Shown piece by piece: positions 1 through 64,000 of a DNA stretch of 64,000 bases. Every line of letters starts with the position of its first letter. Position 1 is the first letter of the stretch. Under the pieces are notes generated by a model. It had not been told where the DNA came from, did not search any database, and saw nothing but the letters and a program-made list of their open reading frames with translations. Source of the stretch: Candidatus Wallbacteria bacterium (lineage in GTDB: Bacteria; Muiribacteriota; UBA6191; JACPRK01). The position numbers and the translations under genes are program-made. The stretch is from positions 61,310 to 125,309 of the forward strand of contig JACPRK010000127.1 in the NCBI GenBank assembly GCA_016190005.1, read 5' to 3'.

Positions 1-2
1 TG

Positions 3-266
3 GAGCTCGAGGCCCAAGACCCCGCGGAGCTGCTAGTGCGCTGGCTCTCGGAGGTGCTCTTCCTCTTCGAGACGCGCCACTTCCTGGGCCGCCGCTTCCA
101 GGTCCGGACGGCCGGAGGCTCGCGGCTATCGGCGAGGATCGGCGGCGAGGAGCTCGACTTTGAGCGCCACCGGTTCCGCTGCGAAGTGAAGGCCGTCACG
201 CGCCACAGGCTGCGCGGCGAACCGACGACACGCGGCTGGCGGGCGTTCTTCATCGTGGACTTATGA
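3..266 (+). CDS. Archease (5'-truncated by window edge)
   Basis: Frame open from base 3: ELEAQDPAELLVRWLSEVLFLFETRHF...VKAVTRHRL...GWRAFFIVDL, archease-type C-terminus; immediately upstream of rtcB. Confidence 0.85.
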   Translation, partial: ELEAQDPAELLVRWLSEVLFLFETRHFLGRRFQVRTAGGSRLSARIGGEELDFERHRFRCEVKAVTRHRLRGEPTTRGWRAFFIVDL

Positions 267-294
267 GAAGCAAGCCAATCGCAAGGAGCGTTCG

Positions 295-1749
295 ATGGAG
301 CTGACCGATCTGCGGCTGAAGCGTCTGGCTCCCTGGCTCTGGGAGATCGAGGAGACGGCCGGCATGCTGGTGCCGGGCCGGGTCTTCGCCGACGAGGCGA
401 TGATGTCGACGCTGGCCCAGGACCAGAGCCTGCTGCAGGTGGCCAACGTAGCTCACCTGAAGGGGATCGTGAAGTACTCGCTGGCGATGCCCGACATCCA
501 CTGGGGATACGGTTTCCCCATCGGCGGCGTGGCGGCGACCGACCCCCGCGAGGGAGGCGTGGTTTCACCCGGAGGCGTCGGCTACGACATCAATTGCGGC
601 GTCCGCCTGGCTGCAACCGACATCCTCTTCCATGACGTCGCCCACCGACTCAAGGACATGGTGACGGCGCTCTACCAGACCATTCCCTGCGGCGTCGGAA
701 GCTCCGGCGCGGTCAAGAAGCTCTCCCGCCGCGAGCTGGACGAAGTGCTGGCCGGCGGCGCGCACGCGCTGGTGGCGCGCGGGATGGCCACCGAGCACGA
801 CCTGGCATGCACCGAGGAGAACGGCCGCCTCACCGCCGCCGATCCCGACCGCGTCAGCGACCGCGCCAAGGATCGCGGCGCTGATCAGCTCGGCACGCTC
901 GGCAGCGGCAACCACTTCGTCGAGTTGCAGGTGGTCGATCAGGTCTTCGACCCCGACGTCGCGCGCCGGCTGGGTCTGGAGATCGGCATCCTCGCCCTCT
1001 TCATTCACAGCGGTTCGCGAGGCCTGGGGTACCAGGTCTGCGAGGACTACCTGCAAACGATGGACGTCGCGCTGCGCAAGTACAACATCCCTGTGCCCGA
1101 CCGGCAGCTCGCCTGCGCACCGGTCGACTCCCCGGAGGGGCGCGGCTACCTCGGCGCCATGTCGGCCGCCGCCAACTTCGCCTGGGCCAACCGCCAGGCG
1201 ATGATGCACCTGGCCGAAGAGGCGCTGCTCCGCTCGCTCGGCGTCTCGCCCCGCGAGCTCAACTTCAGGCTCGTCTACGACGTCTGCCACAACGTGGCCA
1301 AGCTCGAGACGCACGACGTCGACGGCCAGATCCGCGAGCTCTGCGTCCACAGGAAGGGCGCCACGCGCTGCCTGCCGCCGGGCCATCCCCTGGTGCCGCC
1401 GCTCTACCGGGATGTCGGCCAGCCCGTGCTGGTCCCGGGAGACATGGGGCGCTATAGCTTCGTCTGCGTCGGTTCCGACAAGGCGCTCGATCTCACGTTC
1501 GGCTCCAGCTGCCACGGGGCGGGCCGGCTCAAGAGCCGCCACCAGGCCACTCGGGATTCTCGCGGCCGCAACATCGTGCGGGAGCTGGCCGAACGCGGCG
1601 TCACCGTGATGGCGCGCGGCTACAAGACGCTGGCCGAGGAGATGCCCGAGGCCTACAAGGACGTTGCGTCGGTCGTCGACGTGATGCACGAGGCCGGCGT
1701 GAGCCGCAAGGTCGTGCGCCTTCGCCCCGTGGGCTGCATCAAGGGCTGA
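295..1749 (+). CDS. rtcB: RNA-splicing ligase RtcB
   Basis: 484 aa; MPDIHWGYGFPIGGVAA, GGVGYDINCGVRL, GSGNHFVELQ and a C-terminal GCIKG ending are RtcB-type motifs. Confidence 0.95.
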   Translation: MELTDLRLKRLAPWLWEIEETAGMLVPGRVFADEAMMSTLAQDQSLLQVANVAHLKGIVKYSLAMPDIHWGYGFPIGGVAATDPREGGVVSPGGVGYDINCGVRLAATDILFHDVAHRLKDMVTALYQTIPCGVGSSGAVKKLSRRELDEVLAGGAHALVARGMATEHDLACTEENGRLTAADPDRVSDRAKDRGADQLGTLGSGNHFVELQVVDQVFDPDVARRLGLEIGILALFIHSGSRGLGYQVCEDYLQTMDVALRKYNIPVPDRQLACAPVDSPEGRGYLGAMSAAANFAWANRQAMMHLAEEALLRSLGVSPRELNFRLVYDVCHNVAKLETHDVDGQIRELCVHRKGATRCLPPGHPLVPPLYRDVGQPVLVPGDMGRYSFVCVGSDKALDLTFGSSCHGAGRLKSRHQATRDSRGRNIVRELAERGVTVMARGYKTLAEEMPEAYKDVASVVDVMHEAGVSRKVVRLRPVGCIKG

Positions 1750-1782
1750 GCGCCGCCGTCTGGCATGCCGACGGACGAGGAC

Positions 1783-3870
1783 TCAGTGGACCCGGTGACC
1801 GGCGATGGCTTCAAAGAGAGTCCATCGCCCCGCGGGATGATCCGGAGCTAACGAGTCCTCGAGCCGGGCGCGCTCGAAGTCGATGGTCCTCAGCAGCCAG
1901 TCGAGCCGGGCCGTCTCGTTGGCCGGCATCTGGCCTGCCGCCTCGCCTGCCATCACCCACGCGCGCCGCGCAGCGGCCTTCTCGGAGGCGTAACCCAGCC
2001 AGGTATGCGGAACTGTCCTCAGCAGCCGCGCATACTCCATCTTCCGCAAGGCCTCCAATGGCACTTCGCCCATCGAAGCCGACGCTCGCAGCTGTCCGGC
2101 CTGGGCCGCCAGCCGCCTCTCCCGCGCCATCCCTGCCTCCAGCGCCAGCAGCTTCTGGGGCGCCCACGGCCCTAGCCTTTGCCTCACACGGTCGAGCGCC
2201 TTCGCAACCTCGTCGGCCAGCCCCTCGTCGTGCGCCGCCTGCGCCACCGCCAGCTGGCCTATCGCCGACTCCGGGGCCAACTGCGCTGCCGCTCGCGCAT
2301 GGAAGAGCGCCTCCATCGTCCGGCCCCTGGCCAGCAGCGCCGCCACCGGCAGCTGGTCCCTGGACCAGAGCGGCGCAAGCGGCGCCATCTCCCGCGCAAA
2401 TCGATGGAACGGCTGCGCGAAGAGCCCCAGCACCACCAGCACCGCCAGGACCACCCCGACCCTCGCGCTCTCCCGGGGCACACGCAGCCGCCAAAGCCTC
2501 GACCATGGGACGTCGTCGGCCGCCCCGATGGCGATCCAGCCCGACCACGGCAGCTCCGCGACCGGCCTCTCGAAGCGCCCGACCGCCCCGGCCCCCACCG
2601 GCAACGTCGCGATCCACCATCGCCCGGGCCGCCCGGCCGCAACCATCGGAGGCGGATTCGCCAGCTCCGCCACCCGCACCCGCATCCACATGATGGCGAT
2701 CGCGCTCGCAACCGGGAAGCCGTAGGCCACCTCCGGGCTCATAAGCCACGCCAGCGCCATGGTCACGGTCACCATCGGAGCAGCCGTCAGGACGAACCAC
2801 CGCTCGCCGGCCAACGCGCAGGTCCCCACAACCGCCACCGCCGCCGCGACCCAGAAGAACGGCAGCCCAGGCCCCAGCCCGGCCTGCGGCACCAGGGCCA
2901 GCACCGGCGTCCCGTAGGCCGCGAACAGTACGAGCCCCTGCAGCACCAGGTCCCAGACACCGTGCGCGGGCTCCCTCGAACGCCGGTAGAGCAGCTCGGG
3001 CTTCCACCCTTGCGGCATCCCGATCCGCACCTCGCGGTCGACGAAACACATCGGCCTCACCAGCTCCAGCCCCTTGCGCACGCTCCAGAGCCGGTACCCA
3101 GGCAACGCTTTCGCCATCCGTCTCGACGCCAGCCGCACCCGCCACCAGAGCAGCCACGCCACGACCACGAAGTACTTCGGGTAGAGCTCCGCGGTGATCA
3201 CCTTGTCGTGACCTGACAGCCACCCCGTCACCACCTCGGCCACCAGCAGCGTGAAGCCGATCACCAGCCGCATCGGCAGTGTCAGCGTGTCGGCGACGCG
3301 CTCGGCCTCGCGCTCCAGCGTCTCGCTTTCCTCATTGGCGGGAAACGACAGGTCCACGAAGTAGCGAAAGCACCAGTGCGCAATCAGCAGGCCGACGCAC
3401 TTTCCCGCACCGCCGATGATCTCCGAGGGCGGCGACATGAGGAGCTGCGTGAGCGAAAAGCCGAGGATGCCGGCCACGGTCCAGGTCCAGGTGGCGCGGT
3501 ACCAGTCGATGGCCAGCGCCCGCGTCCTGGGCGAGATGTCCGAGGGCATGTCCGCCGCGCTCCAGACGCATTTCCAGACGGACACGGCCAGGACGACCGA
3601 ATGCAGCATCCCCAGGTAGAACTGCCACTCGCCGGGCGGCGCAAGGCACTTGATGACATTGACCAGGTACGTGCCGAGCAGCGGCAGCACCACCACCACC
3701 AGCACGCGATCGAATCGCGTCGAGTACCCGGGTGCCGTGAAGAGCTGGGCCGCGTCGCCATCCGCAGCGCCGCGCGAGCCGTGCCCGCCCTGGACCCAGC
3801 GCACCCGGTCCATGACGAACGCGCCGAAAAGCGTCGCCAGGAGCACGATCGTGAGGATGAGAATCTTCAA
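1783..3870 (-). CDS. Large polytopic membrane protein with C-terminal TPR-like soluble region, function unknown
   Basis: 695 aa, multiple hydrophobic segments, Ala-rich helical C-terminus. Confidence 0.7.
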   Translation of the reverse strand: MKILILTIVLLATLFGAFVMDRVRWVQGGHGSRGAADGDAAQLFTAPGYSTRFDRVLVVVVLPLLGTYLVNVIKCLAPPGEWQFYLGMLHSVVLAVSVWKCVWSAADMPSDISPRTRALAIDWYRATWTWTVAGILGFSLTQLLMSPPSEIIGGAGKCVGLLIAHWCFRYFVDLSFPANEESETLEREAERVADTLTLPMRLVIGFTLLVAEVVTGWLSGHDKVITAELYPKYFVVVAWLLWWRVRLASRRMAKALPGYRLWSVRKGLELVRPMCFVDREVRIGMPQGWKPELLYRRSREPAHGVWDLVLQGLVLFAAYGTPVLALVPQAGLGPGLPFFWVAAAVAVVGTCALAGERWFVLTAAPMVTVTMALAWLMSPEVAYGFPVASAIAIMWMRVRVAELANPPPMVAAGRPGRWWIATLPVGAGAVGRFERPVAELPWSGWIAIGAADDVPWSRLWRLRVPRESARVGVVLAVLVVLGLFAQPFHRFAREMAPLAPLWSRDQLPVAALLARGRTMEALFHARAAAQLAPESAIGQLAVAQAAHDEGLADEVAKALDRVRQRLGPWAPQKLLALEAGMARERRLAAQAGQLRASASMGEVPLEALRKMEYARLLRTVPHTWLGYASEKAAARRAWVMAGEAAGQMPANETARLDWLLRTIDFERARLEDSLAPDHPAGRWTLFEAIAGHRVH

Positions 3871-3921
3871 GCCGGCCCCTTCACGATCGCGTGCTCACCT
3901 GGCGCTCTCTAGCCTGTCCGA

Positions 3922-4821
3922 TCAGTCCCTCGAGCTGCCCAGACCGAGGCTGTCCGGCTCTGCCGCCCCAGGTCTGTCCCAGAGCCGGCGGAGCTGGTCG
4001 CGCCGCTGGGGGTCCTGGATCATCTGGCGGATCGACTCCGGATCGGGGGTCTCGAGGGCCGGCCCGCGGTCGGCTCGGTCGCCCAGCAGCTTTCCGATCT
4101 CCTCGGCGTAGCGCTCGGCCTCATCGTCGGGGATGCGGCTGTCCTCGCTCTTCTGGATGATCTCGTGGATGATCTCGGCTACCCGCCGGGCCAGACGGCT
4201 GCTCTTGAGCATCGGCTGGAACTTGCGCTTGTAGGCGGGGTCCAGCTTGATCGCCTTCTTGGCGTGCTGGAAGCACTTGGAGGAGGCTTCGGGATCGCTC
4301 GACAGCCGGTCGTAGGCCATCGCGAGTCGGAAGTGGACCTCGGGCGCGTCGGGCAGCTTCTGGGCCACTGCCTCGAGGAACGCGATCTCCCCGCGCAGCT
4401 CGGAGTCCTCGACCTCGGCCAGGACATCGTTGCCGTCCGGCCCCGCGGCCGGCGACGTCTTGCGGCACTCCAGGCGCGCCACTTCCTCGCGGGCGGCGGA
4501 CAGCGCTGCGTGCGCACCGCCCAGCTTGCGCCGGAGCTGCTCCGTCTCGTACCTGGCGCGCACGATCCGGATCTCGGATTCCCGCGCGCGCTCGGCAGCC
4601 GCCAGGCCCGCCGACTCGCGCACCGCCTCGGTCCAGCAGAAGCCGATCGGCACCAGCGCCAGTGCCACCAGAAGAGCGGCGCGCGCTGCCCGCCGGCGCG
4701 CGAATCCGTGCAGGTCGACCGGGACCTTCTGACCGCAGGAGCCGCATCCGAGCTCCACCCCCTTCGGGGCTAAAGGCTCACGGCAGTGGGGGCAAGACAG
4801 GCTCGAAGTACAGCAGGGCAT
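3922..4821 (-). CDS. Zinc-ribbon membrane-anchored protein with coiled-coil/TPR-like region
   Basis: Start at 4821 preferred over 4851 because AAGGAGG lies 7 nt upstream; CPHC...CGSC ribbon, one TM, helical C-terminus. Confidence 0.7.
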   Translation of the reverse strand: MPCCTSSLSCPHCREPLAPKGVELGCGSCGQKVPVDLHGFARRRAARAALLVALALVPIGFCWTEAVRESAGLAAAERARESEIRIVRARYETEQLRRKLGGAHAALSAAREEVARLECRKTSPAAGPDGNDVLAEVEDSELRGEIAFLEAVAQKLPDAPEVHFRLAMAYDRLSSDPEASSKCFQHAKKAIKLDPAYKRKFQPMLKSSRLARRVAEIIHEIIQKSEDSRIPDDEAERYAEEIGKLLGDRADRGPALETPDPESIRQMIQDPQRRDQLRRLWDRPGAAEPDSLGLGSSRD

Positions 4822-4898
4822 GGCGGTTCCTCCTTCCGGCATCCGGATCATACATCAAGACCCGCGCCAGCCGCCGCCGTTCCAGGGCGGTGGGGGGA

Positions 4899-5738
4899 CT
4901 AGTCCTCGCGGTCGGCGCGGACCCGCTCCTCCAGCACGAAGATACCGCAGGCGACCAGCTTACGATGGTCCCGCACCAGGGCCGACGAGATCTGAAGGGT
5001 TTTCTCGAGCGTCGTCTCCCTCCCCGGGGCCAGCGCGAAAAACGTCTCCCGCGCCAGCCGCTCCTCCCGCGCGAGTGAGCCGCCCACCAGCTCGGCCAGC
5101 TCGGCCGGCAGGCGCGTCTCGGCCAACCGCTGGCCCAGGACCTCGTTGGAGGCGATGTCGAAGAGACTGTAGAACGCGTTGCTCGCCTGCAGCACCCGCC
5201 CCTCCGCGTCGGTCACGAACACCGGCCGGTCCAGCAGGTTCGCAAGACCGTCCAGCTTGCGCATCTCGAGCTGGATGCGATCGGTCTTCAGGGCATCGAA
5301 CAGCTTCGCCTCCCGGATGAGGCTGTTGACCGCCTCGCCGATGGCGGAGAGCTCCGCGGTCCCCGAGAGCGAAATCTCGGTATCGAACCGTCCCTCGCGG
5401 GCCTGCCTCAGCGCCGACACGATTCTCCGGAGCGGCACCACCACCCTGGGCGGCGCGAGAACCGCCAGGATCACCATCGCAAGCAGCGTGACGCCCATGA
5501 CGAGCACCATGTGCTGCTGGGCCCGGGAGGCCACGCGACGAGCCTCTGCCTGCCTGTCGGCGACCGCCGCCCGCGGCTGCACGGTCGCGTGGGCTGCCGC
5601 GATCTCGCCGGCCAGCAGGCGCTGCAGGTCGGCCGAGAGGTCATTCAAGTAGTGGAAGGCCATCACGCCGATGAAGGCGACCAGAACGCCCGCGCCCAGC
5701 AGCGTCAGCTGGATTCGTCCTTGGAGCGTGAGCTTCAT
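4899..5738 (-). CDS. Membrane sensor protein with HAMP and PAS-like regions
   Basis: Two TM segments, VVPLRRIVSALRQAREGRFDTEISLSGTAELSAIGEAVNSL (HAMP), then DRPVFVTDAEGRVLQASNAFYSLF (PAS-like). Confidence 0.7.
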   Translation of the reverse strand: MKLTLQGRIQLTLLGAGVLVAFIGVMAFHYLNDLSADLQRLLAGEIAAAHATVQPRAAVADRQAEARRVASRAQQHMVLVMGVTLLAMVILAVLAPPRVVVPLRRIVSALRQAREGRFDTEISLSGTAELSAIGEAVNSLIREAKLFDALKTDRIQLEMRKLDGLANLLDRPVFVTDAEGRVLQASNAFYSLFDIASNEVLGQRLAETRLPAELAELVGGSLAREERLARETFFALAPGRETTLEKTLQISSALVRDHRKLVACGIFVLEERVRADRED

Positions 5739-5751
5739 GGCAACGGCGTGC

Positions 5752-6450
5752 TCAGTCCCCGGCGCCCGGGAGCTTTGTCAGGGCGTCGACTTTCTCGCGG
5801 CTGCCGACGACCACCAACACGTCGTCGGACTCGATGCGATCGTCGGGCATCGGCAGGTCGTTGACGCGCACCTCGTAGGCGCTGCGGCCGTCCTCGGTCA
5901 GAACCGGGCGTCGGCGTTTCAGCGCGATGACGTTCACTCCGTGGCGATTCCGCAGGTCGAGCTCGCGAATGGTCTTGCCGACGAACTCTCTGAGCGGCCG
6001 GAGCTCGGCGAGGCTGTGCCCGGAGCCGAGCGTGATCCGCTCCAGCAGCTGCGGCGCCACGATCCTGAGTGCCACTTGCTCGCCCATCTGGTCCTCGAGG
6101 AAGACGACTTCGCTGGCGCCGACTTCTCGCAGGATGGCCCCCTGGAGCGCCGTCACGGCCCGCGCGATCACCCGCTCGAGCCCCAGCCTTCGCAACAGGG
6201 CCGTCGTCATGATCGAGGCCTCCATGTTCGCTCCGATCGCCACCACCGCCAGGTCCATCTCCTGGACGCCGGCCGCCCGCAGACTTTTTTCATCCGTCGA
6301 GTCGAGGGCTACCGATTGCGTCACCCGGTCCTTGAGCTCCTCGCAGATCTCGGTGTCCCGGTCGATCGCCAGGACCTCGGCGCCGCGCGCGGCGAGCACC
6401 TCGGCGACCTTCGCTCCGAAGCGCCCCAGTCCGATCACGGCCACCTGCAT
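5752..6450 (-). CDS. TrkA/KtrA family potassium uptake regulatory subunit
   Basis: MQVAVIGLGRFGAKVAEVLAARGAEVLAIDRD Rossmann N-terminus plus TrkA-C type C-terminal domain. Confidence 0.9.
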   Translation of the reverse strand: MQVAVIGLGRFGAKVAEVLAARGAEVLAIDRDTEICEELKDRVTQSVALDSTDEKSLRAAGVQEMDLAVVAIGANMEASIMTTALLRRLGLERVIARAVTALQGAILREVGASEVVFLEDQMGEQVALRIVAPQLLERITLGSGHSLAELRPLREFVGKTIRELDLRNRHGVNVIALKRRRPVLTEDGRSAYEVRVNDLPMPDDRIESDDVLVVVGSREKVDALTKLPGAGD

Positions 6451-6463
6451 CCCTCAGGACCTC

Positions 6464-8152
6464 CTATCCGATCATCACACGCCCCTCGGGGTACTCGAGG
6501 GTTTGCCGCCTGGCGACGGCGCCCAGCGCCAGCATCAGTGTAAGCGGCCCGACGCGTCCTGTGAACATCAAGACCGAGATCAGGAGCCGGCCGGCCGTGG
6601 TCAGCTTCGCAGTGAAGTCGAGCGACAGTCCGACGGTCCCGAAGGCGCTGGTCGCCTCGAAGAGCACGGTGACGAGCGGCGCGTCCTCGGTCACGCAGAG
6701 CACGCCGGCGAAGACCATGACGACGGCCAGGGCGAGGAACGCCAGGGCATAGGCCTTGTCGACCGTGGCGCGAGCCAGGCTGCGGCCGAAGACGACCACC
6801 GCCCGTCCGGTCAACGCCTGCCGCACGGCCAGCACGATGACCCCGAGCGTGGAGGTCTTGATGCCGCCGCCGGTGGAGCCGGGCGAGGCGCCGATGAACA
6901 TCAGGACCAGCGTCAGGAAGATGCCCGCCTGGGAGAGCTGCCCCATCGGAAGCGTGTTGAACCCCGCCGTCCGCGGCGTGACGGAGGCGAACCACGACGA
7001 GAGGAGCCGTTCTCCGTGCGTGAGCCCGCGCATCGAGGCCTCCGCCTCGAGGAGGTAGAAGCCGGCCGCTCCCACCCCGAGGAGAAGCGCGGTCACGAGC
7101 AGGATGAGCCGGGAGTGGACGCTGAGCTCACGCGAACGGCCCGCCAGGACGAGAGTGAGCTCTCGCAGCACGCTGAAGCCGAGCCCTCCCAGGATGATCA
7201 GAGCCGAGACGCAGAGGACGAGGAGGCCATCACCCCGGAAGCTCATCAGGTTGTCGCTGAAGAGGACGAAGCCGGCGTTGCAGAAGGCGCTGACGGAGTG
7301 GAAGAGCCCCAGCCAGAGGGCCTCGGCCACGGGGCGTCCCAGGGCGTGGAATCTGTAGGAGAGGATCAGGCCGCCGGCGAGCTCAATCAGCAATGTCGCC
7401 CCGACGATGGAAAGCGTCAGCCGCTTGAGCTGGGTGATGTCGGAGGAGTCGAGCAGCTCGGCCATCACCGTGCGGCCACGGAGGCCGATGCTATGCCCAA
7501 GGAAGAGCGTGCTGGCGGCGGACATCGTCATGATGCCCAGGCCCCCGATCTGGATGAGCATGACGATGATGACCTGGCCGAAGAGAGTGAAGTGCTCCGC
7601 CGTATCCACGACGATCAGGCCTGTCACGCAAACGGCGCTGGTGGAAGTGAAGAGCGCGTCGACGAAGGAAGTGGTGCTCCCGGCCCGGGTCGCGGCCGGG
7701 ATGGTGAGCAGTAGAGTCCCCAGCAGGATGACAGAGGCAAAGCTGCCTGCGACCAGCCGCGCCGGGTGGAGGGGTGCCTGGACGGCGGGCTGCTCGGTTC
7801 CCTCTCGGGTCGCTGCCAGCGCCGGGGCGAGCCAGCCTAGGGCGTAGTGCATGAGGACCAAGGGCAGCGCCACGGACGTCTCGCCTGGGGCGGCCAGGAG
7901 CGCTGCGGCGATGGCGACGTCGATGAGCAAGACGCCCAGGTCGGCCAGCGCCCCGCGCGCGGCGAGCAGCGTGGCGGCCAGCCACGCGGCGAAGATCGCC
8001 GGCAAGCAAGCCTCGGCCAGCGCGCCAGCCTCCGCCAGCTCGGGCAGGCCGGCGGCGACCCGCCCCGCCAACGCCGCCAGGGTGGCCGCGGCCATTGCCG
8101 CTGAGAGCACCCGAGCCGAGCGGCGCGCCGGACCTGAAGCATCGAGGGTCAT
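6464..8152 (-). CDS. TrkH/KtrB family potassium transporter membrane subunit
   Basis: From MTLDASG (ATG at 8152); FVDALFTSTSAVCVTGL, FNTLPMGQLSQAGIF, GASPGSTGGGIKTST and ATSAFGTVGLSL are TrkH pore motifs. The ORF-track extension to 9904 overlaps another gene and was discarded. Confidence 0.9.
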   Translation of the reverse strand: MTLDASGPARRSARVLSAAMAAATLAALAGRVAAGLPELAEAGALAEACLPAIFAAWLAATLLAARGALADLGVLLIDVAIAAALLAAPGETSVALPLVLMHYALGWLAPALAATREGTEQPAVQAPLHPARLVAGSFASVILLGTLLLTIPAATRAGSTTSFVDALFTSTSAVCVTGLIVVDTAEHFTLFGQVIIVMLIQIGGLGIMTMSAASTLFLGHSIGLRGRTVMAELLDSSDITQLKRLTLSIVGATLLIELAGGLILSYRFHALGRPVAEALWLGLFHSVSAFCNAGFVLFSDNLMSFRGDGLLVLCVSALIILGGLGFSVLRELTLVLAGRSRELSVHSRLILLVTALLLGVGAAGFYLLEAEASMRGLTHGERLLSSWFASVTPRTAGFNTLPMGQLSQAGIFLTLVLMFIGASPGSTGGGIKTSTLGVIVLAVRQALTGRAVVVFGRSLARATVDKAYALAFLALAVVMVFAGVLCVTEDAPLVTVLFEATSAFGTVGLSLDFTAKLTTAGRLLISVLMFTGRVGPLTLMLALGAVARRQTLEYPEGRVMIG

Positions 8153-8172
8153 GCCCGTGACGGCATCGCCCT

Positions 8173-11100
8173 TCAATCCCAGCCGTCCATCCGGCGGCGC
8201 CAGGCCTCCATCTTGGCCATCAACGTCGTGCGCCCGCGCTCGAACACCGCTGCCAGGGCGATCAGCGCGAGCCCACCTGCGATGAGCGAACCGACTCCGT
8301 ACCCAGAGAACGCCAGCACCTGCCGCACCACGAACGAGCCGGCGTCGATGACCAACAGCAAAGTCGAGTAGATCAGATAGTCCTTCACGCGGAAGTGGAG
8401 GCCGGCCAGTACGCCGACGACGGCCAGGAACGCCAGTACCAACGCGTGCGAAGGCTGCGCGTGGGCCACGGCCCCCCAGAGCGACTCGCCCGAGATCAGC
8501 AGCGTTCCCGCCGCGCGCAGGTTGCTGCGGGTTTCGCTCGAGAGCTCGTCTCGGTTGGCGTGGGTGAAGGCGATCAATGTGAGCCCCGCCGGGAGCGTCC
8601 AGAGCAGCGCAGTGGACAGGTGATACGGCCGCCAGAAAAGGAAGTTGGCCAGGTTGTAGAGCAGGCCGGCGGCGTAGAACCAGGCGCGTGCCTCGCCCGC
8701 CATCGGCACCAGGTTGTAGAAGACCGCCGCTGCCCCGACCATCGTCGCCTGCCAGGTGCCCTCCCAGAGGTAGAGGCCGGCGCCGGCCACCAACATTGGC
8801 AGCGCCAGCGCCGTGTGCCTGAGCGGCGAGCGATAGACGGCCAGCGGCCCGGAAAGTGCTCGTGCCAGCACCAAGAGCGGGTAGCTCAGCACGATCGCCA
8901 GCAGCTGCACCAGCGGCGAGTCGGGCAAGATGCCGTTCACCTTCAGATGCCCATAAGCCAGCAACGGGCCCAGCACGCTGGCCCAGGCCGCGGGCTCGTC
9001 GGCCCCCCGCACGGCGCGATAGGCGAAGAAGAGGGACAGGAAGCCGATCGAGGCCGCCGTGGTCCAGGGCTGATCGCTTCTGCCGAACGACTGCGGAGCA
9101 AGCGACACAGCCGTCAGCCATGCCAGCGGCATCGCCGCGCCAGACAGCGTCAGATCGCCGACCAGCAACCGGCGCATGCGGGCCAGGCGCGCGTCGATGC
9201 CCGCTTCCCCCCCGATGGCCAAGGCGTAGAGCCAGGCGATCCAGGCGATGTACCAGGTCGAGCGGTGGGCCTGGGCGGCTCCTAGCAGCCCGCCCGTCAG
9301 GGCCAGGCCGGCCCAGGTGGCCACGAACGCCGGGTAGGCGAACTGGAGCACGAACGCCAACAGGCCGTACGACGCCATCACCAGGCACGGCGCCCAGTGC
9401 GCCCGCTCGGCGGCCCCGGCTCCGGCCAGCGTCGCGCCCAGCGCGGCCCCGAACGCGTGGAACCCGAGCGCCACGCCGGCATTCTTCCCCTCGAGCGCCG
9501 CCGCAAAACCGACGGCAGCCAGCGCGACTGCAAAGAGACCCGAAAGCGCCACCGACACGTTTAAGCCGCTCTTCTGGCCGGCGACCATCCCGAAGCAGTG
9601 AAGAAACGTCACCGCCAGCCAGAACTGGCTGGCCAGTGGTCCGCCCGAGCGCCCCGCAAGCAGCTCCGAGTGCGCAAAGAAGGCCACCAGCAAGACGAAG
9701 GACGCCAGACTGCTCCAGGGCCCCTCTCCTTGCGTCAGTCCGACCAGCATGGAGAACCCCGCGACCCAGGCCAGCGGCGTGGCGCAACCCGTCAGTGTCA
9801 CCCCCGGGACCATCAGCGGGTCCATCCGCGAAAGGGCGTCGTCCCCGCCGATGCGGCCAAGGGCGGCCAGCGCCCAGCAGCACGCCACACCGGTCATCCC
9901 CCACACCGGCGCCGTCGCCCCCGTCAGCACCAGAGCTTCGGCCACGACCGTCAGCGCCGCCCAGACGGCGACCACCGCCATGTACGCGTGGCGGCTAGCG
10001 ACAGCCATCGCTCCGTAGAACACGAGGATGCCACCGCCGATCACCAGGCCGCGCCCGCCGGCGGGCACAGCCAGCACGGCGCCGAGCAGCGCGGTCAGGG
10101 CGCCGAGGCCATGGAAAGCCACGCTCACTCGACGATCGCGGCCCGCAGTCAGCACGCCTGCAACGGTGCACGCGGCCCCGATCGCCAGCTGCGGAACGAT
10201 CCACCCGGGGCCTCCGACTCCCAACAGCGCCTCGGCCACGGGGTGCCAGAGGCCGTAAACCGCCGGGTCCGCGTAGACGAAGAGCAGCTCTGCCGCCAGC
10301 CCCAAGGCGAACGTCTCCGAGAGCTGCTGGTCCCCTCGTTCGGCATGATAGGCGCGCCCGGACGAGTAAGCCGCGTAGAGGAGCCCGGCGATCAGCCAGC
10401 GGTTCCCGGGAATCCCGGGAATGATCAGGCAGAGCGCCGCGGCCGCCATGAAGACTCGGGCCGCACCTCCAAAGAGAGCGGGCAAGTCTCCTGGGTCCTC
10501 CCCCGCGCGCAGCTGCCTCAACGCGACGGCAGCGGCGTCCGCGACGTGCATCGCGCCAATCAGCAAAAGACCCAAAGGACCCGCCGAGGTGTAGCTGGCG
10601 AGACAGAAGGCGGAGTGGGAGGCGAGCGCCAGGAGGCCAGCGAAGCCGATGCTCGAAGGCGCCGGGCGACCGCCCTCCCCCCCAAGCCGCCCCAGCCCGG
10701 GGACCAGCAGGAGCATCACGGAGGCCAGGCCGGCCACGGCGGCCGGCAACCCGTTCGTGAGCCCGGGGGGCCAGATGGCCGTCAGCGCAGAGGCAAGCCA
10801 GAGCCGCGCGCCGAGCTCGCCGGCGCCCGCGGCCGGGGCCAGCGTCCGCCGAGCCGCCGGGACCGACAGTGCCAGGAGCAACAGCCCGCCCATGGCGCCC
10901 GCTGCGACGCCGGAGGCCTCCGACCAGAGCCCGAGCCAGCGGATCGCCAGCGCGTTCAAAGGCAGAAAGAGCAGCGCTATTCCCGATAGCGCCCCAGCGG
11001 ACCGTTTCAGTCCGAACACTTGCTCCACGAGCAACGCCAGACCGTGGAAGAACACCGTCGTCAGGAGCAGCGGCATGTAGCGGCCCGCACCTGAGGCGTC

Positions 11101-12600
11101 CGACCAGAGGCCGAACGTCAGGATGAGGCCGCCGCCCAGCACGAGGAAGGCGCCCAGGAAGAGCAGCCAGTGGATGGAGAGCTCTCCGAGCAACGCCGGG
11201 ATCGCCCCGCCCGGGTCGAGCGAGTAGCTTCGGGACCTCTGCGGCGGCTGCGGGGGGGCCGCGCGCACGCGGCGGACCGCCGGCGCCTCCGCGCGCCGGG
11301 CACGCTCCACCTGCTCCTGGAAGGCCGCGAAGGCCCGCAGGTCGGGGGCGAAGGCCGGGTCGAAGCTCGACGGGTCCGGCCCGGGCGCCACCGCTGGGAC
11401 CCCAACGGCCTCCTCGACCGCCGGTCCCGCATCCCGGCCCAGGCCGCGCAGACTCCCCATCGCCAGCTCCAGATCGGCGCCCCTCACCCGGCGCTCGAGC
11501 GCCTCGCGAACAGCCTTCGACAGCTCCGGAGTCAACGCATCCTCCGAGGCACCTTCTACGCCCAAGAGCTCCCGCCAGCGCTTCTCGCGCGTCTCGGTCA
11601 CGGAGGTCAGCAGCACCGACCTCAACCGCGGCGGCAGCGTCGTCGCCGCCCGCCTCAGCGGCAGCTCTACGCGCTCCAGCAACCGGATCTCTCTCGCCAG
11701 CCCGAGCAGCGCTCCTCCCTCGGGGACGTCACCACTCCCCGGCCGCTCCGGCACCCGAGTGGCATCGCCCGGCGCCGGCCGGGCCGGGCCCTCCGCAGCG
11801 CCGCTCGGGGCTGACTCGGGGGAGCTTGCCTCACGAGCCGCCCCGGGCTCGGCCTCGCTGGGAGCTTCGGTCGCTTCCGCCTCTTCTCGTGATGGGACTT
11901 GGGCGGCCGGTGGCGCGCCGACAGCAGGGCCTGCTTCGACCGCGCCCTCCTCGCGAGCCTCGGCTCCGAGCAGGAGCAGCAGAGACGTCACGTCGCCCCC
12001 GTCGAGCTTGCCCGCCGCGCCAAGATCGCGCACCGTCTCGCAGGCGGCCCCCAGACCCGCGGCGCGCGCCCGTTCCCGCTCGGCCTCGGGGATCAGCACC
12101 TGCCAGTAGCGCGGGGTCCGCAGCCGCAGGTTCTCCAGGGACGCCTCGCGCGCTTGCTCCGGGATGAGCCCGTCGGCAGCCATGTCGTCGAGCTCGAGGT
12201 ACATCCGGTGCAGCAGGTAGAGCCGCCGGCACGCGTCGATCCCGGGCTCTGTGCCGCCCAGCTTGTCGAACTCGTGCGCAGCCTGCGGGCGGCCTAGCGA
12301 CTCCCAATCGGCGGCGAGCTTGCGGCTGGTGGCCAGCCAGTCCTGCTTGGAGAGCACGCCACTCTCCGCCAGCGCCGATAGCCCCTTCAAGCACCAGCGC
12401 AGCAGGTACCCTCGGTGCGCCGCCGACTTGAGCTCTTCGGTCCCGAACAGCGCATCCCAGCCGGCCAGAGCCATCTGGCGCGCCTCCAACTCGACCACCC
12501 GCGCGGCGCGCGCAAGCGCAGGCACGGACTGCGCCGCGAGCTGAACCTCCTCGAATAGAACGAACGCCCTGTAGAGCGCCTCGATCTCCAGGCGGCTCAT
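8173..12600 (-). CDS. Giant polytopic membrane protein (1475 aa), function unknown
   Basis: N-terminal about 450 aa soluble region, then many TM helices to the C-terminus (LLFLGAFLVLGGGLILTFGLW...). Confidence 0.8.
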   Translation of the reverse strand: MSRLEIEALYRAFVLFEEVQLAAQSVPALARAARVVELEARQMALAGWDALFGTEELKSAAHRGYLLRWCLKGLSALAESGVLSKQDWLATSRKLAADWESLGRPQAAHEFDKLGGTEPGIDACRRLYLLHRMYLELDDMAADGLIPEQAREASLENLRLRTPRYWQVLIPEAERERARAAGLGAACETVRDLGAAGKLDGGDVTSLLLLLGAEAREEGAVEAGPAVGAPPAAQVPSREEAEATEAPSEAEPGAAREASSPESAPSGAAEGPARPAPGDATRVPERPGSGDVPEGGALLGLAREIRLLERVELPLRRAATTLPPRLRSVLLTSVTETREKRWRELLGVEGASEDALTPELSKAVREALERRVRGADLELAMGSLRGLGRDAGPAVEEAVGVPAVAPGPDPSSFDPAFAPDLRAFAAFQEQVERARRAEAPAVRRVRAAPPQPPQRSRSYSLDPGGAIPALLGELSIHWLLFLGAFLVLGGGLILTFGLWSDASGAGRYMPLLLTTVFFHGLALLVEQVFGLKRSAGALSGIALLFLPLNALAIRWLGLWSEASGVAAGAMGGLLLLALSVPAARRTLAPAAGAGELGARLWLASALTAIWPPGLTNGLPAAVAGLASVMLLLVPGLGRLGGEGGRPAPSSIGFAGLLALASHSAFCLASYTSAGPLGLLLIGAMHVADAAAVALRQLRAGEDPGDLPALFGGAARVFMAAAALCLIIPGIPGNRWLIAGLLYAAYSSGRAYHAERGDQQLSETFALGLAAELLFVYADPAVYGLWHPVAEALLGVGGPGWIVPQLAIGAACTVAGVLTAGRDRRVSVAFHGLGALTALLGAVLAVPAGGRGLVIGGGILVFYGAMAVASRHAYMAVVAVWAALTVVAEALVLTGATAPVWGMTGVACCWALAALGRIGGDDALSRMDPLMVPGVTLTGCATPLAWVAGFSMLVGLTQGEGPWSSLASFVLLVAFFAHSELLAGRSGGPLASQFWLAVTFLHCFGMVAGQKSGLNVSVALSGLFAVALAAVGFAAALEGKNAGVALGFHAFGAALGATLAGAGAAERAHWAPCLVMASYGLLAFVLQFAYPAFVATWAGLALTGGLLGAAQAHRSTWYIAWIAWLYALAIGGEAGIDARLARMRRLLVGDLTLSGAAMPLAWLTAVSLAPQSFGRSDQPWTTAASIGFLSLFFAYRAVRGADEPAAWASVLGPLLAYGHLKVNGILPDSPLVQLLAIVLSYPLLVLARALSGPLAVYRSPLRHTALALPMLVAGAGLYLWEGTWQATMVGAAAVFYNLVPMAGEARAWFYAAGLLYNLANFLFWRPYHLSTALLWTLPAGLTLIAFTHANRDELSSETRSNLRAAGTLLISGESLWGAVAHAQPSHALVLAFLAVVGVLAGLHFRVKDYLIYSTLLLVIDAGSFVVRQVLAFSGYGVGSLIAGGLALIALAAVFERGRTTLMAKMEAWRRRMDGWD

Positions 12601-12614
12601 GCGGCGTCGCCCAC

Positions 12615-13292
12615 TCAGTTATCCAGGAGGATCAGGGGCCGGAAGCCGGCACCATCGACCTCGACGCGCGCCAGCCGGCCACCGCCCATCTCCAGCCGTA
12701 CCTTCCGGCCTCGCGCCTCGGCCAAAATGACCTTGGTGGAGTCCCCGGCCGCTTCGCCCGAGTTCTGCACCACCGGCAGGCGGACCTCCACGGGGCTGGC
12801 GAAGTCGTAGAGCACCACGAACTGCCGCGAACCTTCCTTTTCCTTCCAGGTCTCCAGCCGAACGTAGTTGGAGCGATTGTAGTAGCCCCGGCCTTCGATC
12901 GTGATCTCCGGGCGCGGCTGCAGGTGAATCGGGCGGATCGCCTCGTCATCCAGCTCGATCGTCAACGATGCGCCTCCCATATCGCTGATCAGCATCCGGA
13001 TGTCGACCTTAGCGGTCAGCTCGCCCGCCTTGGCGCTCAGCCGAACGATGGGCGGCATCTGCTGGATCCACTTGTTCTCGAAGACGGGTAGGCGAGTCTC
13101 CTCGATCTCGCTGAACTTGCTCAGGATGACGAACTGCTTCTCGTCGATCTTCTCGACCCGGAAGTAGTGGCTGCGGCTGAAGTTCCCGGCATACTCGACC
13201 GTCACGGCCGGAGCGCCGGCGAAGAGCGGGACCGAAAGCCCGAGAAGCAAGAGCGGAGCGAGCAGACTGCGAGCGTTCACGAAGTTCTCCAA
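12615..13292 (-). CDS. Secreted protein, function unknown
   Basis: Signal peptide MENFVNARSLLAPLLLLGLSVPLFAGA; two similar internal halves (SHYFRVEKIDEKQFVILSKF / SNYVRLETWKEKEGSRQFVVLYDF). Confidence 0.7.
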   Translation of the reverse strand: MENFVNARSLLAPLLLLGLSVPLFAGAPAVTVEYAGNFSRSHYFRVEKIDEKQFVILSKFSEIEETRLPVFENKWIQQMPPIVRLSAKAGELTAKVDIRMLISDMGGASLTIELDDEAIRPIHLQPRPEITIEGRGYYNRSNYVRLETWKEKEGSRQFVVLYDFASPVEVRLPVVQNSGEAAGDSTKVILAEARGRKVRLEMGGGRLARVEVDGAGFRPLILLDN

Positions 13293-13350
13293 TCAGGTAG
13301 CCGGGGACCGCCTGGACAGGGGCAATCCTAGTCTTCGGGGCGTGGCCCGG

Positions 13351-14304
13351 TCAAGCATGACGCGTAGGGCCCAGGCGCGCGGCTTCGGCCGGACCACAAG
13401 GCGCCTTGACCAGCTCGAAGCTGAACATCCAGGCGGCCAGCTGCAGCAGCGGGACCCGGGTCAGAACCCGGTCGAGCCGGTCCAGCGCCGGCCGCAAGGG
13501 GGGCGCAAAGATCGAGAGAACGCTGGCCAGGTGCCAGAATCGCAGGTCCTCGACCTCGAACTGCCCGCGTGAGCCGCGCAGCCGGGCCGGCGTCAGCACG
13601 TGGGAGCGCTCCCAGCGCGTCCGCCGCGAGGGCGTCAGCTCGCGAAACAGCCGCAGCGCCGGATTGTAGCCCAGGGCCTCGAGCGCCAGAACCCGCCCCC
13701 CAGGGGCCAAGATCCGGTACAGCTCCTTGAGGCACGCCTCGAGGTCGAGATGGTGCAACACGCCTCGGCAGACCACTCGATCGATCGACCCCGAGGGGAG
13801 CCTCGACTCCTCGGCATCGCACTGGAGGAATCGAGCGCGCGAACCGAGACCGGCCTCGCGGGCCGCGTCACGGGCCAGGGCGATCGATTCTCCGCTCAGA
13901 TCGATCCCGACTGCCAGCCGGGCGCCGGCCCGCGCCGCCAACAGCGCGTCCCCTCCGCGCCCGCATCCGTAGTCCAGAAACACCGCGCCAGCCGCCTCAC
14001 GCTCGATCCACTCGACCACGTGCCGGCTCGACATCGCCGTCGCCTCGTAGAGTCCGGCCCCGACCCGCCCCGGCGCGCCCGCCCGCTCCTGCGCCCTGCG
14101 GCGATCGTGGAACGTGCTCTCCTCGCGCTTGCGCTCCGGCAACCCCGCAAGCCACTCGGCATCCGCCAGCCCCGCCAGCTCCCCCAGCCGCCGCTCCAGC
14201 CCGTCAACGGAGCAGCCCGCCGGGAGACCGGTGGCGTCTACCTGTACCGGGTTTTCCAAGGAAAACCCGGTACAGGTAGACGCCACGGAGTCAACGGCCT
14301 CCAT
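13351..14304 (-). CDS. Class I SAM-dependent methyltransferase
   Basis: VFLDYGCGRGGDALLAARAGARLAVGIDLSGESIALA and GSIDRVVCRGVLHHLD; ATG at 14304 is 1 nt after the GNAT stop (TGATATG). Confidence 0.85.
   Translation of the reverse strand: MEAVDSVASTCTGFSLENPVQVDATGLPAGCSVDGLERRLGELAGLADAEWLAGLPERKREESTFHDRRRAQERAGAPGRVGAGLYEATAMSSRHVVEWIEREAAGAVFLDYGCGRGGDALLAARAGARLAVGIDLSGESIALARDAAREAGLGSRARFLQCDAEESRLPSGSIDRVVCRGVLHHLDLEACLKELYRILAPGGRVLALEALGYNPALRLFRELTPSRRTRWERSHVLTPARLRGSRGQFEVEDLRFWHLASVLSIFAPPLRPALDRLDRVLTRVPLLQLAAWMFSFELVKAPCGPAEAARLGPTRHA
14231..14286. repeat. Palindromic element, copy 1
   Basis: GTGGCGTCTACCTGTACCGGGTTTTCC-AA-GGAAAACCCGGTACAGGTAGACGCCAC: perfect 27-bp arms, 2-nt loop. 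Confidence 0.95.
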
Positions 14305-14305
14305 A

Positions 14306-14875
14306 TCAGCCAAGCTCCAGCACCATCACGACCCGGCCGGACACGCGGCTCTCCTCGCGAAACCCCGCCTTCGCGAAGAGCGGCTCCGGACCCGTCCAGA
14401 CTTCGTTCACGTCCTCATGACGGCCAGGCTTGGGATACGCCTCGACCCGCCGCACGCCACGCGCCCGCAGGTCGTCCAGGATGCCACCCAGGAACAGGTG
14501 GGCCAACCCGCGACCTCGATGCTCGGGTCGAATCATCAGACAGGAAATCGCGTGCGCAGGCGGCGCCCCTTCGCGCACCAGCTGCCGCTCCAGTTTCGCC
14601 ATCCCCGCCCTAGGCCTGCACTGGCACCACCCCGCGACGCTCCCGTCCACGAAGAGCAGATAGCCATCGTGACCGCCCTCCCGGAAGATACGCTCGCGCA
14701 CCGCCCTGTTCTCCTCGGCCGTGCGATCGCCCCATCCCTCCCAGCTCGGCACCGTCCAGGCACTGCAGTAACACCACCCGAACGGCTCACTTCTCATCAG
14801 CCGCCAGAAATCCGCCTCGAGCGCAACCTCCAGCCTTCTAACCTCGACGTTCATCGGCCCGAAGTATCGCGCCAC
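14306..14875 (-). CDS. GNAT family N-acetyltransferase
   Basis: AISCLMIRPEHRGRGLAHLFLGGILDDLRARGVRRVEAYPK: acetyl-CoA binding motif. Confidence 0.85.
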   Translation of the reverse strand: MARYFGPMNVEVRRLEVALEADFWRLMRSEPFGWCYCSAWTVPSWEGWGDRTAEENRAVRERIFREGGHDGYLLFVDGSVAGWCQCRPRAGMAKLERQLVREGAPPAHAISCLMIRPEHRGRGLAHLFLGGILDDLRARGVRRVEAYPKPGRHEDVNEVWTGPEPLFAKAGFREESRVSGRVVMVLELG

Positions 14876-14977
14876 TCGAAGCCCCCGCGCAAGCCGGCAG
14901 AATCGTCCGGGAGCGATGCTGGAAGCTGGGAAGCCGCATCATTTCGTAGCCGCTCTCGGGCGCGCGCGCGGTTCCTG

Positions 14978-15112
14978 AGCCACCTCCCCGCTCATCCCCA
15001 GCCACCTCCCCGCTCATCCTGAGCTTGTCGAAGGATGCACTGGCTGCGGCTTCTGCGCGACACGCCCTTCGACGAGACTGTCCTGAGCTTGCCGAAGGGC
15101 CCAGGATGAGCG
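14978..15112. repeat. Intergenic repeat region with CTCATCCTGAGCTTGTCGAAGG-type units
   Basis: AGCCACCTCCCCGCTCATCC occurs twice with 22-bp period (14978, 15000), followed by CCTGAGCTTGTCGAAGG and CCTGAGCTTGCCGAAGGG, plus complementary CCCTTCGACGAGACTGTCC and GGATGAGC. Confidence 0.8.
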
Positions 15113-15205
15113 AGGATCTGACCCATTGCGCGCACCCGGATCGGCCCGGGTGCATGCCGCTCCCTTGCCCATCCCCCATCCGGCTCTACAATCCCTCCAC
15201 CCCCC

Positions 15206-17530
15206 GTGAACCGCTCTCTCGCCTGGGCCTTCGTCGCAGCCCTGCTCGCCTACTCCATCGCCTTCGCGCTCGTGGCCGATTTCACCTCCGACGACGCCGG
15301 CATCAGCTTCTGCTACGCCAAGAACCTGGCCGCCGGCCGCGGCCTCGTGCTCACTGCCGGCTCCGAGCGCGTCGAGGGCTTCTCCAACCTCTTGTGGGTG
15401 CTGCTGCTGGCCCCAGGAATCGGCTTGGGCCTTGACCCCGCTCTCCTCGCCAAGGCCCTCGCCTTCGCCGCCGGCTCGGCCTCGCTCTGCCTGCTGCTGC
15501 TGGCACCCGCCCGCATGGCCGGCCGACCCCTCCGCACGTCGGACGCGGTGCCACCGCTGCTGCTGGCCACATCCGCTCCGTTCGCCTTCTGGACGGCCGG
15601 CGGCCTCGAGACCATCCTTTTCACCCTCGTGCTGCTCGCCGCCGCAACCGCCTTCGCGCTCGAGCTGCGAACCCCTCCCCGCACGTTCCCGCTCTCCGCG
15701 CTCGCGCTCTTCCTCGCCTCCCTCACTCGCCCCGAGGGCCCGCTCTACGCTCTGGCCGCCCTCCCCGCAATGGCCGCGCGCGCGTTGGCGGCGCCGGACC
15801 GCGCAGGTAACTGGCGTCACTTCATCCGTTGGCTCCTGTGGTTCGTGGCAGCCCTGGCCGCCTTCTTCGTCTGGAGACAGCTCTACTTCGGCAGCTGGTG
15901 GCCGACCGTGTTTCACACGAAGCTGCCCGGCAACTCGCTGTCGTCACTCGGTCTGGCCGGCGCCGGCTGGCACTATCTCATGGACTGGCTCTCGGCCCCG
16001 TCCGCCGCCGCCTTGACGGCCCTGGCAGCCTGGGGACTCTGGCGGCTGCCCGCCGCGCGCGGAGGGCTCTGGCTCGGAGGCTCCCTCGCGGCCACCGCCG
16101 CCTTCGCCGTCGTTACCGGCGGCGACTGGATGCAGCACCACCGCTTTCTGGTCCCCGCCCTGCCATTCCTGTGCTGGGCCGCTGGCGAAGGGCTCTACCA
16201 CATCGACTCGGTCCTGCCGGCATCCCTCCCCTCCCCCCGCGCAACGGCCGCCCCTATCACCTGCCTTCTGCTGCTCACCGCCTATGGTGCCGCGCAGCTC
16301 GGCGCCCTCCACGCCACCCGAGGACGTTACCGGGTGACCTTCTCTTCGCGCCTGGCCCGCGGCGAGATTTTCGGACGCATGGCCCGTGAGGCCGGCCTGC
16401 AGTCCGCGCTCCTGGCCGACGCCGATGCCGGCGGGACGTCGTGGGCCTCCGGGCTCGAGCTGCTCGACATCACCGGCCTCACCGACCGCATCCTCTCGCG
16501 TCACCTGACCAACCCCGTGCTGCGCGAGGAGTACATCTTCGGCCAGCGGCGCCCCGACTTCATCCGGCTCTCGGGGGTCTGGACCGAAGCCTCCGGGCTG
16601 GGTCGCTCCAGCCGGCTGGCGGCGGAGTACCTGCCGCTCGCCCCTCTGCCCGGCGACTATCCAGGCGACACCAACTTCGCGCGTCGCGAGCTGCTTCTGG
16701 CCGGGGACGGCGAGCCCCCCGAGCTCCAGCTCGCGCAGCCGCCCGGCCCCGGTGTCAGCCTGGCGGGGCTCACTCCGGCCGCCCGAGTCGTGGCTCCGGG
16801 AGGGCGCATCGTGGCGCACCTCTACTGGACGATGACCGCAGGGGCCGAGCCTCGCGTGCGGCTGGGCCTCTCGGGCATCCCGACGACTTTCGTCGAGCGC
16901 CGGCTGGCGCGCGGTTGGCTTGCCCCTGAAGCAGTTCCGGCCGGCGCGACGATGTGTGATCGGCTGCTCCTGCCCTTGCCCGAGTCGCTTCCCCAGGGAC
17001 GCTACAGCCTCGAGCTCACGGCCAGCCCCGCGAGCCCCGTGACATCAGTACGCGGTCTCGAGCTGCTGGTCTCTCGAGGAGCCGCCCGCGCCCGCGCCCA
17101 GGAGCTCGTGGCCACCTTCGATGCAGCGGGCGGCGTCTCGCGTTCCAGGCTTCTGCGCGACATCGAGGAGCTGGAGACCGCAGGCGCCCTGGACGGACCT
17201 TCGCTCGAATCGGCTCGCCGGGCTGCGGGTGCTGCCCTGGCCAGGCAGGCTATCCGGGAGCTCGAAGGTCCCGTGGAGAGCGTCGTCGAGGCGATCGAGT
17301 GCTGCCTCCTGGCGGCGCGCTGGGAAGAGCCCGCCACCGCGGCGCGGACGGCTGTGGCGACCCGAGCGATGGCGGCCGCCCGCAGCTTGGAATCTCGCGG
17401 GGATGCTCTGGGCGCGTGCCGGCTGCTCGGAGCCGTGGCGCGCATCGCCCCGGGAGACGCTCGGATGCTCGCCTGGCGCGACCGGCTCTGGAAGCAGCTG
17501 GCCGACGCCACGACGCGCCCAGGGAGCTGA
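15206..17530 (+). CDS. Polytopic glycosyltransferase (mannosyl/arabinosyltransferase-like)
   Basis: DFTSDDAGISFCYAKNLAAGRGLVLTAGSERVEGFSNLLWVLLLA, GT-C-type N-terminal motif; multiple TMs. Confidence 0.75.
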   Translation: MNRSLAWAFVAALLAYSIAFALVADFTSDDAGISFCYAKNLAAGRGLVLTAGSERVEGFSNLLWVLLLAPGIGLGLDPALLAKALAFAAGSASLCLLLLAPARMAGRPLRTSDAVPPLLLATSAPFAFWTAGGLETILFTLVLLAAATAFALELRTPPRTFPLSALALFLASLTRPEGPLYALAALPAMAARALAAPDRAGNWRHFIRWLLWFVAALAAFFVWRQLYFGSWWPTVFHTKLPGNSLSSLGLAGAGWHYLMDWLSAPSAAALTALAAWGLWRLPAARGGLWLGGSLAATAAFAVVTGGDWMQHHRFLVPALPFLCWAAGEGLYHIDSVLPASLPSPRATAAPITCLLLLTAYGAAQLGALHATRGRYRVTFSSRLARGEIFGRMAREAGLQSALLADADAGGTSWASGLELLDITGLTDRILSRHLTNPVLREEYIFGQRRPDFIRLSGVWTEASGLGRSSRLAAEYLPLAPLPGDYPGDTNFARRELLLAGDGEPPELQLAQPPGPGVSLAGLTPAARVVAPGGRIVAHLYWTMTAGAEPRVRLGLSGIPTTFVERRLARGWLAPEAVPAGATMCDRLLLPLPESLPQGRYSLELTASPASPVTSVRGLELLVSRGAARARAQELVATFDAAGGVSRSRLLRDIEELETAGALDGPSLESARRAAGAALARQAIRELEGPVESVVEAIECCLLAARWEEPATAARTAVATRAMAAARSLESRGDALGACRLLGAVARIAPGDARMLAWRDRLWKQLADATTRPGS

Positions 17531-17696
17531 CCGGAGTCCGGTTCCCGGACACCCCCGGTCCTCTACCCGGACAGTCACGCAGTCACGCGCGGCCAGTGCG
17601 TCGCTCTGTGTCCGCATCCCGCGCCTGGCACGGGGCTTGATTGAGTATCGGCACGCCGAGAAGCCGACCGGCGCCCTGACGACGAAGGAGACCGAG

Positions 17697-18020
17697 ATGA
17701 CGCTCTGCGCCGAAGCCACCCGAGTGACCTCGAGCCCGACCGCTGACACCGCTGCCCGGATCGTCAAGGAGCAGCCGGACCTGGAGCGAATGCAGGCGCT
17801 GGGGGTCCTCGACTGGCACGTAGCCACCGAGACGGTCTCCACCTTCCGGAAGCGCTACGACCGCGGACTGGTCTGCTATGTCCTGGAGGGTGAAGCGACC
17901 GTCCACACACCCATGGGCGTCGTTCGCATCGAGCCCGGCGACATGGTCACCTTCCCGGTCGGCCTGGAGTGCACCTGGTTCGTGAAGAGCCCCCTCGGCA
18001 CGCACTACAGCTATCTCTAG
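17697..18020 (+). CDS. Small cupin-domain protein
   Basis: ATG at 17697; VCYVLEGEATVHTPMGVVRIEPGDMVTFPVGLECTW cupin motifs. Confidence 0.8.
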   Translation: MTLCAEATRVTSSPTADTAARIVKEQPDLERMQALGVLDWHVATETVSTFRKRYDRGLVCYVLEGEATVHTPMGVVRIEPGDMVTFPVGLECTWFVKSPLGTHYSYL

Positions 18021-18056
18021 ACCGCCGGGCGGCCGGCCGGTTCATAATGATCCGGC

Positions 18057-19535
18057 ATGGACCCCTCCACTGGCACCGGGCTCTGCCGAGTTTGCGGTGA
18101 GGCACTGACTGGCCCCTCGGTGGTGAGTTGCGTGCAGTGCGAGACGCCGACTCACCGGGACTGCTTCCGCTACGCGGGGGCATGTCCGCTCTACGGCTGC
18201 GGTGGCACTCGCTGGCGCGCCCGGACGCGCGCCGCGGCGTCGAGCGCGCTCGGTGCGGCCGATCGGCTCGCCGCCCGCATCGGGCTCGGCGCCGGGCGGG
18301 TGGTCGGTCCGGGCGCCGGCAGCGCCATCGAGCTCGATTACCACTCCGGCCTAGAGATGGCCGCCGACTGGATGGTCTCGGCCGGCCTGGTCGGCCTGGG
18401 CGCGGTGGCGCTGGTCGGCCCCCACCCCCACGTCGTGGAGCTCTCGAGCCTGGCGGCAGTCCTCTGCCTGCTCGTGGCCGCTGCGGGGACCGCCATCGGA
18501 CTGCTCCTGGAAGACCTGTACGTCTTCGATCCCGGCAAGCGACTTCTCCTGGCCCAGCGCCGTCTGCCCGGCTTCGCCTGGCGCCGTCCGGTGGCCGAGC
18601 TCTCGGACTTCACGCACGTCGGCACCGCCACGGCCGTGCTGGAGCAGCCCACGGCGGGTAACCACACGGCTCGCTACGAGCCGGTGTGGCTCGTGCTGCG
18701 CCGTAAGGGCGGGCCCCTCATGCCGCTGGGTGACGCCGCGGGCGGCAGCGCCCGGTACTCCCCAGGCGACCTCGAGCGGATCGCCACCCGCATCGGTTCG
18801 GCCACCGGCCTGCCTGTCCAGCTCGACCTGAAGGCCGACCGCGCCTGGTGGGCGGCCGAGCGCTTCCGCATATCGACTCGATCGCTCCTCTGGATGGCTT
18901 GCATCTCGACGGCCGCCGCCTTCGCCTGGGACGTCTCGACCTGGAGGACCGCTCTGGCGCTGCCGCTCCTGGCGCCCGCGGCGCTAGTCCTGGCCGCGGT
19001 GCTCTACTGGTGGCTGGTCCCGCTGCCGAGGAAGCTAGCGGAGCCCGCGGTGCTGGCGAAGAGGAAGAAGGACGACAGGGCCGGCGGCGTCCTTGTCGCC
19101 CTCCTCTGCTTCGCCAGCCTGCCGTGGCTGGCGCACCAGAACTTCGAGCACATCCGCGCCCTGCTCTACTTCGAGCGCGCGCCGTGCGAGATCCTCGACA
19201 GCCGCCTCACCGAGCACGTCAGCACCAAGGGCCACCGCAGCTACAGCGTCTCGTTTCGCTTCCGCTATGAGGTCGGCGGGCGCGTGTACGATCGCTGGGG
19301 CTACGACCTGGAGGAATGGCGCTTCTGGTGGCACTTCACGGCCTTGCGGGCGCACGCGTCGCTGGAACACGGCGCTCGAGCCAGCTGCTGGTACGACCCA
19401 GCCGACCCGGCACGCGCCGTGGTCGACCGCTCCCTCAGCTTCACTACTCTCTTGCTGATGGCGCTCAGCCTCTTCGGCGTGCGGCTGGCCGTCGAGGGGT
19501 TGCTTGCGTGGTATCTCGCGCGCCAAAAGGATTGA
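18057..19535 (+). CDS. Membrane protein with N-terminal RING-like zinc domain and C-terminal DUF3592-like region
   Basis: CRVCGEALTGPSVVSCVQCETPTHRDCFRYAGACPLYGCGG; C-terminus SYSVSFRFRYEVGGRVYDRWGY...ASCWYDPADPARAVVDRS. Confidence 0.7.
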   Translation: MDPSTGTGLCRVCGEALTGPSVVSCVQCETPTHRDCFRYAGACPLYGCGGTRWRARTRAAASSALGAADRLAARIGLGAGRVVGPGAGSAIELDYHSGLEMAADWMVSAGLVGLGAVALVGPHPHVVELSSLAAVLCLLVAAAGTAIGLLLEDLYVFDPGKRLLLAQRRLPGFAWRRPVAELSDFTHVGTATAVLEQPTAGNHTARYEPVWLVLRRKGGPLMPLGDAAGGSARYSPGDLERIATRIGSATGLPVQLDLKADRAWWAAERFRISTRSLLWMACISTAAAFAWDVSTWRTALALPLLAPAALVLAAVLYWWLVPLPRKLAEPAVLAKRKKDDRAGGVLVALLCFASLPWLAHQNFEHIRALLYFERAPCEILDSRLTEHVSTKGHRSYSVSFRFRYEVGGRVYDRWGYDLEEWRFWWHFTALRAHASLEHGARASCWYDPADPARAVVDRSLSFTTLLLMALSLFGVRLAVEGLLAWYLARQKD

Positions 19536-19544
19536 CGCGGCGGC

Positions 19545-20243
19545 CTACTGATCTTCCCGAACCGCCCTGGCGTGAGGTTCGCCCTCGTCCACCAGGTCGA
19601 CCAGCCCGCTGTCCATGTCGTAGTAGGCCCCGACCACGCGCACCTTTCCGGCCTTGGCCAGCATGTGGATGAGCGGCCGCTCCTTTAGCCGGCGCACGAC
19701 CGACCGAATGTTGGCGTACACGGCGTTGACCAGCGGGTCCCCGGGCTGGCCGCGGCTGTCGCGCACCACCTGGCGGATCGACCGCACGACATGCTCGACG
19801 TAGTACGGCGCCTCGTTGTCATCGAGCGCCGCAGTGACTGCCCCGCAGCGCTGGTGCCCGACAACGACGACCAGCCGGGCGTGAAGGTGGTGCACCGCGT
19901 ATTTGACGCTCGCCGCAAGGTCCTCCTGCTCGATGTTGCCGGCCACCCGCACCACGAAGAGATCGCCCAGCCCCTGGTCAAAGATGAGCTCCGGCGCCAC
20001 GCGAGAATCCGCGCAGCAGAGCACCGCCGCGAAGGGCGCCTGGTGGTGGGCCACCTCCAGTCGACGCTCCACGCTGCGCCTGGGCGAGCGCGGCGTCCCT
20101 TGCGCGAACCGCTGGTTCCCCTCCAAGAGCTGCGCCAGCGCTTGCGCCGGACTGAGCCCCGCCGGCTCGGCCGCCACCAGAGCAGCCGCCATCGTCCCCA
20201 GCGCCACGATCGCCACGAGCACCGTCTTGCCCACGCGCATCAT
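19545..20243 (-). CDS. Secreted beta-class carbonic anhydrase
   Basis: Signal peptide; CCADSRVAPELIFDQGLGDLFVVRVAGNI and VVVGHQRCGAV zinc-site motifs. Confidence 0.9.
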   Translation of the reverse strand: MMRVGKTVLVAIVALGTMAAALVAAEPAGLSPAQALAQLLEGNQRFAQGTPRSPRRSVERRLEVAHHQAPFAAVLCCADSRVAPELIFDQGLGDLFVVRVAGNIEQEDLAASVKYAVHHLHARLVVVVGHQRCGAVTAALDDNEAPYYVEHVVRSIRQVVRDSRGQPGDPLVNAVYANIRSVVRRLKERPLIHMLAKAGKVRVVGAYYDMDSGLVDLVDEGEPHARAVREDQ

Positions 20244-20273
20244 CCGCTCCTCCCTCCAAATGGTGAGCTGTCG

Positions 20274-20717
20274 CTACTTGGCTGCGTCCAGCACCTTCAG
20301 GTCGGCCATACCGCTCAGGTTCTTCGCACCGGCAGGCAGATCCGTCCAGAACGTCCCGGGCCCGGCATACCGGATGAAGACGTTGAAGGAGTCCGACAGC
20401 TTGTTGGCGAACTGGTAGTTGGAGTAGGCCGCCGCCCCGCCGATGGCATCCACGTTCTGCTTGAGCGCATCCGCCGCGGCCTCCCTCGTCAGCTGAGTGA
20501 CCGTCGCGTCGGCCTGCCCAAGAAGCAGCGTCCGCTGCGCTTCGAGCTCGGCCACCTGCCTCTCGATTGCGGCCACGGCCACGAGCTGCTCGGCTTCCAG
20601 CGTAGCGACCTGTTTCTCACCGTCCGCCCGCACCTCCGCAACCGCCTTCTCGGTGCCGGCGGCCACCTCCCGCACGCCCTTCTCGACGTCGGATTGCAGC
20701 TCCGCGAGCTGGTTCAC
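20274..20717 (-). CDS. C-terminal half of a split SPFH/band-7 protein
   Basis: In frame with the upstream ORF 20733..21776, separated by a single TAG; coiled-coil then ANKLSDSFNVFIRYAGPGTFWTDL. Confidence 0.7.
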   Translation of the reverse strand: MNQLAELQSDVEKGVREVAAGTEKAVAEVRADGEKQVATLEAEQLVAVAAIERQVAELEAQRTLLLGQADATVTQLTREAAADALKQNVDAIGGAAAYSNYQFANKLSDSFNVFIRYAGPGTFWTDLPAGAKNLSGMADLKVLDAAK

Positions 20718-20732
20718 GCTCGCCTGGGTCGC

Positions 20733-21776
20733 CTACTGCTCCTCCTTGGTCCGGCGCTCCTCGACCGCGATCCGGGCCATCTGGATGGGCTGCCGGATGT
20801 CCATCGGCACGTCGATGGAGCGAACGAGTCCGAGACGCACGGTTATCTGCTTCTCCTCGCAGACCTTCGTCAGCAGCTGGCGGAACTTCTCCTGGAACTG
20901 CTCGCGGCTGTCGCCCTCCAGCAGCTCCTTGGCCCCGTACTTGGAGCCCTCGATGCGGCAGATCGACTCCACCTGGGGCGCGATGACCTTGTGGACGATC
21001 TCGTCGACGTTGCCGAAGTGCATGATCACGCTCGGCACGCTGCCGGGCTTCAGACCCCACACCACGGTCACCTCGAGCTGGATGTTGAAGCCGTCCTTGG
21101 AGAAGAAGGTCACGGCCTCCGTCGGGGAGAACTCGCGGTAGCCGATCTCCACGGAGTCGATGCGGACGGCCTTCGGGTTGGCGTAGTAGACGCCGGGCTG
21201 CAGCACGTGCTCCTGGACGCCGCTCTGCCCGCGCCTGGCCAGCTTGCCCGGGGCCGGCGGCTGGCCCGACATCGCCGTCACGCAGCCGACGAAGCCGGGG
21301 AGAATCTTGACCGCCTTGAGGACCTCGACCTGGAAGGCGTCGGGGTTGTAGCGCCAGCTGCCGGGCGTCAGCACGTTGCGCCAGACGCCCTTCCTTGCGT
21401 AGATGTCCTCGGCGGGCTCGACCAGGAACTGAAGGCGGTCCTCGGGGGGCAGGCCCGTCTGCGAGCGAATGACGCCGATCTCGTCATTGCCGATGTGTAT
21501 GACCGGCGCGCGCCGGTACTCGTAGAGCAGAGGGTTCACGAAGTAGCGGCCCTCGCCCAGCACCTGCTTCTGGATGCCCCGCTTTCCCTCGTCGACGACG
21601 CGCAGATTCTCAGTGTCCGGGTTCTCCTCGCCGAAGCGCGAGGTGAGGACGAGCATCTCGCCCGGCGGCACGTAGACCCGGCAGACCGTCCACTGCCAGA
21701 CCCCCAGGTACCCGAAGAGCGCCAGGAACACGATTGCGAAGAGGCTGTACTTGTTCACAGTTGGCTCCTCCTTCAA
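20733..21776 (-). CDS. SPFH/band-7 domain protein (N-terminal part)
   Basis: Band-7 pattern similar to its neighbour 21773..23314 (VQEHVLQPGVYYANPKAVRIDSVEIGYREFSPTEAVTFFSKDGFNIQLEVTVVWGL). Confidence 0.85.
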   Translation of the reverse strand: MKEEPTVNKYSLFAIVFLALFGYLGVWQWTVCRVYVPPGEMLVLTSRFGEENPDTENLRVVDEGKRGIQKQVLGEGRYFVNPLLYEYRRAPVIHIGNDEIGVIRSQTGLPPEDRLQFLVEPAEDIYARKGVWRNVLTPGSWRYNPDAFQVEVLKAVKILPGFVGCVTAMSGQPPAPGKLARRGQSGVQEHVLQPGVYYANPKAVRIDSVEIGYREFSPTEAVTFFSKDGFNIQLEVTVVWGLKPGSVPSVIMHFGNVDEIVHKVIAPQVESICRIEGSKYGAKELLEGDSREQFQEKFRQLLTKVCEEKQITVRLGLVRSIDVPMDIRQPIQMARIAVEERRTKEEQ

Positions 21777-23314
21777 CGCGCCGGCGCGGCGGGCGCAGGC
21801 CTGGGCGCCGTGAACGCCCGGAAGACGTCGACGAACGGGCCCTCCGTGTTGGAGATCACTTGCTGGATGGCGGGGGCGACCTTTGAGAGGAACAGGTAAC
21901 GCGCATACTGCTCGCCATCCCCGAACGCGGCTCTGGCCGCCCTGATCCCACTAGCCTCGGCGGAGTTTTTGAGTCGGACGACATCGGCGGCTGCCTTGCC
22001 GGCGGAGAGCTTCGCCGCGGCCTGATTGCGCGCGGCCTCGAGCTCCAGCCGCGCCACTTCCAGCTTGCGGTTGGCGGCGATGAGCGCGACGTCCTTCTTG
22101 CGCTTGGCCTCGTAGATGGAGACCGAGACGTCGGCCTGGGCCATGTTGATCGCCTTGACGCGCTCTTGCAGCTTCATCGTCATCGCCAGCTGCTTCTGCT
22201 GCTTCTCGCGCTCCATCTCCTGCTGGAGCTTCTCGCGCTGCCGGACCGCGATCTCGCGCTCGCGGATCGGGTCGGCGATCGCCTTGGGCGGCTCCGTCTT
22301 GCGCACCAGCGCGGAGAGGATCTGGATGCCCTGGCTGGCGCAGACCGACCTGAGCCCCTCGAACATCTGCTTCTGGAACTGCTGGCGCGTCTCACCCGAG
22401 ATGAAGTCCCGCGCCTGGTGGCGCGAACCCTCGATGCGCGACAGTGCCCGCGCATTCGGCAGCAGCACCTTCTCCACGATGCACTGGATCACCATGTCGC
22501 CCGGGTTGGAGCCCTGCCCCATGATGCGCGAATCGACGTACTCCACATAGACCGTCGCCACGCGCTCCGGATCGATCTTCCACTCCACGGAGGCCTCCAT
22601 CGTGATCTGGAACCCGTCCTTCGACAGGAACGACACCACGTTCTTGTCCATCATGTCGAAACGGTGCGAGCGCAGGTCCACCGGACAGACCCGCAGGTCG
22701 TACGGGTTGAGATAGTGCGTGCCGGCATCCAGCGTCTTTTCGAGCACGCCGCGCTCGTTCTCCTGGACCACGAAAACGTTCGGCTCCTTCGGCTCATCGC
22801 CGGTCACGCGTGTCACGACCCCGACGTAGCCGGGCGCAATGGTCACCGCGTCGGAGAGCTCCACCCGGTAGAGGAGCGTGTTGATTGCGTAGCGGCCGGG
22901 CGTCAGGATCTCGCGCTCGATCCCTTTCATCACTTCGCCCGATCCGTCCTCCTTGCCGACCAGCGCCATGCCTGCCGGCGGCGGCCTGCCGAAGAGACGC
23001 GTCTTCACCCCCACCTGACCAACCGGTACCTCCATCTGGTCGACCACGATGGTCTCCCAGGTGTAGGGATTCAGGAAGTGCCAGCCCTCCGAGAGCCCGT
23101 CCCGCTGGATGCCTTTGAAGTCGGCGCTCGGGGCGGCAATCTCGCCGTCGGGCAAGGTCTGGCCCGTCTTCTTGATCAGGAGCGCGACCTGCCCCCGGTC
23201 GACCCGCACCAGCCCGGTCAGGACGAACCAGGCCACCGGCAACAAGCTCAGCATCGCGGCGCTCGCCACGAGCCTCCAGAGCAGCTCCGTGATTCGAGGA
23301 TCTCTGCCCGTCAT
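21773..23314 (-). CDS. SPFH/band-7 domain membrane protein
   Basis: ATG at 23314; one TM, repeated band-7-like segments, long coiled coil; ends with ATGA overlap with the next gene. Confidence 0.85.
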   Translation of the reverse strand: MTGRDPRITELLWRLVASAAMLSLLPVAWFVLTGLVRVDRGQVALLIKKTGQTLPDGEIAAPSADFKGIQRDGLSEGWHFLNPYTWETIVVDQMEVPVGQVGVKTRLFGRPPPAGMALVGKEDGSGEVMKGIEREILTPGRYAINTLLYRVELSDAVTIAPGYVGVVTRVTGDEPKEPNVFVVQENERGVLEKTLDAGTHYLNPYDLRVCPVDLRSHRFDMMDKNVVSFLSKDGFQITMEASVEWKIDPERVATVYVEYVDSRIMGQGSNPGDMVIQCIVEKVLLPNARALSRIEGSRHQARDFISGETRQQFQKQMFEGLRSVCASQGIQILSALVRKTEPPKAIADPIREREIAVRQREKLQQEMEREKQQKQLAMTMKLQERVKAINMAQADVSVSIYEAKRKKDVALIAANRKLEVARLELEAARNQAAAKLSAGKAAADVVRLKNSAEASGIRAARAAFGDGEQYARYLFLSKVAPAIQQVISNTEGPFVDVFRAFTAPRPAPAAPAR

Positions 23315-23483
23315 ACGCTTCCCTCCCCGGCCTCCACGAACGTTCGGCCTTCTCGACAGTCTCGCACGGCGCAAGCGCCCGGCCGAGAGAATTCGGTACC
23401 CTGTCGCAAGCGCGCCCGCCCGCGGGGCCCCTCGCCCCCGCGCCGGGCAATCGGCCGCCGGCGGTGTCCGGCCAGGAGGCCCC

Positions 23484-24665
23484 GTGAAGGGATGGATTCT
23501 ACTCAACGGCAACATCGTGCTCGACGTCGACTTCGTCTACCGGCACGCCGGCCGCATCCTCGAGAGCCACCACGTCGACCGCGACGTCCGCGACTCGCGA
23601 AAGGTGCTGCTCATCACGGCCGGCTGGCGGCGCGGCGAGTTCGACGAGGCCCACCTGAAGCGCGCGTTCTCCGAGATCGGCGTCCCCAGCCGCTTCGAGC
23701 GCGGCTTCGACCAGAACCTCCAAAACCTGGCCGTCTACCACGAGTTCGACCGCTTCAAGGAAGCCGAGCCCGAGATCTACCGCCAGTACCACGAGAAGCA
23801 ACAGGTCATCCAGGAGACCAAGGAGTTCTACCGTCTCAAGAACAACGAGTTCCTCCGCATCCTGCGCCGCCAGCTCGAGTACGTCCGGCGGATGTACCCG
23901 GGCGTCACTCTGGCCCAGCTCCTGGCCTACGACGTGGAGCACCACCAGGCCGGCCTGCGCGAGCTCACCGAGACCGAGCTGCTCTTCCACTACTGCTGCC
24001 AGGAAGCCCAGGACACGATGAAATCGATCGTCACCAACGACGCCCGGATGATCGCCATCTGCACGGAGATCGAGCGCTACTTCCGGAGCCGCTCGATGGT
24101 CGACGAGTGCCCCCGCTTCATCCAGATCCGCGACGTGCTCCGCCAGCGCATCCTCTCGGCCAATTCCATTTTCCTCTTCGGCGGCAACGTCGCCGTCCTG
24201 CAGAACCGACTGCAGTTCTTCCGGCTCCGCGACGTCTTTCACGAGGCCCTCTGGCGCGGCACCAACTTCTACTCGGTCTCGGCTGGCTCCATGGTGCTCG
24301 CCGACAAGATCATCGTCTTCGACGACTTCTGGGGCGACGGCCACCAGCGACCGCGCAAGGAGTTCGAGTTCTTCGACAACGGCGTCGGGCTCGTCACTCG
24401 CGTGGCGCTCTTCCCGCACTGCCAGGACCGCATCCAGACCGACGACGCCGACAACCTGTCCTACCTGGCCCACCGATTCTCTTCAGGCCCGTGCGTAGGA
24501 CTGAACCAGGAATCCTTCCTCCTGGCGGAGACCTGTCGCGACGAGGCGTCCGGCCGCGTCTACGAGCAGTTCGTCTCGGCCGGCACCGCCGACGGCGTCT
24601 ACGTCTTCGACCGCAGCGGCGCCAAGCGCTGCTACACCCGCGGCGAGGTCGTCCCCGTCGGGTGA
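23484..24665 (+). CDS. Putative S51/class I GATase-like peptidase family protein
   Basis: GTG at 23484 after AGGAGG; SIFLFGGNVAVL and TNFYSVSAGSMVLADKIIVFDDF resemble the S51 nucleophile elbow. Confidence 0.55.
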   Translation: MKGWILLNGNIVLDVDFVYRHAGRILESHHVDRDVRDSRKVLLITAGWRRGEFDEAHLKRAFSEIGVPSRFERGFDQNLQNLAVYHEFDRFKEAEPEIYRQYHEKQQVIQETKEFYRLKNNEFLRILRRQLEYVRRMYPGVTLAQLLAYDVEHHQAGLRELTETELLFHYCCQEAQDTMKSIVTNDARMIAICTEIERYFRSRSMVDECPRFIQIRDVLRQRILSANSIFLFGGNVAVLQNRLQFFRLRDVFHEALWRGTNFYSVSAGSMVLADKIIVFDDFWGDGHQRPRKEFEFFDNGVGLVTRVALFPHCQDRIQTDDADNLSYLAHRFSSGPCVGLNQESFLLAETCRDEASGRVYEQFVSAGTADGVYVFDRSGAKRCYTRGEVVPVG

Positions 24666-24770
24666 CGCGATAGGACGACCCTTGGCCAGGCCAACCGTGA
24701 TGGCGCCGCGACTGGATGGGGCCTTGGCAGGCGTGCTCGCGGCCGGCCGGCGACTGGTGAAGAAGCGCGC

Positions 24771-25712
24771 CTACGGCACCAGACAAGGGGCCGCCGGGTC
24801 GTGCGTGGCGAAGAGCTCGCGAGCGCGTGACTGGGAGCAGCTGCCGTAGCTGTAGCGGCAGCCGAGGATGCAGGTGTCGTAGACGCCGATGTCGACCTCC
24901 TCGCTGCACTCGCAGCCAGAGCGGCCGGGGCGAGTCTTGAGCCAGCGATGCGCTGCGAGCTGCGGGTAGACGCGCACGATCCAGCTCCAGGCGTTGCAGC
25001 CCGTGGCGGGACAGCCGCTGGCTGCGGCCTCGTCCGGAAGACAGCAGAGCGTGAACGGGATGCCGGCCGGCTCGGCGACGGCGCGAAGACGGGCGATCAA
25101 GTCGAGGCGCTGACCGAGAGTCGTTTCAGTCATTGGGTCGGAGAACTCCGCTTGGTAGGCCCGCAGGTCCGGCAGGACGCGGCGCGCGTACGGCGAGACG
25201 AAGTTGACGGCCACCCGATCGACGTGGCCGGCGAGGCGCTCGACCAGGCGGGTGAAGGTCGAAAGATGTTCGCCGAGGCCGTGACGGCTGGAGAGAAAGA
25301 CGGGGTCGTAGCGCCAGAGGACGGCGCCGGGCGGCAGCCGGCGGCACAGCTCGAGCAAGGCCCTCACCGCCCGGTCAGCCGTCGGAACGTTCGGCTCGAC
25401 CTCGGTGCCTCCGAGACCCGAGATGGTCACGTTCCAGACAACGGGATAGCCGGCGGCCAGCACCTTCTCCAGGACCGGGAAAAAGGGGCGCGGCCACTTG
25501 GTCCAGAAGTCGAAGTGCGTCACGTCGGCCGGCAGCAGGCTGCGCCTCACTCGGCGCGGCGGTCCGGCCGGGATGTACTCGGCGAACCCGGCGTCGAGCC
25601 GGTGGGCGAACCACGCGCCGAACAACGCCGGGATGTCCGTTCTCCGGCTCGCGCTGACGCCGACGGCAGTTCGCGCCAGGTTGGCGGCGGACCAGAGACC
25701 ATCAGCCAGCAT
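24771..25712 (-). CDS. DUF1848 family protein
   Basis: VGVSASRRTDIPALFGAWFAHRLDAGFAEY, NVTISGLG, CGC/C-x3-C clusters near the C-terminus (CECSEEVDIGVYDTCILGCRYSYGSC). Confidence 0.8.
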   Translation of the reverse strand: MLADGLWSAANLARTAVGVSASRRTDIPALFGAWFAHRLDAGFAEYIPAGPPRRVRRSLLPADVTHFDFWTKWPRPFFPVLEKVLAAGYPVVWNVTISGLGGTEVEPNVPTADRAVRALLELCRRLPPGAVLWRYDPVFLSSRHGLGEHLSTFTRLVERLAGHVDRVAVNFVSPYARRVLPDLRAYQAEFSDPMTETTLGQRLDLIARLRAVAEPAGIPFTLCCLPDEAAASGCPATGCNAWSWIVRVYPQLAAHRWLKTRPGRSGCECSEEVDIGVYDTCILGCRYSYGSCSQSRARELFATHDPAAPCLVP

Positions 25713-25764
25713 TACAGACCTCGCCGCGTCGTCGAGGGCGTCGGCGGGCGGGCGGCCAACACCT

Positions 25765-26056
25765 CTCGGCATCCCCGAGAGTCGTGGTGCGGGTGAAGTT
25801 CAGTCCGCGCTGGATGGTTCGTTTGTCCCACTTGAATGGCAGACCCGCGGAGGCCCCGCGTAAGTACGGATTCACAGGTTGCAGCGCCCGTTCCAGACGC
25901 CGGAGGCTCTCCGGCGAGCGACGATAGACGACGTCGATATCCTGCGTGAGGCTCGCCGATCCGTGAAGACTGGCCGCCACACCTCCGACGACAATGAACC
26001 CCACTGCGGCGTCAACCGCAGGCGAAGAGCGCTCAGGAGGAAATCCATCAGGGCGG
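25765..26056 (-). pseudogene. Degraded nucleotidyltransferase-fold gene remnant
   Basis: FIVVGGVAASLHGSASLTQDIDVVYRRSPESLRRLERALQPVNPYLRG...LNFTRTTTLGD lacks a convincing start and loses the expected frame after LGD near the DUF1848 gene. Confidence 0.55.
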
Positions 26057-26068
26057 TGGTTTGAGCGC

Positions 26069-26227
26069 CTAGGCCATTCGAGCGGCCTTCCAGAAGTCGT
26101 ACATTGCCTGCAGGCGGCGCAGCCGGTCGGCCGGCGTGCGGCGCGGGTTCTCCCGCAACAAAATTCGGTCGACGCCGGCCTTGTAGGCCTCGATGACGGG
26201 GGCCTTCTCCAGTTCGTCCTTCTCCAT
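26069..26227 (-). CDS. Small protein (52 aa) adjacent to nucleotidyltransferase remnant
   Basis: ATG at 26227: MEKDELEKAPVIEAYKAGVDRILLRENPRRTPADRLRRLQAMYDFWKAARMA. Confidence 0.5.
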   Translation of the reverse strand: MEKDELEKAPVIEAYKAGVDRILLRENPRRTPADRLRRLQAMYDFWKAARMA

Positions 26228-26337
26228 TCTCGCGGTTCCGACAGCTGGAGTCTATGGCTCACGCGTTCACCCGTACATCCGGGGCAACACGGGACGGCGC
26301 CGGACGGCAGCCGGCCAGACAGCCCGAGCTCGAGCCC

Positions 26338-29300
26338 CTACCGCGGAAGGTCGGCGCGCTCCATCCTCTCGAGCGTCCGCTCCAGCAGCGGCAGCCCGAC
26401 GCCCACGAACCGGCACCCAGGGTGCTCGCTGGGCGCAGTGACGGTGCCGTCCTGCCAACCGCGGGCCGCGGCGGCGATCTCCCCCGCGGCGCGCTGGGCC
26501 TCGCGCGCGCCGGCCGTGTCCCCGGCAGCAGCGGCTCGCAGAGCGCGGCCGACGTGCAGGAAACCCTCCATCACTCGGATCACGGAATCGTGACCCTCGT
26601 GGATGAGCTCGCGCGCGGCCTCGAGATCGCGCCGGGCGCGATCGGGCTCCCCCGCAATCCCCAGGGCCGCCGATCGGCCGGCCAGCGTCAGCGCCAGCAT
26701 GTTGAGGTCGCCGGCCTCCCGGGCGGCCCCTTCGCCCTCCTGGAGCACGGCCAGCGCGCCCCGCGCATCTCCCGACTCGATGCGCACCAGCCCGATGACA
26801 TAGAGCGCGTGCGCAATCGCCCACTTCAGCCCGTAGCGCCGCGCGCGCGAGAGCGTCCGGACCACGTCCTCTAGCGCCAGCGCCCCCTCGCCTCTCATCA
26901 CGCCAACCGAGGCCAGCTGGCACTGCACCATCGCCTCGAACCGGAAGTGTCCCAGCCGGATGAGTATCGCCAGGGCACGCTCGTGCAGCCGCCGGGCCTC
27001 GTCGAAGCAGTTCAGGAGCAACTTCGCGCCCCCTAGGTTGTTCAGGGCGAACGCATGCTCCAGCGACTCCGGGCGGTCCACCGTCAGTTCGAGCTGCCTC
27101 TCGAAGAGGGGAACGCACCGCGCACCGTCGCACTGCCGGTACCAGACATGCCCCAGGTTCCCGATGATGCGCGCCTCGACGTACGGGTCCCCGCTAACGC
27201 GCGCACGCTCCAGCGCCCGGTCCAGAAGCTCGGCCGCCTGCTTCCCCCGGCTCAGCATCATGTCGCAGCTCGCCAGGTCCTTGAGCACCAGCGCCTCCAG
27301 CCGCGCGTCCCCGGCCAACTTCGCCTGCCCGAGCGCCCGCTCCAGATGCCGGGCCGCCGCCTCGTGGTCCCCGGCCAGCCACTCGGAGACCCCGATCACT
27401 TCCAGCATCCGCGTCACCAGGGCCGGTGACCCCACCGCGCTCGCAAGCGACTCCCCGCGCGCCGCCAGCGCCTTCATCTCGTCGAGCGGCCGCCGCGTGT
27501 ACGCCTGGCAGCAGAGCGCCACGATCAGCTCGAGCTTCTGCTCCGCCGGAAGCGTGGGCGCGTCCAGCGCCGCCGTCAGGTTGTCGCGCTCGGCCTCCAC
27601 TGCCGCCGAGTCGATGCGGTCGTCGTCTAGGAAAGAGCCCGTGAACCGCTCCGCCGCGAGCCGCGCGTAGTACCGCCCGTGCCGCTCTCGCGCCGCGCCG
27701 GCACCGCCGGACTCTTCGAGTTTTTGCGCTGCAAATGCCTGAATCGAGACCAGCAGATGATACCGCGCGCCCCGCTCCCCCATCGTCACCTGCACCATCG
27801 ACCGATCCACCAGCCCCTGCACGAGGTCCAGCGTCTGGCCGCCCCCTGCCGCCTCCCCGACTTCCAGGACAGCCTCCGCCGCATCCAGCGTGCATCCCCG
27901 GAACACCGAAAGCTGCGCCAGCGCCGCCCGCTCCCGCTCCGAAAGCAGGTTCCAGGACCAATCGATCGCCCCCCGCAACGTCGCCTGCCTGGGCTCGACG
28001 TCCCGCCGCGTGCTCGCCAGCAGCCCGAATCGCCGCGAAAGCTGCTCCTCCACCTGCTCCAGCGAGAGGATTCCCGCCCGGCCTGCTGCCAGCTCCAGCG
28101 CCAGCGGGATGCAGTCCACGCTCCGCGTAATCCGCTCGACCACGGGCCTCTCGCGCAACTCCAGAGACAGCTGGCTCCGCGCGGCCGCCGCACGCTGCAT
28201 GAAAAGTGTCACCGCATCGTCCAACTCCAACGGCTCCAGCCTGTACGTCGCCTCCCCGGACAGCCCCAGCGGCTCCCGGGACGTCACCAGCAGCTGCACC
28301 TGAGGCGCCAGAGCTCGCCACCGGCCAACGGTCTCCACCGCATGCCGCGCCACCTGCTCGAAGTTATCCAGGATCACCAGACACCCCTCGCGGCCCGCAA
28401 GCTCATTGCCGACCGCTTCCACCAGCGCCTGCGTCGTCCCTAGCTGGCCAAAGCAGGCCGAGAGAGCTCCCGCCGCCAGCTCCGCAATCTCGGAGACGCT
28501 CGTGGCACGCGTCAGGTCGCAGAAGACAACCTCCCCCCCGCGCTCCCGTCCGGGCTCCGAGTAGCGAAGCCCTAGCTCCACGGCCAGGCGCGTCTTCCCA
28601 ATGCCACCGGGCCCGAGCACCGTCACCAGCCGCTCGCCTCGCCCCAGCAGCGCCTCCAGGGCCGCAAGCTCCCGCTCACGGCCCAGACACGCCCCGGCCG
28701 GCACCGGCAGCGTCCGCTTGCGCGGCGCCTGCGCCCGCACCGGCGGAAACTTCCGCCCGCTCAACTGCTCGGGCAGCACCTCGTGCAACGTCTCCGGCTG
28801 CGCCAGCCCCTTCAGATGGTAGACCCCCAGCTCCCGCAACCGCGCGCCCGCCACTCTCGCTCCCAGCAGCGAGCGGACCGCCCCACTCACCAGCACTTGC
28901 CCCCCGTGCGCGGCCCCCGAGAGCCTCGCCGCCCGGTTCACCACCGGTCCGAAGTAGTCCATCCGGCCCGTGGTCGGGTCCGGCACGCAATCCGGCTCAC
29001 CCATGTGCGCCCCCATCCGCACCCGCAGCCCCCGGAACACCGTCGCTCCCGCGGCTCCCACCTCCGCAGCCTCCGCCTGGGACAGCAGCTCCCTCGGCCA
29101 CGGCGCCTCCATCAACTGCCGCTGCGCCTCCAGACACCAGGCCACGGCCGCCCCGGGTGACCCGAACGCGACCATGAAGGCGTCGCCCTCGGTCTTCACT
29201 TCGTAGCCGCGCCGCCGCCGGATCGACTCGCGCATCAACCGGTTGTGCAGCGCGATCCCCTCGCGCATCGCTCCCGGCTGCGCCTCCCAGAGCGCAGTCG

Positions 29301-29373
29301 AGCCCTCCACGTCGGTGAAGACCAACGTCACGCAACCCACCGGCGCGTTCGCCGCCTTCAGCCTCGAAGCCAT
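26338..29373 (-). CDS. Class III adenylate/guanylate cyclase domain fused to AAA/NB-ARC-like ATPase and TPR region
   Basis: VTLVFTDVEGSTALWE...VKTEGDAFMVAF; VTVLGPGGIGKTRLAVELGLRYSE; VILDNFEQV; TPR-rich C-terminus. Confidence 0.85.
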   Translation of the reverse strand: MASRLKAANAPVGCVTLVFTDVEGSTALWEAQPGAMREGIALHNRLMRESIRRRRGYEVKTEGDAFMVAFGSPGAAVAWCLEAQRQLMEAPWPRELLSQAEAAEVGAAGATVFRGLRVRMGAHMGEPDCVPDPTTGRMDYFGPVVNRAARLSGAAHGGQVLVSGAVRSLLGARVAGARLRELGVYHLKGLAQPETLHEVLPEQLSGRKFPPVRAQAPRKRTLPVPAGACLGRERELAALEALLGRGERLVTVLGPGGIGKTRLAVELGLRYSEPGRERGGEVVFCDLTRATSVSEIAELAAGALSACFGQLGTTQALVEAVGNELAGREGCLVILDNFEQVARHAVETVGRWRALAPQVQLLVTSREPLGLSGEATYRLEPLELDDAVTLFMQRAAAARSQLSLELRERPVVERITRSVDCIPLALELAAGRAGILSLEQVEEQLSRRFGLLASTRRDVEPRQATLRGAIDWSWNLLSERERAALAQLSVFRGCTLDAAEAVLEVGEAAGGGQTLDLVQGLVDRSMVQVTMGERGARYHLLVSIQAFAAQKLEESGGAGAARERHGRYYARLAAERFTGSFLDDDRIDSAAVEAERDNLTAALDAPTLPAEQKLELIVALCCQAYTRRPLDEMKALAARGESLASAVGSPALVTRMLEVIGVSEWLAGDHEAAARHLERALGQAKLAGDARLEALVLKDLASCDMMLSRGKQAAELLDRALERARVSGDPYVEARIIGNLGHVWYRQCDGARCVPLFERQLELTVDRPESLEHAFALNNLGGAKLLLNCFDEARRLHERALAILIRLGHFRFEAMVQCQLASVGVMRGEGALALEDVVRTLSRARRYGLKWAIAHALYVIGLVRIESGDARGALAVLQEGEGAAREAGDLNMLALTLAGRSAALGIAGEPDRARRDLEAARELIHEGHDSVIRVMEGFLHVGRALRAAAAGDTAGAREAQRAAGEIAAAARGWQDGTVTAPSEHPGCRFVGVGLPLLERTLERMERADLPR

Positions 29374-29429
29374 GGAAGGCCCACTCTACCAAAGACGCCG
29401 CCACGCCCGGCGCCAGCGCCACCCAACCG

Positions 29430-31061
29430 TCAGCCGCGCTTGCTCGGGGCCTTCCGCTTGGCCGCGACCGGCGCCGCGCCAGCCCATCGCATCAGCTCCC
29501 GCATCTTCTTGGAGGAGCCGCTCGACTCGCGCGAGACCTTCAGGGCCAGTCCTGCCAGCGTCCGGACCCCGAATCCCGTGGGCCCGCGCTGCGGAAGGTA
29601 CGGCTTGTGGAGGTACATCGTCGAGTCTTCATCAGACCAGGCCGTGCCGGCGATGTCCAGGTGCGCCCACGGGCGGCCGTCCACGAACGTCTCCAGGAAC
29701 TTGCCCGCCGTGATGGCGCCCGCGTAGCGTGGGCCGGAGTTGCAGATGTCGGCGATGCTGCTGCGCATGTGGACCTGGTACTCCTCGTAGAGCGGCAGCT
29801 CCCAGAAGCGCTCCGAGTAGTGCTCACCCACGTCGCGGATGGCGCCGACCAGCCATGGGTTCGTCCCCATCAACCCGGCCACCGAGGTGCCCAGCGCCAC
29901 CAGACACGCGCCGGTCAGCGTGGCCACGTCGACCACCATGTCGGGGTCCTGCTCGCAGGCGTACGCAAGCCCGTCGGCCAGGAGCATCCGCCCCTCGGCG
30001 TCCGTGTTCGTCACCTCGACGTAGCTGCCGTTGTACATCCGGATGACATCGGAGGGGCGATAGGCGTTGCCGTCGGGCATGTTCTCCGCCGTCGTGATGA
30101 TGGCGCGAAGCTCCACCGGCAACTCCAGGCTCGCCACCGCGCGCACGGTCTGCATGACCACCGCCGCGCCGGCCATGTCGTACTTCATGTGGTGCATGCG
30201 CTCCGAGGGCTTGATCGAGATGCCACCGGTATCGAACGTGATCCCCTTGCCCACGAGCGTCAACCTGGGCAGCCCGGTCCGCTTGGCGGGGCGGTAGAGC
30301 AGGTCCGCCAGATAGCAGGGCCGGCGCGAGCCCGACCCCACGGCCAGGATTCCGCCCATCCCGCGGGCAGCGAGCTCCTTGGGCCCCAGCACCTTCAGCG
30401 CGAGACCGTGGTCGTCCGACACCTTGCGGGCCGCGGCCACGATCTCGTCGGGCCCGAGCAGGTTGGCCGGTTCGAAGGCGAGCTCGCGCGCCCGGATGGT
30501 GGCCAGCGCGAAGGCGCTGGCGCGCGCTGCAGCCTCGCGGGCCGGCGCCACTTCGCGCGCGGCGCCCACGACCAGCTTCAGCTGCCGGAACGGCCGGATC
30601 GAATCCGCCTTCTTCTTGTACCGCTTGAACTTGTGCAGACCCAGGAGCGCCCCTTCGATGGCGGCCTCGGCCACCTCCTCGCCCGAGAGCTGAGGGACCG
30701 TGGCAGTGGCCAGCAGCATGCGGTCGACGCCGATCTTGCGGAGCGTGCGGACGGCCTTGGCGACGATGGTTCGCATGTCGTCGATCCGGAACTTCGCGGA
30801 GTTGCCGCAGCCCATCACGAGGACGTGGCGGTACGGCGCTCCGTCCCGCGCGTGCAGGATCGTGAACTCCTTCAGCGAGCCGCTGACCTCCCCGCTTTTG
30901 CGCAGTCCGGCCAGGTCGATGCCGGCCGCAGCGGCAATCTTGCGAGCCGCCGCGTCATCAGCGCCATCCTCCTGGAAAGCCGGGAGCATGACTGCCGGGT
31001 ACTTGATCTTGGCGGCATCCGCCGACTCCACCGCGAATTCGAAGTCCGTTCCGTTCCACAC
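29430..31061 (-). CDS. pepA: Leucyl aminopeptidase (M17)
   Basis: VGKGITFDTGGISIKPSERMHHMKYDMAGAA and NTDAEGRMLLADGLAYA. Confidence 0.9.
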   Translation of the reverse strand: MWNGTDFEFAVESADAAKIKYPAVMLPAFQEDGADDAAARKIAAAAGIDLAGLRKSGEVSGSLKEFTILHARDGAPYRHVLVMGCGNSAKFRIDDMRTIVAKAVRTLRKIGVDRMLLATATVPQLSGEEVAEAAIEGALLGLHKFKRYKKKADSIRPFRQLKLVVGAAREVAPAREAAARASAFALATIRARELAFEPANLLGPDEIVAAARKVSDDHGLALKVLGPKELAARGMGGILAVGSGSRRPCYLADLLYRPAKRTGLPRLTLVGKGITFDTGGISIKPSERMHHMKYDMAGAAVVMQTVRAVASLELPVELRAIITTAENMPDGNAYRPSDVIRMYNGSYVEVTNTDAEGRMLLADGLAYACEQDPDMVVDVATLTGACLVALGTSVAGLMGTNPWLVGAIRDVGEHYSERFWELPLYEEYQVHMRSSIADICNSGPRYAGAITAGKFLETFVDGRPWAHLDIAGTAWSDEDSTMYLHKPYLPQRGPTGFGVRTLAGLALKVSRESSGSSKKMRELMRWAGAAPVAAKRKAPSKRG

Positions 31062-31361
31062 GATGATCGTCCTTTGATCGAGCGAGTGGGCTTCCCCTGC
31101 GCCGGAGGGTCTCCTACCTGGAGACGCACGGGTCCCGACGCTGAGACCGGGGCAAGCCCCCTAGTCCTGGATGCCGCCGTCGCGCGGAGTCGCTCGCGTG
31201 AGCCAGCGTCGCGCCGAGACGGCATCGCCTCGTTTCGACCGCTGCAAAGGTAACACATTTGGCCCCGGGAGGCACCTGAGAAAGTGGCCGGGCGGCAACT
31301 TCCTGCGCCCCGGACCCTTGGCGGGCGCGGCAGGCGTCTTGCACGCGCGCCCGGGTAGCGC

Positions 31362-33209
31362 TCAGCCCAGCCTCTGCCAGAGGAAGCTGTACGTCAGCGC
31401 AGCCATGTGGGCCAGTTGCTCGTTGTTGGCCGCGCCGCCGTGGCCGCCCTCGATGTTCTCGTAGTAGAGAACGTCCTGCCCGAGCTCGAGCAGGCGCGCA
31501 ACCATCTTGCGCGCGTGGCCCGGGTGGACGCGGTCGTCGCGCGTGGAGGTCATGAAGAGCGCCGGCGGGTAGCGGACGCCGGCCTTCACGTTGTGGTAGG
31601 GCGAGAAGGTCCGGATGAAGTCCCAGTCCTCGGGGTCGTCGGGATTTCCGTACTCCTGCATCCAGCTCGAGCCGGCCAGCAGCCGGTGATAGCGCCGCAT
31701 GTCGAGCAGCGGCACCTGGCAGACGACGGCCCCGAAGAGGTCTGGCCGCCGTGTGAGCATGTTCCCCACGAGCAGCCCGCCGTTGCTGCCGCCCCGGATG
31801 CCCAGACGGGCCGGCCGCGTGACGCCGCGCCGCACGAGATCCAGGGCGACCGCGATGAAATCGTCGTAGGCCTTGTGCCGGTTGGCTCGCAACGCGGCCT
31901 GGTGCCACCTAGGGCCGAACTCGCCCCCCCCCCGGATGTTGGCGACGACGTACACGCCGCCCCGCTCGAGCCAGCCCACACCCTGACCCGGGCTGTAGAC
32001 CGGCACTTGCGAGACCTCGAAGCCACCGTACCCATAGAGCAACGTCGGGTGCTCCCCGTCCAGCGATAGCCCGCGCCGCGCGACCTGGAAGTAGGGGACG
32101 CGGGTCCCGTCCGCCGAGATCGCCTCGAGCTGGGTGACGGTCAGCATGCTGGCGTCGAAGAAGCTCGGCAGCTCCTTGAGAATCTCGACCGGCGGCCCAC
32201 CCACCGTCCCCAGGAAGAGCCGCGTGGGCGTCAGGAAGTCGGTGACGGTCAGGAAGAAGTCGTCCGACTCGGTGCTGTCGACTGCACTGGCGCTCACGGT
32301 GCCCAGCTCCGGCATGCCCTCCAGCGGCTTACGCGTCCAGGTGCCGTCCGCGCGGGTCAGGATGTAGACGCGGTTCCGAACGTTGTCGAGCTCGTTGACG
32401 AGGATGTGATGACGCGTCGGGCTGACGCCGGCCAGCGACGTCCGCGCCGAGGGCTCGAAGAGGACGTCGAAGCGCGAGCGGCCCGCCAGGTGCTCCTCGA
32501 AGTCGCAGGCCAGGAGCGAGCCGGCCGTGTACGACTTGCCACCGACGGTCCAGTCCTCCCGTAACGTCAGGAGCAGGATCTCCTGGTGAACGTCGGCCGA
32601 GGCGCTGTCCGGCTTCTCCAGCTTCACGAGTTTCCGGCCCCGGACCACGAACATCTCGTTGGTGTAGAATGTCGGGCTGCGGACGACGAAGTCGCGCTCG
32701 TATCCGGGCGTCCGGTCGCGGGCCGCGACGACGGCGACGTCGGTCGAGTGGCCCTCGAAGAGCGTTTCGGCCGATTCGAGCGGCGTGCCGCGCGTCCAGA
32801 TCTTGGCGATGCGCGGGTAACCCGACTCGGTCAATGAACCGGGACCGAAATCGGTGCCCACGTACAGGTGGTCGAGGTCGATCCAGCTGACGCGGCTCTT
32901 GGCCTCGGGCAGGAAGAAGCCGTTGGGCACGAAAGCCTTCGCCTCGAGGTCCATCTCCCGCACGACGTCCGCGTCGGCTCCCCCGCGCGAGAGCTTCACC
33001 AGCCCGCGCACGCACTCGGGCTCCAGGCACGTCACGCCGTGCCAGACCCAGTTCTCGCCCTCCTTGGCGGCGAGCAGATCCAGGTCCAGCACGGTCTCCC
33101 AGTCCGGCTCCTTCCGGCGGTACTGCTCGAGTGTCGTTCGCCGCCAGAGGCCGCGAGGGTGCCGTGCGTCGCGCCAGAAGTTGTAGTACCAGCGGCCCAG
33201 CTTCTGCAC
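31362..33209 (-). CDS. Prolyl oligopeptidase family (S9A) peptidase
   Basis: GIRGGSNGGLLVGNM, DDRVHPGHARKM, ENIEGGHGG. GTG at 33209 is the first canonical start, but homologous-looking sequence continues upstream to about 33401. Confidence 0.85.
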   Translation of the reverse strand: MQKLGRWYYNFWRDARHPRGLWRRTTLEQYRRKEPDWETVLDLDLLAAKEGENWVWHGVTCLEPECVRGLVKLSRGGADADVVREMDLEAKAFVPNGFFLPEAKSRVSWIDLDHLYVGTDFGPGSLTESGYPRIAKIWTRGTPLESAETLFEGHSTDVAVVAARDRTPGYERDFVVRSPTFYTNEMFVVRGRKLVKLEKPDSASADVHQEILLLTLREDWTVGGKSYTAGSLLACDFEEHLAGRSRFDVLFEPSARTSLAGVSPTRHHILVNELDNVRNRVYILTRADGTWTRKPLEGMPELGTVSASAVDSTESDDFFLTVTDFLTPTRLFLGTVGGPPVEILKELPSFFDASMLTVTQLEAISADGTRVPYFQVARRGLSLDGEHPTLLYGYGGFEVSQVPVYSPGQGVGWLERGGVYVVANIRGGGEFGPRWHQAALRANRHKAYDDFIAVALDLVRRGVTRPARLGIRGGSNGGLLVGNMLTRRPDLFGAVVCQVPLLDMRRYHRLLAGSSWMQEYGNPDDPEDWDFIRTFSPYHNVKAGVRYPPALFMTSTRDDRVHPGHARKMVARLLELGQDVLYYENIEGGHGGAANNEQLAHMAALTYSFLWQRLG

Positions 33210-33462
33210 GTAGGGAATCTGCGCCTCGGAGTCGAGAAACTTCTTGATCCGCGCCTCGAGCGCTCGCGAATCGTCCGTGTCGAGGACGCGCGTGCACTCC
33301 GCGTTCTGGAGCCGCGTCCACGCCAGCGCCTTGTCACCGGTGACCTCCTCGAGCCAGGCGTGGCTGTCTTCGGGCTCAGGAGCGGTCTTGCGTCCGTCGA
33401 TGCGGCGAGCTTATCACGACCCCGGGGTGGCGTGGCGCGGTTCTGCACGCCCCAGACCCCTA

Positions 33463-34458
33463 TCAACTCGCCGCGCCTTGGAAGCCCAGCACCTGCCGCG
33501 TCCAGTCCTTGCCGTAGGTCCGATCGAGGAACTCGCGCAGCGCCCTTGACTTCGCGCTCGGGTCCTGAGCAAAAGACTGAAGCCGTCCTTCGAGTCCTGG
33601 CGCGGCCATCTCCATGAAGGCTTTGACCGTTCCGCGAAAGATCGTGCCGCCCCTTTGAGTCCAGTAGTCGCTCTTGCCGTTGGCCGCAAGCTGCTCGAGA
33701 TGAAGGCCCAGCGCCGCCGAGTAGACGAGCATGTCGAAGAGAAGCGACGATTTCTCCCCCGAGCCGATCTCGGCGCAGAAGTCCTCGAGCAGGTGGAGCG
33801 CGTCGCGCGAGCCGAAATCGAAGTTATGGAAGTAGTTCTCGTAGGAGCTGGTGAGATGCGTCGGCACGAACGGCAGCACGTCCCGCTTGCGCACCCGCGT
33901 GTTCGGCACGACGTAGTACTTGTTGGTCCCCCAGATGTAGAAGGCGCGCGCCCCGTTGGGGGAAAGCTCCTGCCAGCTCGCGTTGCCGCTCAGCTCGCCG
34001 TCGATCCAGTGGACCGCTTCGTGACGGAGCACGGTCGGATCATTGGTCCTGGGCTGCACGGCGCCGGCGGCCCACGAGTAGGCCTGGCTCTCGAGGCTGC
34101 GGCCGCCTTCCCGGACATCGACCTGCCCGGGCTCCACGGGCGGAAGACTCTTCACGACTGCTGTGGCGCCCGTGGCGGCGCCTCCGCTTCCGTCGGTACC
34201 GGTGAGCGTGACGCCAGCGCCCTTGCCGCCCGACCACGGGACCGTCCCCGAGCCAGGTAGGTTGGCCGTCTGGGTCAGCCCACCGCCGGAAGGCGCCCGG
34301 GGACCGAATCCGGGCGTGGCGCCGGTTCCGCCGGAGAGCCCCGCAGGCAGCCGGCCCGGCAGCGGCCCGAATCGCCGGCATCCGGCGAGCGTCACGCTCG
34401 CGAAGCAAACCAACACGATCGCCAGTGCGGCTCTGAGAACCTTGGAGTGGATTGGCAT
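33463..34458 (-). CDS. Lipoprotein with HExxH motif, putative zinc metallopeptidase-like
   Basis: ATG at 34458; lipobox VTLAGC; LRHEAVHWIDGEL. Confidence 0.6.
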   Translation of the reverse strand: MPIHSKVLRAALAIVLVCFASVTLAGCRRFGPLPGRLPAGLSGGTGATPGFGPRAPSGGGLTQTANLPGSGTVPWSGGKGAGVTLTGTDGSGGAATGATAVVKSLPPVEPGQVDVREGGRSLESQAYSWAAGAVQPRTNDPTVLRHEAVHWIDGELSGNASWQELSPNGARAFYIWGTNKYYVVPNTRVRKRDVLPFVPTHLTSSYENYFHNFDFGSRDALHLLEDFCAEIGSGEKSSLLFDMLVYSAALGLHLEQLAANGKSDYWTQRGGTIFRGTVKAFMEMAAPGLEGRLQSFAQDPSAKSRALREFLDRTYGKDWTRQVLGFQGAAS

Positions 34459-34666
34459 CGCTTCGACCTCCGTCGCCTCACCCCAAGCAAGCAACGCTCC
34501 AACGCAGCGATCGGCTTACGGAGCGGCTTCTGACGCCCGCGCCCTCCCCGCAGGACCGGATTCCGCCGCCACCAGGGGGGAGCTTTCCTGCCCCGATGCA
34601 GACGACAGGCCAAGGCCTTCGTGGGAGCGTCTTGGCAAGCGGCGCAATCTCGCCGATGATGGCAGC

Positions 34667-37060
34667 GTGAAGCAGCAGCCGCTTCCCATCGACGAGCATC
34701 TCGAGGAGATCGTGCGCACTCTCAGGGCAAGCCGCCACGCCGTGATCGTGGCGCCGCCCGGGTCGGGCAAGACAACCCGCGTGCCGGCCGCGCTGCTCTG
34801 TTTCGGTCGCGTGATCCTGCTGCAACCCAGGCGCGTCGCGGCTCGGTCGCTCGCCAGGCGGATCGCCACCGAACGAGGCTGGGCGCTCGGTGAAGAGGTT
34901 GGCTGGCAGGTCCGCTTCGAGCGCCGCTTCGGCCCCGCCACGCGGCTGCTGGTGGCGACGGAGGGCATTCTGACAGCCAGGCTCCAGGCCGACCCGCTCC
35001 TGTCGGAGTTCGCGGTGGCGGTGATCGACGAGTTCCACGAGCGCAGCCTCCACGCCGACCTGGCGCTGGCGATGGCCCGGGAGGCTGCTGCCGCGAGAGA
35101 CGACCTGAGGCTGGTCGTGATGTCGGCCACGCTCGACGCGGCCCCCGTCGCGGAGTTCCTGGGCAGCTGCCCGATCGTACAGATTCCGGGCCGGCCCCAT
35201 CCGGTCGAGATCCGCCACGCGCCCGAGATGTCGCCTGCCGCGGCCGTTCGCGAGCTGCTCCTTCGGGAGCCTTCCGAGCCAGGCCCAGGCAGTGGACACG
35301 TGCTGGTGTTTTTTCCCGGCGCACCCGAGATCCGCCGCGCTGCCGGCGAGCTGGTCGAACGGCCGGCGGCGGTGGTAGGAGACCCGCGGTCGGCCCGTCC
35401 ATTCACCGTGTTGCCTCTTCACGGTTCGCTCGACGCCGCCGCCCAGGACGAGGCGCTCGCGCCCTCGCCCGTGCGCAAGGTGATCCTCGCGACGAATCTT
35501 GCGGAGACCTCGCTGACGATCGATGGAGTCACCGACGTCATCGACTCCGGTTTTCACAAGGTCCTCCGGTACGACCCGGCCTCGGGGCTCGACCGGCTCG
35601 AGACCGAGCGTATCTCACTCGATTCGGCCGAGCAGCGGGCTGGCCGGGCGGGGCGGACCGGACCTGGTCGCGTGCTGCGGCTTTGGGACTCGCGCCTGAC
35701 CTTGCGCGAGCACCGCGAGCCCGAGATTGCGCGCGTCGACCTGGCGGAGCCTTTCCTCGAAGTCCTGGCCTGGGGAGGCGACCCGCTGCGCTTCCCATGG
35801 TACCAGCAGCCAGGACCCGAGCGGGCACACGCGGCGCTCGTTCTTCTCGAGGCGCTGGGCGCCCTGACGGACGGGCGCATCACCCCGCTGGGCCGGGCGC
35901 TCCGCCGCTTTCCGCTGCACCCGCGCCTGGCGCGCGTCCTGCTCGAGGCCCGCGGCGCGCGACTGGCTGCGGCAGCCTGCGCGGTGCTGGCGGAAGGCTG
36001 GGTCCCCAAGGGCGCTGGCGACGTCGCCACGGACTCCGACGTGCTCCTGCGGATCGGACAGATGGGAAGCGCCCCTTGGGCGGTCCGGCGAGCGGCCGAC
36101 GAGCTGGCCGCCCTCGCGGGCAGGGTTCTCGACTCGGAAGAAAGCACGCGCTCCGCCGGTTCGCCTTCCGAAGAGAGTTTGCTCAGAGCACTCCTTGCGG
36201 GATTCCCGGACCGGGTCGCCCGCCGGCGAGAGCCAGGCGCTCCCCGCCTGCTGCTGTACGGCGGGCAAGGCGCGGTGCTGGGACGCGAATGCGGCGTCCG
36301 CGACGGGGATTGGCTGCTGGCGCTCGACGTGATGGCCGCGCCGCGCGGCGCCGGGCCGGAGGCGATCGTACGCACGGCCAGCCGGATCGAGCGGACCTGG
36401 CTCTGCTCGACTGCTCGAGGCACCGAGCACGTGTTCGATTCCGCTACCGGCAAGGTGCGAGCGCTGGAGCGCACGCGATACGGGGCGCTAGTACTCTCGG
36501 AACATCCGGTGACTCCGAATCCTATCGAAGCCTCACGCCTGCTCGCCGAAGCGCTGCGATCCCGCGGGCTCGGAGAGCCGGAGCTCTCATTGCGCCGCCG
36601 CATCCGCTTTGCGGGGCTCGCCTTCGACGAGGACGCCTGGATCGCGGCGGCCTGCGAAGGCCGCACCTCCTTGTCGGACGTCGACCTCCCGAACGCCTTG
36701 CCGAGGGCCCTGCTGCGCCAGCTGGATCGCCTGGCGCCCGAGGCCATCCCGATCCCGAGCGGCCGCGAAGCACGGCTGGAGTACCGGGAGGACGGCACGG
36801 TTTCGGCTTCCGTCAAGCTCCAGGAACTCTTCGGCCTGGCCGAGACGCCGCGGATCGGGCCCGCGCGAGTGCCCGTGACGCTCGTGCTGCTGGCGCCCAG
36901 CGGCCGCCCCGTCCAGACCACCCGAGACCTCAGGAGCTTCTGGGACAGCGGCTATCCGGAAGTCCGCAAAGAGCTCCGCGGCCGCTACCCCAAGCACCCC
37001 TGGCCTGAAGACCCCTGGACCACGCCAGCCACGCACCGGACGAAGCCGCGCCGCCGGTAG
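34667..37060 (+). CDS. hrpB: ATP-dependent helicase HrpB
   Basis: GTG at 34667; VIVAPPGSGKTTRVPAALL, VIDEFHERSLHADLALA, VILATNLAETSLTIDGVTDVIDSG, AGRAGRTGPG and terminal WDSGYPEVRKELRGRYPKHPWPEDP. Confidence 0.9.
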   Translation: MKQQPLPIDEHLEEIVRTLRASRHAVIVAPPGSGKTTRVPAALLCFGRVILLQPRRVAARSLARRIATERGWALGEEVGWQVRFERRFGPATRLLVATEGILTARLQADPLLSEFAVAVIDEFHERSLHADLALAMAREAAAARDDLRLVVMSATLDAAPVAEFLGSCPIVQIPGRPHPVEIRHAPEMSPAAAVRELLLREPSEPGPGSGHVLVFFPGAPEIRRAAGELVERPAAVVGDPRSARPFTVLPLHGSLDAAAQDEALAPSPVRKVILATNLAETSLTIDGVTDVIDSGFHKVLRYDPASGLDRLETERISLDSAEQRAGRAGRTGPGRVLRLWDSRLTLREHREPEIARVDLAEPFLEVLAWGGDPLRFPWYQQPGPERAHAALVLLEALGALTDGRITPLGRALRRFPLHPRLARVLLEARGARLAAAACAVLAEGWVPKGAGDVATDSDVLLRIGQMGSAPWAVRRAADELAALAGRVLDSEESTRSAGSPSEESLLRALLAGFPDRVARRREPGAPRLLLYGGQGAVLGRECGVRDGDWLLALDVMAAPRGAGPEAIVRTASRIERTWLCSTARGTEHVFDSATGKVRALERTRYGALVLSEHPVTPNPIEASRLLAEALRSRGLGEPELSLRRRIRFAGLAFDEDAWIAAACEGRTSLSDVDLPNALPRALLRQLDRLAPEAIPIPSGREARLEYREDGTVSASVKLQELFGLAETPRIGPARVPVTLVLLAPSGRPVQTTRDLRSFWDSGYPEVRKELRGRYPKHPWPEDPWTTPATHRTKPRRR

Positions 37061-37145
37061 CGCCGCCCCCAGGCAGCGCAGCGTCGCCTGGGACACCCGG
37101 CTGTCCACTCAGAGGATGGCAAAGGCCGACCAGACGTATCCGCCC

Positions 37146-37173
37146 TGTAACTTCGCCCGTCGGAAGTTACGGG
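37146..37173. other. Stem-loop in leader between hrpB and secreted protein gene
   Basis: CCC-T-GTAACTTC-gcccgtcg-GAAGTTAC-GGG, 11 bp stem with one bulge. Confidence 0.4.
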
Positions 37174-37285
37174 CCCGTGCCGTGCCGGAGAGGCCGTGAA
37201 TCCTGTCTCTGACGGGGTTCTTCGAAGTTGGCCCGTCTCTTTCTAGGTATGTGACACCACCCAGAGGGAGACTGCGGAGACTTCA

Positions 37286-38566
37286 ATGATGAGAAGACCG
37301 AACTTGACCTCGGCCCGGACCCTGCGTTTGGCGGCAACCCTCGCACTGCTGGCCCTGGCAGCCACGCTTCCCGCGGACGCCCAGACGTTCGTCGCCGCAG
37401 CGGATTGCGGCAAGGCCGGCGAGGCCTTCGTTTCGGAGACGCTCTCCGGCTCGCTGGCGCGCGAGGGGAGTAACGAGTCGCTCCACCTGCTGAATCCGGC
37501 GTTCACGGGCGCTGGCTACCGGTGGGACGTCGAGTACAGCATGGTCCGCACTCGCGAAGAGTGGCCGTGGTGGGCCGCCTACGCCCGCATCGACGTGCTC
37601 TCGGCCGACGGCGAGACCCTGGGGCGCGTCTGGTCGCGTTCGTTCAAGGGCACCGTGACGGGAACGGTCAGCTTCTACGGCGAGGAGTCCGAGGAGGCCC
37701 GGCCGCACCGGCTCCGCTTCACGTTCTCTCAGCCGCACACCTTTCCGTTCGCGTTCACGGCCCGGCTGACGGCGAGGCCCGTCATCGGCGCCAATCCCGG
37801 CGGCGCTCGCCGCGGGGCCCCCGAGTACATGGCGATCGGTTCGCCCTCGGCCCCCAACTTCGTCTGCGGCGACGTGGTGCTGCGCACCGAGTACCACCGC
37901 TTCATGCTCTTCGGCCTGCAGTCGGGTCAGGAGCTGCGGGCGCGTCTGCAGCCGGGCGTTCTTCGGCCGCACGCCTATGCCCATTTTGGCTTCGGCATCT
38001 GGGACCTCGGACATCGCAGCGTGGGAGTGCGCGACACCTATGTGAGAGCCGGCAAGGAGGCCGACGTCGTCGTCTTCCGCAACGCCGACTCCGAGAAGCG
38101 GTTCGTGATCGTCGCAATGAAGTCCAAGTGGGGCCTGAGGGACCACCGAATCGGATTCTACTCGCCCCAGGGCGTCTCGCCCGCGCCCGGCGAGGCCGCT
38201 CCCCCCAGCTCGCTCGATCCGTTCGTGACCACCGCTCGCGCCTACTCCGTACAGGATGTCGCAGCCGGCGCCACGGCCCGATTCGCGCTACCCGCCACCG
38301 GCGAGCGCTTCGAGCTGCGACTGCGTGTGCAGAAGCCGGTCTTCTTGGCCCCCGCGCCCGGCGTGTTCTGCACCATCCGCGTCATCAGCAGCTCCGGCAA
38401 GCTCTTGGCGACAGGCCACCTCGCGACAGACCCGTGGGGCCACGAGCCCACCGAGTACTTCTGCGAGCTGACCGGCCCTGACGCCGCCGGCGGACGGCTC
38501 GAGGTCACCACCCGCTACAACGCCTCCGTCTGCACCCTGGACGCCGCCGCGTTCGTGCGGAGGTGA
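37286..38566 (+). CDS. Secreted protein, function unknown
   Basis: Signal peptide LRLAATLALLALAATLPADAQ; 426 aa. Confidence 0.7.
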   Translation: MMRRPNLTSARTLRLAATLALLALAATLPADAQTFVAAADCGKAGEAFVSETLSGSLAREGSNESLHLLNPAFTGAGYRWDVEYSMVRTREEWPWWAAYARIDVLSADGETLGRVWSRSFKGTVTGTVSFYGEESEEARPHRLRFTFSQPHTFPFAFTARLTARPVIGANPGGARRGAPEYMAIGSPSAPNFVCGDVVLRTEYHRFMLFGLQSGQELRARLQPGVLRPHAYAHFGFGIWDLGHRSVGVRDTYVRAGKEADVVVFRNADSEKRFVIVAMKSKWGLRDHRIGFYSPQGVSPAPGEAAPPSSLDPFVTTARAYSVQDVAAGATARFALPATGERFELRLRVQKPVFLAPAPGVFCTIRVISSSGKLLATGHLATDPWGHEPTEYFCELTGPDAAGGRLEVTTRYNASVCTLDAAAFVRR

Positions 38567-38767
38567 AGCTCAGGGACAGACACCTGGTATGGCAGACAGC
38601 CCGCACCCTGCGTCGCCAGAACTCGGCCCGGCCCGGGCGCGAGGAGAGAACGAGCCGCCGATCCCATCTCGGAGTCCGCGGCTCTTCTGTGTCGTGAGGA
38701 CCCCATGCAGAACGAGCATCGAACTCCATGCCCCCGCCGCCGCCAGAGTTGAGGGCCGTGTTGGCGT

Positions 38768-39193
38768 CTATCGGCGCGCCGGAGGCATCATCGTGGGGAT
38801 GACCTGCCTCCCGTTCTTGCGGTAGATAGCGAAGTCGCCATCGAGGGTGACGACGACGGACCCGGAGATTTGCTCAGCCATCCGTACGAGGCAGGCGTCG
38901 GCCAAGGACATCGGTACTGTGGCATAGCGCCGCATGAGCCTGGCCACGGAATCGCACTCGTCCGTCAGTCTGAATGGAATCTCGAGCGCGCCTCGACTGA
39001 CCAGATCGAGGACGGCATTGACGCCGACAGGCGATCCTTCGAGCAGGAAGCAAGCTTCCGATAGCACCGACTCGCAAGTCAGCAAAGGTCGCATCAGCGT
39101 CGAGAGGGTGCTCTTGGCCCAGTAGTGATGCTCCTCTCGTTGATGGAGATAGGCGACCAGGGGGCCGGTGTCCAGAAGGTAGCTCGGTCTCAC
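38768..39193 (-). CDS. PIN-domain (VapC-like) toxin
   Basis: YLLDTGPLVAYLHQREEHH...SVLSEACFLL...MSLADACLVRMAE...VVTLDGDFAIYR. Confidence 0.8.
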   Translation of the reverse strand: MRPSYLLDTGPLVAYLHQREEHHYWAKSTLSTLMRPLLTCESVLSEACFLLEGSPVGVNAVLDLVSRGALEIPFRLTDECDSVARLMRRYATVPMSLADACLVRMAEQISGSVVVTLDGDFAIYRKNGRQVIPTMMPPARR

Positions 39194-39432
39194 CTGCCGT
39201 ATCCCTTGAGGTGAGCTCTATTGGTGGCCAAATCTCGAGGCCCGTCCGTCACACAACCGCACAGATCCGCGGTCGCCTCGCCGAACGTGGCCGGACCGGC
39301 AGGGCCATCACGAGCCAGGCCCTCTCGCACCATTTCTCGTACGAGGGCGGACTTGCTCATGCCTCGACGGTTGGCGCGATCCGTCAGCCGACCATCGAGT
39401 TCCTCGGGGAACTTCATCGAGAGAATCTTCAC
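39190..39432 (-). CDS. Ribbon-helix-helix antitoxin
   Basis: MKILSMKFPEELDGRLTDRANRRGMSKSALVREMVREGL; overlaps the PIN gene by 4 nt. Confidence 0.8.
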   Translation of the reverse strand: MKILSMKFPEELDGRLTDRANRRGMSKSALVREMVREGLARDGPAGPATFGEATADLCGCVTDGPRDLATNRAHLKGYGR

Positions 39433-39729
39433 GGAACTCGAGCCTCCAGCAACTGGTAATACCTATCGCCATGGCGATAATACCTCCCGAGATGTCGCAT
39501 CGCAAGCTCGACTCGCGCCCCGCAGGAGGGCCGAGAAAGCGGCGCGAGAAGCGTTGCTCTCCTGGAGCACTTCGGTCCGGTGGGCCTCTCCGGCGCACCG
39601 ACCGCGTTGCACAGCCTGATGACCGCTCTCCAGGATCTGCCAGGTTGCCTCGCGCGCGCCCATGCAAGCAGCTGTTGCCACCATCCTTCGGCGGCAAGCG
39701 GCCAAGGTCCGGGTGGCCGCACACAGGGT

Positions 39730-40719
39730 CTACTTTTCCTGCGGGAAGAGTCTCCGGAGGTTCCGCTCGTGGTCAGAGGTTGGAATCCCGTTGACGTCCG
39801 CCACCGCAGGCCAATACGGACTGAGCTTCCGGATGGCGTCGAGCACGCCCGTCCAGTACTTCTCTCGGCTGGCCACCGAACCTGCCCACGCGTTGGTCAA
39901 GAACTCGCGAGCCACTGGTAGATGCCCTTGATAGATGAGAGAGAACGCTTCGTGGGCAAGGGCGCCCGGTACTCCCGCTTCCCGCCGCTCGAGGCGGGCC
40001 GAATGCTCCTTTTGGGCATCCCTGGCCCGCTTCAGCAGCTCCAAGTCATTGGGGACGGCGGTGCGCATGAGCGACGGGTCCGGTAGAAACCTGTTGCTGT
40101 CCAGGTCGAGGCGCAGGCGAATCGTCGGGAAAGGTGAATCGCCAAGGCAGCTGCCTTCCCAGTACTCGAAGCTGGGATCCGCCACCTCCATTGTCAGCGA
40201 GTGCGTGCCCCTGTTGGCGACGAACTCGGCCGACTCGACTGAGCCGGCGAAAACCGGGTCGATCGCCCGAAACACGGGCCCAAAGACCAGGACGTGGAAC
40301 GTGCTGCAGCAGTGGGCCCCGCCGCTGTACCCCTGCACGACAATGGCTGGGAACTCCAGGCCCAGGCTCGACGAGTCGAGCTGGCCATCCCTCTGCAGGA
40401 CGGGTGCGTACGGATAGACCCCGTCTTCTGGAGCTTCGGAATCTGGTCTTGCCACGCGAGGCGGCCTCCTGTTCGGGAAAGCCTCTGAAGGGTTGATGCG
40501 CAGGCCCGTGTTCCTCAGCTCGAAGTTCGTCTGGCCCGCCCTGTAGACCCGAAGCACATCCTCGTCGAGCTCGCCCTTCTGCTGGCTCTCGGTGATCTGG
40601 TAAGGGCCGATGGACCAGGCACCATACGTGCTGAACTGGCCGAAGGCCGGGCGCCGGCTCGAGCACGTCGCCGAAAGAACCAGGCAGAGAACCGAGAACC
40701 CAACATGTCGACAGTGCAC
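39730..40719 (-). CDS. Secreted protein, function unknown
   Basis: Signal-like N-terminus; IVVQGYSGGAHCCSTFHVLVFG. Confidence 0.65.
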   Translation of the reverse strand: MHCRHVGFSVLCLVLSATCSSRRPAFGQFSTYGAWSIGPYQITESQQKGELDEDVLRVYRAGQTNFELRNTGLRINPSEAFPNRRPPRVARPDSEAPEDGVYPYAPVLQRDGQLDSSSLGLEFPAIVVQGYSGGAHCCSTFHVLVFGPVFRAIDPVFAGSVESAEFVANRGTHSLTMEVADPSFEYWEGSCLGDSPFPTIRLRLDLDSNRFLPDPSLMRTAVPNDLELLKRARDAQKEHSARLERREAGVPGALAHEAFSLIYQGHLPVAREFLTNAWAGSVASREKYWTGVLDAIRKLSPYWPAVADVNGIPTSDHERNLRRLFPQEK

Positions 40720-41018
40720 GAGGCCACCTCCTGGTACGCATCTGTCCCCGTTCCCGGAGAGACAGCCTGGCCGGGCGACGGCAGAGCGAAAATGTCTGGC
40801 CTTATGCCCACTCCGCCGATGACTTTGACGACCCGAACCAGGCTACCTCGGTCGAACGGGACATGCCGAGGACTTCCCTTGTCAGGCGGACTATCGCGGG
40901 GGTGACGGATGCGACAGCACCGCCACGACGAAGCGGTCCGGGAGCTCACGGATCTCTTGGATCTCGCTCGCCACAACTGCCGCTACCTTCCGCCGCTGAC
41001 CTTTCTTTCCCGAAGCAG

Positions 41019-41639
41019 CTATCTCCGCCCACAGGACCCGAAGGGCGCGGATTCCTGCAACCACAACCTCGTCCCGGCGACATCGAGTAAGTAGTCGGCG
41101 ATCACCTCACGCTCCACCCACGGCGGCATCAACGGTTGGAACTTGCTCAGACGGTACGCTGGTAGGGAGTGCTCGACCTTCCGCCAGATCGCTTCATCAT
41201 CCCAGAACTCGGGGCTCGACAGACGCTGCACGACCCTCTCGAAGCCGCTGCCAGTCAAGTCCTCGCCAAGCAATCTCAATAGGCAGTTGTCGGGGATGAC
41301 CTTCCAGCCCTCGTGGGCGGCCTCCAGGGCGTAGCGTAGCGTGGAGTTGATCCGGCCTCCGGCGAACGTCCACCACCGTAGCTCGTCGTCCGCAACTTCG
41401 ACTCCGTCTCGGCTCCCGTCCAGAACACCAGCCAGCGCGACCCGGCGGCCATGCAGGACAGCAGCCGCCTCGAGGCTCAGGTAGCCGTAGGTCTCGTCCG
41501 ACGCCAGGACTCTCAGCATTTCCTGGCAAACTCCGCGACCCAGGAACTGGGGCAAGAAGCCGCCCCAGGTGGGCTCGCGGCCTCGGGGGCAAAGACAATC
41601 GCCGCCTCCGAGGGCTCGGAAGCGGCGAAATCTGCGGTT
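41019..41639 (-). pseudogene. C-terminal fragment of a DEAD/DEAH (Lhr-like) helicase
   Basis: RFLGRGVCQEMLRVLASDETYGYLSLEAAAVL...ELRWWTFAGGRINSTLRYALE; no helicase motor motifs; reading frame runs into tRNA-Glu. Confidence 0.45.
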
Positions 41640-41715
41640 TGGTACCCCCAACGGGATTCGAACCCGTGTCACCGCCGTGAAAGGGCGATGTCCTAGGCCT
41701 CTAGACGATGGGGGC
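41640..41715 (-). tRNA. tRNA-Glu (TTC)
   Basis: GCCCCCATCGTCTAGAGGCCTAGGACATCGCCCTTTCACGGCGGTGACACGGGTTCGAATCCCGTTGGGGGTACCA; anticodon TTC, encoded CCA. Confidence 0.95.
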
Positions 41716-41769
41716 GAGGTAGACCTTGAATCGAGGAGAAGAAGATACCAGACTTGCTCCCCGCTGTCA

Positions 41770-41845
41770 TGGTGGGCCCACCAGGATTCGAACCTGGGAC
41801 CAAGCGGTTATGAGCCGCCAGCTCTGACCGCTGAGCTATGGGCCC
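41770..41845 (-). tRNA. tRNA with CAT anticodon, probably tRNA-Ile2 (k2CAU)
   Basis: GGGCCCATAGCTCAGCGGTCAGAGCTGGCGGCTCATAACCGCTTGGTCCCAGGTTCGAATCCTGGTGGGCCCACCA; the GGCG-CTCATAA-CGCTTGGTC arm resembles tRNA-Ile2. Confidence 0.85.
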
Positions 41846-41862
41846 CTGGGAACAACGAGAGT

Positions 41863-41944
41863 CAGGCTCCAGGCCTCAGGCATCAGAAGTGAGGAGTGAG
41901 GCTCAAGGAATTCGGCAACATCTCGAGCCTCGAGCCTCGAGCCT
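41863..41944. repeat. Degenerate heptanucleotide-period array A
   Basis: caggctc caggcct caggcat cagaagt gaggagt gaggctc ... (cgagcct)x3, abutting the rpoD stop codon. Confidence 0.75.
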
Positions 41945-44265
41945 TACTTGTGATAGAAGTCCTCCAGCTTGCGGCTGCGAGTCGGATGCCGCAGGCGCGA
42001 CAGCGCCTTTGCCTCGATCTGGCGAATCCTCTCGCGCGTCACGCCGAACTTCTGGCCGACCTCTTCCAGCGTCAATTGCTGGGTCTGGCCGATCCCGAAG
42101 CGGTAGCGGATGACGTCGCGCTCCCGGCCGTGCAGCGTCGAGAGCACGTTGGCAATCTGCTCCTTCAGCATCGTGTTGGCGACCTCTTCGGTCGGCGAGA
42201 CCGCGGTCTCGTCGGCCACGAAGTTCCCCAGGTTCCCGTCGTCCTGGCTGGAGATCGGCGTTTCGAGCGAGACCGGCTCCTGGGCCACCTTCAGGATGTG
42301 CTCGATCTTCTCGAGCGGAAGGTTCATCTCCTCGGCGATCTCCTCCTTGGCAGGCTCCCGGCCCAACCGCTGGGTCAGGATGCGCGCCACCTTGCGCACG
42401 CGGTTGATGTTCTCGACCATGTGCACGGGCACGCGGATCAATCGGCTCTGGTCTGCCAGGGCCCTCGTGATCGCCTGCCGGATCCACCACATCGCGTAGG
42501 TGCTGAACTTGAAGCCCTTCTGGTACTTGAACTTCTCGACGGCTCGGATCAGGCCCTGGTTGCCTTCCTGGATCAGGTCGAGCAAGCCCATTCCGCGGTT
42601 CACGTACTTCTTGGCGACGCTGACGACCAGCTTCAGATTGGCCTTCACCAGCGCCTCGTGAGCCTGCATGTCCTTGTTCTCGATCCGTTTCGCCAGCTCG
42701 ACCTCTTCGGCGCTCGACAATAGTGGCGTGCGGCCGATCTCCTGCAGATAGAGCTTGATGGCGTCGGTGTAGGACGCCGGCGTGTACTCGGCGCCGGACT
42801 TCGCGGGCCGGATCGGCGCCGGCTTCGAGGCAACGTTGTCCCAGGCCTCGATGCCACCACGATTGGTCGGGTCGGCCTCGCCCTCGGAGCCCCCGACTGC
42901 CAGATCGATGTCGCCACCGAAGCTGTCGGCGAGCCCGTCCCTGAGCGCCGGGATCGTGAGCAGGTTGCGCGTGTTCTCGACGCCCAGCATGCTCTCGGTC
43001 TCCCCCGAAGTGTGGATCGGCTTGGCGTTGGAGCGAGCGCGCGGAGCCGGTGTTGCCGGCTTCGGCGCAGGAGCCGGCCGCGAAACGGTGATGACCGTCC
43101 GGGTCGCCGAGATCTTCTTCACCGTCGTCGTCTCCGTGCGGGAGACCTTCGAGAGCAGCGCAGGGATCGCGGCCCTCGACGCCGACTTGGGAACAATTGC
43201 CGCGCCGGGCGGAAGGTCCGCCAGGGTGTTGGACGGCTTCGAGGCCAGCCGCAGCACCGGCTGCTCGCGGCGCAAGACCTTGGAGTGCGACTTCGGCGGC
43301 ACCAATTTCGTCTCGCTCGCCCTCATCGAGTTGATCTTCGCCACCGCGTCGCCGCGGACCTCCTCGAGTCCGGCCGCTGCAGCTGCCCGGACCGCGGGCT
43401 TCGATGAAGACGCCGCCGGTTTCGCCGGCCTGGCCGGCTTGACGGCCGGCTGCGCCAATGTCTTCGAAGCCGTAGCGAGCGCTGCGCGTAGAGGATTCGA
43501 GTTGGCGCTCGGCCTGGAACTTGCCTTCGCCGGCGCCGACTTGGAACCGGGCGCCTTCGCAATGGGCCCCTTGGCCGCAACCTTCGCTGCCTTTGCGGGC
43601 TTCCCCTGACGCACGGGCACCTGAGGCCGCGCCACCTTCTTCACCGCTGCCTTCGGGGCCGGCTTGCGGGCGCCCACAGCTTTCTGGACGGCCTTCGTCT
43701 TGACGGACTTCGGCGCAACCGGTCTGGCAGCCACAGGCTTCTTCGTGGCCGGCTTGGAGGCCGGGCGGAGCGATGGCTTCTTGGAGTTTTTCGCAACGGG
43801 CCTCTTCGACGAAGGCTTCGCCGCCACCTTCTTCGAAGGCTTCACGGCTGCAGCAGCCTTGGCGGGCCGGGCGGCAACCGGCCGCCGGCCGATTGGCTTG
43901 CCCCCCGCCTTCACCACCTTGGTCGCAGGTCGCTTGGCGGTTCTTGCGGCAGCCGGCTTCTTCGTAGGCTTGGCCACAACCTTGGCCGCCGGCTTCGACG
44001 CACGAAGCGCCGGCGCCTTCTTGGGCGCAGCCTTCTGGGCGGCCGGCTTCGCGGTCGCGGGCTTTCGGGCCGCCGGTTTCTTCGGCGAGGCCACAGTCTT
44101 CGGCCTCGCCTTGGGACGATCCGGTTTGGCCTTCCTGGGAGGCGCGCTCGTTTTGCCGGTAGTGGGAGCCGGCCGCCGCTTTGGCAATGCTTTGGCGGCA
44201 GCGGCCTGAGTAGGAACGCGGTTTTTGGGCTTCTGGCTCTTCGACTTCGAATCCAAGTTGGCCAC
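41944..44265 (-). CDS. rpoD: RNA polymerase primary sigma factor (RpoD/SigA) with long basic N-terminal extension
   Basis: C-terminal about 280 aa has sigma-70 regions 1.2-4 ([56 protein letters not shown]); N-terminus Lys/Ala/Pro-rich. Confidence 0.95.
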
Positions 44266-44278
44266 TATCGCACCTGTC

Positions 44279-46087
44279 CTATCGAGCCTGGGGGAGCGAC
44301 GACATCGTCCCGTCCAGACTCTTCAGCAGAGACTGAAGCTCCTCCGTGACCTGCTTGAACTCACGGAGGACCTCGTCACCTGCACCGTCACTGGCTACGA
44401 GCCTTTGGAGTTCCCGTTTCCGGGCCTCCAGGCGATACTTCCTCAATTCCCTCGAACAGTCGGCGAGCGTCTCGCCCAGGCCACCCTCGGCCATGGGAGG
44501 TCTCACCATCAACTCGGCAGTAATGAAACGACGCAGCTCCTCGTCCTCGCACACCGAGATGAGGGCCCCGCTGACGTCTCCACTCTCCTGCCCGAGCTCA
44601 CCCAGAAGCTGCAAGATCCGCTTGCAGTATGGGTCCCTGAACTCCGCCACCCGGAGCTCGTCCTCGGCTTTCCGGTACGCCGAAATTTCCGACATGTAGC
44701 AGTGCACCAGCGTGCGCTCCGCCTGCACCAGCGGCGAGAGCACGGCCGGCCGGGTCGCGGCGACCGCCGCGGACATCGCCGCCTCCCGCTCGGGCACATT
44801 CGACATGGACTTGCGCACCAGCTCTTCACTGATACCAAACGCGTCCGCGACCCGCTCTATGAAGTTCTGCTGAGACAGGGGCGACGGCAGAAGCCGGAAC
44901 ACATGAATCATGTCTCGCAGCGCGGCCCGCTTGCCATCCGGCGTCCTCCAGTTCGGATGACGATCGCGCGTCGCTTCGAACAGGAAGGCCTCCACCGGTT
45001 GACCATTTGTCACGCGCTCCCGCATCGCCTCGGCGCCCTCGGTCCGCACGTACTCGTCGGGGTCGATCCCGGCAGGCAACTGGAGCATCGAAAGCGACAG
45101 TCCCGAGCTCTCCAGGAGCGGCAAGGCCCTCAACGTCGCCTTCACACCTGCCTGGTCGGGATCGTAGGCGAACACCAGTCGCTTCGCGAACTTCGCCAGC
45201 TTCTTCACCTGCGACTCCGTCAGCGCCGTTCCCAGCGTCGCGACGACGTTCCTGAAGCCGTGCTGGTAGAGGCCGATCGCGTCCATGTAGCCTTCGACCA
45301 GGAGCAGCGTCCCCGCGTCGGGTCCCTCCGCCGGCACCGCCTTGGATGCCCGATGCAAGTTGAAGAGCAGCCGCCCCTTGGCATAGAGCGCACTCTCCGG
45401 CGAGTTCAGGTACTTGGGCTGACCGTCCCCCAGCACGCGTCCGCCGAAACCGACCGGCTTTCCGTACTCGTCCTCGATCGGGAAGACGACCCGCCCCCGG
45501 AAGTAGTCGTAGACCCCGGACTCCTTACCCTTGCGGGCGAGCCCGTAGGCGGTCATCTCCTCCTCGGAGTACCCCGCCTGCCTCAGGTGCTGCGACAGGA
45601 GCCGCCAGTCGTCTGCTGCCCAGCCGATCTGGAACTCCTCCAGCGTCGCCGCAGTGAGCCCCCGCTTGGCCAGGTAGTCCCGCGCCCCGGCCGCCCCTCC
45701 GAGCTGACGACGGAAGAACTTGCGCGCCTCCCGCAGAAGGTCGTGCGCCCGCACGAAGTCGATATCGCTCCCCTTTCCCCTGTACGGCGCCAGGTCGATA
45801 CCCACCTGCGTGGCAACCTTCTCCAAGGCCGCCGGGAAGCTGAGGTTCTGAATGCGCATGAGGAAACCGAAGACGTCACCGCCGACCCCGCAACCGAAAC
45901 AGTGGAAGATCCGCTTGACGGGGTGCACCGAGAAGGAGGGGGATTTTTCGTTGTGGAACGGACACAGACCGCTGAAGTTGGCGCCCGAGCGCTTGAGGAT
46001 GACGTGATCGCTCACCACCGACACGATGTCGGCGCGCTCCCGAATCTCGTCAATGACCGACTGAGGAATTCCCTTTTGGCTAGTCAT
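44279..46087 (-). CDS. dnaG: DNA primase
   Basis: ATG at 46087; [39 protein letters not shown] zinc-binding domain; [23 protein letters not shown]. Confidence 0.95.
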
Positions 46088-46308
46088 CCGCCGTCCCCAG
46101 ATGCCGCACCGGTCCAAGAAAAAACGTCCACAAAGGGTATCAGATCGCACTTTCTCATGCAACAGAAAAGCGGTCCCGGCAACAGGACCTGTTTTGTCCG
46201 AATCCGCCAGATCCTGCCTCAGAGCCCCCGGGCGCCCTCTCGAAAATGGGGCCGCGAACCGATACCTACCTGGATCTACCGCTTTCGATCCCCGTCCCGG
46301 AGGTCCCC

Positions 46309-46518
46309 ATGCCGACACCCAACCCCATCCCAGGCCCCATCGAGCTGGATGACGTCGCGACCGCCTCGCCGCCTGCGGCCCCAAGCCCCGACGGACGCCG
46401 GCCCGAAAACCACGAGAAGGCTCGCCTTTGGTCGCTGGAACACCCTCGCCGTCGCCCCCAGGGGCCCGATCGCGAGAGCTGGCTCGCGGCCGTGCGCGGC
46501 TGGCTATCGGGTCTCTGA
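46309..46518 (+). CDS. Small proline-rich protein (69 aa), unknown
   Basis: GGAGG-TCCCC-ATG start; MPTPNPIPGPIELDD...SWLAAVRGWLSGL. Confidence 0.4.
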   Translation: MPTPNPIPGPIELDDVATASPPAAPSPDGRRPENHEKARLWSLEHPRRRPQGPDRESWLAAVRGWLSGL

Positions 46519-46602
46519 CGCCGGCCGCCCACCCTTCCTAGCCGTCCAATCTTTGACGCCGCCGGGCGCCGTCCTGTAGATTCTGTCCAAGGATGCACCC
46601 GG

Positions 46603-47205
46603 ATGGAAGATAACGACTTCTCGCTCATCGAGCGCTGCCGCCGGGGCGACGCGACCGGATTCGAGGAGCTCTACCAGCGGTACGTCAAGCGAATCTACAA
46701 CCTCGCCTATCGCATGGTCGGCCTCGCTAACGACCCCGAGGAGCTGACCCAGGAGATTTTTCTCCAGGCCTTCAAGAACCTCGAGCACTTCAAGGGCGAG
46801 TCGAGCTTCTATACCTGGCTCTACAGGGTCGCAGCCAACACCTGCCTCCAGTTCCTGCGCAAGAAATCCCGCAGCAAGGAGACCGTCAACTACGACGACC
46901 TGGCCGACGTGCAGATCGAAGGCCACCCGTCCCCGGACCCACTCGAGAAGATCGAGCGCCGCGAGCTCGGCCGCCGCATCGAGGCCGCCCTCGCCGAGCT
47001 GCCCGAAAACCAGCGCCTCGTCCTCATCCTGGGCCCCATCGAAGGCCGCTCCTACGAAGATATGGCCGAGATCCTCGGCGTCACCGTCCCGATCATCAAG
47101 GGCCGGCTTCACCGCGCTCGTGAGAACATCCGGCGGCTCTGCAAGGTGGACGCAGAATCCGGCGCCCCCGAGGCTGCCGGCGGCCATGAGCGCGAGGCGG
47201 AATAA
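46603..47205 (+). CDS. ECF sigma factor (RpoE-like)
   Basis: FEELYQRYVKRIYNLAYRMVGLANDPEELTQEIFLQAFKNLEHFKGESSFYTWLYRVAANTCLQFLRKK; region 4 YEDMAEILGVTVPIIKGRLHRARENIR. Confidence 0.9.
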   Translation: MEDNDFSLIERCRRGDATGFEELYQRYVKRIYNLAYRMVGLANDPEELTQEIFLQAFKNLEHFKGESSFYTWLYRVAANTCLQFLRKKSRSKETVNYDDLADVQIEGHPSPDPLEKIERRELGRRIEAALAELPENQRLVLILGPIEGRSYEDMAEILGVTVPIIKGRLHRARENIRRLCKVDAESGAPEAAGGHEREAE

Positions 47206-47408
47206 ATCTTGCCAAATGGACGTAACTTTACCTTTATGAATGCATCTATCGCAGGTGGACGAGGCCGTGCTGCAGCGCGTCGGACCCGCGTGGAGCGGCG
47301 CACCGAAAGGCCGTGCCCGCCGCCGTCCTGGAGCTGTCTCCGGTCTGGAGCGGTCCGCGGTTTCAGAGATTCGACCATGACGTTTCATTCGAGGATGGGG
47401 TGAGCCAG

Positions 47409-47918
47409 ATGGAGTGCAAGGAGTTCACAGCGGGCCTTGGCGATCTGATCGATCGAAGGTTGAACGCTTCCACGGGCCAAGCCTATCGCCAGCACGCCGC
47501 ATCGTGCCCCGACTGCAGCGACCAGCTGCGAGATCACCTGCTGCTGACTTCAGCCATTCCCCAGGCGCTGCCGGACCTCTCCCCGCCCGCTGAGCGCATG
47601 TGGGCACGGATCCAGGCCCAGCTCCCGCCGCCAGCCCCCGCGCCCGTGCCGGGGGCCTTCGAGTCGCTCCGCGCTCTCTTCTTGCGCGGTCTCGTCCTAG
47701 CTCCGGTGCCTGCCTTCCTGCTGCTCGTGGCCGTGCTCCTTTGGCGTCAGCCGGGGCCGTTGCAGACCGCGGGAGCCAAGAGCGGCGCCACCGGAACCTC
47801 CATTCACAGCTCTCCCGAGAAGCGCCAGATCGAGCTGAACCAGAAGCGCTGGGACTACGTCGAATCCGGCTTCCGCAACTACGCTCGCTCCGTGCGCACG
47901 CGTCAGCCGCTGCGCTAG
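47409..47918 (+). CDS. Anti-sigma factor with zf-HC2 (ZAS) domain
   Basis: MECKEFTAGLGDLIDRRLNASTGQAYRQHAASCPDCSDQL (HxxxCxxC), one TM. Confidence 0.8.
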   Translation: MECKEFTAGLGDLIDRRLNASTGQAYRQHAASCPDCSDQLRDHLLLTSAIPQALPDLSPPAERMWARIQAQLPPPAPAPVPGAFESLRALFLRGLVLAPVPAFLLLVAVLLWRQPGPLQTAGAKSGATGTSIHSSPEKRQIELNQKRWDYVESGFRNYARSVRTRQPLR

Positions 47919-47934
47919 TTTCGCCCGCACGTAG

Positions 47935-48432
47935 ATGCAGCCATTTCTTCTAGTCTCCTTGGCCGCCTCGAGCGTTCTGCTCGCCGGCGGCCCGCTCCTG
48001 GCGGCCCCGCCCCCTTCACCCGTGCCGCCGCCGGCCGCTGCTTGGACGCCTGAGGAACAGAACGTCTTGAAGGGCGAGGAGCTTTTCCGCCTCGCCAAGG
48101 AAGCCACCCGCCGCCGCGACTATGCCGCCGCAGCCACTCTGCTGCGCCAGCTCACGGCCCTCGCCTTCCCGTCCGACCCGTCAGCCCGGGAGCTCATGGC
48201 CGGCGCTCATCTCAGCCTGGCCGAGGTGCTTCTGGTTCAGCAGAAAGTAGCCGATGCGGAGTCGACCGCGAAGCGCGGTCTGGGATTGACCGGGACGGAT
48301 GCTGCGCCCACCTTCCTGCGCGCCGACGTCTATGAGCTGCTGGCCCAGATCAGCTCCATCAAGAACGATACGGCCCGCGCCGCCCAGCTGCGAGATTCCG
48401 CGCGACGCTGCCGCGGCCTGGCCCAACGCTGA
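47935..48432 (+). CDS. Exported TPR-like protein
   Basis: Signal peptide plus helical repeats (VLKGEELFRLAKEATRRRDYAAAATLLRQL). Confidence 0.65.
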   Translation: MQPFLLVSLAASSVLLAGGPLLAAPPPSPVPPPAAAWTPEEQNVLKGEELFRLAKEATRRRDYAAAATLLRQLTALAFPSDPSARELMAGAHLSLAEVLLVQQKVADAESTAKRGLGLTGTDAAPTFLRADVYELLAQISSIKNDTARAAQLRDSARRCRGLAQR

Positions 48433-48458
48433 AGGCACGCCCAGGACTGGCAGCGCCC

Positions 48459-49949
48459 CTAGCGGCGCCCCAACAGCCCACCCAGCCAGCGGTCCAGCTT
48501 CCCCTGAACCGCCACCGGCGCGGCACCTGCAATCGGAGCCGGCTGCGAGCGGGGACTCCCTTTTCCGGCGCTCCCGAGAGATTGCTCCCGGAGCTCCACA
48601 ATCTCGCGATCCCAGGGCCCGCCGGCCAGGAGCTGGTCGCAGACTGAGACCGTTCCCCGGGCATCGCCCGCTCGGGACAGAAGCCGAGCCACGGCCAGCC
48701 GCGCGTCGCGGGCGCCCTTGGGATCGGCGCAGGCAAGCTCCTCGAGCACTCGAACGGCCTCCCGGATGTCGCCCTGGGTTTCGTAGAGCCGCGACACACG
48801 CATGGCTAGAGTCAGGTTCGGCGGCGCCAGGCTCAGCACACGGCTGTAGGCGCGGATCGCCTCACCGTGACGCCCCGTCTTCAGAGACAGGTCCCCGTAG
48901 ATCTCCCAGGCACGAGGATTGGAATCGTCGATGCTCACGAATCGCTCCAGCAGCACCAGACACTCCGCGAACCGGGACGCCTTGAACAGCGACAGGATCT
49001 CCTTCAGCATCTCCAGCCGTTGCCGCCGGTCCACGCCCGGCACGGCTTCCACGGGCCGCACGGCCCCCGCGGCACCCGGCGCCGGTGGACGCGCAGCCTC
49101 ATCCTTCTTGCCACCCGCGACCACGCGCAGCTTTGGCGCCTCAGCGCCCGTCCGCGCGTCGCGGACCGTTTCGAAGCCCGAATGCGCTGCGCCGGCCACG
49201 CCCTGCGACGCCTCGGCGGACTCCTCGAAGCGCGACATGAACCGCTCCAAGAAGTCCACGACCTGCCCCAGCCGCATGCTGTCGAACGGCGAGAAGAGCA
49301 CCGGCAGCTGGGCCGTCGACAGCACACCCGCCTCGTGCATGCGCGCCACGTCGAAGAGCGTGTCGACGCCCAGCAGCCGTATCGACTCGAGTGCCGCGTG
49401 GCTCCGAAGCTTGGGCTCCAGGTCAGCCGTGTAGCCCTCCGCCAACACGTAGACCACGGTCCCGCGAGCCTCGGCGAAGATGCCGCCCAGCTCGCGCACC
49501 CGCTCCAGACTACCGATCACTTCGTCCAGGTCGAGCGCGGTCAATCGCCGAGGATGCACCCTCACGCAGGCGAAGCTGCGCGAATCTAGCCACCAGAGCC
49601 CGTCGAATGGAAGCCAGCCCTTGGCTCGCCGATCGTAGTTGCCGTACTGCACCTTCAGGCCCAGCCGCTTGGCCACCGCGTGCACCAGGTCCTGCACGGC
49701 ATGCCGGTACCCCTCGTCGTCGCCCTTCTGGAGCGCTTGCAGCACCCACGCCTCGAGCTCCATCAGGCTGACGCCCGCGCTCTCGATGTTCTCGCGGAAT
49801 CGCAGCGACGCAACCGACCCGTCGACCAGCGCTCCGGTCTGCGCCAGAACCCAGTCGATCGAGACGGAGGTCTGCGGGGCCCTCCGCCGGTCCAGCCTCA
49901 GCTCCGCGTCGTCCGCGTGGTTGATTGCCGCTGCCAGGTTCATCCGCAT
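48459..49949 (-). CDS. TPR protein with N-terminal domain of unknown function
   Basis: LGLKVQYGNYDRRAKGWLPFDGLWWLDSRSFACVRVHP...; C-terminal TPRs. Confidence 0.65.
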   Translation of the reverse strand: MRMNLAAAINHADDAELRLDRRRAPQTSVSIDWVLAQTGALVDGSVASLRFRENIESAGVSLMELEAWVLQALQKGDDEGYRHAVQDLVHAVAKRLGLKVQYGNYDRRAKGWLPFDGLWWLDSRSFACVRVHPRRLTALDLDEVIGSLERVRELGGIFAEARGTVVYVLAEGYTADLEPKLRSHAALESIRLLGVDTLFDVARMHEAGVLSTAQLPVLFSPFDSMRLGQVVDFLERFMSRFEESAEASQGVAGAAHSGFETVRDARTGAEAPKLRVVAGGKKDEAARPPAPGAAGAVRPVEAVPGVDRRQRLEMLKEILSLFKASRFAECLVLLERFVSIDDSNPRAWEIYGDLSLKTGRHGEAIRAYSRVLSLAPPNLTLAMRVSRLYETQGDIREAVRVLEELACADPKGARDARLAVARLLSRAGDARGTVSVCDQLLAGGPWDREIVELREQSLGSAGKGSPRSQPAPIAGAAPVAVQGKLDRWLGGLLGRR

Positions 49950-50089
49950 CGCCAGCTCCAGGTGCTCGCCCAGAATGGACAGTCAGTCCCCGAACGGATC
50001 TTCGACCGATCGCTGCCAAAACCTGAGCCCCCGCCCGCCGATCTTGGCCGGGGCGGCTCAGGACACGCCCCCCCCCCGCGCCCATCCCC

Positions 50090-51412
50090 CTACTGCCCGG
50101 CGGCCGGCTTGCCGACCTGCTGCTGGAAGATCTGGCTGCTCAGTAACACGTCGACGGCCCGCTGCAGCTGCGTATCGAATTTCTTCAGGACTTCCATGTC
50201 GAACGACTTGCGGTCCTTGCCCTTGCCTGGAGGCGTATCGTCCAGAAACTTCGAACGCTCCTCGCGCAGCTGCCGGACTTCCGCTTCGGTCATCTGGGGC
50301 AGCTTCACCTCCACATCGGGCTGCAGGCCTCGGTTGTGGATGAGGGTCCCCGAGGGCGTGTAGTAGTAGGCCGTCGTCAGCGCCAGCGCCGACTTGTCAG
50401 ACAGCTCCAGCACAGTCTGGACACTTCCCTTTCCGAAGCTCTTCGTCCCGATCAGGATGCCGCGCTTGTGGTCCCGCATCGCGCCCGCCGTGATCTCGGA
50501 GGCGCTGGCACTGCCGTTGTCGATCAGCACCACCAATGGGAACGCCGGGTGGGTCGACCCGAACGAGGCGTAGCGCGTCTCATTGTTCGCGTTGTCCTTC
50601 ACCGTCACCACCGTGGCCCCCTTGGGCAGGAACAGCCGGCTCACCGCAACGGCCGCTTCCAGCAGCCCGCCCGGATTGTGCCTCAGATCGAGGATCAACC
50701 CCTTCATTCCCAGCTGCAGAAACTCGGAGATCCGCTTGTCCAGGTCCTCCCCCGAGGTCTGGATGAACTGGGCCAGGTAGATGTAACCGATGTTCCCCTC
50801 CAGCATCCGGGAGCTGATCGATGGCACCTTGATCACTTCGCGCACGATGTCGTACTCGCGAAGCTTCTTGTCACCCTCGCGGAAGATGCTGACGTGGACC
50901 TTGGTGCCGACCTTGCCGCGGAGCAGGTTGGCCACGTCGTTGACGTTCTTGCCCTTCACCGGCTCGTTGTCGACCTTGACGATCTCGTCGCCGGCCTCGA
51001 TGCCCGCGCGATACGCCGGAGTGTTCACCAGCGGCGAGATGACGACGATCCGCACTTCCTTCTGACCGATGATGAGCCCCAGCCCGCCGAAGCTGCCCTG
51101 GGTCTCGATCTTCATCTCGTTGTACGCCACCGGCGGCATGAAGCGGCTGTAAGGGTCGCCCAGCTTGGCCAGCATCCCTTCGATCGCCCCGTAGATGACC
51201 TTCTCCCCTTCGGCCTTCTTCGGCTCCACGAACTGCTTGCGAACGTGGTCCAGCACTTCCTGCACGAGCGCCAGGTCGCCGAACAACGTCAACCCCAGCC
51301 GCCCCGCTTCGACCGTCCTGCCCGCTTCACGCAGGAAGAACAAGTTGATCGCCAGCGAGAATCCAAGGGCGACCGCCAGGGTGGGGATGAAGAACCTTCG
51401 GACGATTCTCAT
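50090..51412 (-). CDS. S41 C-terminal processing peptidase (CtpA-like), catalytic motifs intact
   Basis: PDZ; LVVLIDNGSASASEITAGAMRDHKRGILIGTKSFGKGSVQ. Confidence 0.9.
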   Translation of the reverse strand: MRIVRRFFIPTLAVALGFSLAINLFFLREAGRTVEAGRLGLTLFGDLALVQEVLDHVRKQFVEPKKAEGEKVIYGAIEGMLAKLGDPYSRFMPPVAYNEMKIETQGSFGGLGLIIGQKEVRIVVISPLVNTPAYRAGIEAGDEIVKVDNEPVKGKNVNDVANLLRGKVGTKVHVSIFREGDKKLREYDIVREVIKVPSISSRMLEGNIGYIYLAQFIQTSGEDLDKRISEFLQLGMKGLILDLRHNPGGLLEAAVAVSRLFLPKGATVVTVKDNANNETRYASFGSTHPAFPLVVLIDNGSASASEITAGAMRDHKRGILIGTKSFGKGSVQTVLELSDKSALALTTAYYYTPSGTLIHNRGLQPDVEVKLPQMTEAEVRQLREERSKFLDDTPPGKGKDRKSFDMEVLKKFDTQLQRAVDVLLSSQIFQQQVGKPAAGQ

Positions 51413-51459
51413 GGTCGGGAACTCCGGTCAGAGCAGGGGCCGGGGGCCGCCTAGGCCCG

Positions 51460-52878
51460 TCAGCGCTGCCGCTGGCCGTACTCGTAGAAGATGTTGGCGC
51501 TGATCAGGATGTTGATGGCGCGGACGAGCTGCGTATCGAACTGCTTGACCAGCTTGTACTCTTCCAGGATTCCATCGGACGTCTTGATCTTCGGTTTGCC
51601 GTCGGGTCCGGCCTCGTCCTCGTCCTCGGGGTGGTCCTCGTCGGGCTCGCTGGCGGTCGTCTCGCCGGTCGCAGCTGCGGAAGCCGTCGTGGACGTCGTG
51701 GCACCGGCGGCCCCGGCCGAGGTTGTCTCCGGGGTCTTGCCGGCCGCCTTCTCGCCCAGGCAGAAGCGAGTGAACTCCTTGCGCAGCTTGACCAGCTGGT
51801 CGGTAGCCGGCAGCTCCAGCTTCATCACGATATCGGGCTTGACGCCCTCGGCCCAGATTTCGCGACCGCTGGGGCTCACGTACAGCGCGGTCGTCAGCTG
51901 CAGCAGGTTCTGAGGGTCCAGGTTGACAGCCGACTGCGCACTCGCCAGGCCGAAGCTCTTCTCGCCGATGACGACGGCTCGCTTGTCGTCCTGCAGAGCG
52001 CTGGCCACGATCTCGGCGGCCCCTGTGGTGCCGAAGTCGCAGATCACGACGAGCGGGACCGTCGACGGCGCCGACTTGGGCGCGGAGCGCTCCGTTGGCG
52101 GGGAGCCCTGGCTCTGGACCTTGACGACCGGGACGTCCGACAGGAACAGCCCGGCCGCGGCGACCGCATCCTCGACGGTGCCGCCGGCCGTGCTCCGAAG
52201 GTCGAGCACGATGCCGATCGGCTTGTCCTTGAGCGCCTCGTCGAGCCGCCCACGGAGCAGCTCGACGCCCTTCGAGTCGAGCGCATTCACCGTGACGAAA
52301 GCCACATTTCGGCCGACCGAGCGCGCATACGCGGCGCTCACCACGGCCTCGCGCTTCACGGAGACCTCGAGGAACTTCAGGGCCGACTTGCGGTAGACGG
52401 TCAGCTTCACGCTGGTGCCGGCCTCGCCCTCGAGAAGCTTCGCGATGTCGTGCACGGTCTTGCCAACCACAGTCAGGTCGGCGACCTTCAGCAGGATGTC
52501 GCCGGGGGCCAGCTCCTTGTAGTAGGCATCCGTGTGGACGAAGACCGAGACCACCGTGGGAACTCCGTCGACCAGCCGCACGAGGAAGCCCGGGGTGGGC
52601 TTGCCCTTCTGGCCGTCCGCTGCGGCGTAGCTGAAAGAAGAGCCGGAGGGATCGATTTCCTTGAGAATTCCGTTGATGGCCGCGTGCGCGACCTTGTCAG
52701 GCGAGAGCCGGGAGGCTTGAGGGAACTGTGCCTCTATACTCTTGAGGGCGGCGGCGATGAGCGCGCTGGAGCTCGATACAGGGGCCGCTCCGGTCGCGCT
52801 GGCAGCGTGCGCTGTCCGGCCCGAAGCGAGCAGTGCCGCGACCAAGACGGCGGCCGCGGTGGCCGATTGAAACCTCAT
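51460..52878 (-). CDS. S41 peptidase paralog lacking apparent catalytic Ser/Lys
   Basis: Aligned region reads LVVICDFGTTGAAEIVASALQDDKRAVVIGEKSFGLASAQ. Confidence 0.8.
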   Translation of the reverse strand: MRFQSATAAAVLVAALLASGRTAHAASATGAAPVSSSSALIAAALKSIEAQFPQASRLSPDKVAHAAINGILKEIDPSGSSFSYAAADGQKGKPTPGFLVRLVDGVPTVVSVFVHTDAYYKELAPGDILLKVADLTVVGKTVHDIAKLLEGEAGTSVKLTVYRKSALKFLEVSVKREAVVSAAYARSVGRNVAFVTVNALDSKGVELLRGRLDEALKDKPIGIVLDLRSTAGGTVEDAVAAAGLFLSDVPVVKVQSQGSPPTERSAPKSAPSTVPLVVICDFGTTGAAEIVASALQDDKRAVVIGEKSFGLASAQSAVNLDPQNLLQLTTALYVSPSGREIWAEGVKPDIVMKLELPATDQLVKLRKEFTRFCLGEKAAGKTPETTSAGAAGATTSTTASAAATGETTASEPDEDHPEDEDEAGPDGKPKIKTSDGILEEYKLVKQFDTQLVRAINILISANIFYEYGQRQR

Positions 52879-52891
52879 TTCATCCTCCCGG

Positions 52892-54094
52892 TCATTTGAT
52901 GCCCGCCCGGAGCCACTTCAGCGGGTCCTGATGGTGCGCGTTCTGGCGGATCTCGAAGTGCAGCGTGGCGTCCTGGACGTCCGCGCCGCTGCGTCCGACG
53001 GTGCCGACAGCCTGGCCACGAGCCACCTCCTGGCCGACGGGAACCAGTATCTCATCCAGGTTGCCGTAGATCGAGATAATCTTGTCTGGCAGCCCCCCGT
53101 GGTCGATGAACACCACCTTGCCGAAGTTGGGCATGTCCCCCCGGTGCATCACCTTACCGCTCTCGACCGCGCGCACCGCCTGCGGGCCGTCGACCCGGAC
53201 ATCGATGCCAGGGTTGAAGTAGAGGCTGCCCGTCTCGCTCTTGGACTGGCCGTACGCCCGGACAATCTGGACTTCGCCCCTCGGATCGACCGGCCAGGCG
53301 ATCTGCCCGGGGCGAATGCTGCGCCGCTGGGCCGTCGGCACCGGCAGGTCCAGCGCCGGCGGCGGCTCGTAGACGGGCGCCTCGCGCGCCACCTGCTCGG
53401 CCTTGCGCCCGATGTACTCGAGCGCGTCCTGCAGCTGACGGGCCCGCTCCAGCGCCCGCTGCTTCTCCTTGCCGAGCGACTCCAGGATCTCCTGGCCGCG
53501 GTTGATCGTCAGGGCCAGCTCCTGGCTCTTCTGCTCCTTCTGGCGACGCCCGGCCTCGAGCTCCACGGTCGCGGCCTCCAGCTCCTGCTGCTTGCGCGCC
53601 AGCTCCAGGCGCGTGCTGCGCAGCCCCTCCAGCTGGGCGTAGTCCTGCTGGAACATGTACTGGAGGTACTTGTAGCGGCGCGAGAACTCGGCCATGTCCT
53701 GCGCCCCGATGACGAACGCCAGGTAGGGACGGTTCTTCAGCCGGTAGAACTGCACGAGCCCCTTCGCGAACCGGTCGACATGCCGGTTGTAAGATCCCTC
53801 CGCGGTCCGAAGCTCCTCGCGGACCCGCTCCAGCGTCGACTGTGCCTTGGCCAGCTTGACGTTGGTGGCTGCAACCTCTTCCTCCAGCGCCTTGCCTTGC
53901 TGAACGTTTTCGGCCCGCTGCTTCTCCAGCTCCTGGTACTGCGACGCGATGTTCACCAGCCGGATCCGGACCGTGTCGAGCTGCTCCTTCACTCCCTGAC
54001 GGCCGGCGGCAGCGCTCGCCCGCGGCCGCCCCTGCACCCCCGATGCCGCGAGCACGGCCAGCAGCGCCGCGAGCAAAAGGACTGGACGGAGCAT
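52892..54094 (-). CDS. EnvC-like murein hydrolase activator (coiled coil + M23 domain)
   Basis: Signal peptide, coiled coil, IAWPVDPRGEVQIVRAYG...NPGIDVRV...GKVMHRGDMPNFGKVVFIDHGG. Confidence 0.8.
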   Translation of the reverse strand: MLRPVLLLAALLAVLAASGVQGRPRASAAAGRQGVKEQLDTVRIRLVNIASQYQELEKQRAENVQQGKALEEEVAATNVKLAKAQSTLERVREELRTAEGSYNRHVDRFAKGLVQFYRLKNRPYLAFVIGAQDMAEFSRRYKYLQYMFQQDYAQLEGLRSTRLELARKQQELEAATVELEAGRRQKEQKSQELALTINRGQEILESLGKEKQRALERARQLQDALEYIGRKAEQVAREAPVYEPPPALDLPVPTAQRRSIRPGQIAWPVDPRGEVQIVRAYGQSKSETGSLYFNPGIDVRVDGPQAVRAVESGKVMHRGDMPNFGKVVFIDHGGLPDKIISIYGNLDEILVPVGQEVARGQAVGTVGRSGADVQDATLHFEIRQNAHHQDPLKWLRAGIK

Positions 54095-54095
54095 T

Positions 54096-54974
54096 TCAGA
54101 CGGCAATTCGCCGGAGGCTGATGAGGCTCCCCAGGAGCCCGAGCAGAACCCCCATCAGCACGAGCTGCCACGAGAGCCGGAAGAGGTCCGCCGAATCGGT
54201 CACGAACCGCAGAAACGGCGCGATCCCCGACAAGCGCGCCACCACCACCGGATAGCCCGTCAGCAGGAGCGCCAGCGCAATCGCCGCCCCCAGCAGACCC
54301 TGCAAGAACCCCTCGATCAGGAACGGCATCCGGATGAACCAGTTGGTCGCCCCGACCAGCTTCATGATGGAAATCTCCGTGCGCCTCGCGTACACGGTCA
54401 GCTTGATCGTGTTGGCGATGATCATCAGAGAGGCCGTCCCCAGCACCAGCACCAGCACAAGCCCCACCGACCGAGCCAGGTCCAGCAGCTTGATGAGCGC
54501 GCCCACCTCTTTCTCGCCCACGCTGAGATCGTCCACACCCGGCCAGCTCTTCGCCCGCGAAACGAACGCGTCGAAGTCCACTCCCTCGTGCAGCTTCACG
54601 TCGAAGGAGTCGGGCAGCGGGTTGTCCCGAACCTCGAAGTCCGACCAGCCCATCCACTCCTTCACCGTCTTGAGCGCCGCGTCCCGGCCCACGAAGCGGT
54701 AGTTCACGATCGACGGATCGCCCTGCAGTCGGCTCACCAGCTCCGTCTTCTGCGGCTCCGTGATCTCCTTCTTCAGGTAGACGGTCAGCTGCAGCTGCGA
54801 TCGCAGGAGCTTCAGGTTCTCGTTCATGTTTCTCATGAACAGCAGAAAGCTGCCGAGGATGAAGAGCGTGATGGCTACCGTGGAGAGCGTGGCCAGGTTC
54901 ATCACCACGGCCTGCCGCAAGCCGTCGAGCGCCTCCTGGACGTGGAAGGAGAGCCCCCGAGCGCTGTCCCGCAC
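54096..54974 (-). CDS. ftsX: Cell division protein FtsX
   Basis: Four-TM permease, N-terminal VTVYLKKEITEPQ-type FtsX region; directly downstream of ftsE. Confidence 0.9.
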   Translation of the reverse strand: MRDSARGLSFHVQEALDGLRQAVVMNLATLSTVAITLFILGSFLLFMRNMNENLKLLRSQLQLTVYLKKEITEPQKTELVSRLQGDPSIVNYRFVGRDAALKTVKEWMGWSDFEVRDNPLPDSFDVKLHEGVDFDAFVSRAKSWPGVDDLSVGEKEVGALIKLLDLARSVGLVLVLVLGTASLMIIANTIKLTVYARRTEISIMKLVGATNWFIRMPFLIEGFLQGLLGAAIALALLLTGYPVVVARLSGIAPFLRFVTDSADLFRLSWQLVLMGVLLGLLGSLISLRRIAV

Positions 54975-54975
54975 G

Positions 54976-55656
54976 CTAGTAATTGTAGACCCCCTTCGCC
55001 TTGTCCGAGGTAACCCGCCCGTCGACCAGCCCGATGACGCGCCGCTGCATCTTGTTGACGATCTGCGTGTTGTGCGTCGCCACCAGGAGCGTCGTCCCCC
55101 GCTTGTTGATCTCCGCCAGGATGTCCATGATCTCCACCGACATGTCGGGGTCTAGGTTGCCCGTCGGCTCGTCGGTGAGCAGGATGGCCGGGTTGTTGAC
55201 GATCGCCCGGGCGATGCAGACGCGCTGCTTCTCGCCGCCGGAGAGCTGCAGCGGCGTGAACTGCTTCTTGTGACCCAGGCCCAGCAGATCGATCACGCTG
55301 TTCGTGCGATCCTGGATTTCGTCGTACGGAGTGTTCGTCACGCGCAGGGCGAAGGCCACGTTGTCGAACACCGTGCGGTTGTCCAGCAGCCGGAAGTCCT
55401 GGAACACCACGCCGATGCTGCGGCGCAGGTACGGCACCTTCGAGGCGTTCAGCCGCTCGATGTTCCGACCGTCGACGATGACGTGGCCCGTGCTCGGCAG
55501 CTCGTCGCGGAAAATGAGACGCATCAACGTCGTCTTGCCCGCGCCGCTCGGCCCCACCAGGAACACGAACTCACCGCGGGCGATGTGAATGTCGATGGCG
55601 TTCAAGGCCTTCACCCCGTTGGGGTAGACCTTGTTCACGTTGTACATCTGGATCAT
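54976..55656 (-). CDS. ftsE: Cell division ATP-binding protein FtsE
   Basis: ATG at 55656; MIQMYNVNKVYPNGVKALNAIDIHIARGEFVFLVGPSGAGKTTLMRLI...LSGGEKQRVCIARA. Confidence 0.95.
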   Translation of the reverse strand: MIQMYNVNKVYPNGVKALNAIDIHIARGEFVFLVGPSGAGKTTLMRLIFRDELPSTGHVIVDGRNIERLNASKVPYLRRSIGVVFQDFRLLDNRTVFDNVAFALRVTNTPYDEIQDRTNSVIDLLGLGHKKQFTPLQLSGGEKQRVCIARAIVNNPAILLTDEPTGNLDPDMSVEIMDILAEINKRGTTLLVATHNTQIVNKMQRRVIGLVDGRVTSDKAKGVYNY

Positions 55657-55703
55657 GCGAAGCTCCGGCGAGCAGTGTAACGCTTCGAGCGGCGGCGCGC
55701 CTC

Positions 55704-57260
55704 CTAGAGCGCTTCCGGCGACCTGTACGTGAGCGCCTCGGCCAGGTGCGACTCGCCGATCCGCTCGGCGTCCGCCAGGTCTGCAATCGTCCGCGCCACC
55801 TTCAGAACGCCGTGATAGCTGCGAGCGCTTAGCCCGAACGCCGCCGCCGACCGCTCCAGGTACCGCCGGTCCGCCGACCCAAGCGCGCAGTGGCGCTCCA
55901 GCGCCCGGCCGTCCATCCGGCCGTTCGTCCGCCCACCGGCTCTCTCGGAATCCGCCTGCCGCTCGGCCTGCACCGCCCGCGCCTTTTCGACGCGCTCCCG
56001 CACCGCCGCCGAGGACTCGCTCGACGCCTCGCCTCGCAAGGCCTCGACTGGCAGCCGCGGCACCGAGACGTGCAGGTCGATCCGGTCGAGCAGCGGCCCC
56101 GAAAGCCGAGCGCGATACCGCTCCACCCCGGGCGGCGTGCAGACGCAGTCCTTGCCGGCGTCGCCCAGGTAGCCGCACGGGCACGGATTCATCGTCGCCA
56201 CCAGCGTGAAGTCCGCCGGAAACGTCGCGCTTCCCCGGACCCGACTGACCTGCACCCGCCGGTCGACCAGCGGCTGTCTCAGCACCTCCAGCGCGCTGCG
56301 GCGGAACTCCGTCACCTCGTCCAGGAAGAGCACGCCCCGGTGCGCCAGGCTCACCTCGCCGGGCTTGGGGAGCCGTCCCCCCCCGATGAGCGCCGCGTCG
56401 CTCACGGTGTGGTGCGGCGAGCGGAACGGCCGCCGTTCGATCAGCCCGCCCTCCTCGCGGAGGAGCCCCGCGACGCTGTAGATCTTCGTCACCTCGACCG
56501 CTTCGCCTTCGGAGAGACGCGGCAAGACGGAAGGGACCCGCTCCGCCAGCATCGTCTTCCCCGAACCGGGCGGCCCCGAGAGCAGCAAGTGATGCTCCCC
56601 CGCCGCCGCGATCTCCAGCGCGCGCCGTGCCGTGCGCTGCCCGGCGACTTCGCAGAGGTCCGGGCCTTCCAGGCCACCGCGCTCCCGTGCCGCAGAGCTG
56701 GGCCGTCGTGGCCTCTGGGTCGCGCCGCCCTCCGCGCCTTCCAGCACGCCCGCAGCCTCTTTCAAGCTGGACACCAGCTCCGCGGCGACGCGAGAGACGA
56801 CGGTCGCCTCGCCGCTGTTCTCGAGGGGCACCACCAGCACCATCCGGGAGCTCCCGGCCTCCCGTTCCAGGGCCGGCAGATCGCACGCCATGCTGAGTAC
56901 GCCACGCACCCTGCGGGTCGAGCCGTCCAGAGCCAGCTCGCCGGCCACGATGACATTCGGGAGTCTGTCGGAGGAGACCTGCCCACTGGCGGCCAGCACA
57001 CCAAGCGCGATCGGCAGGTCGAAGGCCGGTCCCTCCTTGCGGAGGTCGGCGGGCGCGAGGTTCACCGTGATCCTGCGGCTCGGGAAATCGAAGCCCGCGT
57101 GACGCACCGCGGCACGGACCCGCTCCCGGCTCTCCTGGACCGCCGCGTCCGGAAGGCCGACGATGTGGAACGCGGGCAGGCCGCCGGAGATGTCGACCTC
57201 GACACGGACCAGGTGCGTGTCGAGGCCGATGACGGAGCCGCTGAAAACGGTAGCCAGCAT
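55704..57260 (-). CDS. YifB/ComM family Mg chelatase-like AAA ATPase
   Basis: GLPDAAVQESRERVRAAVRHAGFDFPSRRITVNLAPADLRKEG; LLSGPPGSGKTMLAERVPSVLP; MNPCPCGYLGD. Confidence 0.95.
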   Translation of the reverse strand: MLATVFSGSVIGLDTHLVRVEVDISGGLPAFHIVGLPDAAVQESRERVRAAVRHAGFDFPSRRITVNLAPADLRKEGPAFDLPIALGVLAASGQVSSDRLPNVIVAGELALDGSTRRVRGVLSMACDLPALEREAGSSRMVLVVPLENSGEATVVSRVAAELVSSLKEAAGVLEGAEGGATQRPRRPSSAARERGGLEGPDLCEVAGQRTARRALEIAAAGEHHLLLSGPPGSGKTMLAERVPSVLPRLSEGEAVEVTKIYSVAGLLREEGGLIERRPFRSPHHTVSDAALIGGGRLPKPGEVSLAHRGVLFLDEVTEFRRSALEVLRQPLVDRRVQVSRVRGSATFPADFTLVATMNPCPCGYLGDAGKDCVCTPPGVERYRARLSGPLLDRIDLHVSVPRLPVEALRGEASSESSAAVRERVEKARAVQAERQADSERAGGRTNGRMDGRALERHCALGSADRRYLERSAAAFGLSARSYHGVLKVARTIADLADAERIGESHLAEALTYRSPEAL

Positions 57261-57269
57261 CTCGAGCTC

Positions 57270-58127
57270 TCAGCCCCGGGCGTAGTCGTAGAACCCACGG
57301 CCGGACTTCTTGCCCAGATGGCCGGCCAGGACCATGTTCCGCAGGAGCGGGCAGGGACGGTACTTCGTGTCGCCGAACCCTTCGTGCAGGGTCTCCATGA
57401 TGGCCAGACAGGTGTCCAACCCGATGAAGTCGGCCAGCGCGAGCGGGCCCATCGGGTGGTTCATCCCCATCGTCATCACCTGATCGATCGCCTCCTTCGT
57501 GGCAACGCCCTCCATCAGCGCGTAGACGGCTTCGTTCAGCATCGGCATCAGGATTCGATTGCTGATGAAGCCCGGGTAGTCGTTGACCGTCACGGGCGAC
57601 TTTCCCAGCCGCGTGGCGAAGTCTAGCGCCCGCCGATGCGTCTCGTCGGAGGTCGCGTACCCTCGGATGAGCTCCACCAGCTTCATCAGCGGCACCGGAT
57701 TCATGAAGTGAATGCCGATGAAGCTGGCGGCGCGACCGCTGGCGCGCCCCAGAAGCGTCACCGAGATCGAGCTGGTGTTCGTGGCCAGCACGGTCTTCGC
57801 CGAGCAGCCCTTTCCCAGCTCCTGCAAGATCTGTGTCTTGAGCGCCGGGTCCTCGGGGACCGCCTCGACGACCAGGTCGGCGCCGAAGCAATCCTCCATC
57901 CGAGTCGTGAACTTCAAGTTGGAAAGGGCAGCTTCGCGCGCCTGCTCGGTGAGCTTGCCCTTCTCCACGAACTTGCCCAGGCTCGAGCCGATGGTCGAGC
58001 GGGCCCGGTTCAGGAAGTCGTCCGAGATGTCCCGCAACGTGACGTCATGACCGGCGCAGGCCGCCACCTGCGCGATACCGGCGCCCATCTGGCCGCCACC
58101 CACGACGGCAATTCTCTTGAAATCCAT
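57270..58127 (-). CDS. 3-hydroxyacyl(butyryl)-CoA dehydrogenase
   Basis: ATG at 58127; IAVVGGGQMGAGIAQVAACAGHDVTLRDI; GIHFMNPVPLMKLVELIRG; PGFISNRILMPMLNEA. Confidence 0.95.
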   Translation of the reverse strand: MDFKRIAVVGGGQMGAGIAQVAACAGHDVTLRDISDDFLNRARSTIGSSLGKFVEKGKLTEQAREAALSNLKFTTRMEDCFGADLVVEAVPEDPALKTQILQELGKGCSAKTVLATNTSSISVTLLGRASGRAASFIGIHFMNPVPLMKLVELIRGYATSDETHRRALDFATRLGKSPVTVNDYPGFISNRILMPMLNEAVYALMEGVATKEAIDQVMTMGMNHPMGPLALADFIGLDTCLAIMETLHEGFGDTKYRPCPLLRNMVLAGHLGKKSGRGFYDYARG

Positions 58128-58445
58128 GTCAGTCCTCCTCGCGCTCCATCCTCGTCTGCCAGCCCCGTGACGGACCCCGGCAGCGAGGGGTCGAAGGATA
58201 CCCCTCCCCCCTCCCCGCCGTCCACCGGCGGAAGGTGAAACGACCTCAAATCGTCTCAAACGGCACCCACGCTCGCCGGCAGGCCCTTGGTGGGCGACCG
58301 GAAATCGGTCGAACGCCCTCCGGAAATCGGAGGCCGCACGCGCAGGCCTCGCCCCAAAGGCGGCACGGGCGCTGGCTTTTCGCCACCTGGCAGAGAGACT
58401 GCCTTGGAGGCCTCGCCCGGAAGCCCGGGCAAGGAGGTCGAGGAG

Positions 58446-59150
58446 ATGATCCTCTCCAAGCCGAAGTCGCTCGGCGCCACCCGCCGAGAGTCCCTGCAGC
58501 AGCGATACCTGGGAAGTGCCAGTGTGGTGTTGATCTCGAGGTGGGGAGAAGCTCGGGTCAGCCCGTGCGGAGCGCGCGCCATCGCCCGCCTGGATGGCTT
58601 CGAGCTCGTGCTCGACGGCCGAGCTCGCAGCCTGCGAGTCGCAGGACGCCCCAGCGAGAGCCTCGCCAGCACCGATATCCCCAGAGCTCTGCTCGAGGTC
58701 CTCCTGGCACGCCAGGACCACTCGGTCTCCCGCGAAGCGCTTTTCGAGGCCGTCTGGGGGCAGGAGCATCGCGGCAAGTATGACGACCGACGCCTCAGCT
58801 ACAACGTGAGCCGACTCCGGCGCCTGCTGGGCGAATCTCCTCGGCGCCAGTCCCTCGTGCAGCGGACTCGCGCCGGCTACCGCCTCAGCGGGATCGTCCG
58901 CGCGCTCTGGATGAAGCCGCTCGACCCCGACGCGCGCGAGCAGGCCTCGCCTCGAGCCATTGCAGCTTTCATCGCCGAGCGAGGCCGGGTCGGAAATCGG
59001 GAGCTGCGCGCTCGATTCGGCCTCTCGCGCTCCGGCGCCGTGAGGGCGCTGGCGCCGCTTCTGGGCTCCGGGACAGTCCGCACCGTCGGCCGCGGACGCG
59101 GCGCCCATCACACAATTTCCACTTGCAATCCAACTATTTTGTCAGTATGA
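58446..59150 (+). CDS. Double winged-helix transcriptional regulator
   Basis: OmpR-type wHTH (SREALFEAVWGQEHRGKYDDRRLSYNVSRLRRLLGESPRRQSLVQRTRAGYRL) plus second C-terminal HTH (IAAFIAERGRVGNRELRARFGLSRSGAVRALAPLL). Confidence 0.7.
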   Translation: MILSKPKSLGATRRESLQQRYLGSASVVLISRWGEARVSPCGARAIARLDGFELVLDGRARSLRVAGRPSESLASTDIPRALLEVLLARQDHSVSREALFEAVWGQEHRGKYDDRRLSYNVSRLRRLLGESPRRQSLVQRTRAGYRLSGIVRALWMKPLDPDAREQASPRAIAAFIAERGRVGNRELRARFGLSRSGAVRALAPLLGSGTVRTVGRGRGAHHTISTCNPTILSV

Positions 59151-59151
59151 T
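59123..59151 (+). promoter_or_regulatory. Predicted sigma-70 promoter of lexA
   Basis: TTGCAA-N17-TATGAT. Confidence 0.65.
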
Positions 59152-59156
59152 GACGT

Positions 59157-59168
59157 GAACATCCGTTC
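59157..59168 (+). promoter_or_regulatory. Predicted LexA box GAACATCCGTTC
   Basis: Matches GAAC-N4-GTTC; 21 nt upstream of the lexA ATG and at the expected start site of the predicted promoter. Confidence 0.7.
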
Positions 59169-59189
59169 AGTAACCCTGGGAGGGGCGCG

Positions 59190-59822
59190 ATGCGTGAAGT
59201 GCTGACAGACCGACAGCGGGCGGTGCTCGACTACCTGGTGGACCACATCCAATCGACGGGGCTTCCGCCGACCATCCGGGAGATCGGCCAGGACATGGGC
59301 GTCGCATCGACGAACAGCGTGTTCCGTCACCTGAGAGAGCTGGAGCGCAAGGGCTTCATCACGCACAACCCGGAGAAGGCTCGCTCGATCCACGTGGTCG
59401 GCCTCCAGGAGATCGCTCGTCTACACCAGCGAATGCGCCGGCTGCCGGTGCTGGGGCGGGTCGCTGCCGGCAAGCCGATCCTGGCCCAGGCCGAGGAGGC
59501 CAGCCGGCACCTGTCGCTCGACGAGACGATCTTCGGCCCGGAGGCCGCCTTCGCGCTGGAAGTCCAGGGCGAGAGCATGATCGAGGCCGGCATCCAGGAC
59601 GGCGACCTGGTCATCGTCCGCCCCCAGCAAACGGCCTCGGACGGCGACATCGTCGTCGCCCTGATCGGCGAGGAGGCCACGGTCAAACGCTTCCAACGCC
59701 GGGGCCAGGACATCGCGCTGGTCCCAGAGAACGCCTCCATGTCACCGATGATCTTTCAGCCCGATTCCGGCGGTTTCACCATCGAAGGCAAGGTCGTCGG
59801 CGTCATTCGCCGCTACAGGTGA
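59190..59822 (+). CDS. lexA: SOS repressor LexA
   Basis: MREVLTDRQRAVLDYLVDHIQSTGLPPTIREIGQDMGVASTNSVFRHLRELERKGFI; VLGRVAAGKPILA cleavage site; VQGESMIEAGIQDGD. Confidence 0.95.
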   Translation: MREVLTDRQRAVLDYLVDHIQSTGLPPTIREIGQDMGVASTNSVFRHLRELERKGFITHNPEKARSIHVVGLQEIARLHQRMRRLPVLGRVAAGKPILAQAEEASRHLSLDETIFGPEAAFALEVQGESMIEAGIQDGDLVIVRPQQTASDGDIVVALIGEEATVKRFQRRGQDIALVPENASMSPMIFQPDSGGFTIEGKVVGVIRRYR

Positions 59823-59833
59823 GGGGCAAGCTT

Positions 59834-59931
59834 GAGGCTCGAGGCTTGAGGGATCAGGCGTCAGGCGTCAGGCCTCTGGGATCAGAGGTCGGGCCCGAAT
59901 CTCGATTCTCGATTCTCGATTCTCGACTCAC
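59834..59931. repeat. Degenerate heptanucleotide-period array B
   Basis: gaggctc gaggctt gagggat caggcgt caggcgt caggcct ctgggat cagaggt cgggccc gaatctc (gattctc)x3 gactcac. Confidence 0.8.
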
Positions 59932-61520
59932 TTCCCCTCCGCGCGTTCGCGGCTGCCGGCCAGTCCGAGGGCGAGAGTGGCGAAGGCCAGGATGATCGCC
60001 ATCGGACCGCCCCAGCTCCAGAAGAGGCCGGAGAAATTGACGCGGCTGACGCCTCGAAGGACGGCGGTGGCCAGCTCGAAGAGCGTCACGCCGGACGCGG
60101 TGAGCAGGTAGCCCTTGACGGGCGTGGCCATGCCCGCCAAGAAGAAGCCGACGGCCTCGGCGGCCAGCAATCCAGCGGCGAGCTCGGCGTTCCCGAACCC
60201 GGAGTGCGCGGCTGGCATGACCGCGAGCATCATCAGTCCGGAGACAAGGCCCGCCACCGGGTAGAGATCCTTGCGGGGGTACAGGTGCACCAGGACCAGG
60301 AACAGCGCGGCGCCACCGTGGAAGAGCGCGACCACGACCGTCGGGTCGGCAACCGGAGCCACGCGCAACCCGAGCAGCATCGCCGAGAACGCCGCGGTCC
60401 AGATTTCCCAGAATCCTCGGTCCCGAACCGCGTGCAGGATGGCCAGAGTCACGAAGACCGAGAGCGGCGCCGGCTTCAGCGAAAAGATGCCGATCAGCGC
60501 GTTGTCGAGCGAGCGGCCCGAGACCAGTGCCACCAAACTCCCGATCGCATGGACCGGGAATCCCACGCCTCCGCGCCGCCAGTAGAGCCAGCCGCCCAGG
60601 AGCACGTTGGCCGCGACGACGATTGGAAACATCGGCACCGTGCCTCCGGTCCGGGCGCCCGCCATCGCCATCGATACGAAGCCCAGGAAGCCGGTCGCGG
60701 CAGGCATATCGACGAACCGCTCGTTCAGCCTGGGCAGGAGCACGCCGACAGCCAGGACGAACGGCGCCAGACGCACGGCGTCCAGCTCCAGCCCGAAGAC
60801 GCCCGATAGCCCGTACAGGTGCCTGAGCATCACGAGCGCCGGGTAGGCGACGACGATCGCGGCCAGGTACCGGCGATAGATGAGCCCAGGGTCGCCCCAG
60901 AGCACGGGATGCCGGGCCACGCGCGGATCTTGCCGCGCCTTCCTTGCCTCGTCGGCTGGCCCTTCGTCCCAGTTGCCCGCGAGTGCAGCCAGCACCAGCG
61001 GCAACAGCGCCAGCAGATCCATCGCCGTCGCGTTCGCCGCCGCCTGTCCGGGCTCCAGCAGCGCCCCCGCCCCGTACACGGCCACCAGCAGCCCCATCCA
61101 GGCCCCCATCGAGCGACCCGAAATCGGGAACTTCCCAACTTCAGCCAGGAACATCAGCATCAGTACGGACGCGATCAGCCCGACGCCATTGACGGCCATA
61201 CCCGCGGAGCGCGAGTGCCCCCAAAACCGGGTCGAGAAGAACGTCGGGTCCGGCAGCAGCACGAGCGCCACGCACGCCAGGTTGAAGGCATCGTTCTCCA
61301 CCCGCAGCCGGCGCCGGACGAAGATCGCCAGCCCGACGACCGCCAACTGGTACGCGAGCACCACCGTCTGCAACCGCAGACCCGCCGCCAGCTCGACGCT
61401 GTCCGCCCCGGGCGCCTGGCTCATCAGGAAACACCCCAGCAGCATCAGGAACCCCGACAGCAAGTACCAACAGTCCTGCTGAATCAGGAACCTCCAGACC
61501 GGATTCTTCGATTCTCCCAT
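59928..61520 (-). CDS. Polytopic membrane protein, unknown
   Basis: 530 aa with many TM segments. Confidence 0.75.
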   Translation of the reverse strand: MGESKNPVWRFLIQQDCWYLLSGFLMLLGCFLMSQAPGADSVELAAGLRLQTVVLAYQLAVVGLAIFVRRRLRVENDAFNLACVALVLLPDPTFFSTRFWGHSRSAGMAVNGVGLIASVLMLMFLAEVGKFPISGRSMGAWMGLLVAVYGAGALLEPGQAAANATAMDLLALLPLVLAALAGNWDEGPADEARKARQDPRVARHPVLWGDPGLIYRRYLAAIVVAYPALVMLRHLYGLSGVFGLELDAVRLAPFVLAVGVLLPRLNERFVDMPAATGFLGFVSMAMAGARTGGTVPMFPIVVAANVLLGGWLYWRRGGVGFPVHAIGSLVALVSGRSLDNALIGIFSLKPAPLSVFVTLAILHAVRDRGFWEIWTAAFSAMLLGLRVAPVADPTVVVALFHGGAALFLVLVHLYPRKDLYPVAGLVSGLMMLAVMPAAHSGFGNAELAAGLLAAEAVGFFLAGMATPVKGYLLTASGVTLFELATAVLRGVSRVNFSGLFWSWGGPMAIILAFATLALGLAGSRERAEGK

Positions 61521-61577
61521 CGTTCCACCTCCGCGCTCACCCCGATGACGCCAGCGCCGCCCGGAGGTTCAAACGAA

Positions 61578-61647
61578 GAAATCCCGTGGCGTCTACCTGT
61601 ACCGGGTTTTTCGAAAAACCCGGTACAGGTAGACGCCACGGGATTTC
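61578..61647. repeat. Palindromic element, copy 2 (70-bp perfect palindrome)
   Basis: gaaatcccGTGGCGTCTACCTGTACCGGGTTTTtcgaAAAACCCGGTACAGGTAGACGCCACgggatttc. Confidence 0.95.
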
Positions 61648-61680
61648 CCCGCCCGCGCGCCCGCCCCCCTCGGGTGCGCC

Positions 61681-62967
61681 CTACTTCAGCGGGTAGATGT
61701 CGTAGAGGCTGAAGAAGTTGGAGATCTTCGGGCGGTCGGCGAGCGAGATTCCCGTCGACGGCCGGGACGTGTCGATGGCGGTCTTCAGGAAGAGCATGAC
61801 GGCCGGCAGGTTCTGCTTGCAGATCGGCTCGATCTGGCTGTCGGGCGGAACGAACTGCTGGCCCAGCTCGAAGGTGTAGGACCAGGCCCCATAGGTCTTG
61901 TAGAACGTGTCGTCCGTGGCGCCGCCGGCGGTGTAGAGGATGCGCGAGACCTGGCCCGGCGTGTAGCCATTCAGCTTCGCCATCGCCTGACCCCGCTTGG
62001 TCAGCTCGGCGCTGTCGGGCGGCAACGCCCGATCATAACCCCACGGGTAGAGGATGAGCTCGCTATAGCTGTGGAACGACAGCGACGCGATGAACTTTTC
62101 GCGCTCGAAAAGCGAGCAGAACGCGCGTGTCTCCAGCTCGGACTTGGGCGACGGGCCTCGGTAGATGTCGCTTCCGACGTTGTCGGAGCTGCCCATCCCG
62201 AACCCGATCGGGAAGTTGCGGTTGACGTCGACGCCGATCCCGCCCTGCTGGGGGCTCCGGTTCTTCCGCCACATCTTGTAGTTGGTCTGCGAGTACTCCA
62301 GCCCGTCAGGATTCGAAATCGGAAGAAGGTAGATCACCAGGTTGTCGACGACCTTCGTGACCCCAGGGTCCTTCCCGTAGTTGGCCAGCAGGTGGCGCAA
62401 CAGGTAGAACGGCAGCTCAGCCGAGATCCACTCGCGCGCGTGCATCAGCCCGAAGATCAGCACCTTCGGCTTCTCGGCCTCCAACCCCGCCGAACCGGTC
62501 AGGCGAACGGCCAACAGATCGCGTCCGCCGTGCGACTTGCCGATCGACTCGCTCTTCAGCAGATTCGGGTACTTCGCCGTCAGCTCCGCCAACTCGGCGA
62601 GCGCCTTGGCGTACGTGTGGTACGCACCGACGTTCCCGGCGGCCCGGAACGGGGCGAGCTGGTCGTCCACGTCCTCGAGCACGGTCTCCAGCCCGAGCAG
62701 GTTGGCCTCCGCGAGCGCCACGCGCTTGGCGGAAACCGCGCGCGACGCCGCCGGCGACTTGATCGCGATGGCGGTATCGCCCTTGACCTCGACGACCTCG
62801 TAGAGGCCGGAGGTGTTCAACGCGTCCAGCTGCGCAGGCTCCGTGAATCGGAACCGCACCAGCTTCCCGGTGGAGCCGGCCTCATCGGCCGCGGCTGCAA
62901 CGCCGGAAAGCGCCAGGAACGCACCCAGTCCAAGGGACAGCGAAACTCGGCTAAAGCCAGAAGCCAT
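61681..62967 (-). CDS. Secreted M14 zinc carboxypeptidase
   Basis: Signal peptide; FGLMHAREWISAELPFYLLRHLL, LLPISNPDGLEYS, GVDVNRNFPIGFG, SYTFELG. Confidence 0.9.
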   Translation of the reverse strand: MASGFSRVSLSLGLGAFLALSGVAAAADEAGSTGKLVRFRFTEPAQLDALNTSGLYEVVEVKGDTAIAIKSPAASRAVSAKRVALAEANLLGLETVLEDVDDQLAPFRAAGNVGAYHTYAKALAELAELTAKYPNLLKSESIGKSHGGRDLLAVRLTGSAGLEAEKPKVLIFGLMHAREWISAELPFYLLRHLLANYGKDPGVTKVVDNLVIYLLPISNPDGLEYSQTNYKMWRKNRSPQQGGIGVDVNRNFPIGFGMGSSDNVGSDIYRGPSPKSELETRAFCSLFEREKFIASLSFHSYSELILYPWGYDRALPPDSAELTKRGQAMAKLNGYTPGQVSRILYTAGGATDDTFYKTYGAWSYTFELGQQFVPPDSQIEPICKQNLPAVMLFLKTAIDTSRPSTGISLADRPKISNFFSLYDIYPLK

Positions 62968-63140
62968 GATACTCCTCCGAATCGGTTACTCTCGTACTGC
63001 TTATTCTACTTCCCGACTTCTTGGGCAGGGTGCAAGATGATAGCAGTGAAGGGCCCCTTTGGCAAGCCGAAATGCATGATCCGCACGCCATGATTTTCGG
63101 TGACGACACGCACCGCGCGCTACCGCCGGAGTGACCGAAA

Positions 63141-64000
63141 GTGGAGCTCCAGGGCACCCGCATCGGTAACTACATCGTCCAGAAGAAGCTGGGAGAGGGC
63201 GGCATGGGGGTCGTGCTCCTGGCACTCCAGGAGGGCCTCAATAGACCCGTCGCGCTCAAGGTACTCCCCGAAAAGAGCGCCACCCGCAACGAAAACAGCA
63301 TCAAGCGCTTCAAGAAGGAAGTGAGCGTCTGCTCGCGACTCTCCCACCCCAACATCGTCAAGGTCTTCGACGCCGGATTCGAGGACGGCTACTGGTACTA
63401 CGCGATGGAGCTCCTGGAAGCCCGAACCCTGGAGGACCGCCTCAAGGAGGGCCGCCGCATCCCCATCGTCGACGCCCTCGAGATCGCCCGCGACCTCTGC
63501 GAGGCCTTCAGCTACTACCATCCCGTCGGAATCGTCCACCGGGACCTCAAACCCAGCAACATCATGACGAGCTCGGCCGGCAAGACCGTCCTCACGGACT
63601 TCGGCCTGGTCAAAGACCTCTTCGCCACCGGCATCACCCGCTCGGGCGTCTCGCTCGGCACCCCTTACTACATGTCGCCCGAGATGGTGCTGGCCAGGCC
63701 CGTCGGCCCCGCCAGCGACATCTTCCAGCTCGGCGTCATCCTCTACCGGATGGTCACGGGCGACCTGCCCTTCCACGCCCCCAACACGGCCGACGTCTTC
63801 AAGAAGATCCTCACCCTCGACCCCGCCCCACCCTCGCGCCTCAACCCGGACGTCTGGCCCTCCCTCGAGACCGTCATCCTGAACTGCCTGGTGAAGTCGG
63901 CCGAGCACCGCTACGGTGACGCCGAATCTCTGGCCCGGGACCTCGCGCTGGCCGCCCGCCGCCAGCGCGTTGCCCCGCTCCTCGAAGCCTCGCCCGAGCC
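63141..64000 (+). CDS. Serine/threonine protein kinase (3' truncated by window)
   Basis: GTG at 63141; [50 protein letters not shown]. Confidence 0.9.

Follow-up and report, generated by a model that had tools for sequence, protein, structure and literature searches.

The palindrome at the start of the methyltransferase gene

In the window (the whole 64,000-nt stretch of DNA analysed), the minus-strand ORF 13351–14304 encodes a class I SAM methyltransferase (Methyltransf_11, 317 aa). A GNAT acetyltransferase gene (14306–14875, minus strand) lies directly upstream, and its stop codon TGA (14308–14306) is 1 nt from the methyltransferase ATG at 14304. A palindrome begins 18 nt inside the methyltransferase ORF and occupies codons 7–25. 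Its perfect core (14231–14286) consists of two 27-nt arms (14231–14257 and 14260–14286) that are 100% complementary and separated by a 2-nt loop; this geometry, including the spacing to the GNAT gene, is as an earlier sequence-only reading of the locus had described it. With one mismatch allowed, the arms extend to 29 bp (14229–14288). Judged by the family consensus, GGAAAWCCCGTGGC-GTCTACCTGTACCGGG-TTTTC-nn-(reverse complement), the full element likely spans 14222–14295, and the hairpin sequence in the gene measures 60–74 bp depending on the extent taken. The outer part of each arm (~14 nt, consensus GGAAAWCCCGTGGC) is degenerate in the methyltransferase copy, which departs from the consensus over its outer ~7 nt on each side. 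The element occurs again at 61578–61647, in the intergenic space of two minus-strand genes, with 35-nt perfect arms and no loop. These two copies are by far the longest hairpins of the window, the next-longest having 14-bp arms with one mismatch allowed, and the core 20-mer GTCTACCTGTACCGGGTTTT occurs four times in the window versus none in 100 shuffles. Folding of the RNA gave −85 kcal/mol for 141 nt (z −6.75). At 15012–15034, 0.7 kb from the element, there is an unrelated REP-looking sequence, GCTCATCCTGAGCTTGTCGAAGG; similar strings occur in several flanks of element copies in the source genome, and this type of sequence is common in other bacteria.

To place the element, we compared the source genome (G000; 4.48 Mb, 72.7% complete, window in contig C103) with a sister species (G002; JACQZN01, 'Candidatus Wallbacteria') and a third congener as outgroup (G001), all genomes compared being incomplete MAGs. 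The sequence-only reading had proposed aligning orthologous methyltransferases that lack the element. The sister-species ortholog (94% aa) carries an identical palindrome, and the outgroup ortholog (55%) is without it, with MDIEALDRSL opposite the SVDGLERRL that follows the element in the window. The multi-copy family described below, the outgroup ortholog and the positions of start codons support the earlier claim that a palindromic element was inserted in coding sequence. The peptide then assigned to the element, VASTCTGFSLENPVQVDAT, is correct, and in-frame reading would yield the methyltransferase stretch ENPVQVDATGLPAGC. The suggestion that a similar peptide is read on either strand is right for the family consensus, both strands of which read GKPVASTCTGFSRKPGTGRRHGFS and ENPWRLPVPGF.ENPVQVDATGF; in the consensus 72-bp dimer, each strand has two open frames out of three.

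Analysis of the start codons indicated that the element is probably coding. Only three ATG, GTG or TTG codons precede the conserved N-terminal helix: the ATG in front of the element, plus GTG at codon 7 and TTG at codon 16, both within it. The next usual start 3′ of the element is a TTG at codon 55, inside the conserved region, and thus half of the element or more should be translated, with ATG 14304 as the most likely start. It is improbable that the element instead belongs to the 5′ UTR or start region, with translation beginning inside or after it and little or none of it coding. In some species, N-terminal REPs are mostly non-coding (PMC3733652), the GTG and TTG within the element could serve such a start, and other 5′-edge copies of the family are probably non-coding, such as the one ahead of a prepilin N_methyl motif (L063). 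Yet residues 33–54 align with the outgroup ortholog even though no ATG, GTG or TTG occurs from the palindrome to codon 55, and even a start at TTG codon 16 would retain half of the element. A GGAG also precedes ATG 14304 by 10 nt, and this ATG is coupled to the GNAT stop. A start wholly downstream of the element, the alternative raised in the earlier reading, is unlikely because the stretch from the palindrome to the conserved helix contains no usual start codon. Judged from these sequence features, translation most likely proceeds from ATG 14304 through the element, which would place ~25–30 additional residues N-terminal to the conserved fold. With a strong RNA hairpin so close behind the start codon, translation would probably be lowered or conditioned. 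An AlphaFold model of the methyltransferase, built from a 2-row alignment, had a mean pLDDT of 37 and gave no usable structure. Comparison with the sister species (L078) revealed that ~0.55 kb around the element (window ~14120–14660) is nearly identical and the surroundings are ~91–94% identical, as if by recent recombination or strong constraint.

A dispersed family of inverted arms

A search of the source genome, which the sequence-only reading had recommended, revealed that the element is dispersed. A 22-mer arm core (≤3 mismatches) gave 57 plus-strand and 52 minus-strand matches, with none for the reversed control, and a 20-mer (≤2 mismatches) gave 86/96 matches in the sister species versus 0 in the outgroup. 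Outside the genus, no member of this family (family A) was found in 37 further genomes of the phylum (40 in total), except for one isolated mismatched match in G015, and the exact element was not found in IMG/VR viral contigs. To derive an arm consensus, 60 loci and the window were extracted and aligned. The aligned arm, GGAAAWCCCGTGGCGTCTACCTGTACCGGGTTTTC, is ~36 nt long, with the consensus ending ~14 nt outside the core. A full copy of ~72 bp consists of two such arms in inverted orientation with a spacer of usually 0–4 nt. Dimers and single arms together were mapped to about 65–66 places in the source genome, comprising about 40 dimers and some 25 single arms. Four contigs of this genome (C34, C78, C84, and C133) end at or within a copy; therefore, the palindromes probably break assembly, and copies are probably undercounted.

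Most copies are intergenic, close behind stop codons. When the 66 places were classified by a simple gene caller based on codon usage, 32 fell between tandem genes, 18 between convergent and 4 between divergent genes, 3 at contig ends, and 9 in called genes, the last an upper limit on coding copies since some called starts are over-extended. These 9 of 63 copies compare with about 50 expected at 80% or more coding, and such mostly extragenic placement is the REP pattern (PMC3733652). A position behind genes in tandem or convergent pairs, together with the A-tract, GC stem and T-tract layout, would also suit a non-mobile structure under selection for its hairpin shape, for example a bidirectional terminator. 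We consider this very unlikely: the whole ~36-nt arm, including the loop, is conserved across sites, copies occur in coding sequence, and arms flank a RAYT gene (see below). Termination may be a secondary use of what we regard as a mobile element.

Two further genes carry in-frame copies. In an OpuAC-permease fusion (L044), a 24-residue insert, GNPVASTRTGFSENPVRVDATGFP, lies between the two Pfam domains, and in the outgroup protein (73%) the flanks are joined directly. In an ApbE protein (L047), the insert lies inside PF02424, where the outgroup protein is ~25 residues shorter. The outgroup is thus without all three inserts, that of the methyltransferase included. Four other in-gene copies were set aside: L128 and L134 appear to be chance resemblances in normal coding sequence, and L015 and L041 are single arms close to what are probably the true starts.

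RAYT-type genes and comparison with known repeats

A Y1_Tnp search returned 2, 2, and 5 genes in the source genome, outgroup, and sister species, respectively. One of these, in the sister species (G002:C135, locus L073, ORF 1468–2208), encodes a 246-aa RAYT with HVH and YVELNP motifs that scores above the PF01797 cut-off. It is flanked by family A, with a forward arm at 1256 and a reverse arm at 2224 whose outer ends point outward as in the dimers; both arms are single and slightly decayed. The rough chance of finding family A arms on both sides of a RAYT is ~5e-5 for five genes. An alignment of five RAYTs shows invariant HVH and Y---NP motifs, and their profile matched TnpArep (4er8) best in the PDB (E 6e-7), where a search with a single RAYT sequence gave no match. 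The NCBIfam RAYT model scored 60 bits against a cut-off of 80. The conserved C-terminal extension, GR..GS..F...LE...GR...P..PG.P, had no Pfam HTH match at E ≤ 1; an HTH-like domain at the C terminus is a trait of TIRYT subclass 2.1. Neither the L073 RAYT nor its flanking genes were found in the 72.7% complete source genome, so absence of the RAYT there is uninformative; in the outgroup, the downstream gene is present and the other flank is unmatched.

Other RAYTs are accompanied by other palindromes. An orthologous pair (G000:C140 and G002:C6) is bracketed on both sides by family B palindromes, GAAAACCGGGGACACACGACCTATTTT, with 35/36 family B matches in the source genome and 49/48 in the sister species. 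The RAYT of G002:C37 carries a third family, C, with 26/27 and 47/48 matches in these two genomes, respectively, counts that are inflated because its 20-mer nearly matches its own complement. A further RAYT, present in both species (L010 and L077), has on both flanks short hairpins of a fourth repeat type, GGGCGGGCA-NNN-TGCCCGCCC. More distant RAYTs of the phylum have short inverted repeats starting with GGGGACA, which is the hallmark of TIRYTs. Taken with the RAYT flanks, these repeats lead us to read family A as REPIN-like, non-autonomous dimers of RAYT/TIRYT terminal repeats, and family A is apparently cognate to such a transposase, as suggested by the flanking repeats in the sister species. 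We assign a probability of roughly 0.8 to the reading of the palindrome as a miniature element, REPIN-like and non-autonomous, of RAYT-type terminal repeats that spread in an ancestor and is in-frame and translated in the methyltransferase. Two terminal repeats of a RAYT-type Y1 HUH transposase would have been joined head to head with almost no spacer, the RAYT would have recognised the arms as single-stranded hairpins, and the dimers would have spread through the genome in the common ancestor of the source species and JACQZN01.

A MITE mobilised by a DDE transposase that duplicates its target would likewise have inverted repeats and high copy number. Around the methyltransferase copy there is an 8-bp direct repeat, GTCAACGG (14203–14210 and 14290–14297, plus strand, the latter overlapping the degenerate outer arm), a possible target duplication. 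Against this origin, which we regard as highly improbable, no target-site duplication peak was observed across 38 dimers, single arms persist as units, and the transposase bracketed by arms is a Y1 enzyme.

The REPIN-like reading places family A beside several known systems. REPINs, doublets of inverted REPs whose movement is attributed to RAYTs, were described in Pseudomonas fluorescens SBW25 (PMC3116915). Like them, family A forms one hairpin from an inverted doublet, has doublets better conserved than singlets, and is extragenic; each RAYT has a separate family, and the RAYT gene is flanked by the same repeat (for family A, in the sister species only). In contrast to REPINs, family A belongs to another phylum, its spacer is ~0–4 nt, it is near-perfect over ~72 bp, and its arms are no REPs of the GTAG type: the GTGG and GTAG strings that they contain are not followed by a hairpin. 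TIRtrons are associated with TIR-associated tyrosine transposases (TIRYTs; PMC3733652, and subclass 2.1 in PMC6006769). They share with the present system a RAYT-like Y1 gene (HUH, Y---NP) bracketed by inverted non-GTAG repeats and genomic families of single and dimeric TIRs, although for subclass 2.1 no REP-like repeats were reported in the vicinity of the gene (PMC6006769). The TIRs of the phylum's related RAYTs are of the GGGGACA type, which family B also carries, its GGGGACAC fitting the motif GGGGWSAS, whereas the family A arm reads GTGGCGTC in place of this motif of many, but not all, TIRs. The analogy with Rickettsia palindromic elements drawn in the earlier reading holds for how the element works and not for membership. 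Those elements and intragenic REPs are likewise in-frame palindromes in ORFs, with dimers adding 20–30 residues, but the Rickettsia sequences are unrelated. RPE-4 and RPE-6 are CGTC repeats (PMC3733652) without a linked transposase, whereas family A has one, and CGTC occurs inside the family A arm with no 8–9 bp stem and 4–5 nt loop. Coding palindromes of Nematomorpha mitochondria are also long perfect inverted repeats inside protein genes; the abstract of that study mentions no RAYT-linked dispersed family (PMC6649704).

The kind of element is therefore already known from REPINs, TIRtrons and intragenic REPs; the phylum, the three coexisting families and the co-varying arms are new. These data extend RAYT-linked palindromic repeats to Wallbacteria, tie a non-GTAG dimer family to one specific RAYT, and provide three outgroup-checked cases of such a palindrome becoming putatively translated protein sequence.

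Age and arm matching of the copies

Comparison of the source genome and the sister species revealed that eight of nine comparable sites are common to both; therefore, most insertions predate the species split, and no recent movement is shown. No clean empty site was found between these two genomes, the one exception (L058) being a replaced region. The methyltransferase copy, 6 codons into the gene in a stop-free frame, was present before the two species split.

The arms of dimers have a pairwise identity of 0.965 versus 0.901 for singlets, a difference that may partly be an artefact of copy finding. In family A, arms differ by 1.55 within copies versus 2.59 between copies, and none of 10,000 permutations was as low. 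In family B, whose arms were transcribed by hand from the match listing, the values are 0.24 and 1.14. This matching fits either the spread of subfamilies as dimers or the correction of quasipalindromes by template switching, and co-variation in two families opens arm correction in natural palindromes to tests with genome data. We offer as a tentative proposal, rather less probable than not, that TIRYT-class transposases in the genus sustain several parallel populations of near-perfect dimers, with arm-to-arm correction by template switching maintaining hairpin perfection, and that these are a recurrent source of 24–30 residue insertions.

The arm tips seem prone to tandem duplication. The 12-nt tip GGAAAWCCCGTG (≤2 mismatches) recurs outside the element, no more than 40 nt away, in 18 of 76 flanks, versus 1 of 76 control flanks taken 300 nt away. 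Source-genome dimers with an extra arm tip include L013, L044, L012, and L056; at L044, one repeated tip (GNPV) is present in the source genome only. At L035 (L107:984–1179), four tandem single arms in the sister species correspond to one in the source genome, with a repeat unit of ~50–80 bp.
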